From Methanosarcina spelaei (GTDB lineage Archaea > Halobacteriota > Methanosarcinia > Methanosarcinales > Methanosarcinaceae), in assembly GCF_002287235.1 (NCBI RefSeq), contig NZ_LMVP01000312.1:1-34385 (forward strand): a DNA stretch of 34,385 bases, given 5' to 3'. Of the stretch, positions 1 to 34,385 are shown in pieces. A model generated the notes under the pieces. That model saw nothing but the letters and a program-made list of their open reading frames with translations, was not told the origin of the DNA and ran no database searches. Made by a program: the position numbers and the translations under genes. Each line of letters begins with the position of its first letter. Within the stretch, counting starts at the first letter, position 1.

Positions 1-53
1 AAAGGTGAGGAATTTTAAACCGACCAATGTGGGGAAAATTAAATCGGCGTTGA

Positions 54-145
54 CATTTTTTTCAATTTATTCGTTATATCTTTACACTATAGGTAGCATT
101 TTTTCAATTTATTCGTTATATCTTTACACTATAGATGGCATTTTT
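54..145. repeat. Two-copy tandem repeat, 42-43 bp unit
   Basis: Two head-to-tail copies (54-96 and 97-138), each beginning CATTTTTT and containing TTCGTTATATCTTTACAC, followed by the first bases of a third copy. They differ in T-run length and in a few bases near the end of the unit. The array lies just past the stop codon of the minus-strand methyltransferase gene, so it would be in that transcript's 3' region. Confidence 0.85.
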
Positions 146-795
146 CACATAGATTTCTGTGCCTTAAATCTTACAGTATAATTCCAGAGATTTCCTTCAA
201 CTTTATCCTGAATAAAACCTGCTTCTTCTCCTAACCTAATAGTAGTAGATTTTAAAGGGTAATCCGGATCAGGTAAAAATTCTGATACTGCAAGAATTCC
301 ACCAGGCTTCAGAACTCTTTTCATCTCTTTTAAAGCTCTATTTTGGTCCGGGAGTTCCTGAAGAACTGTTACCGTATATACTACATCGAATGAGTTATCA
401 TTAAAGGGTAGTTTATGCGCATCTCCTTCTACAAGCTTGATATTTTTGATATCTCTGTTCTCTGGTCTGGATAGTTTCTTCTTTAATTGCATTAACATTC
501 TTGGTTGAATATCAAGAGCGTATACTTCTCCTTTAATTCCACTAACCCTTGCAGCGAAGATTGTAAACGCTCCACTTCCGCATCCAACCTCCAGAATACG
601 CATTCCTTCTTTTATTCCGCTTCGTTTTATCAATTTATCCGGAGGCTGCAGTTTTTTTCTAAAATCGCTATCTAAAAGAAATCCCATAAACGCTGGTGGT
701 GAAAATGCATAAAATCTTTTTATAATTCTTATTGCAATCTGCAATAAAACAAAAAAACCTAAAATTTTCAGTAAAATCGTTGTAAATACCCGCAT
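145..795 (-). CDS. Class I SAM-dependent methyltransferase, membrane-anchored
   Basis: The 216-residue protein has a methyltransferase type 11/UbiE-like fold. Motif I is ILEVGCGSGAFTI at about residues 68-80, followed by an acidic ribose-binding position in YALDIQPRML, then GDAHKLPF and the motif VLKPGGILAVSEF near residues 161-173. A hydrophobic segment at residues 8-27 precedes the catalytic domain, so the enzyme may sit on the membrane and act on a lipid or quinone-like substrate. That substrate is inference; no feature fixes it. The ATG has only a weak upstream GTGG as ribosome binding site. The stop codon abuts a tandem repeat. No neighbour on the same strand suggests an operon. Confidence 0.85.
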   Translation of the reverse strand: MRVFTTILLKILGFFVLLQIAIRIIKRFYAFSPPAFMGFLLDSDFRKKLQPPDKLIKRSGIKEGMRILEVGCGSGAFTIFAARVSGIKGEVYALDIQPRMLMQLKKKLSRPENRDIKNIKLVEGDAHKLPFNDNSFDVVYTVTVLQELPDQNRALKEMKRVLKPGGILAVSEFLPDPDYPLKSTTIRLGEEAGFIQDKVEGNLWNYTVRFKAQKSM

Positions 796-1258
796 ATATA
801 ACCACTTTTAGAACATTTGTAGTTATTAACTCCTTAAGTTTTGAAATATATTCTTACAAACAGAGACATTATCAAAAAGGCATTGAAGACTATGGAATCA
901 CTTGCTATGGAACCTATAAGTAATTCAATATTTGATGTAAGCACAGCCAGGTTATTGGTCATGTCTCATTAATTGTTTAGTATCATTAATATAAATCGTT
1001 TATTATTAATATAACAGTTTTATTTGCGATATAGATTCCCAAATGAAACTAAAAAATAGTAAATCTGGCTATGCTAAATTTTATTTAGTTTGTTAAATTA
1101 ACGTTTAGTTCTAAACAAAAGATAGCTATTAAATTTGAAAAATTATTTTTACTTCTATTTACCTGAAAGATACAAGAGTTATTAATAGTTTAAATTAATA
1201 ATTGATATGAAAGGCTTTTATATTTTGTTACAATATGCTTATTGTGGGGAAAGATAAT
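796..1258. other. Intergenic region, AT-rich, with a short coding-like fragment
   Basis: No convincing gene. A plus-strand frame open from 838 to a stop at 970-972 encodes about 43 residues (KKALKTMESLAMEPISNSIF is part of it) and reads like protein, but it has no good start or ribosome binding site. It may be the tail of a lost gene. The rest is AT-rich with runs such as TATTATTAATATAAC and no clear structure. Confidence 0.4.
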
Positions 1259-1354
1259 ATGAGGCTGCTAAGTTATTTTTTCAACTTTCTTGAGGTTCTG
1301 TCAAGTCTATGGAAACTAAAGAATTTCTCAGTTACATTTGAATCTATAAAATGA
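1259..1354 (+). CDS. Possible 31-residue small protein
   Basis: An ATG at 1259 follows a purine-rich GGGGAA at 1246-1251 with acceptable spacing. The frame encodes MRLLSYFFNFLEVLSSLWKL and ends at 1352-1354. The predicted product is short and hydrophobic, with no recognisable domain. It sits 54 bases before the small helix-turn-helix gene on the same strand and could be a leader or chance frame. Confidence is low. Confidence 0.2.
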   Translation: MRLLSYFFNFLEVLSSLWKLKNFSVTFESIK

Positions 1355-1408
1355 CCAGCCCTCGTAAACTTGAGAGTACAGTAAATTGTATAAAGAGGTG
1401 AGATCTTA

Positions 1409-1582
1409 ATGAGTCTCCAATCCCCTCCAAAAAAGAGAGGTCAGAAACCAAAATTCGATCACGAAAAAATCGAAGAACTCCTCAAAGCAGGTGAGAAACC
1501 CTTTAAAATTATGCTTCTGTTGGGTTGTTCTTATGGAGTTTTACGATACGTACGAAAGAAAATGGGAAGAAAAAAAGTTTAA
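1409..1582 (+). CDS. Small helix-turn-helix DNA-binding protein (57 aa)
   Basis: The ATG at 1409 is preceded by GAGGTGAG at 1395-1402, a good Shine-Dalgarno sequence. The 57-residue product begins MSLQSPPKKRGQKPKF, a basic arm, then has a helix-turn-helix pattern: IEELLKAGEKPFKIMLLLG followed by CSYGVLRYVRKKMGRKK. This resembles the resolvase/Hin-type HTH core (helix, ALLKAG-like turn, LLGCS, recognition helix), but there is no catalytic domain. It could be a stand-alone DNA-binding protein or the leftover DNA-binding end of a recombinase or transposase. The good ribosome binding site and the intact frame favour a real gene. Confidence 0.6.
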   Translation: MSLQSPPKKRGQKPKFDHEKIEELLKAGEKPFKIMLLLGCSYGVLRYVRKKMGRKKV

Positions 1583-1700
1583 CTTTAAAAGATATTCATT
1601 TGTATTCAGTCAATATACGATCTGGAAGAAATGTGTTGCTTTTAATGCATTTCTCATAACCAATTATTATTAAATTTATTAAGTCATTGAGGGTAAAAAT

Positions 1701-2009
1701 ATGACTAAAAGACTATTTGCAATCACTTGTACCTTCTTATTCATAATAAGTCATATTTTCAGGCGATGGAAACACATGCAAAAATCTGTTGTCTGGAGAG
1801 GATTTTTAAACGAATCTATGTGGGTAGAGGACTATGGAAATCTATCGCTTTTCAAAAAGTTGGTTTTTTGGGTGAGTTATCCTTTCTCTTATGCTAAATT
1901 TTTATGGGTTGTTGTATGGGATCATATTGATAGATTATGCTTTAGAGACTCAAAAGCAAAATATACTAAAACAAGGATGGAATACGGAAACTCCTGTAAA
2001 ATACAATAA
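1701..2009 (+). CDS. Hypothetical small protein, doubtful
   Basis: An ATG at 1701 has GAGGG at 1689-1693, seven bases upstream. The 102-residue product has a hydrophobic N-terminus (LFAITCTFLFIISHIF) and a second hydrophobic stretch around residues 53-78, so it could be a small membrane protein. A second frame from 1891 overlaps the 3' half and reads equally well, which may mean a frameshift. No family is recognised. It lies just upstream of the dispersed repeat at 2077. Confidence 0.3.
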   Translation: MTKRLFAITCTFLFIISHIFRRWKHMQKSVVWRGFLNESMWVEDYGNLSLFKKLVFWVSYPFSYAKFLWVVVWDHIDRLCFRDSKAKYTKTRMEYGNSCKIQ

Positions 2010-2076
2010 TATGAAAAGTTATGATTTATGCTGTAAAGACTACTATTTCCTTATTTTATCTATTATTTATATGTAA

Positions 2077-2254
2077 AGCTGATCCCAAAACTCGAAAGTA
2101 CTTCTCTAAGTCCCGGATTCCAAATAATCAATCAATTACCTCTCTGAATTTCAGATTCCAAATAATTAATCAATTACCTCTCTGAATCTCAGATTCCAAA
2201 TAATTAATCAATTACCTCTCTGAATCTCAGACTCCGAATAATCAATCGATTTCC
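2077..2254. repeat. Dispersed repeat with internal 38-bp tandem units
   Basis: Starts with AGCTGATCCCAAAACTCGAA and then has three copies of a 38-bp unit (2116-2153, 2154-2191, 2192-2229) plus a partial fourth copy to 2254. The unit contains CCAAATAAT(C/T)AATCAATTACC. The reverse complement of 25412-25578 shares the end sequence, the CCAAATAATCAATCGATT core and the CGATTTCCT boundary. This copy is longer through tandem expansion but lacks the opposite terminal repeat, so it looks like a degraded relative. Confidence 0.7.
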
Positions 2255-2693
2255 TTATCATGACAGTTTTAAGACAAAACAAAATAGTTTAAATATTTTT
2301 TTGAAAAAATTGAAGGTATTCAGGCATTATTTCCGTCAGGAATTAAATAAATTTTCTAATTTTATTCATATTCGAGCTTACAGAGAAGGGTTAGGTTGGG
2401 TTAAAATAACTTTTTAGCGTTTTATAAGTTGATTTTGTGTCCTCTCAAATAACTGTCCTCTCAAATAAGTATGCAAAAATCTAAACTTTTAGGCTGAAAT
2501 ATACAAATTTTTAAAAGTTAATGATTTTGTTTTTTGATATAATTAATAAAGCAAACTTGATTATGTCTCTAAGATTTACCCCAGGTGTCAGAAATTTTAA
2601 AAATAAAACGACTATATATCTGGAGTAAAAGGTGTGATTGAATAAAAAGGTGTTTGCTTTAGAAGCATTTAAAACGATACAGGAAGACCTTCA
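2255..2693. other. Intergenic region upstream of pncB
   Basis: AT-rich, without a plausible gene. It contains a short direct repeat of TGTCCTCTCAAATAA around 2440-2468 and, near its 3' end, the probable pncB promoter and ribosome binding site. Confidence 0.5.
2611..2620 (+). promoter_or_regulatory. Probable TATA box for pncB
   Basis: ACTATATATC lies about 75-80 bases before the GTG start of pncB. An archaeal TATA box about 25 bases before the transcription start would give a leader of roughly 50 bases. Inferred from sequence only. Confidence 0.35.
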
Positions 2694-3899
2694 GTGATAA
2701 AATCCATACTTGACAACGACCTTTACAAATTCACAATGCAACTTGCAGTGCTTGAACTTTTTCCTAAAGCTGAGGCCGAGTACAGGTTTACTAACCGGGG
2801 TACCCAGCGCTTTTCGACAGAGTTTGTAGAGAAATTGGAGAAGATAATAAGCGACGAGATCTCGAAGTTAGCATTAACAGAAGAAGAATACAACTGGCTT
2901 TCAGAGAACTGCCCTTACATGAAACCCATGTACCTTGAATACCTCAGGAACTTCCGTTTCAAGCCAGGTGAGGTAAAAGTCTGCCTTACAGAAGAAAAAA
3001 ATCTGGACATTCGGATAAAAGGACCCTGGCACAGCACAATTCTCTGGGAGATTGTACTTATGGCTGCGGTTTCTGAACTCTATTTCACAACTATTGAAAA
3101 AGAGTGGAACGGAAATTTCCAGAAGGGCTGTACTTCCAAATCAGTACTGGATGCTTATGAAAATAAGATTCTTGAGATTGGAAAAGCCCTTGAGGAAAAC
3201 GACTGCTTTTTTTCGGAGTTTGGAACCCGCAGGCGAAGAAGTTCCGAACTCCACGACCATGTAATGAAAACCCTGATAGAGATAAAAACCCTGACAGGAA
3301 CAAGTAATGTGTATTTTGCAAAAAAATACGGCTTGAAACCCATCGGAACCGTAGGGCACGAATGGATTATGGGCACCTCAGCGCTTGTAGGATTAAGGTA
3401 TGCAAACCGTTTCGCTTTTGAAAACTGGGTAGAGGTTTACAACGGGGACCTGGGAATTGCCCTTACGGATACTTTCGGCTCAAAAGCCTTTTTTAAGGAT
3501 ATGGACCTGAGGTTATCAAAAATTTATGATGGGTTCAGGCACGACAGCGGAGACCCTTACGATTTTGTAGATGCTGTGATAGAGCATTACCAGAAAATGG
3601 GTATAGATCCCATGAAAAAGTTAATCGTTTTCAGTGATGCTCTTAATGCAGACACTGCAATCCAACTCAAAAAGTACTGTGAAGGTAAAATCAACTGTAG
3701 TTTCGGCATAGGTACAAGCCTTACCAATAATTCCGATTTTTTCAGGGAAAGCCCTCCTCTTAATATGGTCATAAAGTTGCACAGCATTGACGGTATTCCT
3801 GTTGTAAAACTGAGCGATTCCCCGGAAAAAGAAACAGGAGAAAGAGACGCTATAAGGGTTGCAAATTATATTTTCGGAAGAAAAGGACTCGATGAATAA
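2694..3899 (+). CDS. pncB: Nicotinate phosphoribosyltransferase
   Basis: Converts nicotinate and PRPP to nicotinate mononucleotide, the entry step of the Preiss-Handler NAD salvage route, in the cytoplasm. The 401-residue length matches PncB. Family motifs are clear: DLYKFTMQ at the N-terminus, [13 protein letters not shown] near residue 177, [14 protein letters not shown] with the conserved phospho-accepting histidine near residue 221, [21 protein letters not shown] and FGIGTSLTN near the C-terminus, which binds phosphate. The start is GTG with AGGAAG at 2681-2686 as ribosome binding site. It appears monocistronic; the next gene is convergent. Confidence 0.95.
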
Positions 3900-4001
3900 T
3901 CAAAACGGAAAGCAAAGAGTAATAGCTCGGCTGAGCGGATAAAAAAGGTTCCGCCCCTCCTCCAAAACGGAATTCGTATCTAAACGGAAAAAATAATTAA
4001 T

Positions 4002-4047
4002 AGACCACTTGAGTGAAGAAAAAAAGACCATTTGAGCGAAGTAAAAA
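4002..4047. repeat. Two-copy direct repeat, about 23 bp
   Basis: Two adjacent similar copies (4002-4024 and 4025-4047) follow the pattern AGACCA(C/T)TTGAG(T/C)GAAG with an A-rich tail. They lie in the 238-bp spacer between the convergent pncB and beta-propeller genes, just before a strong hairpin. Confidence 0.7.
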
Positions 4048-4053
4048 GGGCTA

Positions 4054-4083
4054 CGTCCGTCCTCCCGAGACGGGACTCGGACG
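4054..4083. terminator. Strong two-part hairpin between convergent genes
   Basis: An outer stem CGTCCG (4054-4059) pairs with CGGACG (4078-4083), enclosing an inner perfect hairpin TCCCG-AGA-CGGGA (4063-4075). It is unusually GC-rich for this spacer. Its position between two converging genes fits a bidirectional terminator or 3' RNA stabiliser, but there is no long T-run directly after it. It could also be part of a repeated element. Two smaller hairpins lie upstream in the same spacer: GCTC-GGCT-GAGC, and GCGGA paired with TCCGC. Confidence 0.4.
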
Positions 4084-4138
4084 AGGCTGTATTCGAGTGA
4101 CAAAGCATAACTCTAGCTAAAGGTCAGGCGAAGAAGTG

Positions 4139-6547
4139 TTAAACTCGCTTTTTTGCCCCCAAATAAATTAGTAGCGCTAGAAGTGGTAAGGAGATTACTA
4201 TAACACTCTTAATTTTGCCACCAGATTCCTGTTTTTTTCCATTTTCGCCTTTTCCGTTATCTGCTCCAACGCTCAAAGGCTTATTATCCTTGTTTTCGTT
4301 TGTTGAGCTATTCCTATAGGTTTCTTTAAGGCTACTCGTATCCTCAGGATCTTTTTGCTCAATTTTCATCTCTTCAGACGTATTTTCTTCTCTGGTGTAA
4401 GCGGTTATCACAAACGATGAAAAGCCCGGAGTTTTGGCCTCAAAATAGGAGTATTGGTCATCTTCACTTATTTTCTTAACTTCAAGTTTGTTCCAGGAGG
4501 TCTGGTTATATCGCCACAGGCATATTTCAGATTTTTTGTCAATGTTTTCGCTCATCCAGGGTTTTTCTACTTTGAATCCTATACTTGCATTCTCAATGTT
4601 TTCTGACAGGAGAGTTCCTGCATTTCCAACCTGAATATTTACGTTTTTGTATACTTTACCTGGAGGAAGTTGGGGAACCTGGGCAGATTTCTCTTTAAGC
4701 ATTTCGACAGTTGCAGCTGTTCTTTTAAAAGTTTTCTTCGGATCGAATTCAAGACTGATTATACAGGTTGCATTTATAGGAAAATCAAATTTAACATGAG
4801 AACCACTATTGATGTATCTTGATGCTGTTTCTTTGGCGTCAATGTTTCTGGAAGGTTCAAGACTTGTAATTACCCCTCCTCCACTATGTCCTCCGCCTGA
4901 GGAAGAACCGCTTGATGGATTCTCTGTATAAATCCCTTTATTAACCGAATCCCCGTTTACTGTAACAGCCACGTCATCGGGTTTCTTCCAGCCTGAGATT
5001 TCAGAAAACTGGATTATGTAGTTTCCAGCAGTAAGATTATTGACTGTATAATTGCTAGGGTGCCATTCCGTATCAGATCCGGCAGTAATCTTCCATTTTG
5101 CTTTGGTTTCAACAGTCTGAGGTTCAATAATAACTTTCAGGGAAGATTTCGATACGTTAATAGAGTAATTGTAGACATTGAATCCCCGCTGATCAATATC
5201 TTCAGAAATTAGAGGATCCATTTCATAAGTTCCTTCAATGTCGTTTTTGAGGGATGCCCGTGTAAGGAATACAATTTTCTCTGCTCCGCTATTAGGCTTC
5301 ACCGTAATATTAAGAGTTTCTTCCTGTTGCGTATTCCACTGGTATTGTAGCAGTTCAACCGATGGGTATTGTACCGAGATTTCTCCGGTTTTCCCCTGTA
5401 TCAGATCACCTACTGCATATGTTTTGATGTTGCCGCCTGTGCCTTCCACTCTTTCAATTCTCTCACCATTTGGGAAGGAGACTGAAATATAGCCTTCACT
5501 TGAATTTTTACCTTCATTTTTTACGGTTACTGAAATATTTGCAACCTCTTTTTCAAAAATTGTACTAAGGGGTTCGATTTCAACATTTGTGATTTTTGGA
5601 GACGGAACAATATCAGCTGAAGACGCGAGTTCTATTACGGCAATATCTGAGCTATTACCCGAACTGTGTCCTGTAAACACTATTTTTGATCCATCAGGAC
5701 TCCATTTTGGGTAAGCATCAAGTATTCCGAGATTTTCCGTAAGCTTGACCCTGTAATTTCCCTGTATGTCTCTTAGCCAGAGTTCGGGGCTTCCTCCTTC
5801 ATCCGAGACATATACAATCTGTTTTCCGTCAGGACTGAAGGCAGGATTCCACTCGCCATAAGGTGTATCAGTAAGCTGGGTCTGGTTTGTTCCATACCAC
5901 TCTATTGTCCATAGATCGGGTTTCTCTTTTGAGTTATTGGCGCTATATATTACTCTCAGCCCAAGCGGATACCAGTCTTTTCCTGTCCCAATATTTTCTG
6001 AGGTTCCTAGCCTGGTATTATTACTTCCATCCCTATCAACTATCCAGAGTTGAGAAGAAGAGCCTGGTAATTCTTGGGTATGGATTATTTTTAGTCCAAG
6101 ACGGCACCAGGCCCCCCAGCCTTCGGACTTTTGAGGGTCATTTGTTATAGGGGTTGCGATTCCACTGTTCATATCTATTCTGTACAAATCGGACTGAGAG
6201 CCGTCCGATTTTGTTACGATCAGCTCTGTCCCGTTAGGGTTCAGATCGTTAAAACTGGTGAGATTTCCTTCCCCTATTCCTGTTCTCACTGCTTCGCTTC
6301 CATCTGCCTTCATCCTGTACGAACTAAGGGCTCCAGATTCATTATTTTTAACCATATACAAAATATAGTTACCATCTGCAGTCCACACCGGAAATAGTTC
6401 CAGTTCAGGACTGTTGGTAAGAAACTTTATAGTTTTTACAGTAGTGTTTTCAGAAATATTTACTCCATACCCTTCAGCTGCTTCTACAGGCATAGAGAAA
6501 ATTCCAATAATTAATATTAAGCACACACATTTTAAATTACAATCCAT
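4139..6547 (-). CDS. Secreted TolB/WD40-like beta-propeller surface protein with PGF-pre-PGF-like domain
   Basis: The 802-residue protein has an N-terminal signal peptide (hydrophobic core CVCLILIIGIFS, residues 7-18). Residues about 45-310 form a TolB-type propeller with blades of the WSPDGSKIVF kind (FPVWTADGNYILY, FSPDGKQIVYVSDE, WSPDGSKIVFTG). An Ig-like region follows (about 320-400), then a low-complexity linker SSSGGGHSGGG near residue 547, then a region like the PGF-pre-PGF domain of methanogen surface proteins, ending near TPGFSSFVITAY. A charged stretch precedes the C-terminal membrane span VIVISLPLLALLIYLGAKKRV, which would anchor the protein with its bulk outside. Many N-x-S/T sequons suggest glycosylation. 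It is a tandem paralogue of the next gene upstream. The ligand or role is unknown. Confidence 0.85.
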   Translation of the reverse strand: MDCNLKCVCLILIIGIFSMPVEAAEGYGVNISENTTVKTIKFLTNSPELELFPVWTADGNYILYMVKNNESGALSSYRMKADGSEAVRTGIGEGNLTSFNDLNPNGTELIVTKSDGSQSDLYRIDMNSGIATPITNDPQKSEGWGAWCRLGLKIIHTQELPGSSSQLWIVDRDGSNNTRLGTSENIGTGKDWYPLGLRVIYSANNSKEKPDLWTIEWYGTNQTQLTDTPYGEWNPAFSPDGKQIVYVSDEGGSPELWLRDIQGNYRVKLTENLGILDAYPKWSPDGSKIVFTGHSSGNSSDIAVIELASSADIVPSPKITNVEIEPLSTIFEKEVANISVTVKNEGKNSSEGYISVSFPNGERIERVEGTGGNIKTYAVGDLIQGKTGEISVQYPSVELLQYQWNTQQEETLNITVKPNSGAEKIVFLTRASLKNDIEGTYEMDPLISEDIDQRGFNVYNYSINVSKSSLKVIIEPQTVETKAKWKITAGSDTEWHPSNYTVNNLTAGNYIIQFSEISGWKKPDDVAVTVNGDSVNKGIYTENPSSGSSSGGGHSGGGVITSLEPSRNIDAKETASRYINSGSHVKFDFPINATCIISLEFDPKKTFKRTAATVEMLKEKSAQVPQLPPGKVYKNVNIQVGNAGTLLSENIENASIGFKVEKPWMSENIDKKSEICLWRYNQTSWNKLEVKKISEDDQYSYFEAKTPGFSSFVITAYTREENTSEEMKIEQKDPEDTSSLKETYRNSSTNENKDNKPLSVGADNGKGENGKKQESGGKIKSVIVISLPLLALLIYLGAKKRV

Positions 6548-6860
6548 AAGTTCTCACCGTTAACATATTAAATTAATAATACATGTGTGTTTTAAGATAA
6601 ATAATCTGTGGAAGTTCAACTCAGAGAACATATTCTAAATCAATTGACTAAAAACGAATAACCGAACAAAAAAGAGTAAAAATGGATGAAAACTGAAGAA
6701 AAAGAAAAAATAAATAAAGATGAAAATTTGAAAGTTACGGAATCAGTTATTTCGATTCTTTAATGTTGCCTGCACAACGAGTTTTATTCCTTCATTTTCA
6801 TTATACAGTATTGATAGCCGGAAGCATTGACAGATTCTCCTTCAAAGCTTCACGAACAAA
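6548..6860. other. Spacer between the two beta-propeller paralogues
   Basis: AT-rich, no gene. Next to the downstream gene, the minus strand carries GTTAACGGTGAGAACTT directly before its ATG. The upstream paralogue has nearly the same leader, GTTAACGGTGATAATTT, so the duplication included the 5' leader and ribosome binding site (GGTGA). A short frame continuing past the stop of the 467-residue gene runs to another stop about 60 bases on and shows no similarity to the longer paralogue. Confidence 0.6.
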
Positions 6861-8264
6861 TCAACTCCACTCACTGGTAATTGTTGAAAGAGAAGGCGTC
6901 AAAGGTACTGGTTCAAGCTGTATAGCAGCAATGTCTGAGCCACCGCTTGTGGAATTAGTCGAGCCAGTCTCAAAAGTAGAATATGGAGTAGAATATGGAC
7001 CGTTTATCATAGAATTATTAACTGTAATAGAGCCATTTACTACCGAATTATTTGTCATGGAGTTATTTACTACCGAATTATTTGTCATGGAGTTATTTAC
7101 TACCGAACCACCTATTGTTTCTGAATTGTTTACTATTGAAGAGTTATCTTCTAATGTGGTGTTAGCTGTAATTTCAGAATTATTGTCAATTATTAAGTTA
7201 GAAATATTGAGTAAAGCGATATCCGAATTATTCACTGTAGAATTGTCCGAAACATTCTGTGGATTATGTGCTACAAAAACTATTTTTGACCCATCAGGAC
7301 TCCATTTCGGACTCGAATCAATGATTCCGATATCGTTTGTAAGCCTGGTCTTATTATTTCCTTTGGTATCCCGAAGCCAGACTTCAGGCCTTCCTCTTTC
7401 ATCAGATACGTACACAATTCTTTTCCCATCAGGGCTATATGAGGGGTTCCATTCCCCGTATGGGGTATCGGTAAGTTGAGTCTGGTTTGTACCATACCAT
7501 TCTATTGTCCAGAGGTCTGGTTTATTTTTTGAATTATTAGCACTGTATATTATCTTCAGGCCAAGAGGACACCAGTCTTTTCCAATTCCTACGTTTTCTG
7601 AGGTACCGAGCCTGATCTTATCGCTTCCATCCCAATTAACTATCCAGAGCTCAGAAGGTTCGTCTCCGGACTTCTGAGTGTATACGATTTTTTTCCCGAG
7701 ACGGCACCACACGCCCCAACCTTCGGATTTGTCAGGAGCATCCGCAACAGGTGTTACGTTTCCGTTTTCCAGGCTCACGAGATAAAGATCTGTTTGGGAA
7801 CCGTTTGATTTTGTTAAAATCAGTTCTGTTCCGTTAAGATTTATATCACTAAAACCTGTAAGATTTCCTTCATCAATGCCTGTTTGCTCGATTTCGCTTC
7901 CGTTTGCTTTCATTTTATACGATTCAAAACTATTGGATCCATCCCTGTGAACCGTATACAGGATATCGTTTCCATCCGCAGTCCATACAGGAAACAATTC
8001 TGACTCGGGAGTATCAGTGAGAAAAGTAATGTTTTCTACAGCGTTATCAGCATAAGTTTCTTCTTCATAACCTTCGACTTTTTCGGAGACATAAGTCCAG
8101 TTTGAATCGGAATAATAGTTCTGTGAGGCATTCTGGGTTCCATTCCATCCCAATACTTCCGTAAAATTGCCGTAGTCAGATACTACGCCCGGTTCTGCTC
8201 CTGCAGGTAATGTAAGAAGTACGAACGCTAAGAATAAAGAAAAGTATCTGTACGCGATTCTCAT
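6861..8264 (-). CDS. Secreted TolB/WD40-like beta-propeller protein, short paralogue
   Basis: The 467-residue protein has an N-terminal signal peptide (MRIAYRYFSLFLAFVLLTLP) and a propeller nearly the same as that of the 802-residue neighbour (FPVWTADGNDILYTV, YGEWNPSYSPDGKRIVYVSD, WSPDGSKIVFVAH). After the last blade it has an Asn/Ser-rich stretch (about residues 355-430) with repeats of VVNNSMTNNS, dense in N-glycosylation sequons. It stops soon after, so the Ig-like, PGF-pre-PGF and membrane-anchor parts of the paralogue are missing. It may be released or may be a truncated copy. The ATG follows the leader shared with the paralogue. Confidence 0.8.
   Translation of the reverse strand: MRIAYRYFSLFLAFVLLTLPAGAEPGVVSDYGNFTEVLGWNGTQNASQNYYSDSNWTYVSEKVEGYEEETYADNAVENITFLTDTPESELFPVWTADGNDILYTVHRDGSNSFESYKMKANGSEIEQTGIDEGNLTGFSDINLNGTELILTKSNGSQTDLYLVSLENGNVTPVADAPDKSEGWGVWCRLGKKIVYTQKSGDEPSELWIVNWDGSDKIRLGTSENVGIGKDWCPLGLKIIYSANNSKNKPDLWTIEWYGTNQTQLTDTPYGEWNPSYSPDGKRIVYVSDERGRPEVWLRDTKGNNKTRLTNDIGIIDSSPKWSPDGSKIVFVAHNPQNVSDNSTVNNSDIALLNISNLIIDNNSEITANTTLEDNSSIVNNSETIGGSVVNNSMTNNSVVNNSMTNNSVVNGSITVNNSMINGPYSTPYSTFETGSTNSTSGGSDIAAIQLEPVPLTPSLSTITSEWS
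7036..7107 (-). repeat. In-frame 30-bp tandem repeat encoding Asn/Ser-rich decapeptides
   Basis: Two identical 30-bp copies (7036-7065 and 7066-7095) and a partial third, inside the 467-residue gene. Each encodes ten residues rich in N-x-S sequons. Identity at DNA level points to recent slippage or unequal recombination. Confidence 0.85.
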
Positions 8265-8587
8265 AAATTATCACCGTTAACTTAAAAAAATTAGCATTGT
8301 GGATATAAATAATTGTTTATTAAATTTATTTGGAATATTGGTTTATCAAAAAACAAAATAATGAATTAATAATTATATTTATTTATTGAAAGTAAGGTGT
8401 ATATATGTGGATAAAACTTTCTATTTTATTAAATAATGGACGAAATTTGAAAATAAAATAAAATTTTTGCCCGAAAAAGATAAATACTTAGTTCCCGGAC
8501 AAAACTTAAAGTTAAATAAGTTTTTTGGTTTTAATCAATTGAATTTTTTTTTTGAATCAATTCTCTATTGTGCAAGTTCAATCTTAA
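8265..8587. other. Intergenic region between cam and the short beta-propeller gene
   Basis: Very AT-rich, with no gene. It holds the probable TATA box of the downstream minus-strand gene at 8301-8310. The T-rich block at 8521-8551 is near the 3' end of cam. Confidence 0.5.
8301..8310 (-). promoter_or_regulatory. Probable TATA box for the 467-residue propeller gene
   Basis: On the minus strand this reads ATTTATATCC, 37-46 bases before the ATG, which fits an archaeal TATA box with a short leader. Inferred from sequence only. Confidence 0.35.
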
Positions 8588-9337
8588 TTATGAAGCTTTA
8601 TTATATCCTTCGGCCAGGTGGACGTTTACATACACTACAGCTTCATTAGTATGTTTGTATGCATAATCATCAGTAATTTCCGGCAACTTATCCGCTTCAT
8701 CCTGGGAAGTAACAACCATACCTGCTGGAATATACCTTCCATCAGGAACAGTTACGCCAATCGCTGCCGATGTGGGCTCAAGTACGCAGTTGTTTCCTAT
8801 CTTTGACTTAAAAACGAAAGCCTGCATACCAATGAAAGTATCGTCGCCTACAGAAGCCGGGCCATGAACCTGGGACTGGTGGGCAAGTGAAACGTTTTCT
8901 CCTACATAGACTGCATATTTTTTACCATCAACTTCAACAAGGTTCTTTTCTACAGGCTTGCTCTCCTCATCAAGTGTCTCAAGGGCATGAAGTACAACAC
9001 AATCCTGGATATTGCTCCTGTTTCCTACGAAAATAGGCATTCCTTCGTCGCTCCTAACAGATGCCATGGGGGAAACCATAACATTAGCACCTATTCTTAC
9101 GTTTCCTATGACCGAAGCCTGGGGATCAATATAGGCTGTGGAATCAATAACAGGGGCTGTAGGTACCGGATTCCATGGTGTTACCGGATTTTCCCTGATA
9201 TTCGAAAACTCACTTTCGGTTATTTCCTGTGTGACATTGTCCTTTGCTCCTTCACCCTCGGAGATACATCCGCTCCCTAAAAGGGCCAATGAAAGAGATA
9301 GAATAAGTATTGTAATAATCTGCTTGTTAAATCTCAT
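8588..9337 (-). CDS. cam: Gamma-class carbonic anhydrase, exported
   Basis: Interconverts CO2 and bicarbonate outside the cell; in Methanosarcina this is linked to growth on acetate. The 249-residue product follows M. thermophila Cam closely along its whole length, as I remember that sequence. A signal segment (residues 6-23) ends in GSGC, a lipobox-like site with Cys24. The left-handed beta-helix has VIGNVRIGANVMVSP-type hexapeptide turns. The active-site residues are visible: Arg and Asp/Glu in SVRSDEG, Gln in SNIQD, metal-binding histidines in VVLHALE and in LAHQSQVHGP, and Asn in YVNVHL. GGAGG precedes the ATG. It appears monocistronic, with its own TATA-like box. Confidence 0.96.
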   Translation of the reverse strand: MRFNKQIITILILSLSLALLGSGCISEGEGAKDNVTQEITESEFSNIRENPVTPWNPVPTAPVIDSTAYIDPQASVIGNVRIGANVMVSPMASVRSDEGMPIFVGNRSNIQDCVVLHALETLDEESKPVEKNLVEVDGKKYAVYVGENVSLAHQSQVHGPASVGDDTFIGMQAFVFKSKIGNNCVLEPTSAAIGVTVPDGRYIPAGMVVTSQDEADKLPEITDDYAYKHTNEAVVYVNVHLAEGYNKAS

Positions 9338-9370
9338 AAAGGTCCTCCATTGACAGTAGGAAGATTATGA

Positions 9371-9380
9371 AAATATATAG
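9371..9380 (-). promoter_or_regulatory. Probable TATA box for cam
   Basis: The minus strand reads CTATATATTT about 35-45 bases before the cam ATG, with GTCTATATATTTTC around it. This would place transcription start just before the GGAGG ribosome binding site. Confidence 0.4.
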
Positions 9381-9531
9381 ACATTTCTATTTTTATTTGA
9401 AAAAAGTTAAAAAATAAATATAGGGAGATTTTATTTTAAAAAGGCTTCCGTAACAAGGCTTTACAATCATAGACAGCTTTTAAGATTTTGTTCAACAGAA
9501 ATGACAATATATTCAAAAAAGTCTTATATTT

Positions 9532-10249
9532 ATGGTAGATGGAACATATTATGGAGTCTGTACTTCATATTTCCTGGGAATCCATACTGGCAGACCTGCC
9601 CGCATTTATGGTAATTACAATATGGAATCTGTTTGTGATTCTGTTTCTTTCAAAAAAGTATATCAGATTTCTCTACAAAAGGGCAGGTCAATTAGTTCTT
9701 CGGTGTATTTTTCAAGAAAAGTAATTCACTTCCTGGCTGGCTGATTGACAGCAATGCTGCTCCCTTTTGTCGCTCATGAGCCTGTTGTACCAGTAGCTAC
9801 TGCTTTCGGTCTTACTCTATAACCCACCCACCTCACAAACTTAACAGGAGAATGTACTGGTTCCAGAATTCCGAAAACCTCTATGCTGTGAATTTTACAC
9901 TAAACTGGGACTAATAATGCTTTTTACCTGATACATTGATAGGACTTTCTGGCTTGGTGTAGTTCCGGCACTTTTCATGGCATATGGAGATAGGACTACG
10001 GGCATAATAAGGAACCTTAAGTATAATAAAAGGACAAAAGCCCGAGAAGGTACTGCAGGAATGCTCGCACTTTGCATAATCGTCGGCGCAAAAATGGGCT
10101 TTGTCGGAGTCTTTGCAGGAATAATAGTATGTTCACCTATAGAAAGAATCGAGAATATAGATGATAATATCGTAGTGCCAACATCTGGTCTGTTTATCCT
10201 GCTCTCAGCTCACTACTACTGTCTTTCTCTTACGGCCTCTCTTTATTGA
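9532..10249 (+). pseudogene. Decayed dolichol kinase/SEC59-like membrane kinase gene
   Basis: Pieces of one membrane protein occur in order but in different frames. Near 9539 a frame gives an N-terminal membrane segment (ITIWNLFVILFLSKKYIRF). A second frame gives SRKVIHFLAG, the RK-x-x-H motif of CTP-dependent dolichol/phytol kinases, then a stop. A third gives LLPFVAHEPVVPVATAFGL. Later pieces give MYWFQNSENLYAVNFTLNWD, then MAYGDRTTGIIRN with the GD-x-x-x-x-I-G-like motif. The end is IERIENIDDNIVVPTSG, matching the IDDN-x-x-(V)P motif near the family's C-terminus. At least three frameshifts and several stops make a functional product unlikely. The last frame (9977-10249) has an ATG but lacks the first half of the protein. 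Confidence 0.7.
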
Positions 10250-10729
10250 TTTTTCTCAGTAGACATTCTTACCTGTCTTTCTTTTCATCTTGTTTTTTCT
10301 TTTTATCTTTCCTTTTTCAAATCCGAGCATACATTTTCTTTCAAAACACAGATTTTAAAATATACCCTTAACCTGAGAGTAACCTACCAAACCGCAAGGT
10401 AAGTGAACTTACATATTATTTGGAATAACAATCTAAAAGTTCATATATCTTAAAATATAACATATTTTAAAATGTTGAATATTAAGAGCTTAGTTTAATG
10501 ATGTAAATAAGGGACATCTGCAACTTTTCAGGCTCGCTTAAACAGATGGGGTCAGTTACGTAAAAACTATACATACCGGGCTAAAAAGCCAGGAATTGAA
10601 AATGTCAATTTTAAAATTAAAAGACTCAGAGACATTCTATTAATTTTGAGTCTATTGGGCTGTATACTCTAAAAATTTTATTTCATGACGGGTCCTGATA
10701 AGCTTACACTACTGGGGGATAGAAGGAAA
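10250..10729. other. Intergenic region upstream of the HEAT-repeat gene
   Basis: No gene seen. There is a short palindrome GTAAGT-GA-ACTTAC at 10399-10412 and AT-rich TAAAATATAACATATTTTAAAATG around 10450-10473. An ATG at 10685 is in frame with the HEAT gene but has no ribosome binding site. Confidence 0.4.
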
Positions 10730-12370
10730 ATGGATGATAATATAAAGAATCTTATTAAAAAATTAGAACGCTCAGTCTTTGCAGGAAACCGGGCAATTGC
10801 TGCTGAAGAACTTGGAAAGCTAGGAGATTCTTATGCTTTACCTGCGCTGATTGAAGCACTTAATGACTCAAACCCAAAGGTGAGAGCTGCCGCCGCAGAA
10901 GCCCTGGGAAAGTTCAATATACCCGGAGCTGTTCCCGGCCTTATAAAAGCGCTTAATGATCCTGATAGTCCTGTGAAAAAGACTGCAATTGCTTCCCTTG
11001 AAAAAATAGGTACACCTGAAGCTATCTCAGGCATTGTGAAATGTTTCGGGGACAGGGATAGGTTTGTTCAGAAGGAAGCAGTAAAATCCTTAATGAGGAT
11101 AGGTTCAAAAGATGCTATCTGTGGCCTTGAAAAAGCCCTGGCTTATCCAGATGATTCGCTTAGAAGGATTTCAATAATAGCCCTTGGGAAAATTGACACT
11201 TATGAAGCCGCTAGCTATCTTGTAAAGGCAATTGAAAACTCGGATAACAAAATAAGGCAGCAAGCCGCCGAAACACTGGGAAAAAGAGGTAAATCGGATG
11301 TGCTTGATGAGCTGATGGAAGTCCTCAGGGACCCAAGACAATCTGTACAGGAAACTGCATCCGAAACGCTTTGCAAAATTGTAAGTGTGTCAACTTCAGT
11401 GCCTGTGATTGTAAAGGCACTCGGAGCTTCGAGCAGGGATGTGAGAAAAGTTTCAATTGAAGTCCTCTGGAAGATAGGAACGCCTGAAGCAGTTTCAGGG
11501 CTTTTGAGAGCTCTGGATGACCCCGACTGGTATCTGAGAAGCCGTGCTGCAGATGCCCTGGGAGATATAGGTTCTCCTGAAGCAGCTCGAGGACTGGTTA
11601 AAGCTTTTGATATATATGAAAACTCTGTAAGAAAGGCGATTACCTGTGCTCTTGGAAAAAGCGGAACCCCTGAAGCCATAGAAGGGCTGATTAAAGCTCT
11701 TAACGACCCTGATAGTTCGGTCAGGGAATCAGCAGTTCTGGGTCTTGGAAAAGCAGGCACCACTGAGGCCATCTCAGGTCTTTTAAAAGCTCTTGATGAC
11801 ACTAAGGCAGCAGTGAGAGAAGCTGCGGCTTCCGCGCTTGGAGATCTCAAAGCGCAGCAAGCTGTTCCGAAATTCGTGGAAATAATTGAGAACCCTGATA
11901 GTCCGATGCAAAAAATCGCAATCTGCTCACTTGAGAAAATTGGTACCCAGGAGGCAGTTTCAGGGCTTATTAGAGCTACTGGAAGTCCAGATGCCTGCGT
12001 GCGAAGAGCTGCATTGAAAGCTCTTGAAAAAATTAATAAATTCAATTCCTCACCTGCAACTACTAATGATAAACCCGAAACTCCTGGAAAGGAGCTTATT
12101 CTTAGGAATTGTTTGAAGGGTGATGATTCTGAAGTTCCGACTGAAACTTCAAATCTCTCAGATGAGATCTGTAGTATGAGTTCTCTAAAAGAGCTTGAAC
12201 TTTCAATTTCTGTTGAAGAAACCAAGGAGTCAAGAGCCCACCAAAGCGCAAGTTACAAGAAAGAGAAAGGAATCGGGATGACCTGCCCATACTGCTCCAG
12301 AAACCTGAATCTTCCCACTGCCCCCAACTTCTGTCCTTTCTGCGGAATGAAGTTGAAGTTGAAATACTAA
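10730..12370 (+). CDS. HEAT-repeat (PBS-lyase-like) protein with C-terminal zinc ribbon
   Basis: The 546-residue protein is built from roughly a dozen 31-residue HEAT-like units with patterns such as AVPGLIKALNDPDSPVKKTA and ALEKIGTPEAISGL, spanning about residues 5-440. These usually form a curved scaffold for protein binding and resemble the repeats of phycocyanobilin-lyase-like proteins; no lyase role is implied in an archaeon. A polar linker follows, then a zinc ribbon, CPYC and CPFC separated by a short loop, at the very C-terminus. I chose the ATG at 10730 (MDDNIKNLIKKLERS) because GAAGG at 10722-10726 precedes it and the extra 15 residues from the ATG at 10685 are not repeat-like. The partner is unknown. 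Confidence 0.85.
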   Translation: MDDNIKNLIKKLERSVFAGNRAIAAEELGKLGDSYALPALIEALNDSNPKVRAAAAEALGKFNIPGAVPGLIKALNDPDSPVKKTAIASLEKIGTPEAISGIVKCFGDRDRFVQKEAVKSLMRIGSKDAICGLEKALAYPDDSLRRISIIALGKIDTYEAASYLVKAIENSDNKIRQQAAETLGKRGKSDVLDELMEVLRDPRQSVQETASETLCKIVSVSTSVPVIVKALGASSRDVRKVSIEVLWKIGTPEAVSGLLRALDDPDWYLRSRAADALGDIGSPEAARGLVKAFDIYENSVRKAITCALGKSGTPEAIEGLIKALNDPDSSVRESAVLGLGKAGTTEAISGLLKALDDTKAAVREAAASALGDLKAQQAVPKFVEIIENPDSPMQKIAICSLEKIGTQEAVSGLIRATGSPDACVRRAALKALEKINKFNSSPATTNDKPETPGKELILRNCLKGDDSEVPTETSNLSDEICSMSSLKELELSISVEETKESRAHQSASYKKEKGIGMTCPYCSRNLNLPTAPNFCPFCGMKLKLKY

Positions 12371-12916
12371 AGCTAGCCACTTTTCCAGGAAAAAATAGTC
12401 GTTGTGATCACAACCCTTTTAAAAAAAACTGCTTGCCTGCAACCCTTTTAAAAAAGACTTGCCCGCAACCCTTTTAAAAAAACTGCTTGCCTGCAACCCT
12501 TTTAAAAAAAGGCTTGACCGAAAATCACTGTTAAATCTAAAACGTCATGAAGGCATGATCACAAGTTTTTAAAGGCTTGACTGAAAACCGTGGTAATGTT
12601 TGAGTTTAAAATCTTATCCCCTAGCCCTATCGGCGTGATCAACCGGCACAATGGTTGCGGGTCAACGGTTGCGGTCAAACAAACTAATTCAGAAAAGACA
12701 AAGGTGCTGAACTTTAATCAGGAGGTTTGGCTTTAGAGAGGTACGTTCAGGAAGTTTTTTACTTTTCAGAGAGTTACAGTTCTTCAATGGTGGGGTGCGT
12801 TATATTTCATTAATGCTGTTTATGTAATTCTCAATTGTATTACCCTGAATCCGACCAGGGCAACTAATGGGTCTGCAACTTCTGCTGTGCAGGATCGTAG
12901 GCATACTTTTTTGTTT
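12371..12916. other. Convergent intergenic region with repeats
   Basis: No gene seen. The first part is the CAACCC tandem array at 12411-12511. A second pair of related segments, AAAGGCTTGAC(C/T)GAAAA, occurs at about 12507 and 12570. The stretch GGTTGCGGGTCAACGGTTGCGGTCAA near 12652 is a short direct repeat. Confidence 0.5.
12411..12511. repeat. Four-copy interrupted tandem repeat, 26-29 bp
   Basis: Four copies of CAACCCTTTTAAAAAA begin at 12411, 12440, 12466 and 12494, separated by ACTGCTTGCCTG-like spacers. The array lies 40 bases after the HEAT-protein stop codon. Each copy has TTTTAAAA, so it may also serve in transcript ending, but that is inference. Confidence 0.85.
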
Positions 12917-13747
12917 TTACATTGCAGTAGCCCTGGCTGAGTGCATTATTTTCCTAAGTTCGTCAAAAGACTTGGCTCTTTTGATATTTCCGATCAGGGT
13001 TGTAAGTCCAGTAATCCTGACGTTGGGCTGTTGATCACTCGCATTTTCGCTTTCGTTTACTCTGGACTTAAGAAGCTCGATTTTCTCCTCAACGGAATTG
13101 AGTACCTTTGTCTGCTCATGGTTTAATAGGATCTCCTTGAGCTCTGCTGCAGTGGAGGCTTCATTCACCTCGGTATACAGGTCTCGAGTTTCAGTAATCT
13201 TCTCATTGAGTTCTTCAGCTTTGCTGCCCTCACAGCCTTCCATAAGCCTGGTTTGAGCAGTTTCGGTTATCTCAGTCATATTCTGGAGGGAATCCATGAT
13301 AACAGCCTTAACGTCAGTAAAATTTTCCTCAGTTATATTTTCAAGCAGGATAAGACAAAACCCATATTTTCCGTCAATCTCCGTTTGCATTTTGTCAGGT
13401 TCAATATGTCTTCCATCATTTTCCATGCTCTCATTTGCCTGTCTGTTTCTAGACAAAACCTTCTGGAGATCAGATGCATTCGAAACCTTACTGACCTCAT
13501 TATAGAGAGTTTGAAGTTCAGTAATTCTCTTACTGATTGAGTCAAGCATATCTGCCTGAATGCCAGTGAAGTTTTCTTTGTCTATATTCCTTGCAGGATA
13601 AGAAGGACAAGATCCCGGATCATAACTCAGGTCCGTCAAGTTTGTCAGGTTTTCGTTTTCTGAAGCAAAAACCTCCGAAGAGATAATACTCAATATAATC
13701 AGCACCATCACAAAACGGGAAATTAACCTTAATACTTTTACTGCCAT
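12917..13747 (-). CDS. Secreted alpha-helical protein with internal duplication, unknown function
   Basis: The 276-residue protein starts with a signal peptide (LISRFVMVLIILSIISSEVFA). The mature part is mostly charged helix. Two related blocks can be aligned: ENFTGIQADMLDSISKRITE... with ELQTLYNEVSKVSNASDLQK, and ENFTDVKAVIMDSLQNMTEI... with TRDLYTEVNEASTAAELKE. A third, shorter element near the C-terminus (GNIKRAKSFDELRKIMHSA) repeats the helix pattern again. Several N-x-S/T sites suggest glycosylation. I do not recognise the family. AGAGG precedes the ATG at good spacing. The next gene upstream on the same strand is the Trp-heptad protein, 526 bases away, so co-transcription is unlikely but a shared surface location is plausible. 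Confidence 0.7.
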   Translation of the reverse strand: MAVKVLRLISRFVMVLIILSIISSEVFASENENLTNLTDLSYDPGSCPSYPARNIDKENFTGIQADMLDSISKRITELQTLYNEVSKVSNASDLQKVLSRNRQANESMENDGRHIEPDKMQTEIDGKYGFCLILLENITEENFTDVKAVIMDSLQNMTEITETAQTRLMEGCEGSKAEELNEKITETRDLYTEVNEASTAAELKEILLNHEQTKVLNSVEEKIELLKSRVNESENASDQQPNVRITGLTTLIGNIKRAKSFDELRKIMHSARATAM

Positions 13748-14273
13748 AGATTGCCTCTGTTAATGACCGTGTTTTCCTGCTTTTTTGTCTCACCACTGTC
13801 TGCCTGTTGACAGAGTTCCGAAATCAACCGGATTAAACATAAGTTTATTTCAGAAATTGGAAAAATTATAAGGATTAATTTAAAGAATAAATTTTTTTAA
13901 ACTTTATATCCTGAGAGAAGTTTTTGAATTTGTTGAGATTAACACTTATCAGGATCCTTAAACACTTAGACCCTTAAATACTTCATTTTTAAGCAAAAGG
14001 AATACATTCGTAATCAGGATTTCTTATAAGGACCTGCGCAGTTGAGCCGAGAAAAAGTTGTATGAAATTCCAAGTTGTTTAATCAATAGTACTTATGATA
14101 GATTGCTCATGTCTTATTTTGCTTCCCAACTGCGTAAGTCCAATCAAGAAAGGTTCTTTAACACAACTAATTAATAATTTTCCGTTTTGAAATTCAACAG
14201 AGGGTTTTATGAGTCAGTCATGGTTTTACGAATCAACCTTAAATATTTTCATATTAATTTTTTACCGTTTGTT
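13748..14273. other. Intergenic region, nothing recognised
   Basis: AT-rich. No gene, strong hairpin or repeat seen apart from short runs such as AAACACTTAGACCCTTAAATACTT. It must hold the promoter of the 276-residue secreted protein, but no clear TATA box stands out. Confidence 0.4.
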
Positions 14274-14651
14274 TCAACGGAATCTATTATTATATTCGTT
14301 TAACCATTTCTTATGATTACCTTGCCATTTATTGTATCTGCTTTGCCATTTTTTATAGTTATCTTGCCATTTTTTATATTTGCTTTCCCACTTCTTGTAA
14401 TCGTCACCATGTTTATTACTGTTCCATCTTTGTTTTTCGTTATTCCAGTTTCTTTGCTCGCTATTCCAGCTTTTCTTCTCTTTTTCCCAATTATTCTGTT
14501 CATTTTCCCATTGCTTCTTTTCACTGCCCCATTGCTTCTGAGTTTTTTGCGAAGCTGCACTTACTGATGCAACAGTTACTGACGATACAAAAAAGACCAG
14601 CATCAAAATGCATACAGTCTTCTTAATTTTATCAATGATTTTCTTTCCCAT
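14274..14651 (-). CDS. Secreted tryptophan-heptad coiled-coil-like protein (125 aa)
   Basis: A signal peptide (residues 9-33, ending SVSA or AASVSA) is followed by about 92 residues with eleven tryptophans. They are at positions 41, 48, 55, 62, 69 and 76, then 88, 95, 102, 109 and 116: a strict seven-residue period in two blocks of six and five, separated by a 12-residue step containing HGDD. The other positions are mostly Lys, Glu, Asn, Gln, Ser and Tyr. The first block is WxxEKKx-like, the second WxxxYKK-like. This suggests a long amphipathic helix or coiled coil with Trp at one heptad position. I know no named family for it. AAGGAG before the ATG is a strong ribosome binding site. The protein would be outside the cell. 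Confidence 0.75.
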   Translation of the reverse strand: MGKKIIDKIKKTVCILMLVFFVSSVTVASVSAASQKTQKQWGSEKKQWENEQNNWEKEKKSWNSEQRNWNNEKQRWNSNKHGDDYKKWESKYKKWQDNYKKWQSRYNKWQGNHKKWLNEYNNRFR

Positions 14652-14938
14652 ATGTCCACTCCTTATTTTTTCTACCTTTCTCTACTACCTTATTTTTTTC
14701 TAATAGACAATATTAATAGACATTATTTTATCTGTTTAATGTTGTTGTATCTGATTTGATGTAGTTTAGACTGTTTTTGATGTAGTTTTGAGTTGTTTAT
14801 TTTTTAATTTACTTCCGTAACATATCTGTTGCATGACAATATTTCACCAGTTAGTACTACAATTCACACTTATAGAACTACTGACGATTTTTTAGGTCTA
14901 AATAGGACTTACACACTTGATAAGCAAAATAAAACATA

Positions 14939-15030
14939 AGCAAGTTACACATACAAGTCACACAAACAAGTTACACAGGCAAGTACACAGGCAAGTACAC
15001 AAGTGAGTTATACAAGCAAGTTTTTGCAAG
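14939..15030. repeat. Degenerate 12-14 bp tandem repeat
   Basis: About seven copies of a unit like CAAGTTACACAG with length and base changes (CAAGTCACACAA, CAAGTACACAGG, GAGTTATACAAG). The rapid drift suggests an old or slippage-prone array. It lies in non-coding DNA. Confidence 0.7.
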
Positions 15031-15100
15031 TAACTTATTAGATGTCTTATAGTTTCACTCTACTTTTTCTCAGCTCAATTGTGTAATTCTTTTTTGATTC

Positions 15101-15148
15101 AATTGTCATACCGGCTATCTGGCGGTTGCCCACCGCCGATTGACAATT
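15101..15148. other. Two-stem inverted repeat (possible structured RNA or cruciform)
   Basis: AATTGTCA (15101-15108) is perfectly complementary to TGACAATT (15141-15148). Inside them GGCGGT (15121-15126) pairs with ACCGCC (15132-15137) around the loop TGCCC. The GC-rich inner stem stands out against AT-rich flanks. It could be an RNA hairpin, a DNA cruciform or the remnant of a small mobile element. Confidence 0.5.
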
Positions 15149-15769
15149 TTAAATTATATTATATTGAATATAAAATTGCTTACAGATGTAACATGACTAA
15201 CAGAACTCACCTCAAAAATAAGTATTTTTAAACCTTAAATTATATAAAAAAGCATAAATTCCGTAATTAACACTTATTGGACGCTCTAGAGATCATATTA
15301 TTAAATAAAATAAATATTATTTATCTGTCGTCTCGGAGAGTTCGACTTGGATTGATTCTGAATTAAGTTTCCTAAGTGTCCTTATTTAATTCTTTATATA
15401 ACTTTATAAAAGTATTAAATTATTATGTCGAAGCAAGAACAATTATAAATTTGAAAAGTAGCCCAATGTGAAAAAAATCTCAATTTAAGCTTTTAGAGGG
15501 AAATAAGCCTTTAAAACTAACCATTTAAGAGTCATAAAGGGTTAAATCCCAAAATATTCCTGTTTAAAGTATGAATTGTAAATTTAATCTATTAATACTC
15601 CTGGAAAAGTAAGTATTCTTTTATTTTTAAATCCAGATATAGCACCTCTGTCAGGAACATATCGATCAGTAACATCCCACCCATAGACCCAGAGATATGC
15701 TGTAATTTTGTGCCGTAATCAAAAACGATCAAGCATTTACAAAGCATCGAGGAAGATTACGAGGAAACC

Positions 15770-16219
15770 ATGTGTGTAATTAAGACCTGCAATATCAATT
15801 CGATAGTTCCTGACTCTACTCTCTACGAGTTAATTAAACGGTCTTTGAAAATACTTAAATATGAGAAAAATGTAGCAGGGATAAAAATGCCTGATAACCC
15901 AGAGGAAAAAATGCTTATTTTGCAGCTTTCCGAAGATTCCAGAAAAATTGCCAGGCTTCTTTCAAGTGAGACTTCAATCAGAATTCTCAAACTGCTTAAT
16001 AAGAAGTCGATGTCGGCAGGAAACCTTGCCGATGAGCTTGGAGTGCGTCTGAATACTCTCAAATACAATCTGGACTCTCTTCTGGAAGCCGGAATGATTA
16101 GAGTAAGGCATGTAAAGTGGAGTCAAAAAGGAAGGGAGATAAAAGTTTATGAGGCAGCGAAAAAAGTAATTGTTTTTCTGCCTGCAAAAGAGAGTCTGGA
16201 AACTCCGATTTATTTATGA
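15770..16219 (+). CDS. ArsR-like winged-helix transcription regulator
   Basis: The 149-residue protein has a winged helix from about residue 58 to 140: KIARLLSSETSIRILKLL (helix 1), SAGNLADELGVRLNTLKYNL (helix-turn-helix) and MIRVRHVKWSQKGREIKVYE (wing). This is the ArsR/HTH_20 pattern of archaeal regulators. No metal-binding cysteine cluster is present in the DNA-binding region, so the signal is unknown. GAGG at 15761-15764 precedes the ATG. The N-terminal 40 residues are not part of the fold; a later in-frame ATG (MPDNPEEKM) is possible. It lies just upstream of, and in the same direction as, the lipoprotein and transmembrane regulator genes. Confidence 0.8.
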   Translation: MCVIKTCNINSIVPDSTLYELIKRSLKILKYEKNVAGIKMPDNPEEKMLILQLSEDSRKIARLLSSETSIRILKLLNKKSMSAGNLADELGVRLNTLKYNLDSLLEAGMIRVRHVKWSQKGREIKVYEAAKKVIVFLPAKESLETPIYL

Positions 16220-16416
16220 ATTTCTGGCAAGATATCCCGGAAAACTCGGAGAAGCAAGAAATCCCAAAACTGTCCTGAAGTTAATGACAGGCGTCAGATT
16301 TTTAGAATGATTCTATTGTTCTTAAGAAAGATTTTTAAAATAACCAACTATTAATATACGAACTCGATTAAGATACAGTTCAGCAATGAGTTCTATTCCA
16401 TAGGACGTGGCCCAGT

Positions 16417-17493
16417 ATGAAAATCAAATTTCTGTCCTTACTCCTTATACTCGCAGCCATTATCGTGATCGTAGGCTGCGTTGATGAGGGGACTCAGAGC
16501 TTTTATTGTAAAGCTCCAGAAGATCTAACTAGGACTATTTTTTTCCCCTATATCGGGCTTCTGAACCATGGGGAATCCGAAATACCAGGCTCACACCCCA
16601 ATGAGCTCCCTCCAGACAGGTTTAATTCAGGCCCTGATTCCATTACTCTGAAAGATGCAACATTCCTTCTTGACAGAAACATCGAAAAAGCAGAAACGAT
16701 TTCGTTAAAGCTTAAAGCCGGGATTGAGCGTTATAAAGCAGAAGGGGAAGATGTTAGCAGACTTGAAGCCCTGCTTGAAGAGTATAACCGTCTTATAAAA
16801 GAAGCAAAGCAATATCGAACCCTTGCGAATACAACTTCAGATGAGGAAAATAACAGCTCAATTGCGAATTCGAGTCAATGTAACAGTTCATCCGAAAATA
16901 TGAAAGTAGATTATTTGATCCGGTCTCAGAAGAGTATGATGCAAGCTAATCATGTCCTGAGAGATATTTTCGAGGAACTTAATTCTCTAATGGGAAGCGA
17001 AGAACTCAACAATACATCCCGGCTTACTTCGACAGGAGAAGGAAAAGCTATTCTTATGGGCAGTTTCACCCTGAATATGCACCTGAAAGACGGAGAAATG
17101 GTAATAATGGGCCTTTCCAGGGACTCCGAAATTGATATAAACGGGGATTATACATTTGAAGAGAATACCGATATGTATGATACGGTGCGCCTTTACCATT
17201 TAAACTCTGCTGATGTGAAGATCTCAGGTTCCCGCAAGACAGTAATGTTAAACAATGAAAATATTACCCTCACTGCGGATGGCGAGGGTTACGTAGCTTT
17301 CCAGGGAGACGGTACCTACAGTGTTGAAGAGGCAGGTAGGATAATGAAAGAAGATAAGTGGGCTAAACCTTTCTTTGAAGAAGGAATGAATCCCCAAAAG
17401 CACGAGCCTGACAGAAATGACAATAATACCGGGTATGGACCAGATAAGAATGACAACGATAATAGTAATCGGCAAAGGAAGGGCATGAAGTAA
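16417..17493 (+). CDS. Putative lipoprotein, unknown function
   Basis: The 358-residue protein has a short signal peptide ending in a lipobox, IVIVGC with Cys21, so it should be lipid-anchored on the outer face of the membrane. Residues about 85-195 are helical with heptad-like character (DRNIEKAETISLKLKAGIER and later MMQANHVLRDIFEELNSLMG). Residues about 205-305 are beta-rich and glycine-spaced (GEGKAILMGSFTLNMHLKDG, GDGTYSVEEAG). The C-terminal 40 residues are Asn/Asp-rich and disordered. I recognise no named domain. The gene ends 85 bases before the chosen start of the transmembrane winged-helix regulator on the same strand, so they probably form an operon. Confidence 0.7.
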   Translation: MKIKFLSLLLILAAIIVIVGCVDEGTQSFYCKAPEDLTRTIFFPYIGLLNHGESEIPGSHPNELPPDRFNSGPDSITLKDATFLLDRNIEKAETISLKLKAGIERYKAEGEDVSRLEALLEEYNRLIKEAKQYRTLANTTSDEENNSSIANSSQCNSSSENMKVDYLIRSQKSMMQANHVLRDIFEELNSLMGSEELNNTSRLTSTGEGKAILMGSFTLNMHLKDGEMVIMGLSRDSEIDINGDYTFEENTDMYDTVRLYHLNSADVKISGSRKTVMLNNENITLTADGEGYVAFQGDGTYSVEEAGRIMKEDKWAKPFFEEGMNPQKHEPDRNDNNTGYGPDKNDNDNSNRQRKGMK

Positions 17494-17578
17494 TATCACG
17501 CTAACAGTGCTTATCCGAAAACAGAATGCAGGAGAGATTTTTTGGAGAAGCAGTGAACGTTCCAGGAGAATATTAAAA

Positions 17579-18997
17579 ATGCCTGGAAAAATAGAAAATC
17601 AATATAAAACTCTGGGTCTATCGAAGATGAATTTAAGGCTGTATATTATTTGTATCGCTGCCGTCGTACTTGCTTTATTAGCAGGACCTGCTTTAGCAGA
17701 TATTACGGCCACAGTTCACGGGACGGCATACAGGTGGGATACCTTCGAGCCTCTAGATAATGCAGTGGTCGAGGTAAATTCTACTCCCTCACAGTCCATG
17801 GTAGCAAAATATGGTGTGTACTCTTTTAATCTGATGCCCGGAGATTATAACATTACAGCCAATTACTATGAGAACAGCAGCATTAAATATTCTGCAAATG
17901 AGAATATTACAGTTAAAGATCAAGGAAAATATTTAGTGGATCTCCTGCTCCTTCCGGTTTATTCGGAAGAACTCATGAGTGATTCCGAACTAAACGGCCT
18001 TTCCGAAAACCCGAACGGAACTGCAAAAAGCACCTCTAACACAACAGATTCGCTAACAGACACATCCACAAGTCCGACAGCAAGCAAAGGTAATTCTAGC
18101 AGCATGTATCTGGCTAACCAAAACATAATTGGCAATATAAATGTAAATTACCTGTTGATAGCAGTCTTTTTACTTCTTATCCTGCTTGCAGCAGGCTACC
18201 GAATCTCCAGAGTGGATAAAAATAGAGAGAAAAATCAGCCTTTTAAAAGTGCACATAAAATCTCAGGTATGGGAGCAGATGAAAAAGTACATACTACAAG
18301 AGATTTTTTCAAACCAGTTAAGGTGCCCGAAATTTCGGTAGAAGTCCATGATGAAAGAGTAGGAGTTCCTCACGAGAGCTTGGAACCCGAGCTAAAATGG
18401 GATTCTCAGGTACAGGAATCTAGGACAAAGCCCTTTGAAACTTCGCCTTTAATAGAACCAATAGCAGATCCTGCGAAAGGGCCTGCAAAAGAATCGATAA
18501 CGGAATCTCTGCAGGAGCCTGCAAAAGAATCGGTAGCGGAATCTCTGCAGGAGCCTGTAAAAGAACCTGTTAATGAACAGGTAAAGTCGACAGTAACAAA
18601 ATTATCATATGGAATCCCGGAAGCGAAAGTGCAGGAAGACTTTGGAGGAATTAAAGCGGACTCTTCGGAAAACAAAACAAAATTGCTCGAATCTGAGCCG
18701 CAAAAAGAGAAACAGGGAGTTCCCTCTGAAGAAGCTGAGAATAAACCTGCAGAGAGTTCTGAAACTGAAACTCCTGTTTCCAGGAAGAAGCTCCCGCTTC
18801 CAGCAGACCTCCAGGAGGTCATGGATATAATTCGAGGCCAGGGAGGCAGGATCACACAGAAAGATTTACGCAGCAAGCTGAAATATTCCGAAGGAAAGGT
18901 TAGCCTCATGCTTGCAGACCTGGAAAGAAGAGAACTGATTGAGAAGTTCAAGCGAGGGCGTGGGAATGTTGTTATCCTGAGAGATGAGGAACGCTGA
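17579..18997 (+). CDS. Transmembrane one-component regulator: outside Ig/carboxypeptidase-regulatory-like domain plus cytoplasmic winged helix
   Basis: The 472-residue protein has an N-terminal hydrophobic signal or anchor (LRLYIICIAAVVLALLAGPA, about residues 19-38) and then a beta-sandwich of the carboxypeptidase-regulatory type (TATVHGTAYRWDTFEPLDNA, MPGDYNITANYYENSS), residues about 42-125. A Ser/Thr/Asn-rich stalk leads to a membrane span (YLLIAVFLLLILLAAGY, about 190-206). The cytoplasmic side has a long charged linker with 12-residue repeats and ends in a winged helix (LPLPADLQEVMDIIRGQGG, LRSKLKYSEGKVSLMLADLE, about 404-470) of the DUF7343/MarR-like kind. This architecture would carry an outside signal directly to DNA. 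The start at 17579 (MPGKIENQ) follows AGGAG at 17564-17568; an upstream GTG at 17507 would add 24 non-homologous-looking residues before the signal peptide. Confidence 0.8.
   Translation: MPGKIENQYKTLGLSKMNLRLYIICIAAVVLALLAGPALADITATVHGTAYRWDTFEPLDNAVVEVNSTPSQSMVAKYGVYSFNLMPGDYNITANYYENSSIKYSANENITVKDQGKYLVDLLLLPVYSEELMSDSELNGLSENPNGTAKSTSNTTDSLTDTSTSPTASKGNSSSMYLANQNIIGNINVNYLLIAVFLLLILLAAGYRISRVDKNREKNQPFKSAHKISGMGADEKVHTTRDFFKPVKVPEISVEVHDERVGVPHESLEPELKWDSQVQESRTKPFETSPLIEPIADPAKGPAKESITESLQEPAKESVAESLQEPVKEPVNEQVKSTVTKLSYGIPEAKVQEDFGGIKADSSENKTKLLESEPQKEKQGVPSEEAENKPAESSETETPVSRKKLPLPADLQEVMDIIRGQGGRITQKDLRSKLKYSEGKVSLMLADLERRELIEKFKRGRGNVVILRDEER
18481..18552 (+). repeat. In-frame 36-bp tandem repeat in the regulator's linker
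   Basis: Two nearly identical 36-bp copies (18481-18516 and 18517-18552) and a diverging third encode 12-residue units like PAKESITESLQE. They lengthen the cytoplasmic linker between the membrane span and the winged helix of the transmembrane regulator. Confidence 0.85.
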
Positions 18998-19163
18998 AAC
19001 TCTGTGTTCTCATATCTCAGCACTTCATAGTACTTTTTATCTCATATTTTATAGCTGTTTCTTTTCTCTTTTTATCAGACAAAAAAATGTTTGTTTTAGC
19101 CAGAAACTGATACATTAAGTCTCTAATGGTCTGAAGAGCAGAGTTTGATTATAGTTGATACTT

Positions 19164-19805
19164 TCAGTCAATCAACAGGATAGACATTGGTTCAGGCTGC
19201 CCTTTAATAGGAAATTTCAGAGGCATACCTGATTCCGCAGCCGTTTTCTTCATATTGATCCCGACAGCATGTTCCGGAATTCTTGCCATATTTGAATGAA
19301 TACAGATTCCCTTTTCCACATTACATTTTTCACATAGCCTGCACGAACCGTTAACAAATGCGACAGCGAAGGTAAAACCTTCATTAAAAGCTGCTTTTTC
19401 AAGCTCCAGCATTGCAAACGCCATTTTCTTGCTATAGTCAAAATATTCTTCCCAGAACTTAGCGGCTTTTTCCCTTGTTTCCTCAGGTTCTGCCGGGTCA
19501 AGCCATGTTTTGTATGGGGCTTTTGCAATTTCTTCATCTGCAACTGCAGGCGACCTGAACTTGACAAGCATAGCATAACTGTATTCTTTAAGGATTTCCC
19601 TAAATTCGTCAACAGTGGGAACATGCGGTGGACATGTCAGTTTTTTCCCGTATCCTATACAGCCCCTGCATTTTAAAACCACTCTTTTTTCTACAAAGAC
19701 ATTGTAAGTGGGAATTATCTTTGCGTCAATTGCTTCCAGTTCCATAGCTTTTTTCACAAGAAAGTCAAATTCCTCAGGTTTTATGTCTGTTGATGGCAAA
19801 CTCAT
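19164..19805 (-). CDS. DUF2284 predicted metal-binding protein
   Basis: The 213-residue protein has the DUF2284 signature: CRGCIGYGKKLTCPPHVPT at about residues 50-68, and a second cysteine cluster, CRLCEKCNVEKGICIH, near residues 156-171. Together these cysteines could hold an iron-sulfur cluster or other metal. The family is common in methanogens and anaerobes; its reaction is unknown. The protein is soluble. It is on the same strand as thiE but 494 bases further downstream, too far to claim an operon. AGAGGG lies directly before the ATG. Confidence 0.85.
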   Translation of the reverse strand: MSLPSTDIKPEEFDFLVKKAMELEAIDAKIIPTYNVFVEKRVVLKCRGCIGYGKKLTCPPHVPTVDEFREILKEYSYAMLVKFRSPAVADEEIAKAPYKTWLDPAEPEETREKAAKFWEEYFDYSKKMAFAMLELEKAAFNEGFTFAVAFVNGSCRLCEKCNVEKGICIHSNMARIPEHAVGINMKKTAAESGMPLKFPIKGQPEPMSILLID

Positions 19806-20299
19806 TCCCTCTGAAAACTTGTTTTTAATTAAAAGCGACTTACTAGTCGTTATTGTGTTAGGAAATAAGTACTGTCAGTTCAGGATACTATTTAATTGTA
19901 CGCAAATATTTCTATCAGTTTTATCTTTATTTATAAAAGTTGCCAGGGAGAGTTTTTCTCGGGTGAAACTCTTCATTATTTTGTAAAAAAATAGACTTGG
20001 AGCCGGTCTCAAGTTTAATATTACTCTTTTCCAAAAGATCTTATTTCAATGATAAAAAGATCTTATTTCAATGATAAAAATAGTTTATCTCAATGATACA
20101 CACTTTTGAAGTAAACTATATTAGTTAATAAGATCTGCCAAGTTCAGACTGTAATTGTAGACATACTCTGATATTGTAGACATACTGTAATTTTTAACAT
20201 GCATTACTGATTTTCTGAAAGGCTTTAAAATGGGAGTTTCTTCAGAAAACGCAGGCATGATGTGGAGAAAAATAGAGAATGAATACTTTTTATTCCTTC
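19806..20299. other. Intergenic region with short repeats
   Basis: No gene. It contains the 22-bp tandem repeat at 20036-20100 and a direct repeat of ATTGTAGACATACT at about 20154-20186. Confidence 0.5.
20036..20100. repeat. 22-bp tandem repeat, two perfect copies and one diverged
   Basis: AGATCTTATTTCAATGATAA marks two identical 22-bp copies (20036-20057 and 20058-20079); a third, diverged copy with TTATCTCAATGATA follows. It lies in the spacer between thiE and the DUF2284 gene. Confidence 0.85.
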
Positions 20300-20962
20300 T
20301 TATGCTTTTTTGTTTTTCCTAACCATATCAATAAAGTACTCAGTTTCTCTTTTTACATCGTCACTGCATATAACTGCAGAAATTGCAACCAGGCTGTCAG
20401 CTCCGTTTTGAATCACACTTTCGCAGTTTTCTTTATTTATCCCGCCAATAGCAACTACAGGAATCTTTACTGCATCTTTAACTTCTCTTATTTTAAGAGG
20501 ACCGATTCCATCCCCTGCATCTTTTTTCGTGGCAGTATCAAATATTGGACCAAGACCTATGTAGTCAGCCCCTAGTTTTTCCGCAAGGACTGCTTCCTCC
20601 CTGTCATTTACACTAAGGCCTATTATCTTATCCTCACCAAGGAGCTCTCTTGCTGTTTCAATAGGCATATCGTCCTGGCCTATATGGACTCCATCCGCAT
20701 CAACCGCTAAAGCAACATCGATCCTGTCATTTACCAGAAATATTGCCCTGGTGCTGCAGATCCTTTTAATTTCTGAAGCCTCTTCGACCATCTCTTTCGT
20801 ACTTTTGTCCTTTTCCCGGTACTGAACAATCTTGCAGCCTGACTCGACTGCCTCCCTGACATCGGATAAAGTCCCATTCTTTGAAAGTCCGGAATCTGTC
20901 ACGAGGTAGAAATCGATTTCCTTCAGAAGGGAACTTTTCAGGTTGAAGCCATTTTGGTTCAT
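20300..20962 (-). CDS. thiE: Thiamine-phosphate synthase
   Basis: Joins hydroxymethylpyrimidine diphosphate and thiazole phosphate to thiamine phosphate in the cytoplasm. The 220-residue TIM barrel shows all ThiE motifs: [23 protein letters not shown] (pyrimidine/diphosphate binding), [47 protein letters not shown] and [12 protein letters not shown] prefer the ATG at 20962 (MNQNGFNLK); a GTG at 20986 would add eight residues and has no ribosome binding site. It lies 138 bases downstream of thiM on the same strand, and the two complete a thiamine salvage step, so they are likely co-transcribed. Confidence 0.93.
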
Positions 20963-21100
20963 GATACTTAATCCATCCGTACCCACGTTTTTTAAAAACA
21001 GTCGTTATAATCTCATTTTTCAGAACTTATAGTTCTTTTTATTAATTTACCTTTTACTCTTCATCCTCGGAACTTATTGTTTTCCGTTTCTCTTCAAAAC

Positions 21101-21886
21101 TTACTGCTCTTCAAAGTTCATCATACTTTTTACTTTTTCATCCGATAAATTGAATACTTCATCATACAGGTTAACCTTGAAACTTCCGGGCCCGTTTGAT
21201 TTCCTGGCTGCAAGTTCTCCTGCAACTCCAAAGTAACATAGAGCTTCTCTGGACGCTTCGCAGTAATCCGGGTTAACCGCAGCAAACAAACCTATTACAG
21301 ATGCAGCCATACATCCTGTTCCGACAATCGACCCCATAAGCTCATGCCCGTTTTTAACAATAAAAACCTTCTCTCCGTCACTTATAATATCTTCTTTTCC
21401 TGTCATCACGATAACTGAGGAGCTTAATTTTGCAAATTGCTTCGCAATCTTTGCAGGGTCCGCATTAATTGAAGTTGCCTCAACCCCTTTTGTCTCAGCG
21501 CTTTCGCCTGCAAGCTTTGCAATTTCCGAGTAATTGCCTTTTATGATATCGATACGGACAGATTCAAGAATTTTTGCAGCCATTTCATCCCTGAACTTCG
21601 TAGCTCCGACCCCGACGGCATCAAGCACGACCGGAATTTTCTTTTTGTTTGCAGCGGCAGCAGAGATAAGCATGGAATCAATGATTTCCGAGGTCAGGGT
21701 TCCGATATTAAGTACAAGAGCCGATGAAATCCCTGTCATCTCAGCACATTCCTCAGGGGCATGTGCCATTACAGGCAACGCGCCAAAAGCTCTTGTCATA
21801 TTTGCGCAGTCGTAGATAGTTACCCAGTTCGTTATATGATGTATGAGTGGTTTTGTTTCTCTTACTGTTTTTAATGGGTCATTCAT
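21101..21886 (-). CDS. thiM: Hydroxyethylthiazole kinase
   Basis: Phosphorylates 4-methyl-5-hydroxyethylthiazole, feeding thiazole phosphate to ThiE. The 261-residue protein has the ribokinase-like ThiM fold: [19 protein letters not shown] at the N-terminus, [44 protein letters not shown], and the anion-hole/catalytic motif [11 protein letters not shown] near residue 190. The ATG at 21886 has TGAGG six bases upstream, which makes the in-frame TTG at 21898 unlikely. No TPP riboswitch pattern is recognised in the upstream spacer, which instead holds a CTGCAG-containing repeat. Confidence 0.95.
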
Positions 21887-21971
21887 AGTATTCCTCAAAA
21901 ATGTTTTAAAAAATGTTTTATCCGCATATTGACACTTGTGACAGTTTAGATCAACATTGTATAACCAGAAG

Positions 21972-22045
21972 TCATCTGCAGTAAATTACTCATTCTTCAC
22001 CTGCAGAAATTACTCATTCTTCATCTGCAGTAAATTACTCATTCC
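21972..22045. repeat. Three-copy 24-25 bp tandem repeat upstream of thiM
   Basis: Copies at 21972-21996, 21997-22020 and 22021-22045 share TCA(T/C)CTGCAG and AAATTACTCATTC. The array begins 86 bases before the thiM ATG and could overlap its promoter or upstream control region. Confidence 0.85.
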
Positions 22046-22101
22046 TTACCCTTTCAATCTTTCCTTTGGAAAGGTTGTGGTCGAAATTTCCGAAGGAAAG
22101 A

Positions 22102-22399
22102 TTATGTTACTCTTTTCTTACTTTTTCCACGCCTGTGTAAATATTCATTTTCCGGCTCCGGATAAAGCCAATAATAGTAAGGCCTGCTTTTTTCTATGTG
22201 CAGTGATTCGATATTCTCAGTATAAATTGCGGATAATCCTCTCCATATATAAAAATTCTATTCCAAACTCCTCAAGCAGCGTCGGAATTATCATAGCAGT
22301 TAGAGCATGGCGGCTGTTGATGAAGCGATACACCGAGTTTACATTTGTTCTCCGCCTGCATAAGCAATCACTCTTCACCGGACAACATTCATTTTCCAT
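22102..22399 (-). pseudogene. Possible small broken gene (about 99 codons with one frameshift)
   Basis: A minus-strand frame from an ATG at 22399 encodes 60 residues (MENECCPVKSDCLCRRRTN... to LLEEFGIEFLYMERIIRNLY). Shifting one base at its end lets the reading continue (TENIESLHIEKSRPYYYWLY, then RRGKSKKRVT) to a stop at 22102. The joined sequence looks protein-like and charged, but no family is recognised and there is no ribosome binding site. It may equally be chance. Confidence 0.25.
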
Positions 22400-22488
22400 G
22401 AATTTATACTAACCCTGGTTCTGAGCCGATTACTCTTCCCGATTATTTTCTTTTGTCAGTGTTATTAATATCAAATTTTTAAGACTGG

Positions 22489-22502
22489 TTCACAATTGTG
22501 AA
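22489..22502. promoter_or_regulatory. Perfect 14-bp palindrome, operator candidate
   Basis: TTCACAATTGTGAA is a perfect palindrome in the 365-base gene-free stretch between the possible broken gene and the receiver gene at 22765. Its form fits binding by a dimeric helix-turn-helix protein. It is about 260 bases from the receiver start, so the regulated gene is uncertain. Confidence 0.4.
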
Positions 22503-22764
22503 TACTCTGAGTAGGATTATTGGTAAAAATACTTTTTCCTGAAACTTGTAGTTCGAAATAATGGCACGGTTGTAGGAAGAGTGAACATACTCTTCACTAA
22601 TTTAAATGAAAAAATTAATAAAGTCTAACGTCGTTTAGTTCTTTAAATTTATGAGTAAGTTCTCATTTACAGGTAACCTGAGAAGTACTCGACTAAAAAA
22701 GCATACATGAAAACTATGGAATAGTAAAGGTATCTTAATAAAAATAAAAAGAAGGAAAAAATAA

Positions 22765-23142
22765 ATGGCACGGGTTATGATTGTAGAAAACGCCGAATTT
22801 ATGAGAATAGCAATCCGGGATACGCTTTTTAAGCACGGGCACGAAGTGGTTGCTGAAGTAACGGATGACGAGGAAGTCATTGAAAAATATCTGGAGATAA
22901 AACCAGACCTCGTGTTAATGGACATTATGTTGCCGGATAACGTGCCAGACAATATGAATTGGAATAAATTGCTGAGCAAGTTTCTTATTATAGACCAGGA
23001 AGCAAAAATGGCAATGTTTTCCTCTCTTGGCCAGCAGATCCTGATAACGGAATCTCTAAAGATAGGCGCTATGGGCTTTATGGTAAACCCTTTTGAACCC
23101 GGGATGCTGAATATAATCAGAATAATTGCCGAGCCAAACTAA
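22765..23142 (+). CDS. CheY-like receiver-domain protein with degraded active site
   Basis: The 125-residue protein is a single receiver domain (MARVMIVENAEFMRIAIRDT, LVLMDIMLPDN) without an output domain. The phosphorylatable aspartate is present (Asp53 in LMDIMLP). The usual acidic pair is replaced by Glu8-Asn9 (IVEN), and the conserved lysine before Pro-Phe is replaced by Asn108 (FMVNPFEP). Ser86/Ser87 occupy the Thr/Ser position. With the metal-binding pair altered and the lysine gone, it may signal without normal phosphotransfer. GAAGG lies about nine bases before the ATG. No histidine kinase is nearby. Confidence 0.85.
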   Translation: MARVMIVENAEFMRIAIRDTLFKHGHEVVAEVTDDEEVIEKYLEIKPDLVLMDIMLPDNVPDNMNWNKLLSKFLIIDQEAKMAMFSSLGQQILITESLKIGAMGFMVNPFEPGMLNIIRIIAEPN

Positions 23143-23520
23143 CTTGAGAGTGAAAGTATGAATGAAAGTATAATTGATTCCAAACTTTTGCAAGTTATTC
23201 GCTCATTACATATGTTTTTAGTTCAAACAAGTTACAGTAGATACCCAAACAGTGTTAATAAGGTTTCTCAATTCTTTACTATGGATTCTTAAATTTTTGA
23301 GTTCTTAAATCTTTAAATTATTAAGTTCTTAAATTTTTTAAGCGCCTTTTGTCAGATATTTTATTAGATGTTTTATTAGATATATAAATCGGGAAATCTG
23401 CAAAAATGTGACCCTGGTTCTTATCCTCCAAATTTTTGCGGTAAGAACCATATAGGAAGAAATCAAGGAGATTCATTAAAGTTCACTAACCCTGGAAGAA
23501 ACAAATTAGCGGGAAAATAA
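23143..23520. other. Leader region of the flavoprotein gene, AT-rich with structure
   Basis: No gene. From about 23283 to 23342 short repeats of GTTCTTAAATTTTT-like sequence occur, then TTTTATTAGAT twice, a TATA-like AGATATATAAATC at 23378-23390, and the overlapping stems at 23398-23450. The TATA-like box directly before the stems would put them at the start of the transcript or overlapping its start. Confidence 0.5.
23398..23450 (+). promoter_or_regulatory. Overlapping alternative RNA stems upstream of the flavoprotein gene
   Basis: CTGCAAAAAT (23398-23407) can pair with ATTTTTGCGG (23432-23441), ten pairs including one G-U. TGGTTCTTA (23415-23423) can pair perfectly with TAAGAACCA (23442-23450). 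The arms interleave, so the stems form either a pseudoknot or, because the joining loop is too short, two alternative hairpins. The region lies 70-120 bases before the ATG of the flavoprotein gene. A switch-like control element is inferred, not shown. Confidence 0.45.
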
Positions 23521-24510
23521 ATGACTGAGATAACAGACGAACTAGTAATTCGTGGAAATCACATTAAAAATCGAATTGTGATGCCTCCTATGGTTACTTT
23601 TTCTTTTCACGGAGACAATGGATCTTACTATGGCAAGCAGCACATTGAGCATTATACAAAGCGTGCAAAAGGTGGTGCCGGCCTTATTATCGTGCAAGCG
23701 ACCAGCGTTTTTGGGGCTGTAGATTCAACAGGTATGTGGTCAGCAGGTGATATCTCAGCTTTAAAGCAAATTTCAAGCAATTGCCATGAGTATAGTGCAA
23801 TAGTAATGATGCAGCTTCATTGCGGTAATTTTGATATTAACGAGTTGTCAGCCGAAGACGTTCACTCGATGCAGAGAAATATGAAGCAGGCAGCCATTCG
23901 TGCCTGTGAAATGGGTTTTGACGGCGTTGAGTATCATTTTGCCCACGGATATACTTTATGCAAATTTCTTGATGCTTCTTACAACCGCCGAACAGACCAG
24001 TACGGAGGCGACGCCCTAAACAGGGCAAGAGTTTTAACGCAAATTCTGCCGGAGATTCGAAATAATACCCACAAAAATTTTATTGTCAGCGTACGCATTG
24101 GAGAGTATCTGCCCGAAAGCAAGGACGGCATTGAAGCAGCCAAAACCTTTGAGAAAGCAGGTATTGATTTATTGCATATTTCATTTGGCATGCAGCCTCC
24201 AACAAACCCGGTTCCCGATGGTTTCATATGCAGTCCTATAACCTATAGCGGCTGTAAGATCAAAAAAGAAGTAAAAATTCCAGTTATTGCAGTCAATGAA
24301 ATCCGCACTGAAGAACAGGTGCGGTTCTTAATTGAAAATGATTATGTGGATTTTGCTGCTGTTGGCCGGGGTATGTTAGCTGACCCTGATTTTGCCAATC
24401 ATGTGATAAATGGAGAACCTGTAAATACGTGCCTGGGGTGTGAGAGGTGCTTCTGGTTTACTGATAGTACGCTTTGTTCGGCAGAAAATAAAAATAATAA
24501 CCTTCAATGA
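23521..24510 (+). CDS. Old-yellow-enzyme family NAD(P)H:flavin oxidoreductase
   Basis: The 329-residue protein is a single FMN-binding TIM barrel of the OYE/2,4-dienoyl-CoA reductase family. FMN and active-site motifs are visible: NRIVMPPMVT, MMQLHCGNFD, GFDGVEYHFAHGY, the FLDASYNRRTDQYGG signature, VSVRIGEYLPES and AAVGRGMLADPDFA. The segment after QLHCG that normally carries 25 or more residues of substrate loop is missing, so the pocket should be more open. A C-terminal cluster C-x2-C-x2-C-x8-C (CLGCERC to C) recalls the iron-sulfur site of dienoyl-CoA reductases but with altered spacing. The later FAD/NADH domains are absent. The substrate is unknown. It converges with the NmrA-like gene, six bases apart. 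Confidence 0.88.
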   Translation: MTEITDELVIRGNHIKNRIVMPPMVTFSFHGDNGSYYGKQHIEHYTKRAKGGAGLIIVQATSVFGAVDSTGMWSAGDISALKQISSNCHEYSAIVMMQLHCGNFDINELSAEDVHSMQRNMKQAAIRACEMGFDGVEYHFAHGYTLCKFLDASYNRRTDQYGGDALNRARVLTQILPEIRNNTHKNFIVSVRIGEYLPESKDGIEAAKTFEKAGIDLLHISFGMQPPTNPVPDGFICSPITYSGCKIKKEVKIPVIAVNEIRTEEQVRFLIENDYVDFAAVGRGMLADPDFANHVINGEPVNTCLGCERCFWFTDSTLCSAENKNNNLQ

Positions 24511-24516
24511 AAAAGG

Positions 24517-25371
24517 TCATACAAATTTTTTCAAATAAGTTTTGAAACCCGTAGAAAAACGAATGGGATTAAGTGCATCATTTTTAATTTTTCCTTCAAT
24601 AACTGCTTTTGTCATCAGAATAAAATTATCTGCTGCGCCTTTTGAAAATCCGGCCTGTGTTAACGTACTCTCCCATTCTTCAGGTAATATTTGCTGCAAA
24701 GTTACGTTTCGGTTTAATACTTCTCTAAATATTTTTGCTATATCTAGAGAACTGTAATCATGGGGGCCCATTATTTCGTAGATTCTTTCCTGTGGGTTTT
24801 TACAGGTCATTACCTCAGCTAAGAATTTTGCAACATCAGGTGGAGCTATCATTGGCAACTCCATTTCAGGTGGAAAAAAAGTTGGCAGTATGCCGTTCTC
24901 CTTAACTAATTCTAAATATCCAAGCCAGTTACTGAAATAGTAAGCAGGCCGAACAAAAATCTGTTCAATTTCAAGATCGGAAAAGGCGTGTTCCAGCATG
25001 TAAGACGCCATCAGATTCCCGGTTCCTGCTTCGTGCTGTGCCCCCATAGAAGATAAACCAACAATTTTAGTAAGTCCGGATGAAAAAACAGCCTCTCTAT
25101 AATTGTTTATAATCATCTGGATTTCTTTTAAGCAATTTTTACATTCCGTATTTTCAGGAGTTAGCAGGAAAACTGAACTTCCTCTCTGAAAGGCTCTTTT
25201 TAAGGTTTCTGCATCAAAATAGTCTGCAATAACAACTTCAGCACCCTTATTTTTTAACTCCTGTACTTTAGAACTATCCCGAATAACAGCTCTTACCGGT
25301 TGACCTTTCTTTAAAAGATTCTCTACAAGCATCGAACCTATCTGGCCTGTTGCTCCTAATATTATATTCAT
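24517..25371 (-). CDS. NmrA-like NAD(P)-binding protein (atypical SDR)
   Basis: The 284-residue protein begins MNIILGATGQIGSMLVE, a Rossmann dinucleotide-binding motif (G-A-T-G-x-x-G). RAVIRDSSKV follows at the end of the second strand, as in NADP-binding NmrA/azoreductase-like proteins, and VVIADYFDAETLKRAF at the third. There is no classical Tyr-x-x-x-Lys catalytic pair in the expected place, so it may be a redox sensor or a quinone/flavin reductase. The ATG at 25371 gives the usual N-terminus; a TTG at 25392 is in frame but would push the nucleotide motif inward. It converges with the flavoprotein gene, whose stop is six bases away. Confidence 0.87.
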   Translation of the reverse strand: MNIILGATGQIGSMLVENLLKKGQPVRAVIRDSSKVQELKNKGAEVVIADYFDAETLKRAFQRGSSVFLLTPENTECKNCLKEIQMIINNYREAVFSSGLTKIVGLSSMGAQHEAGTGNLMASYMLEHAFSDLEIEQIFVRPAYYFSNWLGYLELVKENGILPTFFPPEMELPMIAPPDVAKFLAEVMTCKNPQERIYEIMGPHDYSSLDIAKIFREVLNRNVTLQQILPEEWESTLTQAGFSKGAADNFILMTKAVIEGKIKNDALNPIRFSTGFKTYLKKFV

Positions 25372-25411
25372 CTTATACCAACTCAGATCCAAATTTATTA
25401 TTTTTACTTAT

Positions 25412-25578
25412 GAGCTTATCCCAAAACCAATTTTATCTTCAAATTAGTAAGGTCTCAAAATTATTTTCGTAATCAGGAAATCGATTGATTATTTGAAATC
25501 CGTAATTCAAAGAAATAATCGATTGATTATTTGGAATCCCGAATTCAGAGAAGTAGTTTTGAGTTTTGGGATAAGCTC
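25412..25578. mobile_element. MITE-like element with perfect 16-bp terminal inverted repeats
   Basis: GAGCTTATCCCAAAAC (25412-25427) and GTTTTGGGATAAGCTC (25563-25578) are perfect inverted terminal repeats. The element is 167 bp and holds two copies of an AATCGATTGATTATTTG-like unit inside. It has no coding capacity. TAT flanks both ends and may be a three-base target duplication, although so short a match can be chance. The terminal sequence resembles IS5-type ends from memory. The reverse complement matches the repeat at 2077-2254. Confidence 0.65.
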
Positions 25579-25949
25579 TATAATATCGTTTTAGGACCTC
25601 ACATTGCCTGGAACTTCTGGTTTCCTAATGAAAGGCTTCTCTCAAACAGCTCCTGATAAGAATATCGTACTTGTAGATACATGAGTTTGTTCAACCATAC
25701 CCTCCTCCTCTACTATCCTGTTACCGTAGATAGCAGATGTCTGATGAGTTACCATAGATAGCAGATGTCTGATGAGTTACCACAGATAGCAGATGCCTGA
25801 TAATCTGGACTTTTTTGGTGACCTGAGTTTCATTTTTAAGAGAAAGCAAAAAACGAAAATAAAAAACCAAAGAAAAAATTTTAAAAAATGATATAAAAAG
25901 TAATAACGTCTTCGATGCTATCTTCATTCTTTTTACATAAATTCCAGTT
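25579..25949. other. Intergenic region between the MITE-like element and marker 8 gene
   Basis: No convincing gene. It holds a 28-bp repeat (25720-25803) and T-rich DNA. A minus-strand frame (25721-25927, 68 residues with a hydrophobic N-terminus) runs through the repeat but lacks a ribosome binding site and was not accepted. Confidence 0.45.
25720..25803. repeat. Three-copy 28-bp tandem repeat
   Basis: Copies at 25720-25747, 25748-25775 and 25776-25803 share GTTACC, AGATAGCAGATG and CTGAT(G/A)A. Copies one and two differ at one base. It lies downstream of the marker 8 gene. Confidence 0.88.
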
Positions 25950-26798
25950 TTACTTCAGTTCTTTTGGCTGTTTGTGATCAGGCAGCACAGGCAGAGCCAT
26001 GGTATTGATCAAAATTGGGCTCTGAATATCCTTTGCCCTTTCGATCACAAGTTCTTTTCCTTTCTGGGTAAGGGCAAAAAGCGGAACTGCAGTTCCTACC
26101 TGGGCAAGAGGCTTTACAATGTCTCTGATAGGCTTTGAGGCACAGCTGGTCACAATGTCTGAATTTTCCACAAGGTTCTCTGCTTCTTCCCTGCTTAGAC
26201 CTGTTACATGTACGCCAATTACTATCAAATCAAGCCCAAGCTCGGCTTCAAGTTTTCTTAACTCTTTTGCGGTTGCAGCGAAAGCTGCTGTTACTGCAAT
26301 CTTTTTGTACCCGAGTTCTGCTGCCTTTTTAACTCCTGCAATAGGGTCCATTTTTGCAGTTGAGGGGTCAAGCACAATTCCGCCACGTTCCTGGATACCG
26401 TTTATAATAGCATCGATTGGTTCGGTTTCGACCAGGCCTGACATCCTGCCGCCCATGCCCTGAACGAGAGTAGGGTTATTGGAAATTACAGTTCCTGCAC
26501 CTTCACAGGCAGTTACGGTTGTATCAAGCAAACCCCTGCTCAGGCCTGTCATCATGACTTCCGATGCTCCGAAACCCACAAAGTCCTCAAGTTCCAGCCT
26601 GCGTTTGTCAGTAAACATTCCGAAGTCGCTGATCCTGAATTCCATGTTCTTCTTGACTTCTTCAGGGGTGATTTTCTTGATCCCACGGATTTTGGCAAAG
26701 AGAGGGCACCATTCGACTTCAGGCTCTCCTACTTCTATAACCTTTCCATCTTTTACGACGACTCTTGTTTTTCCAAGCAATTCCATTATATGAGGCAT
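25950..26798 (-). CDS. Methanogenesis marker protein 8 (DUF2099)
   Basis: The 282-residue protein matches the methanogenesis marker 8 family, found in methanogens that carry methyl-coenzyme M reductase. Its role is not established. Conserved-looking stretches include VEWCPLFAKIRGI, FGMFTDKRRLEL, VGFGASEVMMTGL, VTACEGAGTVI, GMGGRMSGLVETEP, VLDPSTAKMDPIAGVKKA and DIVTSCASKPIRD, with several cysteines that might bind metal. AAAGGTGG precedes the ATG at 26798, so this start is preferred over an in-frame TTG at 26822. A TATA-like box lies about 85 bases upstream. It is monocistronic and soluble. Confidence 0.92.
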   Translation of the reverse strand: MPHIMELLGKTRVVVKDGKVIEVGEPEVEWCPLFAKIRGIKKITPEEVKKNMEFRISDFGMFTDKRRLELEDFVGFGASEVMMTGLSRGLLDTTVTACEGAGTVISNNPTLVQGMGGRMSGLVETEPIDAIINGIQERGGIVLDPSTAKMDPIAGVKKAAELGYKKIAVTAAFAATAKELRKLEAELGLDLIVIGVHVTGLSREEAENLVENSDIVTSCASKPIRDIVKPLAQVGTAVPLFALTQKGKELVIERAKDIQSPILINTMALPVLPDHKQPKELK

Positions 26799-26880
26799 AG
26801 TTCCACCTTTAAAGCTGAGCAAAAATATGACTGTTAAGAAACTAAAATTAGGTAAAAATAACAGTTAAGGTTTGTGACTA

Positions 26881-26890
26881 TCTATATAAT
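26881..26890 (-). promoter_or_regulatory. Probable TATA box for the marker 8 gene
   Basis: On the minus strand this reads ATTATATAGA, about 85 bases before the ATG, giving a leader of roughly 60 bases. Sequence-only inference. Confidence 0.3.
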
Positions 26891-27008
26891 AGTTTTTGGT
26901 TTTGTGGATTTTTGATTTTTATTTTCGCCTTGATGTAGAAACTTTCACTGATATGAGTTTACTTTTGAGTTAAAAGTACAAAATTCATTGAAAAAAATGA
27001 AATAGTTA

Positions 27009-29564
27009 TTAATCAGATTCTTCAAGTTCCTTCAATAGATGTTTACAAAAGTTAATTATCTTTAAGTCTTCAATAGTCTTTCCAATAGCAAGGGATTCCC
27101 TTAAAAGCTTGATTGCTGTTCTTGCCTCTCCAATATCACTATATATTAATCCTAGATTTCCAAGCCGTCTTCCCTCCCCTCGCCTATCTCCTATTTCTTG
27201 GGAAATTATCAATGCCTGTTCATAATATTCAATTGCTTTTCCTGTTTCGCCTAGATCACGATATGCATTCCCTAGATTTACAAGACAATTTCCTTCTCCG
27301 CGTCTGTCTCCAAGTTCCTGGGAGATTTTTATTGCTTGTTTACAATATTGAATTGCTTTTTTCAGTTCACCTAGATCAAAATATGTTGATCCTATATTTA
27401 CAAGACATTTTCCTTCTCCGCGTCTGTTTCCAATTTCTCTGAAAATTTTAAGCGCTTGTTCATAATATTCAATTGCTTTTCTCGGTTTGCCCAGATCGCT
27501 ATATACTAACCCCAGATTTCCAACACTATTTCCTTCTCCATATCTGTCCCCGGCATTCCTGAAGATTTCCAGTGCCTGTCCATAATATTCAATTGCTTTT
27601 CCTGTTTCTCCTAGATCAATATATGCTAATCCCATGTTTCCAAGTTGATTACCTTCTCTGTATTTATCCCCAATTTCTTGGGAGATTCTTATTGCCTGCT
27701 CGTAATATTCAATTGCTTTTCTCAGGTATCCAAGCTGCTGATATGTAAGTCCAAGGTCACCAAAAACAAAACTCTTCATTTCTTTGCTTAAAAGAATTTC
27801 ATCGTTAAGAGGATCTGGTGGCAATAATTGTCTGTACAATGTTATGAGTGTAGTATAGTTTCCCCAAATATCAAGATAAACATGTAGATTTGAGTGAAGG
27901 ATAATCTTTGCAGCTAGATCATATTCTTCTGCTTTGCAGGCGTGATGATGGGCTTCGATTATCGACTGAAGTTCTTCTTTTTTGGTTGGATTTTCCGGTA
28001 GTGGGAGGGAAAGGTAATATTTTACTGCAAGCACATGAGCTTCTTTTTTGTTTTTCAGGTCTTCATAAGAAAATTCTTGGACTAAAGGATGGAGCCAATA
28101 GTTTCCATTACGATCAGTTTCGAGAAGGGATTTATCTAATAGAGCATCAACAGAATCAACGGGAGTGCTGTCTGTAAACATTATTTTGATTGCTTCCAGA
28201 GGTTCAGGCTGACGATAGACCGCAATGCGCTCAAGTAATTCTTTTTCTCCGCCGACCAATTTGTCAAAGAGGAACCTTGCACTTTTAATTCGGTCTTTCT
28301 GGTGCTTTCTAAAAAGACTGAGATCTTTTAATATATTCTCTGCGGTATGTTTTCTCGCGAGTCCGGCAAGAAGTTTTAATGAGAATGGATGTCCGTCTAT
28401 GTTTGTTACAAGGGATTCCAGAATTTTTAATTCAACGCTTTCAAAGCCATTTTCTTTCAGGTAGCTTATAGCAAAGTTTTGTTTAAGACCTCTTATTTGT
28501 TGCTTATTTTCATCCTCAAGCTCATCGATAAGGTATTCTCCGTTATCAAGTAACGGCATAACTCGACTGGTTAGAATAACCGTTGCATTATGAGTATTAT
28601 CCCTGAGAGACCTAAATAAAAGGCCAAGACCTGAATCTATGAAATTCTGTTTCTCATTGATTATGTAACTCAGGTCATCAAAAACCAGCCATAAAGATTC
28701 TCTTTTTCTCAGTTCTTCAGTAAGTCTATTTATATCGGTATTTCCAGCCGGTCTTTTGCCTTTGAAGCTCAGGATTTCGGGGGCTTTCAGATAAGCTGCA
28801 AGTGCTTCAAGCACATCTTCAAGCTTTGCATCTCTATTATGATAAAAGTTAAGCCAGAATGGTTCTGGAACGCCTGTCGGCCTGAAGTTAACAAGAACAC
28901 GTGCTAGAGTCGTTTTTCCAACGCCTGCAATGCCGCTGAAAAGAAGGATTTTGTTTTTCGGAAGGTGCTTGAGAGCTGAAGACAACTCTTCTGCCCTATT
29001 TTCAGTAACAAATTTTACGAGATTTTCGGAATAATCCGGCAGAACAGAAGAGCTGTAACTTTTTAGGACTTCCTGCTGAATTTCTTCCTGTCTCTTCCAG
29101 TCCATGTATTCCTTAATTTTTATCAGTTCCTCACCTTTTACGCCTTCCAGAGTAAGAATAAGATTATTATCACCGAAAATCAGCTGTTTGACAACATCAA
29201 TGTCAATATTTACATTCACAATGAGTTTTATTTCCTTGGCAAGGTCTGGATCTTTGTTCAGTAATTTCAGGATTTCCTGCTGAAGTTCTTCCTCTGCTTT
29301 TGGATCCTGGGAGTTTCTGAGAACTTTTGTAAGTGCTTTTTCGAGAGAGGCACCCATTTTAGGGCTTATTTTCTCCAGCAAAGCCTGTGCTCTTTTCCCA
29401 CTCTCAGAACCGAGTTTTTCAAATGCTTTTTCATAAATCAAATCCACAAGGACTTCTTTGCCTTTGTCAATTGCGGGTTTTCCTGCAATGGACAGGGCAG
29501 ACAAAGCAGGAATGAGAATATTTGTTGCCTGCTGGGCGAGCTGGGCGAGAGCGGCTGGATCCAT
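27009..29564 (-). CDS. STAND-class NTPase (NB-ARC-like) with C-terminal TPR array
   Basis: The 851-residue protein has three parts. The N-terminal 180 residues are helical (DPAALAQLAQQATNILIPAL at the start) with a short beta segment, VNVNIDIDVVKQLIFGDNN, and no named domain. Residues about 190-480 form a P-loop NTPase: Walker A GIAGVGKTT (about 211-219), Walker B LWLVFDD (about 291-297), sensor-like VILTSR, then GHPFSLKLLAGLA, the GxP-type motif of NB-ARC/STAND proteins. A winged-helix-like region follows. Residues about 595-830 are six TPR units of about 40 residues (AIEYYEQALKIFREIG, GDRRGEGNCLVNLG). Such proteins act as signal-activated oligomeric switches; roles include phage defence and regulation. 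The ATG at 29564 has GGAGGAG just upstream. Confidence 0.9.
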   Translation of the reverse strand: MDPAALAQLAQQATNILIPALSALSIAGKPAIDKGKEVLVDLIYEKAFEKLGSESGKRAQALLEKISPKMGASLEKALTKVLRNSQDPKAEEELQQEILKLLNKDPDLAKEIKLIVNVNIDIDVVKQLIFGDNNLILTLEGVKGEELIKIKEYMDWKRQEEIQQEVLKSYSSSVLPDYSENLVKFVTENRAEELSSALKHLPKNKILLFSGIAGVGKTTLARVLVNFRPTGVPEPFWLNFYHNRDAKLEDVLEALAAYLKAPEILSFKGKRPAGNTDINRLTEELRKRESLWLVFDDLSYIINEKQNFIDSGLGLLFRSLRDNTHNATVILTSRVMPLLDNGEYLIDELEDENKQQIRGLKQNFAISYLKENGFESVELKILESLVTNIDGHPFSLKLLAGLARKHTAENILKDLSLFRKHQKDRIKSARFLFDKLVGGEKELLERIAVYRQPEPLEAIKIMFTDSTPVDSVDALLDKSLLETDRNGNYWLHPLVQEFSYEDLKNKKEAHVLAVKYYLSLPLPENPTKKEELQSIIEAHHHACKAEEYDLAAKIILHSNLHVYLDIWGNYTTLITLYRQLLPPDPLNDEILLSKEMKSFVFGDLGLTYQQLGYLRKAIEYYEQAIRISQEIGDKYREGNQLGNMGLAYIDLGETGKAIEYYGQALEIFRNAGDRYGEGNSVGNLGLVYSDLGKPRKAIEYYEQALKIFREIGNRRGEGKCLVNIGSTYFDLGELKKAIQYCKQAIKISQELGDRRGEGNCLVNLGNAYRDLGETGKAIEYYEQALIISQEIGDRRGEGRRLGNLGLIYSDIGEARTAIKLLRESLAIGKTIEDLKIINFCKHLLKELEESD
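27121..27720 (-). repeat. 120-bp in-frame repeats encoding the TPR units
   Basis: A nearly constant block ending ATATTCAATTGCTTTT recurs at exactly 120-bp spacing, ending at 27240, 27360, 27480, 27600 and 27720 (the 27360 copy reads ATATTGAATTG). Each unit encodes 40 residues of TPR. High DNA similarity between units suggests recent duplication or conversion within the STAND gene. Confidence 0.85.
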
Positions 29565-29691
29565 AAACTCCTCCAATTCTTTTTTGGTATTGGAGGCAAG
29601 TAAAATAAATTTTGTTATTTAGAACGACTGGAATAAAAATTCCACAGATTTTGACTTTATTAGGGTTCCGTTTGATAATATTCGAAAATTT

Positions 29692-29747
29692 CAGCTTTTT
29701 TGCAGACTTCGCGAGAAAGGCCGCTCTCCTTCGTCGAGCGTTGAGTA
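29692..29747 (+). repeat. Hairpin-bearing repeat, copy 1
   Basis: Shares CAG-TTTTTT-GCA, GAAAGGC(C/T)GCTCTCCT and (G/C)GAGCGT with copy 2 at 31674-31725. It includes the stem CGCTC (29722-29726) and GAGCG (29736-29740) around a nine-base loop TCCTTCGTC. The two copies bracket the 498-residue secreted protein gene in the same orientation. Confidence 0.55.
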
Positions 29748-29912
29748 CCCTGGATATTAGAAAGCAGTATTTACAACCGGCTGCTTGAATCTAAAATGAA
29801 AAATGTGCTTTGAAGTTTTGTTAGGTTTTTTGGGTATTTCTGTGATATTATTTTTACAAATTTAGTAAACCAAAACAGGATGGGAGTAAGGAATGATACG
29901 AACTGTTAACTG

Positions 29913-29936
29913 ATTGACTGTCTAAATATAGTCAAT
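29913..29936 (+). promoter_or_regulatory. Inverted repeat over a TATA-like box, operator candidate
   Basis: ATTGACT (29913-29919) and AGTCAAT (29930-29936) are perfect inverted arms with a ten-base spacer containing TCTAAATAT. The TATA-like sequence lies between and into the right arm, so a dimeric regulator bound here could block TBP. The site is 54 bases before the ATG at 29990. Confidence 0.45.
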
Positions 29937-29989
29937 GTTCTGACAAGGTCTCTAATATACAAAATAATAAATTAACTCGGGGGTTATAT

Positions 29990-31486
29990 ATGAAAAATTA
30001 CATATTGGTTATAATACTTGGCTTTTTATTTATATCGTTAACAGAAATTGCTCTCGCAGAGGATGCGAAAACATACGATGCGGAGGCTTTTCGACAGGCT
30101 TTAGAGCAGGATGGGTTCACCGTAAAAGAAGGTGAATTGGGTTACTTTGATTTAATCGGGTTAGTAGAGAAAGGAGTATTACCTTCTGCATACGGAAACA
30201 ATCCAACCACAAAATATGTGGCATATTTCGTTCCGGCGGCAACTGGTCATGAAATAGATGAACGTGTTTCCAGGTTAACAAGTGCACTCGGGATGAGCGG
30301 TAATACAACTCCGTTCTGGAACCTTCGCCCCGATGAAGCTGTTGTTTTCGTGGGAAGAACACCACCGGAGTGCAGGTATTTCAGCTACGATCACTACATA
30401 ATGCACAGGACATTTGGGAACGAGAAGAGATGGCTCTTTTCCAACGTAGCGGATACGGTGAACAACCTGGTTATTAAAACCAAAGGCACTCCAGATAGGT
30501 CTTCCGGAAATCCTTTCAACCAAACCACGGTAATAATTATTACGGCCGACAGAGGCATCGATCAACGCATCCGGGCTGCTGCCGAATCAGCAGGGTATTC
30601 GGACAGTATAATTAATACCCAGGTGCTTCCATCAACAATATTAAACATGGGCCTGGAGAATAACTCCGATACGTTTGCTGCATTTATCCGCCCAGCCTTA
30701 TTCAATGACACGCAGGCTGGCGACGATTACATCAACAATACACCTGCAACTGTTTTCCGGATTACTCCCAACAACACTACGGAGCTGGATCCTTATGATT
30801 ATCCGGAGCTAAGAGTTCGCGGAACTGGAAAAACAGAGTTCGAGCTTACGGATGATCTCGAAGAGCTAAGGACTGCGATTCTCAACAAATATAATAAGTC
30901 GAGTGCCACAGAGCTTCCGACCAGTCAGGCAGTTCCGGTAGGAAGTGACGCTATTCAGAGAGGAATCAATGGTGTAGGGCCCAACAACGATGCCTGCTAT
31001 CTATGGACAGCAAACCAGACTGCCTCCTCGCCGACACCTCCTTTCTTTAACACCTCTCTGTACTATCCTTTCCTGCGAAACCCGGCAATTACTCTGGGCA
31101 ACGATCCCAATGAATTAATAATTGTCTATGGGGTCAACCATGTAGCCACAGGAAAGGCATCGTACTCGAACTTCGCAATATACGGAGCAGATGCGTGGAA
31201 CGGTGTTAGAGCAATTACAGATGCAGATTTCAATGGGTCTGCTGAGGAATATCTCCCCAACAATCCCAACGCGAAATACCTTTATGTCTACAAGCTAGCC
31301 AGGAACTGCAGCGAAAGTGATCAATACTGCTATGAGGTTCCCTATGGTATAGGAACTTATGGAATAGAACTGGATCAGCCTCTTTTCATTGGCTGGAGGG
31401 CCTACCTGGAGAACACTACAAAAACCGGGCCAGCCTACTCAGAGATCGTGTACGACCGGGCTATGAAGTTCGACCCAAAGAGTTAA
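29990..31486 (+). CDS. Secreted protein of unknown family (498 aa)
   Basis: A signal peptide (YILVIILGFLFISLTEIALA, residues 4-23) precedes about 475 residues of mixed alpha/beta character. Landmarks are FRQALEQDGFTVKEGELGYF near the N-terminus, PECRYFSYDHYIMHR, TTVIIITADRGIDQRIRAAA, and in the C-terminal half ELIIVYGVNHVATGKASYSN and IGWRAYLENTTKTGP. Pairs of cysteines in the second half (ARNCSESDQYCYEVP) may form a disulfide. Many N-x-S/T sites fit an exported glycoprotein. No membrane anchor is seen at the C-terminus. I do not recognise the family. GGGGG lies six bases before the ATG. Base composition is higher in GC than the flanks, which could mark a different origin. Confidence 0.75.
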   Translation: MKNYILVIILGFLFISLTEIALAEDAKTYDAEAFRQALEQDGFTVKEGELGYFDLIGLVEKGVLPSAYGNNPTTKYVAYFVPAATGHEIDERVSRLTSALGMSGNTTPFWNLRPDEAVVFVGRTPPECRYFSYDHYIMHRTFGNEKRWLFSNVADTVNNLVIKTKGTPDRSSGNPFNQTTVIIITADRGIDQRIRAAAESAGYSDSIINTQVLPSTILNMGLENNSDTFAAFIRPALFNDTQAGDDYINNTPATVFRITPNNTTELDPYDYPELRVRGTGKTEFELTDDLEELRTAILNKYNKSSATELPTSQAVPVGSDAIQRGINGVGPNNDACYLWTANQTASSPTPPFFNTSLYYPFLRNPAITLGNDPNELIIVYGVNHVATGKASYSNFAIYGADAWNGVRAITDADFNGSAEEYLPNNPNAKYLYVYKLARNCSESDQYCYEVPYGIGTYGIELDQPLFIGWRAYLENTTKTGPAYSEIVYDRAMKFDPKS

Positions 31487-31673
31487 GGTAAAAAGAACTT
31501 GATATTAAGGACAATTCAAGCTCTAGCTGATATGTGTTACCTGCAAACACATATCTTTATTTTTTTGAAAAGCCAGAATATATTTCATAATAATTTTTAT
31601 TATTTAGATAGATTAAAACGGAAATTTTCAGGTTTTGGCTGTTTTAAAATTCTGTCTATAAAAGTAGGAATCC

Positions 31674-31725
31674 CAGTTTTTTCGCATATTATGAAAAGGC
31701 TGCTCTCCTGCGTTGAGCGTAGATA
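31674..31725 (+). repeat. Hairpin-bearing repeat, copy 2
   Basis: Related to copy 1 at 29692-29747. The stem is GCTC (31702-31705) and GAGC (31715-31718) around a nine-base loop TCCTGCGTT. The stem is kept while the loop differs at two bases, which hints at selection on structure. Confidence 0.55.
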
Positions 31726-31810
31726 CGTTTACAACTCTGAAAAGTAAATCGACCTGCTTACGGAAAGAAAATAAAAGTCAGATTAAGCTAGAAAGGACTA
31801 CTGAATAAGA

Positions 31811-31851
31811 GAGGTATTAAAAAGTTAAAAGAGGATATTAAAAAGTTAAAA
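31811..31851. repeat. 20-21 bp direct repeat
   Basis: GAGG(T)ATTAAAAAGTTAAAA occurs twice in tandem (31811-31830 and 31831-31851). It is downstream of paaK. Confidence 0.75.
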
Positions 31852-31904
31852 AGGTCAGGGAATAGGTTTCCCTGATAAATCACTGATTGAGGCTGCACTT
31901 CCGT

Positions 31905-33206
31905 TTAGAGCTGCGGACGTCTGTCGATGATTCTCTTTGCCTTTCCTGCGGTTCTTTCGATGCTGCCTTTCTCAAGGAGCTCGACGTTTGTGCGGATATT
32001 CAGGACGGCTTTAAGTTCGTGCTGGACGTAGTTCTGGACGGCTTTAAGGTCTTTAAGGTCGCCTGTAAAGGCATTATCTTCAAGTTCGACTTCGATTGTG
32101 AGTTCATCGAGCATGTGTTTGTTCCGGTCAAGGATGAGCTGGAAGTGTTCGCCAACCTGTGGGATGCGGGAAATGACGTCCTGGATCTGTGAGGGGAAAA
32201 CATTGATTCCTCTTACTATCATCATATCATCAGCCCTGCCCATGAGGCGGGAAATTCTTGTGGTTGTCCGACCGCATTCGCATTCTGATTCAAGAAGCTT
32301 TGTCATGTCACCTGTACGGTATCGGACGTTGCAGAAGCCTTCTTTGTTGATGGAAGTGAGAACAAGTTCACCTTTTTCACCTTCTGAGACCTGTTCTCCG
32401 TTTTCATCAAGGACTTCGACAAGGAAGTTGTCGCTCCAGATGTGCAGGCCGTCCTGCTCCTGGCATTCGAAACCGATTCCTGGCCCGAACATCTCAGACA
32501 GGCCATAACAGTCATAGGCTTTGAGGTTGAGACGCTTTTCAAGCTGCTTCCGAGTGTTTTCAGACCAGGGCTCACCGCCAAAGACGGCGGCTTTTAAGGA
32601 GAGCTTGTCTATAAGGTCAAGTTCTTCGGCCGTTTCGGCAAGGTAAAATGCATAAGAAGGTGTACAGTGGATTGCAGTTACGCCGAAGTCGATCATCATC
32701 TCGAGTTGCCGGGCAGTATTTCCGGTTGCAGCCGGCACGACCATTGCACCCATTCTTTCGACACCGTAATGAAAACCTATTCCTCCGGTAAAGAGCCCGT
32801 AATTCATTGAGTTCTGAATGGTGTCGCTTTTTGAAAGCCCAATCATTGTAAGATCCCTGGCAATCAGGTCTGACCAGGTCTCAATATCTTTTGCCGTGTA
32901 CCCGACGACCGTGGGCTTTCCGCTGGTTCCGGACGAGGCGTGGATACGTACTATCTCTTCTTTTTTGGCAGCGAAAAGCCCGAAAGGATAGTTGTCCCGA
33001 AGATCGGTTTTCCGCGTAAAAGGCAATTTACGGACATCTTCGAGAGTCTTGATGTCTTCTGGAGTGACTCCGGCGGCTTTATAGTTTTGCCTGTAGAAAG
33101 GAACATTGTCATAGACCAGTTTTACGCTGTATTGAAGGCGTTTTAGCTGTAATTTCTTCAGTTCTTCGGGATTCATTGTTTCGTATTTCGGCTGCCAGTA
33201 TTTCAT
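31905..33206 (-). CDS. paaK: Phenylacetate-CoA ligase (adenylate-forming)
   Basis: Activates phenylacetate or a related aryl acid with ATP and CoA in the cytoplasm. The 433 residues match the PaaK family: N-terminal YDNVPFYRQNYKAAGV, the AMP-binding P-loop HASSGTSGKPTVVGYT at about residues 89-104, GGEPWSENTRKQLE, YDCYGLSEMFGPGI (adenine binding), VRYRTGDMTKLL, and the C-terminal hinge GRADDMMIVRGINVFPSQIQ with its catalytic-loop region ending AGKAKRIIDRRP. In methanogens these enzymes probably help take up or recycle aryl acids for aromatic amino acids, but the true substrate is unknown and no indolepyruvate oxidoreductase genes adjoin it. AAGG eight bases before the ATG supports this start. 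Confidence 0.93.
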   Translation of the reverse strand: MKYWQPKYETMNPEELKKLQLKRLQYSVKLVYDNVPFYRQNYKAAGVTPEDIKTLEDVRKLPFTRKTDLRDNYPFGLFAAKKEEIVRIHASSGTSGKPTVVGYTAKDIETWSDLIARDLTMIGLSKSDTIQNSMNYGLFTGGIGFHYGVERMGAMVVPAATGNTARQLEMMIDFGVTAIHCTPSYAFYLAETAEELDLIDKLSLKAAVFGGEPWSENTRKQLEKRLNLKAYDCYGLSEMFGPGIGFECQEQDGLHIWSDNFLVEVLDENGEQVSEGEKGELVLTSINKEGFCNVRYRTGDMTKLLESECECGRTTTRISRLMGRADDMMIVRGINVFPSQIQDVISRIPQVGEHFQLILDRNKHMLDELTIEVELEDNAFTGDLKDLKAVQNYVQHELKAVLNIRTNVELLEKGSIERTAGKAKRIIDRRPQL

Positions 33207-34029
33207 TAACAGAACCTTCTTTTTTATTTATGAAACCGTTCTCAGGTTGTAATTTTTTAATGCATGAATGCCATGTTTCTACATGTCATGATATATTAAA
33301 TAATCTAATGAGTAATATAAAACATTCGGAAAAATCAGGTGTACTGTAAACTTTTACGCATATAAATATTGTTGAGGGAAGGTATTTGAGTTCGGAGATT
33401 CGAGAAGCCCTAATATTTGTTTGTAAAGGGGAAATAATGAATGTGACTGACTTAGAAATGACTCAAAACTTAAAGAATTTTCGGTATCCTCTGAATGTGG
33501 ATATTTTTAGAAGTGAGGTTTTGCCATTTTTCACATAATCCCTTTATTTCCGCTAATATTTAATAGCATAGCTTATTTCTTTAAAAATTTATATAATAAT
33601 TACTTAAAATCCATTTAATTCTTTGTTTTTATCTAAAGTTGGAATTGGAGTAATAAATAGCTTATTAATTATGAAATAAACTTTATTTGAGCTTTCAAAA
33701 CATAATAAATATTTATGTTTTTATGCAAGTTATGGAAATAAATTACAATAAATTTTAATTTTGAAAGTAAATGTAATATTATATCAATTTTTGAACTTAA
33801 CTCGTATTCAAAGGCATTTTGAAGTATTATTTTAGAGGCTTAAAAAGTAATTTTATGCCAAAATACGTGATTTTGACAGATTTTTTAGATTTTAGAGCAT
33901 TTTTATCAATTTTGGCAGAGCCTCAAGTATATTTGGTACATCAGAACATTTCAGATAGCATATAAAAAATGACTGAAGTTTAACTCCGTTTTACTCCTTT
34001 CGTTATGTCTGCCAAGGATGATTGAAGCT
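33207..34029. other. Long AT-rich spacer upstream of the DUF3795 gene
   Basis: Apart from the small frame at 33437 no gene is seen. A nine-base inverted repeat, TGCCAAAAT (33856-33864) and ATTTTGGCA (33909-33917), encloses 44 bases, but in such AT-rich DNA it may be chance. Confidence 0.4.
33437..33538 (+). CDS. Possible 33-residue small protein or gene remnant
   Basis: An ATG at 33437 follows AAGGGG at 33426-33431, a good ribosome binding site. The product includes NLKNFRYPLNVDIFRSEVLP and stops at 33536-33538. It reads like the first part of a longer protein, perhaps a transposase end, cut short by a stop codon. No domain can be named. Confidence 0.25.
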   Translation: MNVTDLEMTQNLKNFRYPLNVDIFRSEVLPFFT

Positions 34030-34110
34030 TGTCTTTTAGTACAGTTTGATCTATATTGTCTTTTAGTACAGTTTGATCTATATTGTCTTTCTGTACAGTT
34101 TGATCTATAT
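34030..34110. repeat. Three-copy 27-bp tandem repeat upstream of the DUF3795 gene
   Basis: Copies at 34030-34056, 34057-34083 and 34084-34110 are head to tail with no spacer. Copies one and two are identical; copy three differs at two adjacent bases (TA to CT). The unit includes GTACAGTTTGATCTATAT. The array ends only 16 bases before the ATG at 34127, so it must overlap the promoter or leader of that gene. Confidence 0.92.
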
Positions 34111-34126
34111 GCAGTATATAAGGAGT

Positions 34127-34354
34127 ATGATATTATTGAATGAAACTCTATTCACTGCTCCCTGTGGAATAAATTGTTGCATTTGCATGGCTTACTTAAG
34201 GAAGAAAAATAAATGCCCAGGTTGTAGAATTGATGTTAACAAACCTGTTACTCGAGTCATATGCAAAATAAAAACATGTGAAACTTTAACAAAAAACAGA
34301 TTAACATTTTGTTTTGAATGTGAATGTTTTGATAATCCATTTTTATCCGATTGA
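34127..34354 (+). CDS. DUF3795-like cysteine-rich protein, C-terminally short
   Basis: The 75-residue product has the DUF3795 pattern: FTAPCGINCCICMAYLRKKN, then KCPGCRIDVNK, CKIKTCETL and FCFECECFDN. Nine or more cysteines suggest a bound metal or iron-sulfur cluster. Usual family members continue past this point with a PC-x-RL...RY segment; here the frame ends soon after FCFECE, so the gene may be truncated or a short variant. AAGGAG at 34120-34125 is too close to the ATG at 34127 and better placed for a TTG at 34136; the start is therefore uncertain. An earlier in-frame ATG at 34073 lies inside the tandem repeat and is unlikely. Confidence 0.65.
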   Translation: MILLNETLFTAPCGINCCICMAYLRKKNKCPGCRIDVNKPVTRVICKIKTCETLTKNRLTFCFECECFDNPFLSD

Positions 34355-34385
34355 TGTTTTAAAACACCTGAATGTTAGCATTTCC

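Follow-up and report, generated by a model that had tools for sequence, protein, structure and literature searches.

Tryptophan heptads in Methanosarcina: a family of exported proteins predicted to form helical hairpins, mostly encoded beside a membrane-anchored regulator

A multigene family of small exported proteins in which tryptophan recurs at every seventh residue, here called the W-hairpin family, was found in Methanosarcina alone. We examined the member encoded in a 34,385-nucleotide stretch of Methanosarcina spelaei (contig NZ_LMVP01000312.1; 'the window' denotes this whole stretch). Tryptophan-cored coiled coils are known chiefly through design work, and literature searches found no published description of the W-hairpin family. 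What is new is the combination of a coiled-coil-like hairpin, a probable all-aromatic core, restriction to one genus and a tie to a regulator. The explanation which we prefer, and which we consider an even call, is that the exported hairpin is a cell-envelope accessory coupled to the adjoining membrane-anchored regulator.

Results and discussion

The W-hairpin gene and its product

The W-hairpin reading frame is a real gene. It is located on the minus strand, starts with an ATG at 14651 and ends at 14274 (14274..14651, stop codon included). It codes for 125 amino acids, i.e. a signal peptide and a mature part of 93 residues with a net charge of +12. The original prediction named no strand; the positions it gave for the 11 tryptophans were exact (41, 48, 55, 62, 69, 76 and 88, 95, 102, 109, 116). 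The gap between the two blocks, from 76 to 88, is 12. In the 93-residue mature sequence nine W/W+7 pairs were observed, compared to a maximum of six among 200,000 shuffles. The signal peptide, MGKKIIDKIKKTVCILMLVFFVSSVTVASVSA, comprises residues 1-32 (14556..14651, minus strand; ...VASVSA-AS). It is of a typical kind, common to the family and to other small exported Methanosarcina proteins, and it bears out the proposal that a small exported protein is encoded. Arm 1 with Trp 41 to 76 follows at 14424..14531 (minus strand; family consensus W-D-N-E-K-K-K), then a turn, NSNKHGD, at residues 77-83 (14403..14423, minus strand; family consensus xNKKHGxD) and arm 2 with Trp 88 to 116 in Tyr(a)/Trp(d) heptads (14277..14402, minus strand). 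The evidence for these parts is the sequence and a position profile for both arms, the family alignment for arm 1 and the turn, and for all three an AlphaFold2 model described below.

Orthologues are present in six other Methanosarcina genomes (94, 95, 81, 79, 59 and 62% identity) and share their neighbours with the window gene. The dN/dS ratio of the mature part among orthologues was 0.05-0.32, scored in the minus-strand frame only, which points to purifying selection. A ribosome-binding site, AAGGAGTGGACAT / AAGGAGTG, is located upstream of the ATG (14657..14664, minus strand) and is kept in all seven orthologous loci; apart from this site no clear conserved operator was detected upstream of the gene across the seven loci. 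Together, orthologues, ribosome-binding site and selection argue that the frame is translated, as had been assumed. An open reading frame of 84 amino acids on the opposite strand (14313-14567, plus strand) is an antisense reading of the same 21-bp repeats.

These repeats raise the question whether the protein is a low-complexity expansion without defined function, in which slippage of a 21-bp unit generated an amphipathic helix and the secretome tolerates it. 21-bp tandem DNA repeats are strong in one of the paralogues on contig C190 (91% matches) and the number of heptads varies among paralogues. Yet the orthologues are under purifying selection, the neighbourhood is common to seven genomes, the turn and the Tyr/Trp residues of arm 2 are conserved and the linkage to a regulator is non-random. 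Thus, we regard this origin as very unlikely. Because the repeats of the window gene are imperfect (75-78% matches) and its protein is under purifying selection, the gene is no recent artefact of repeats. A search for the DNA pattern itself, five TGG codons at 21-base steps, mostly picked up tandem repeats of no relation, and a backward control gave comparable numbers; it was not used.

A family confined to Methanosarcina

A profile built from 31 mature sequences matched in 23 of 31 Methanosarcina genomes; among 393 genomes sampled over the phylum no credible match was obtained outside the genus. All named relatives are from Methanosarcina with the exception of one convergent match (L068, see below). 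A weak match from a sister genus (genome G037, E 1e-8) falls within a DNA repeat of 21 bp that contains stop codons, and is not a gene of the W-hairpin kind. The family is defined by a signal peptide, a heptad stripe of hydrophobic residues in arm 1, an NKKHGxxYxxW turn and a YxxWxxx arm 2, all of which are present in the window protein. The window genome has three members of the Trp-type, namely the window gene and two in tandem on contig C190; a fourth member, on contig C527, is of the Leu-type. One member (L021 / L060:4683-5285) carries many GAGNV/GAGNA repeats between signal peptide and hairpin.

In Pfam the best score was 23.3 bits against a cut-off of 32.6 (DUF3450, DUF6591 and others) and no family was assigned; DUF3450 and DUF6591 were rejected as sub-cut-off matches reflecting coiled-coil composition. 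NCBIfam scores were far below the cut-offs and a sequence search of the PDB gave no significant match. No match exceeded a threshold, but tryptophan heptads also occur in DUF3782; therefore natural tryptophan heptads are not unique to the family. The case in point is the convergent match mentioned above, a PD-(D/E)XK nuclease-like protein from Anaerolineales (L068:4495-5600; Pfam DUF3782, E 4e-17). Its coil has natural W-x6-W heptads (RKWEEQERKWEEQ) with the motif KWEEQ. In contrast to the W-hairpin it is fused to a nuclease-like domain and lacks a signal peptide, the turn and a Tyr/Trp second arm. This is a resemblance, not homology, and the protein was discarded as a relative.

The heptad spacing is kept while the residue is exchanged

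In the 31 proteins 223 of 269 gaps between consecutive tryptophans are exactly seven. The second commonest gap, 12 (24 cases), corresponds to the turn between the blocks; in the aligned family the inter-block gap is constant at 12-13 residues and the turn is conserved. A loss of the seven-residue spacing in homologues was to speak against the original prediction; all 30 further proteins in the alignment retain it, although the residue may be Leu, Phe or Tyr. Where Trp is missing in paralogues, Leu, Phe, Tyr or Met is found at the same positions. A complete Leu-heptad arm 1 (LNNERTQLDAQKTDLEKERLNLNAEKKTL) occurs in L019 and L043, also in L003 (from the window genome), L045 and L047-L050; L025 is likewise a Leu-heptad paralogue. 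These proteins share with the window protein the kind of signal peptide, the turn and the Tyr/Trp-bearing arm 2, yet use Leu as the core of arm 1. The exchange of W, L, F, Y and M at heptad positions indicates that these residues behave as in a coiled-coil core.

The two arms differ. The core position of arm 1 is W in 81%, L in 12% and F in 5%, and the remaining positions are 94-100% polar. In arm 2, position a is Tyr in 92%, followed three residues on by Trp (77%) or Phe (18%) at d, which is a normal a/d pattern. The original description of heptads built on tryptophan only thus holds for arm 1, with one Trp per heptad, and has to be replaced by Tyr(a)/Trp(d) for arm 2. Many paralogues have an additional hydrophobic position e (L/Y/F) in arm 2; the window member lacks most of this stripe. 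Hydrophobic residues with heptad spacing that are exchangeable for Leu are characteristic of coiled coils, whereas the canonical hydrophobic pair at a and d was found in arm 2 but not in arm 1, which has one hydrophobic position per heptad. With a single stripe in arm 1 and an a/d pattern in arm 2 the protein is therefore coiled-coil-like, yet no canonical coiled coil. The heptad counts of arms 1 and 2 correlate with a rho of 0.46, uncorrected for relatedness, which hints weakly at arms that lie together.

The exchange of Trp for Leu also bears on a use as an aromatic relay, in which closely spaced Trp and Tyr residues would serve extracellular electron transfer. Methanosarcina carry out extracellular electron transfer, by a mechanism that is unresolved in Type I species (PMC12369344); this and the predicted all-aromatic core speak for a relay. 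Against it stand the paralogues with Leu for Trp in arm 1, the shortness of the hairpin (roughly 6 nm), the absence of a haem motif and the absence of redox genes from the inspected loci. We consider a relay highly improbable.

A predicted helical hairpin with a probable aromatic core

The mature protein probably folds as a helical hairpin. In the AlphaFold2 model (pLDDT 91.4, pTM 0.74) mature residues 6-44 and 51-92 are helical and NKHGDD connects them; the model is of a monomer and is based on 12 usable sequences, the program may be overconfident on repetitive helices, and a higher oligomer may form. For a type B paralogue with 38% identity the program again gave a pair of helices, though less confidently (pLDDT 80, pTM 0.58). 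The model is in line with the original proposal of an alpha-helical protein with Trp at the heptad core position. The proposed single rod has no place in it, since the two Trp blocks fall on separate arms that run antiparallel in a helix-turn-helix hairpin. An aromatic core of Trp and Tyr is likely, if somewhat less so than the fold. From the helical wheel, burial of the Trp residues would be expected because Trp is the sole hydrophobic residue of arm 1.

No PDB structure was matched significantly by Foldseek; geometrically the best was a generic helix pair. A profile search of PDB sequences gave only non-significant lookalikes (E about 0.1), among them 7boa (CC-Type2-(YaFd)4, E 0.11) and 2guv, a form of the outer-membrane lipoprotein (E 0.12). 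7boa is engineered; its name implies Tyr at position a and Phe at position d. That an engineered aromatic-core coiled coil is among the nearest lookalikes agrees with the view that the pattern is unusual for nature. 1T8Z, reportedly the Trp-zipper of Liu et al. 2004, 2guv and 7boa carry aromatics at the heptad core as the W-hairpin does. These designed or engineered coils are oligomers of separate chains, whereas the W-hairpin is natural, consists of a single chain and has unequal arms, one with Trp only and one with Tyr and Trp. It is no Trp-zipper, in which each a and d position of five separate chains is Trp; it has one Trp position per heptad and one chain with a turn.

Designed aromatic-core coiled coils oligomerise, which would favor self-assembly into a fibre or a multi-hairpin bundle, i.e. 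hairpins stacking by their aromatic faces to form a four-helix bundle or a filament outside the cell. A passage of PMC4619341, citing Liu et al. 2004, gives the Trp-zipper pentamer as a designed aromatic-core oligomer. Further, the extra hydrophobic e position in arm 2 of many paralogues would be exposed in a lone hairpin. On the other hand, the other faces of arm 1 are all polar, a monomeric hairpin is predicted with good confidence and the window member is largely devoid of the extra stripe. On these grounds self-assembly is unlikely.

Linkage to a membrane-anchored regulator

In the window the gene is flanked on one side by a gene for a secreted 276-aa protein without Pfam family (12917..13747, minus strand). 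On the other side are an ArsR-like HTH (HTH_20) regulator (15770..16219, plus strand), a lipoprotein-like protein of 358 amino acids (MKIKFLSLLLILAAIIVIVGC; 16417..17493, plus strand) and a membrane-anchored regulator of type A (17507..18997, plus strand). The latter begins with an export or TM start and a CarboxypepD_reg-like outer domain; after a second TM segment, a long linker leads to a winged helix of the DUF7343 family at the C-terminus (E 2.5e-15). This order is conserved in the orthologous loci, with the 276-aa gene present in most; seven genomes were compared, with incomplete loci in G022 and G005. CarboxypepD_reg (PF13620) was matched by 12 of 21 members of the regulator family (best E 8e-6); the window copy was not among them. 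In the G002 relative of the window regulator (L089) the winged-helix end is about 93-96% identical and the outer part about 45-62%. Its frame is seemingly split; the DNA-binding end is conserved and the sensor end fast-changing.

Each Methanosarcina genome has about three homologues of the regulator, and a regulator is located within 6 kb of 33 of the 51 family genes. Of the 20 loci in complete genomes 13 are linked to a regulator, whereas random placement gave an expectation of 0.15 and never more than 3 in 5000 trials. The linked loci are not independent because they share descent, and the linkage may largely be due to one or two ancestral arrangements which were co-inherited. Type A hairpins (signal MGK..FDRIKK) adjoin type A regulators, the winged helices of which are 75-100% identical to that of the window, and type B hairpins (MKKILGIFLAVCF..) adjoin type B regulators with 51-66% identity. 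The matched pairs look like a duplicated module whose halves were kept together. The 18 family genes without a regulator nearby include nearly all those of the Leu-type, as well as the one copy of genome G001 (5.75 Mb); Leu-heptad paralogues are located away from the regulator, G008 excepted. Conversely, regulator loci without a hairpin exist (L100, L104, L107). In the type B locus of G001 the hairpins are replaced by a pair of different proteins, likewise small, secreted and aromatic and with the same signal peptide; its type A locus is altogether devoid of a hairpin. The hairpin is therefore an exchangeable part of the locus. The tandem replacements (L101:3292-3618 and 3820-4185, plus strand) have WIPGFW/WVPGHW motifs, a different mature part and no Pfam family. 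In many genomes the type B regulator also adjoins a conserved secreted protein of about 111 amino acids with DGYxxGYxDG repeats (L051:8884-9219, minus strand; L097:3689-4015; L101:9033-9377; L103:8332-8667; L113:1865-2191).

From this linkage, a functional coupling of hairpin and regulator appears about evenly balanced. The exported protein of about 93 residues would be a cationic alpha-helical hairpin, in which arm 1 presents a single Trp stripe, one Trp per two helical turns, and arm 2 Tyr (a) and Trp (d). The arms would close antiparallel around an aromatic core, with Lys, Glu and Asn on the other faces. As an anchor is absent, the hairpin presumably stays beneath the S-layer or within the matrix. 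There, the outer CarboxypepD_reg domain of the regulator may sense the hairpin or its ligand; optionally, the regulator may control hairpin production. A possible model is offered by CpxP and Spy, accessory proteins in the envelope-stress systems of bacteria, which are small, exported, basic helical hairpins tied to an envelope-sensing regulator. Their core differs from that of the W-hairpin, and the archaeal neighbor is a one-component membrane-anchored winged-helix protein, not a histidine kinase. The LTxxQ motif of CpxP/Spy is absent from the window protein, no relation in sequence to them was detected, and no significant PDB match was obtained by sequence or fold.

The main rival is a binder of the envelope or matrix, in which the hairpin attaches to methanochondroitin or S-layer glycans as a cross-linker or adhesin. 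The family is multigene, genus-specific and exported, and its 31 mature proteins carry net charges of +4 to +20 and are very rich in Trp and Tyr. The Trp spacing of about 10.4 Å along a helix would be near that of a disaccharide repeat. In many Methanosarcina the cells are coated with negatively charged methanochondroitin composed of GlcA/GalNAc trimers (PMC12369344), which counts for a binder. However, a Trp stripe that is packed inside the hairpin is not free for glycans. Moreover, the family is also present in G001, which may be M. acetivorans C2A. M. acetivorans is reported to lack a methanochondroitin layer (PMC12369344). A binder is thus possible and clearly less probable than the accessory coupled to the regulator.

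The family would be a natural series of coiled-coil cores, produced by evolution through swaps of Trp, Phe, Tyr and Leu at one core position, and useful for coiled-coil rules. The pairing suggests an archaeal route for reading the envelope from outside, of which few components are known, and is directly testable in the genetically tractable Methanosarcina. Only tentatively do we go further and propose a natural class, in which an all-aromatic single-chain hairpin is the dedicated outside signal or effector of a one-component membrane-anchored regulator, the pairs surviving duplication within one genus.

Two other genes of the window may be mentioned. At 10685-12370 (plus strand) a HEAT-repeat protein of 561 amino acids with a zinc-ribbon-like C-terminus (CPYC..CPFC) is encoded, and at 27009-29576 (minus strand) an NTPase-like protein of 855 amino acids with a TTG start and C-terminal tetratricopeptide-like repeats.
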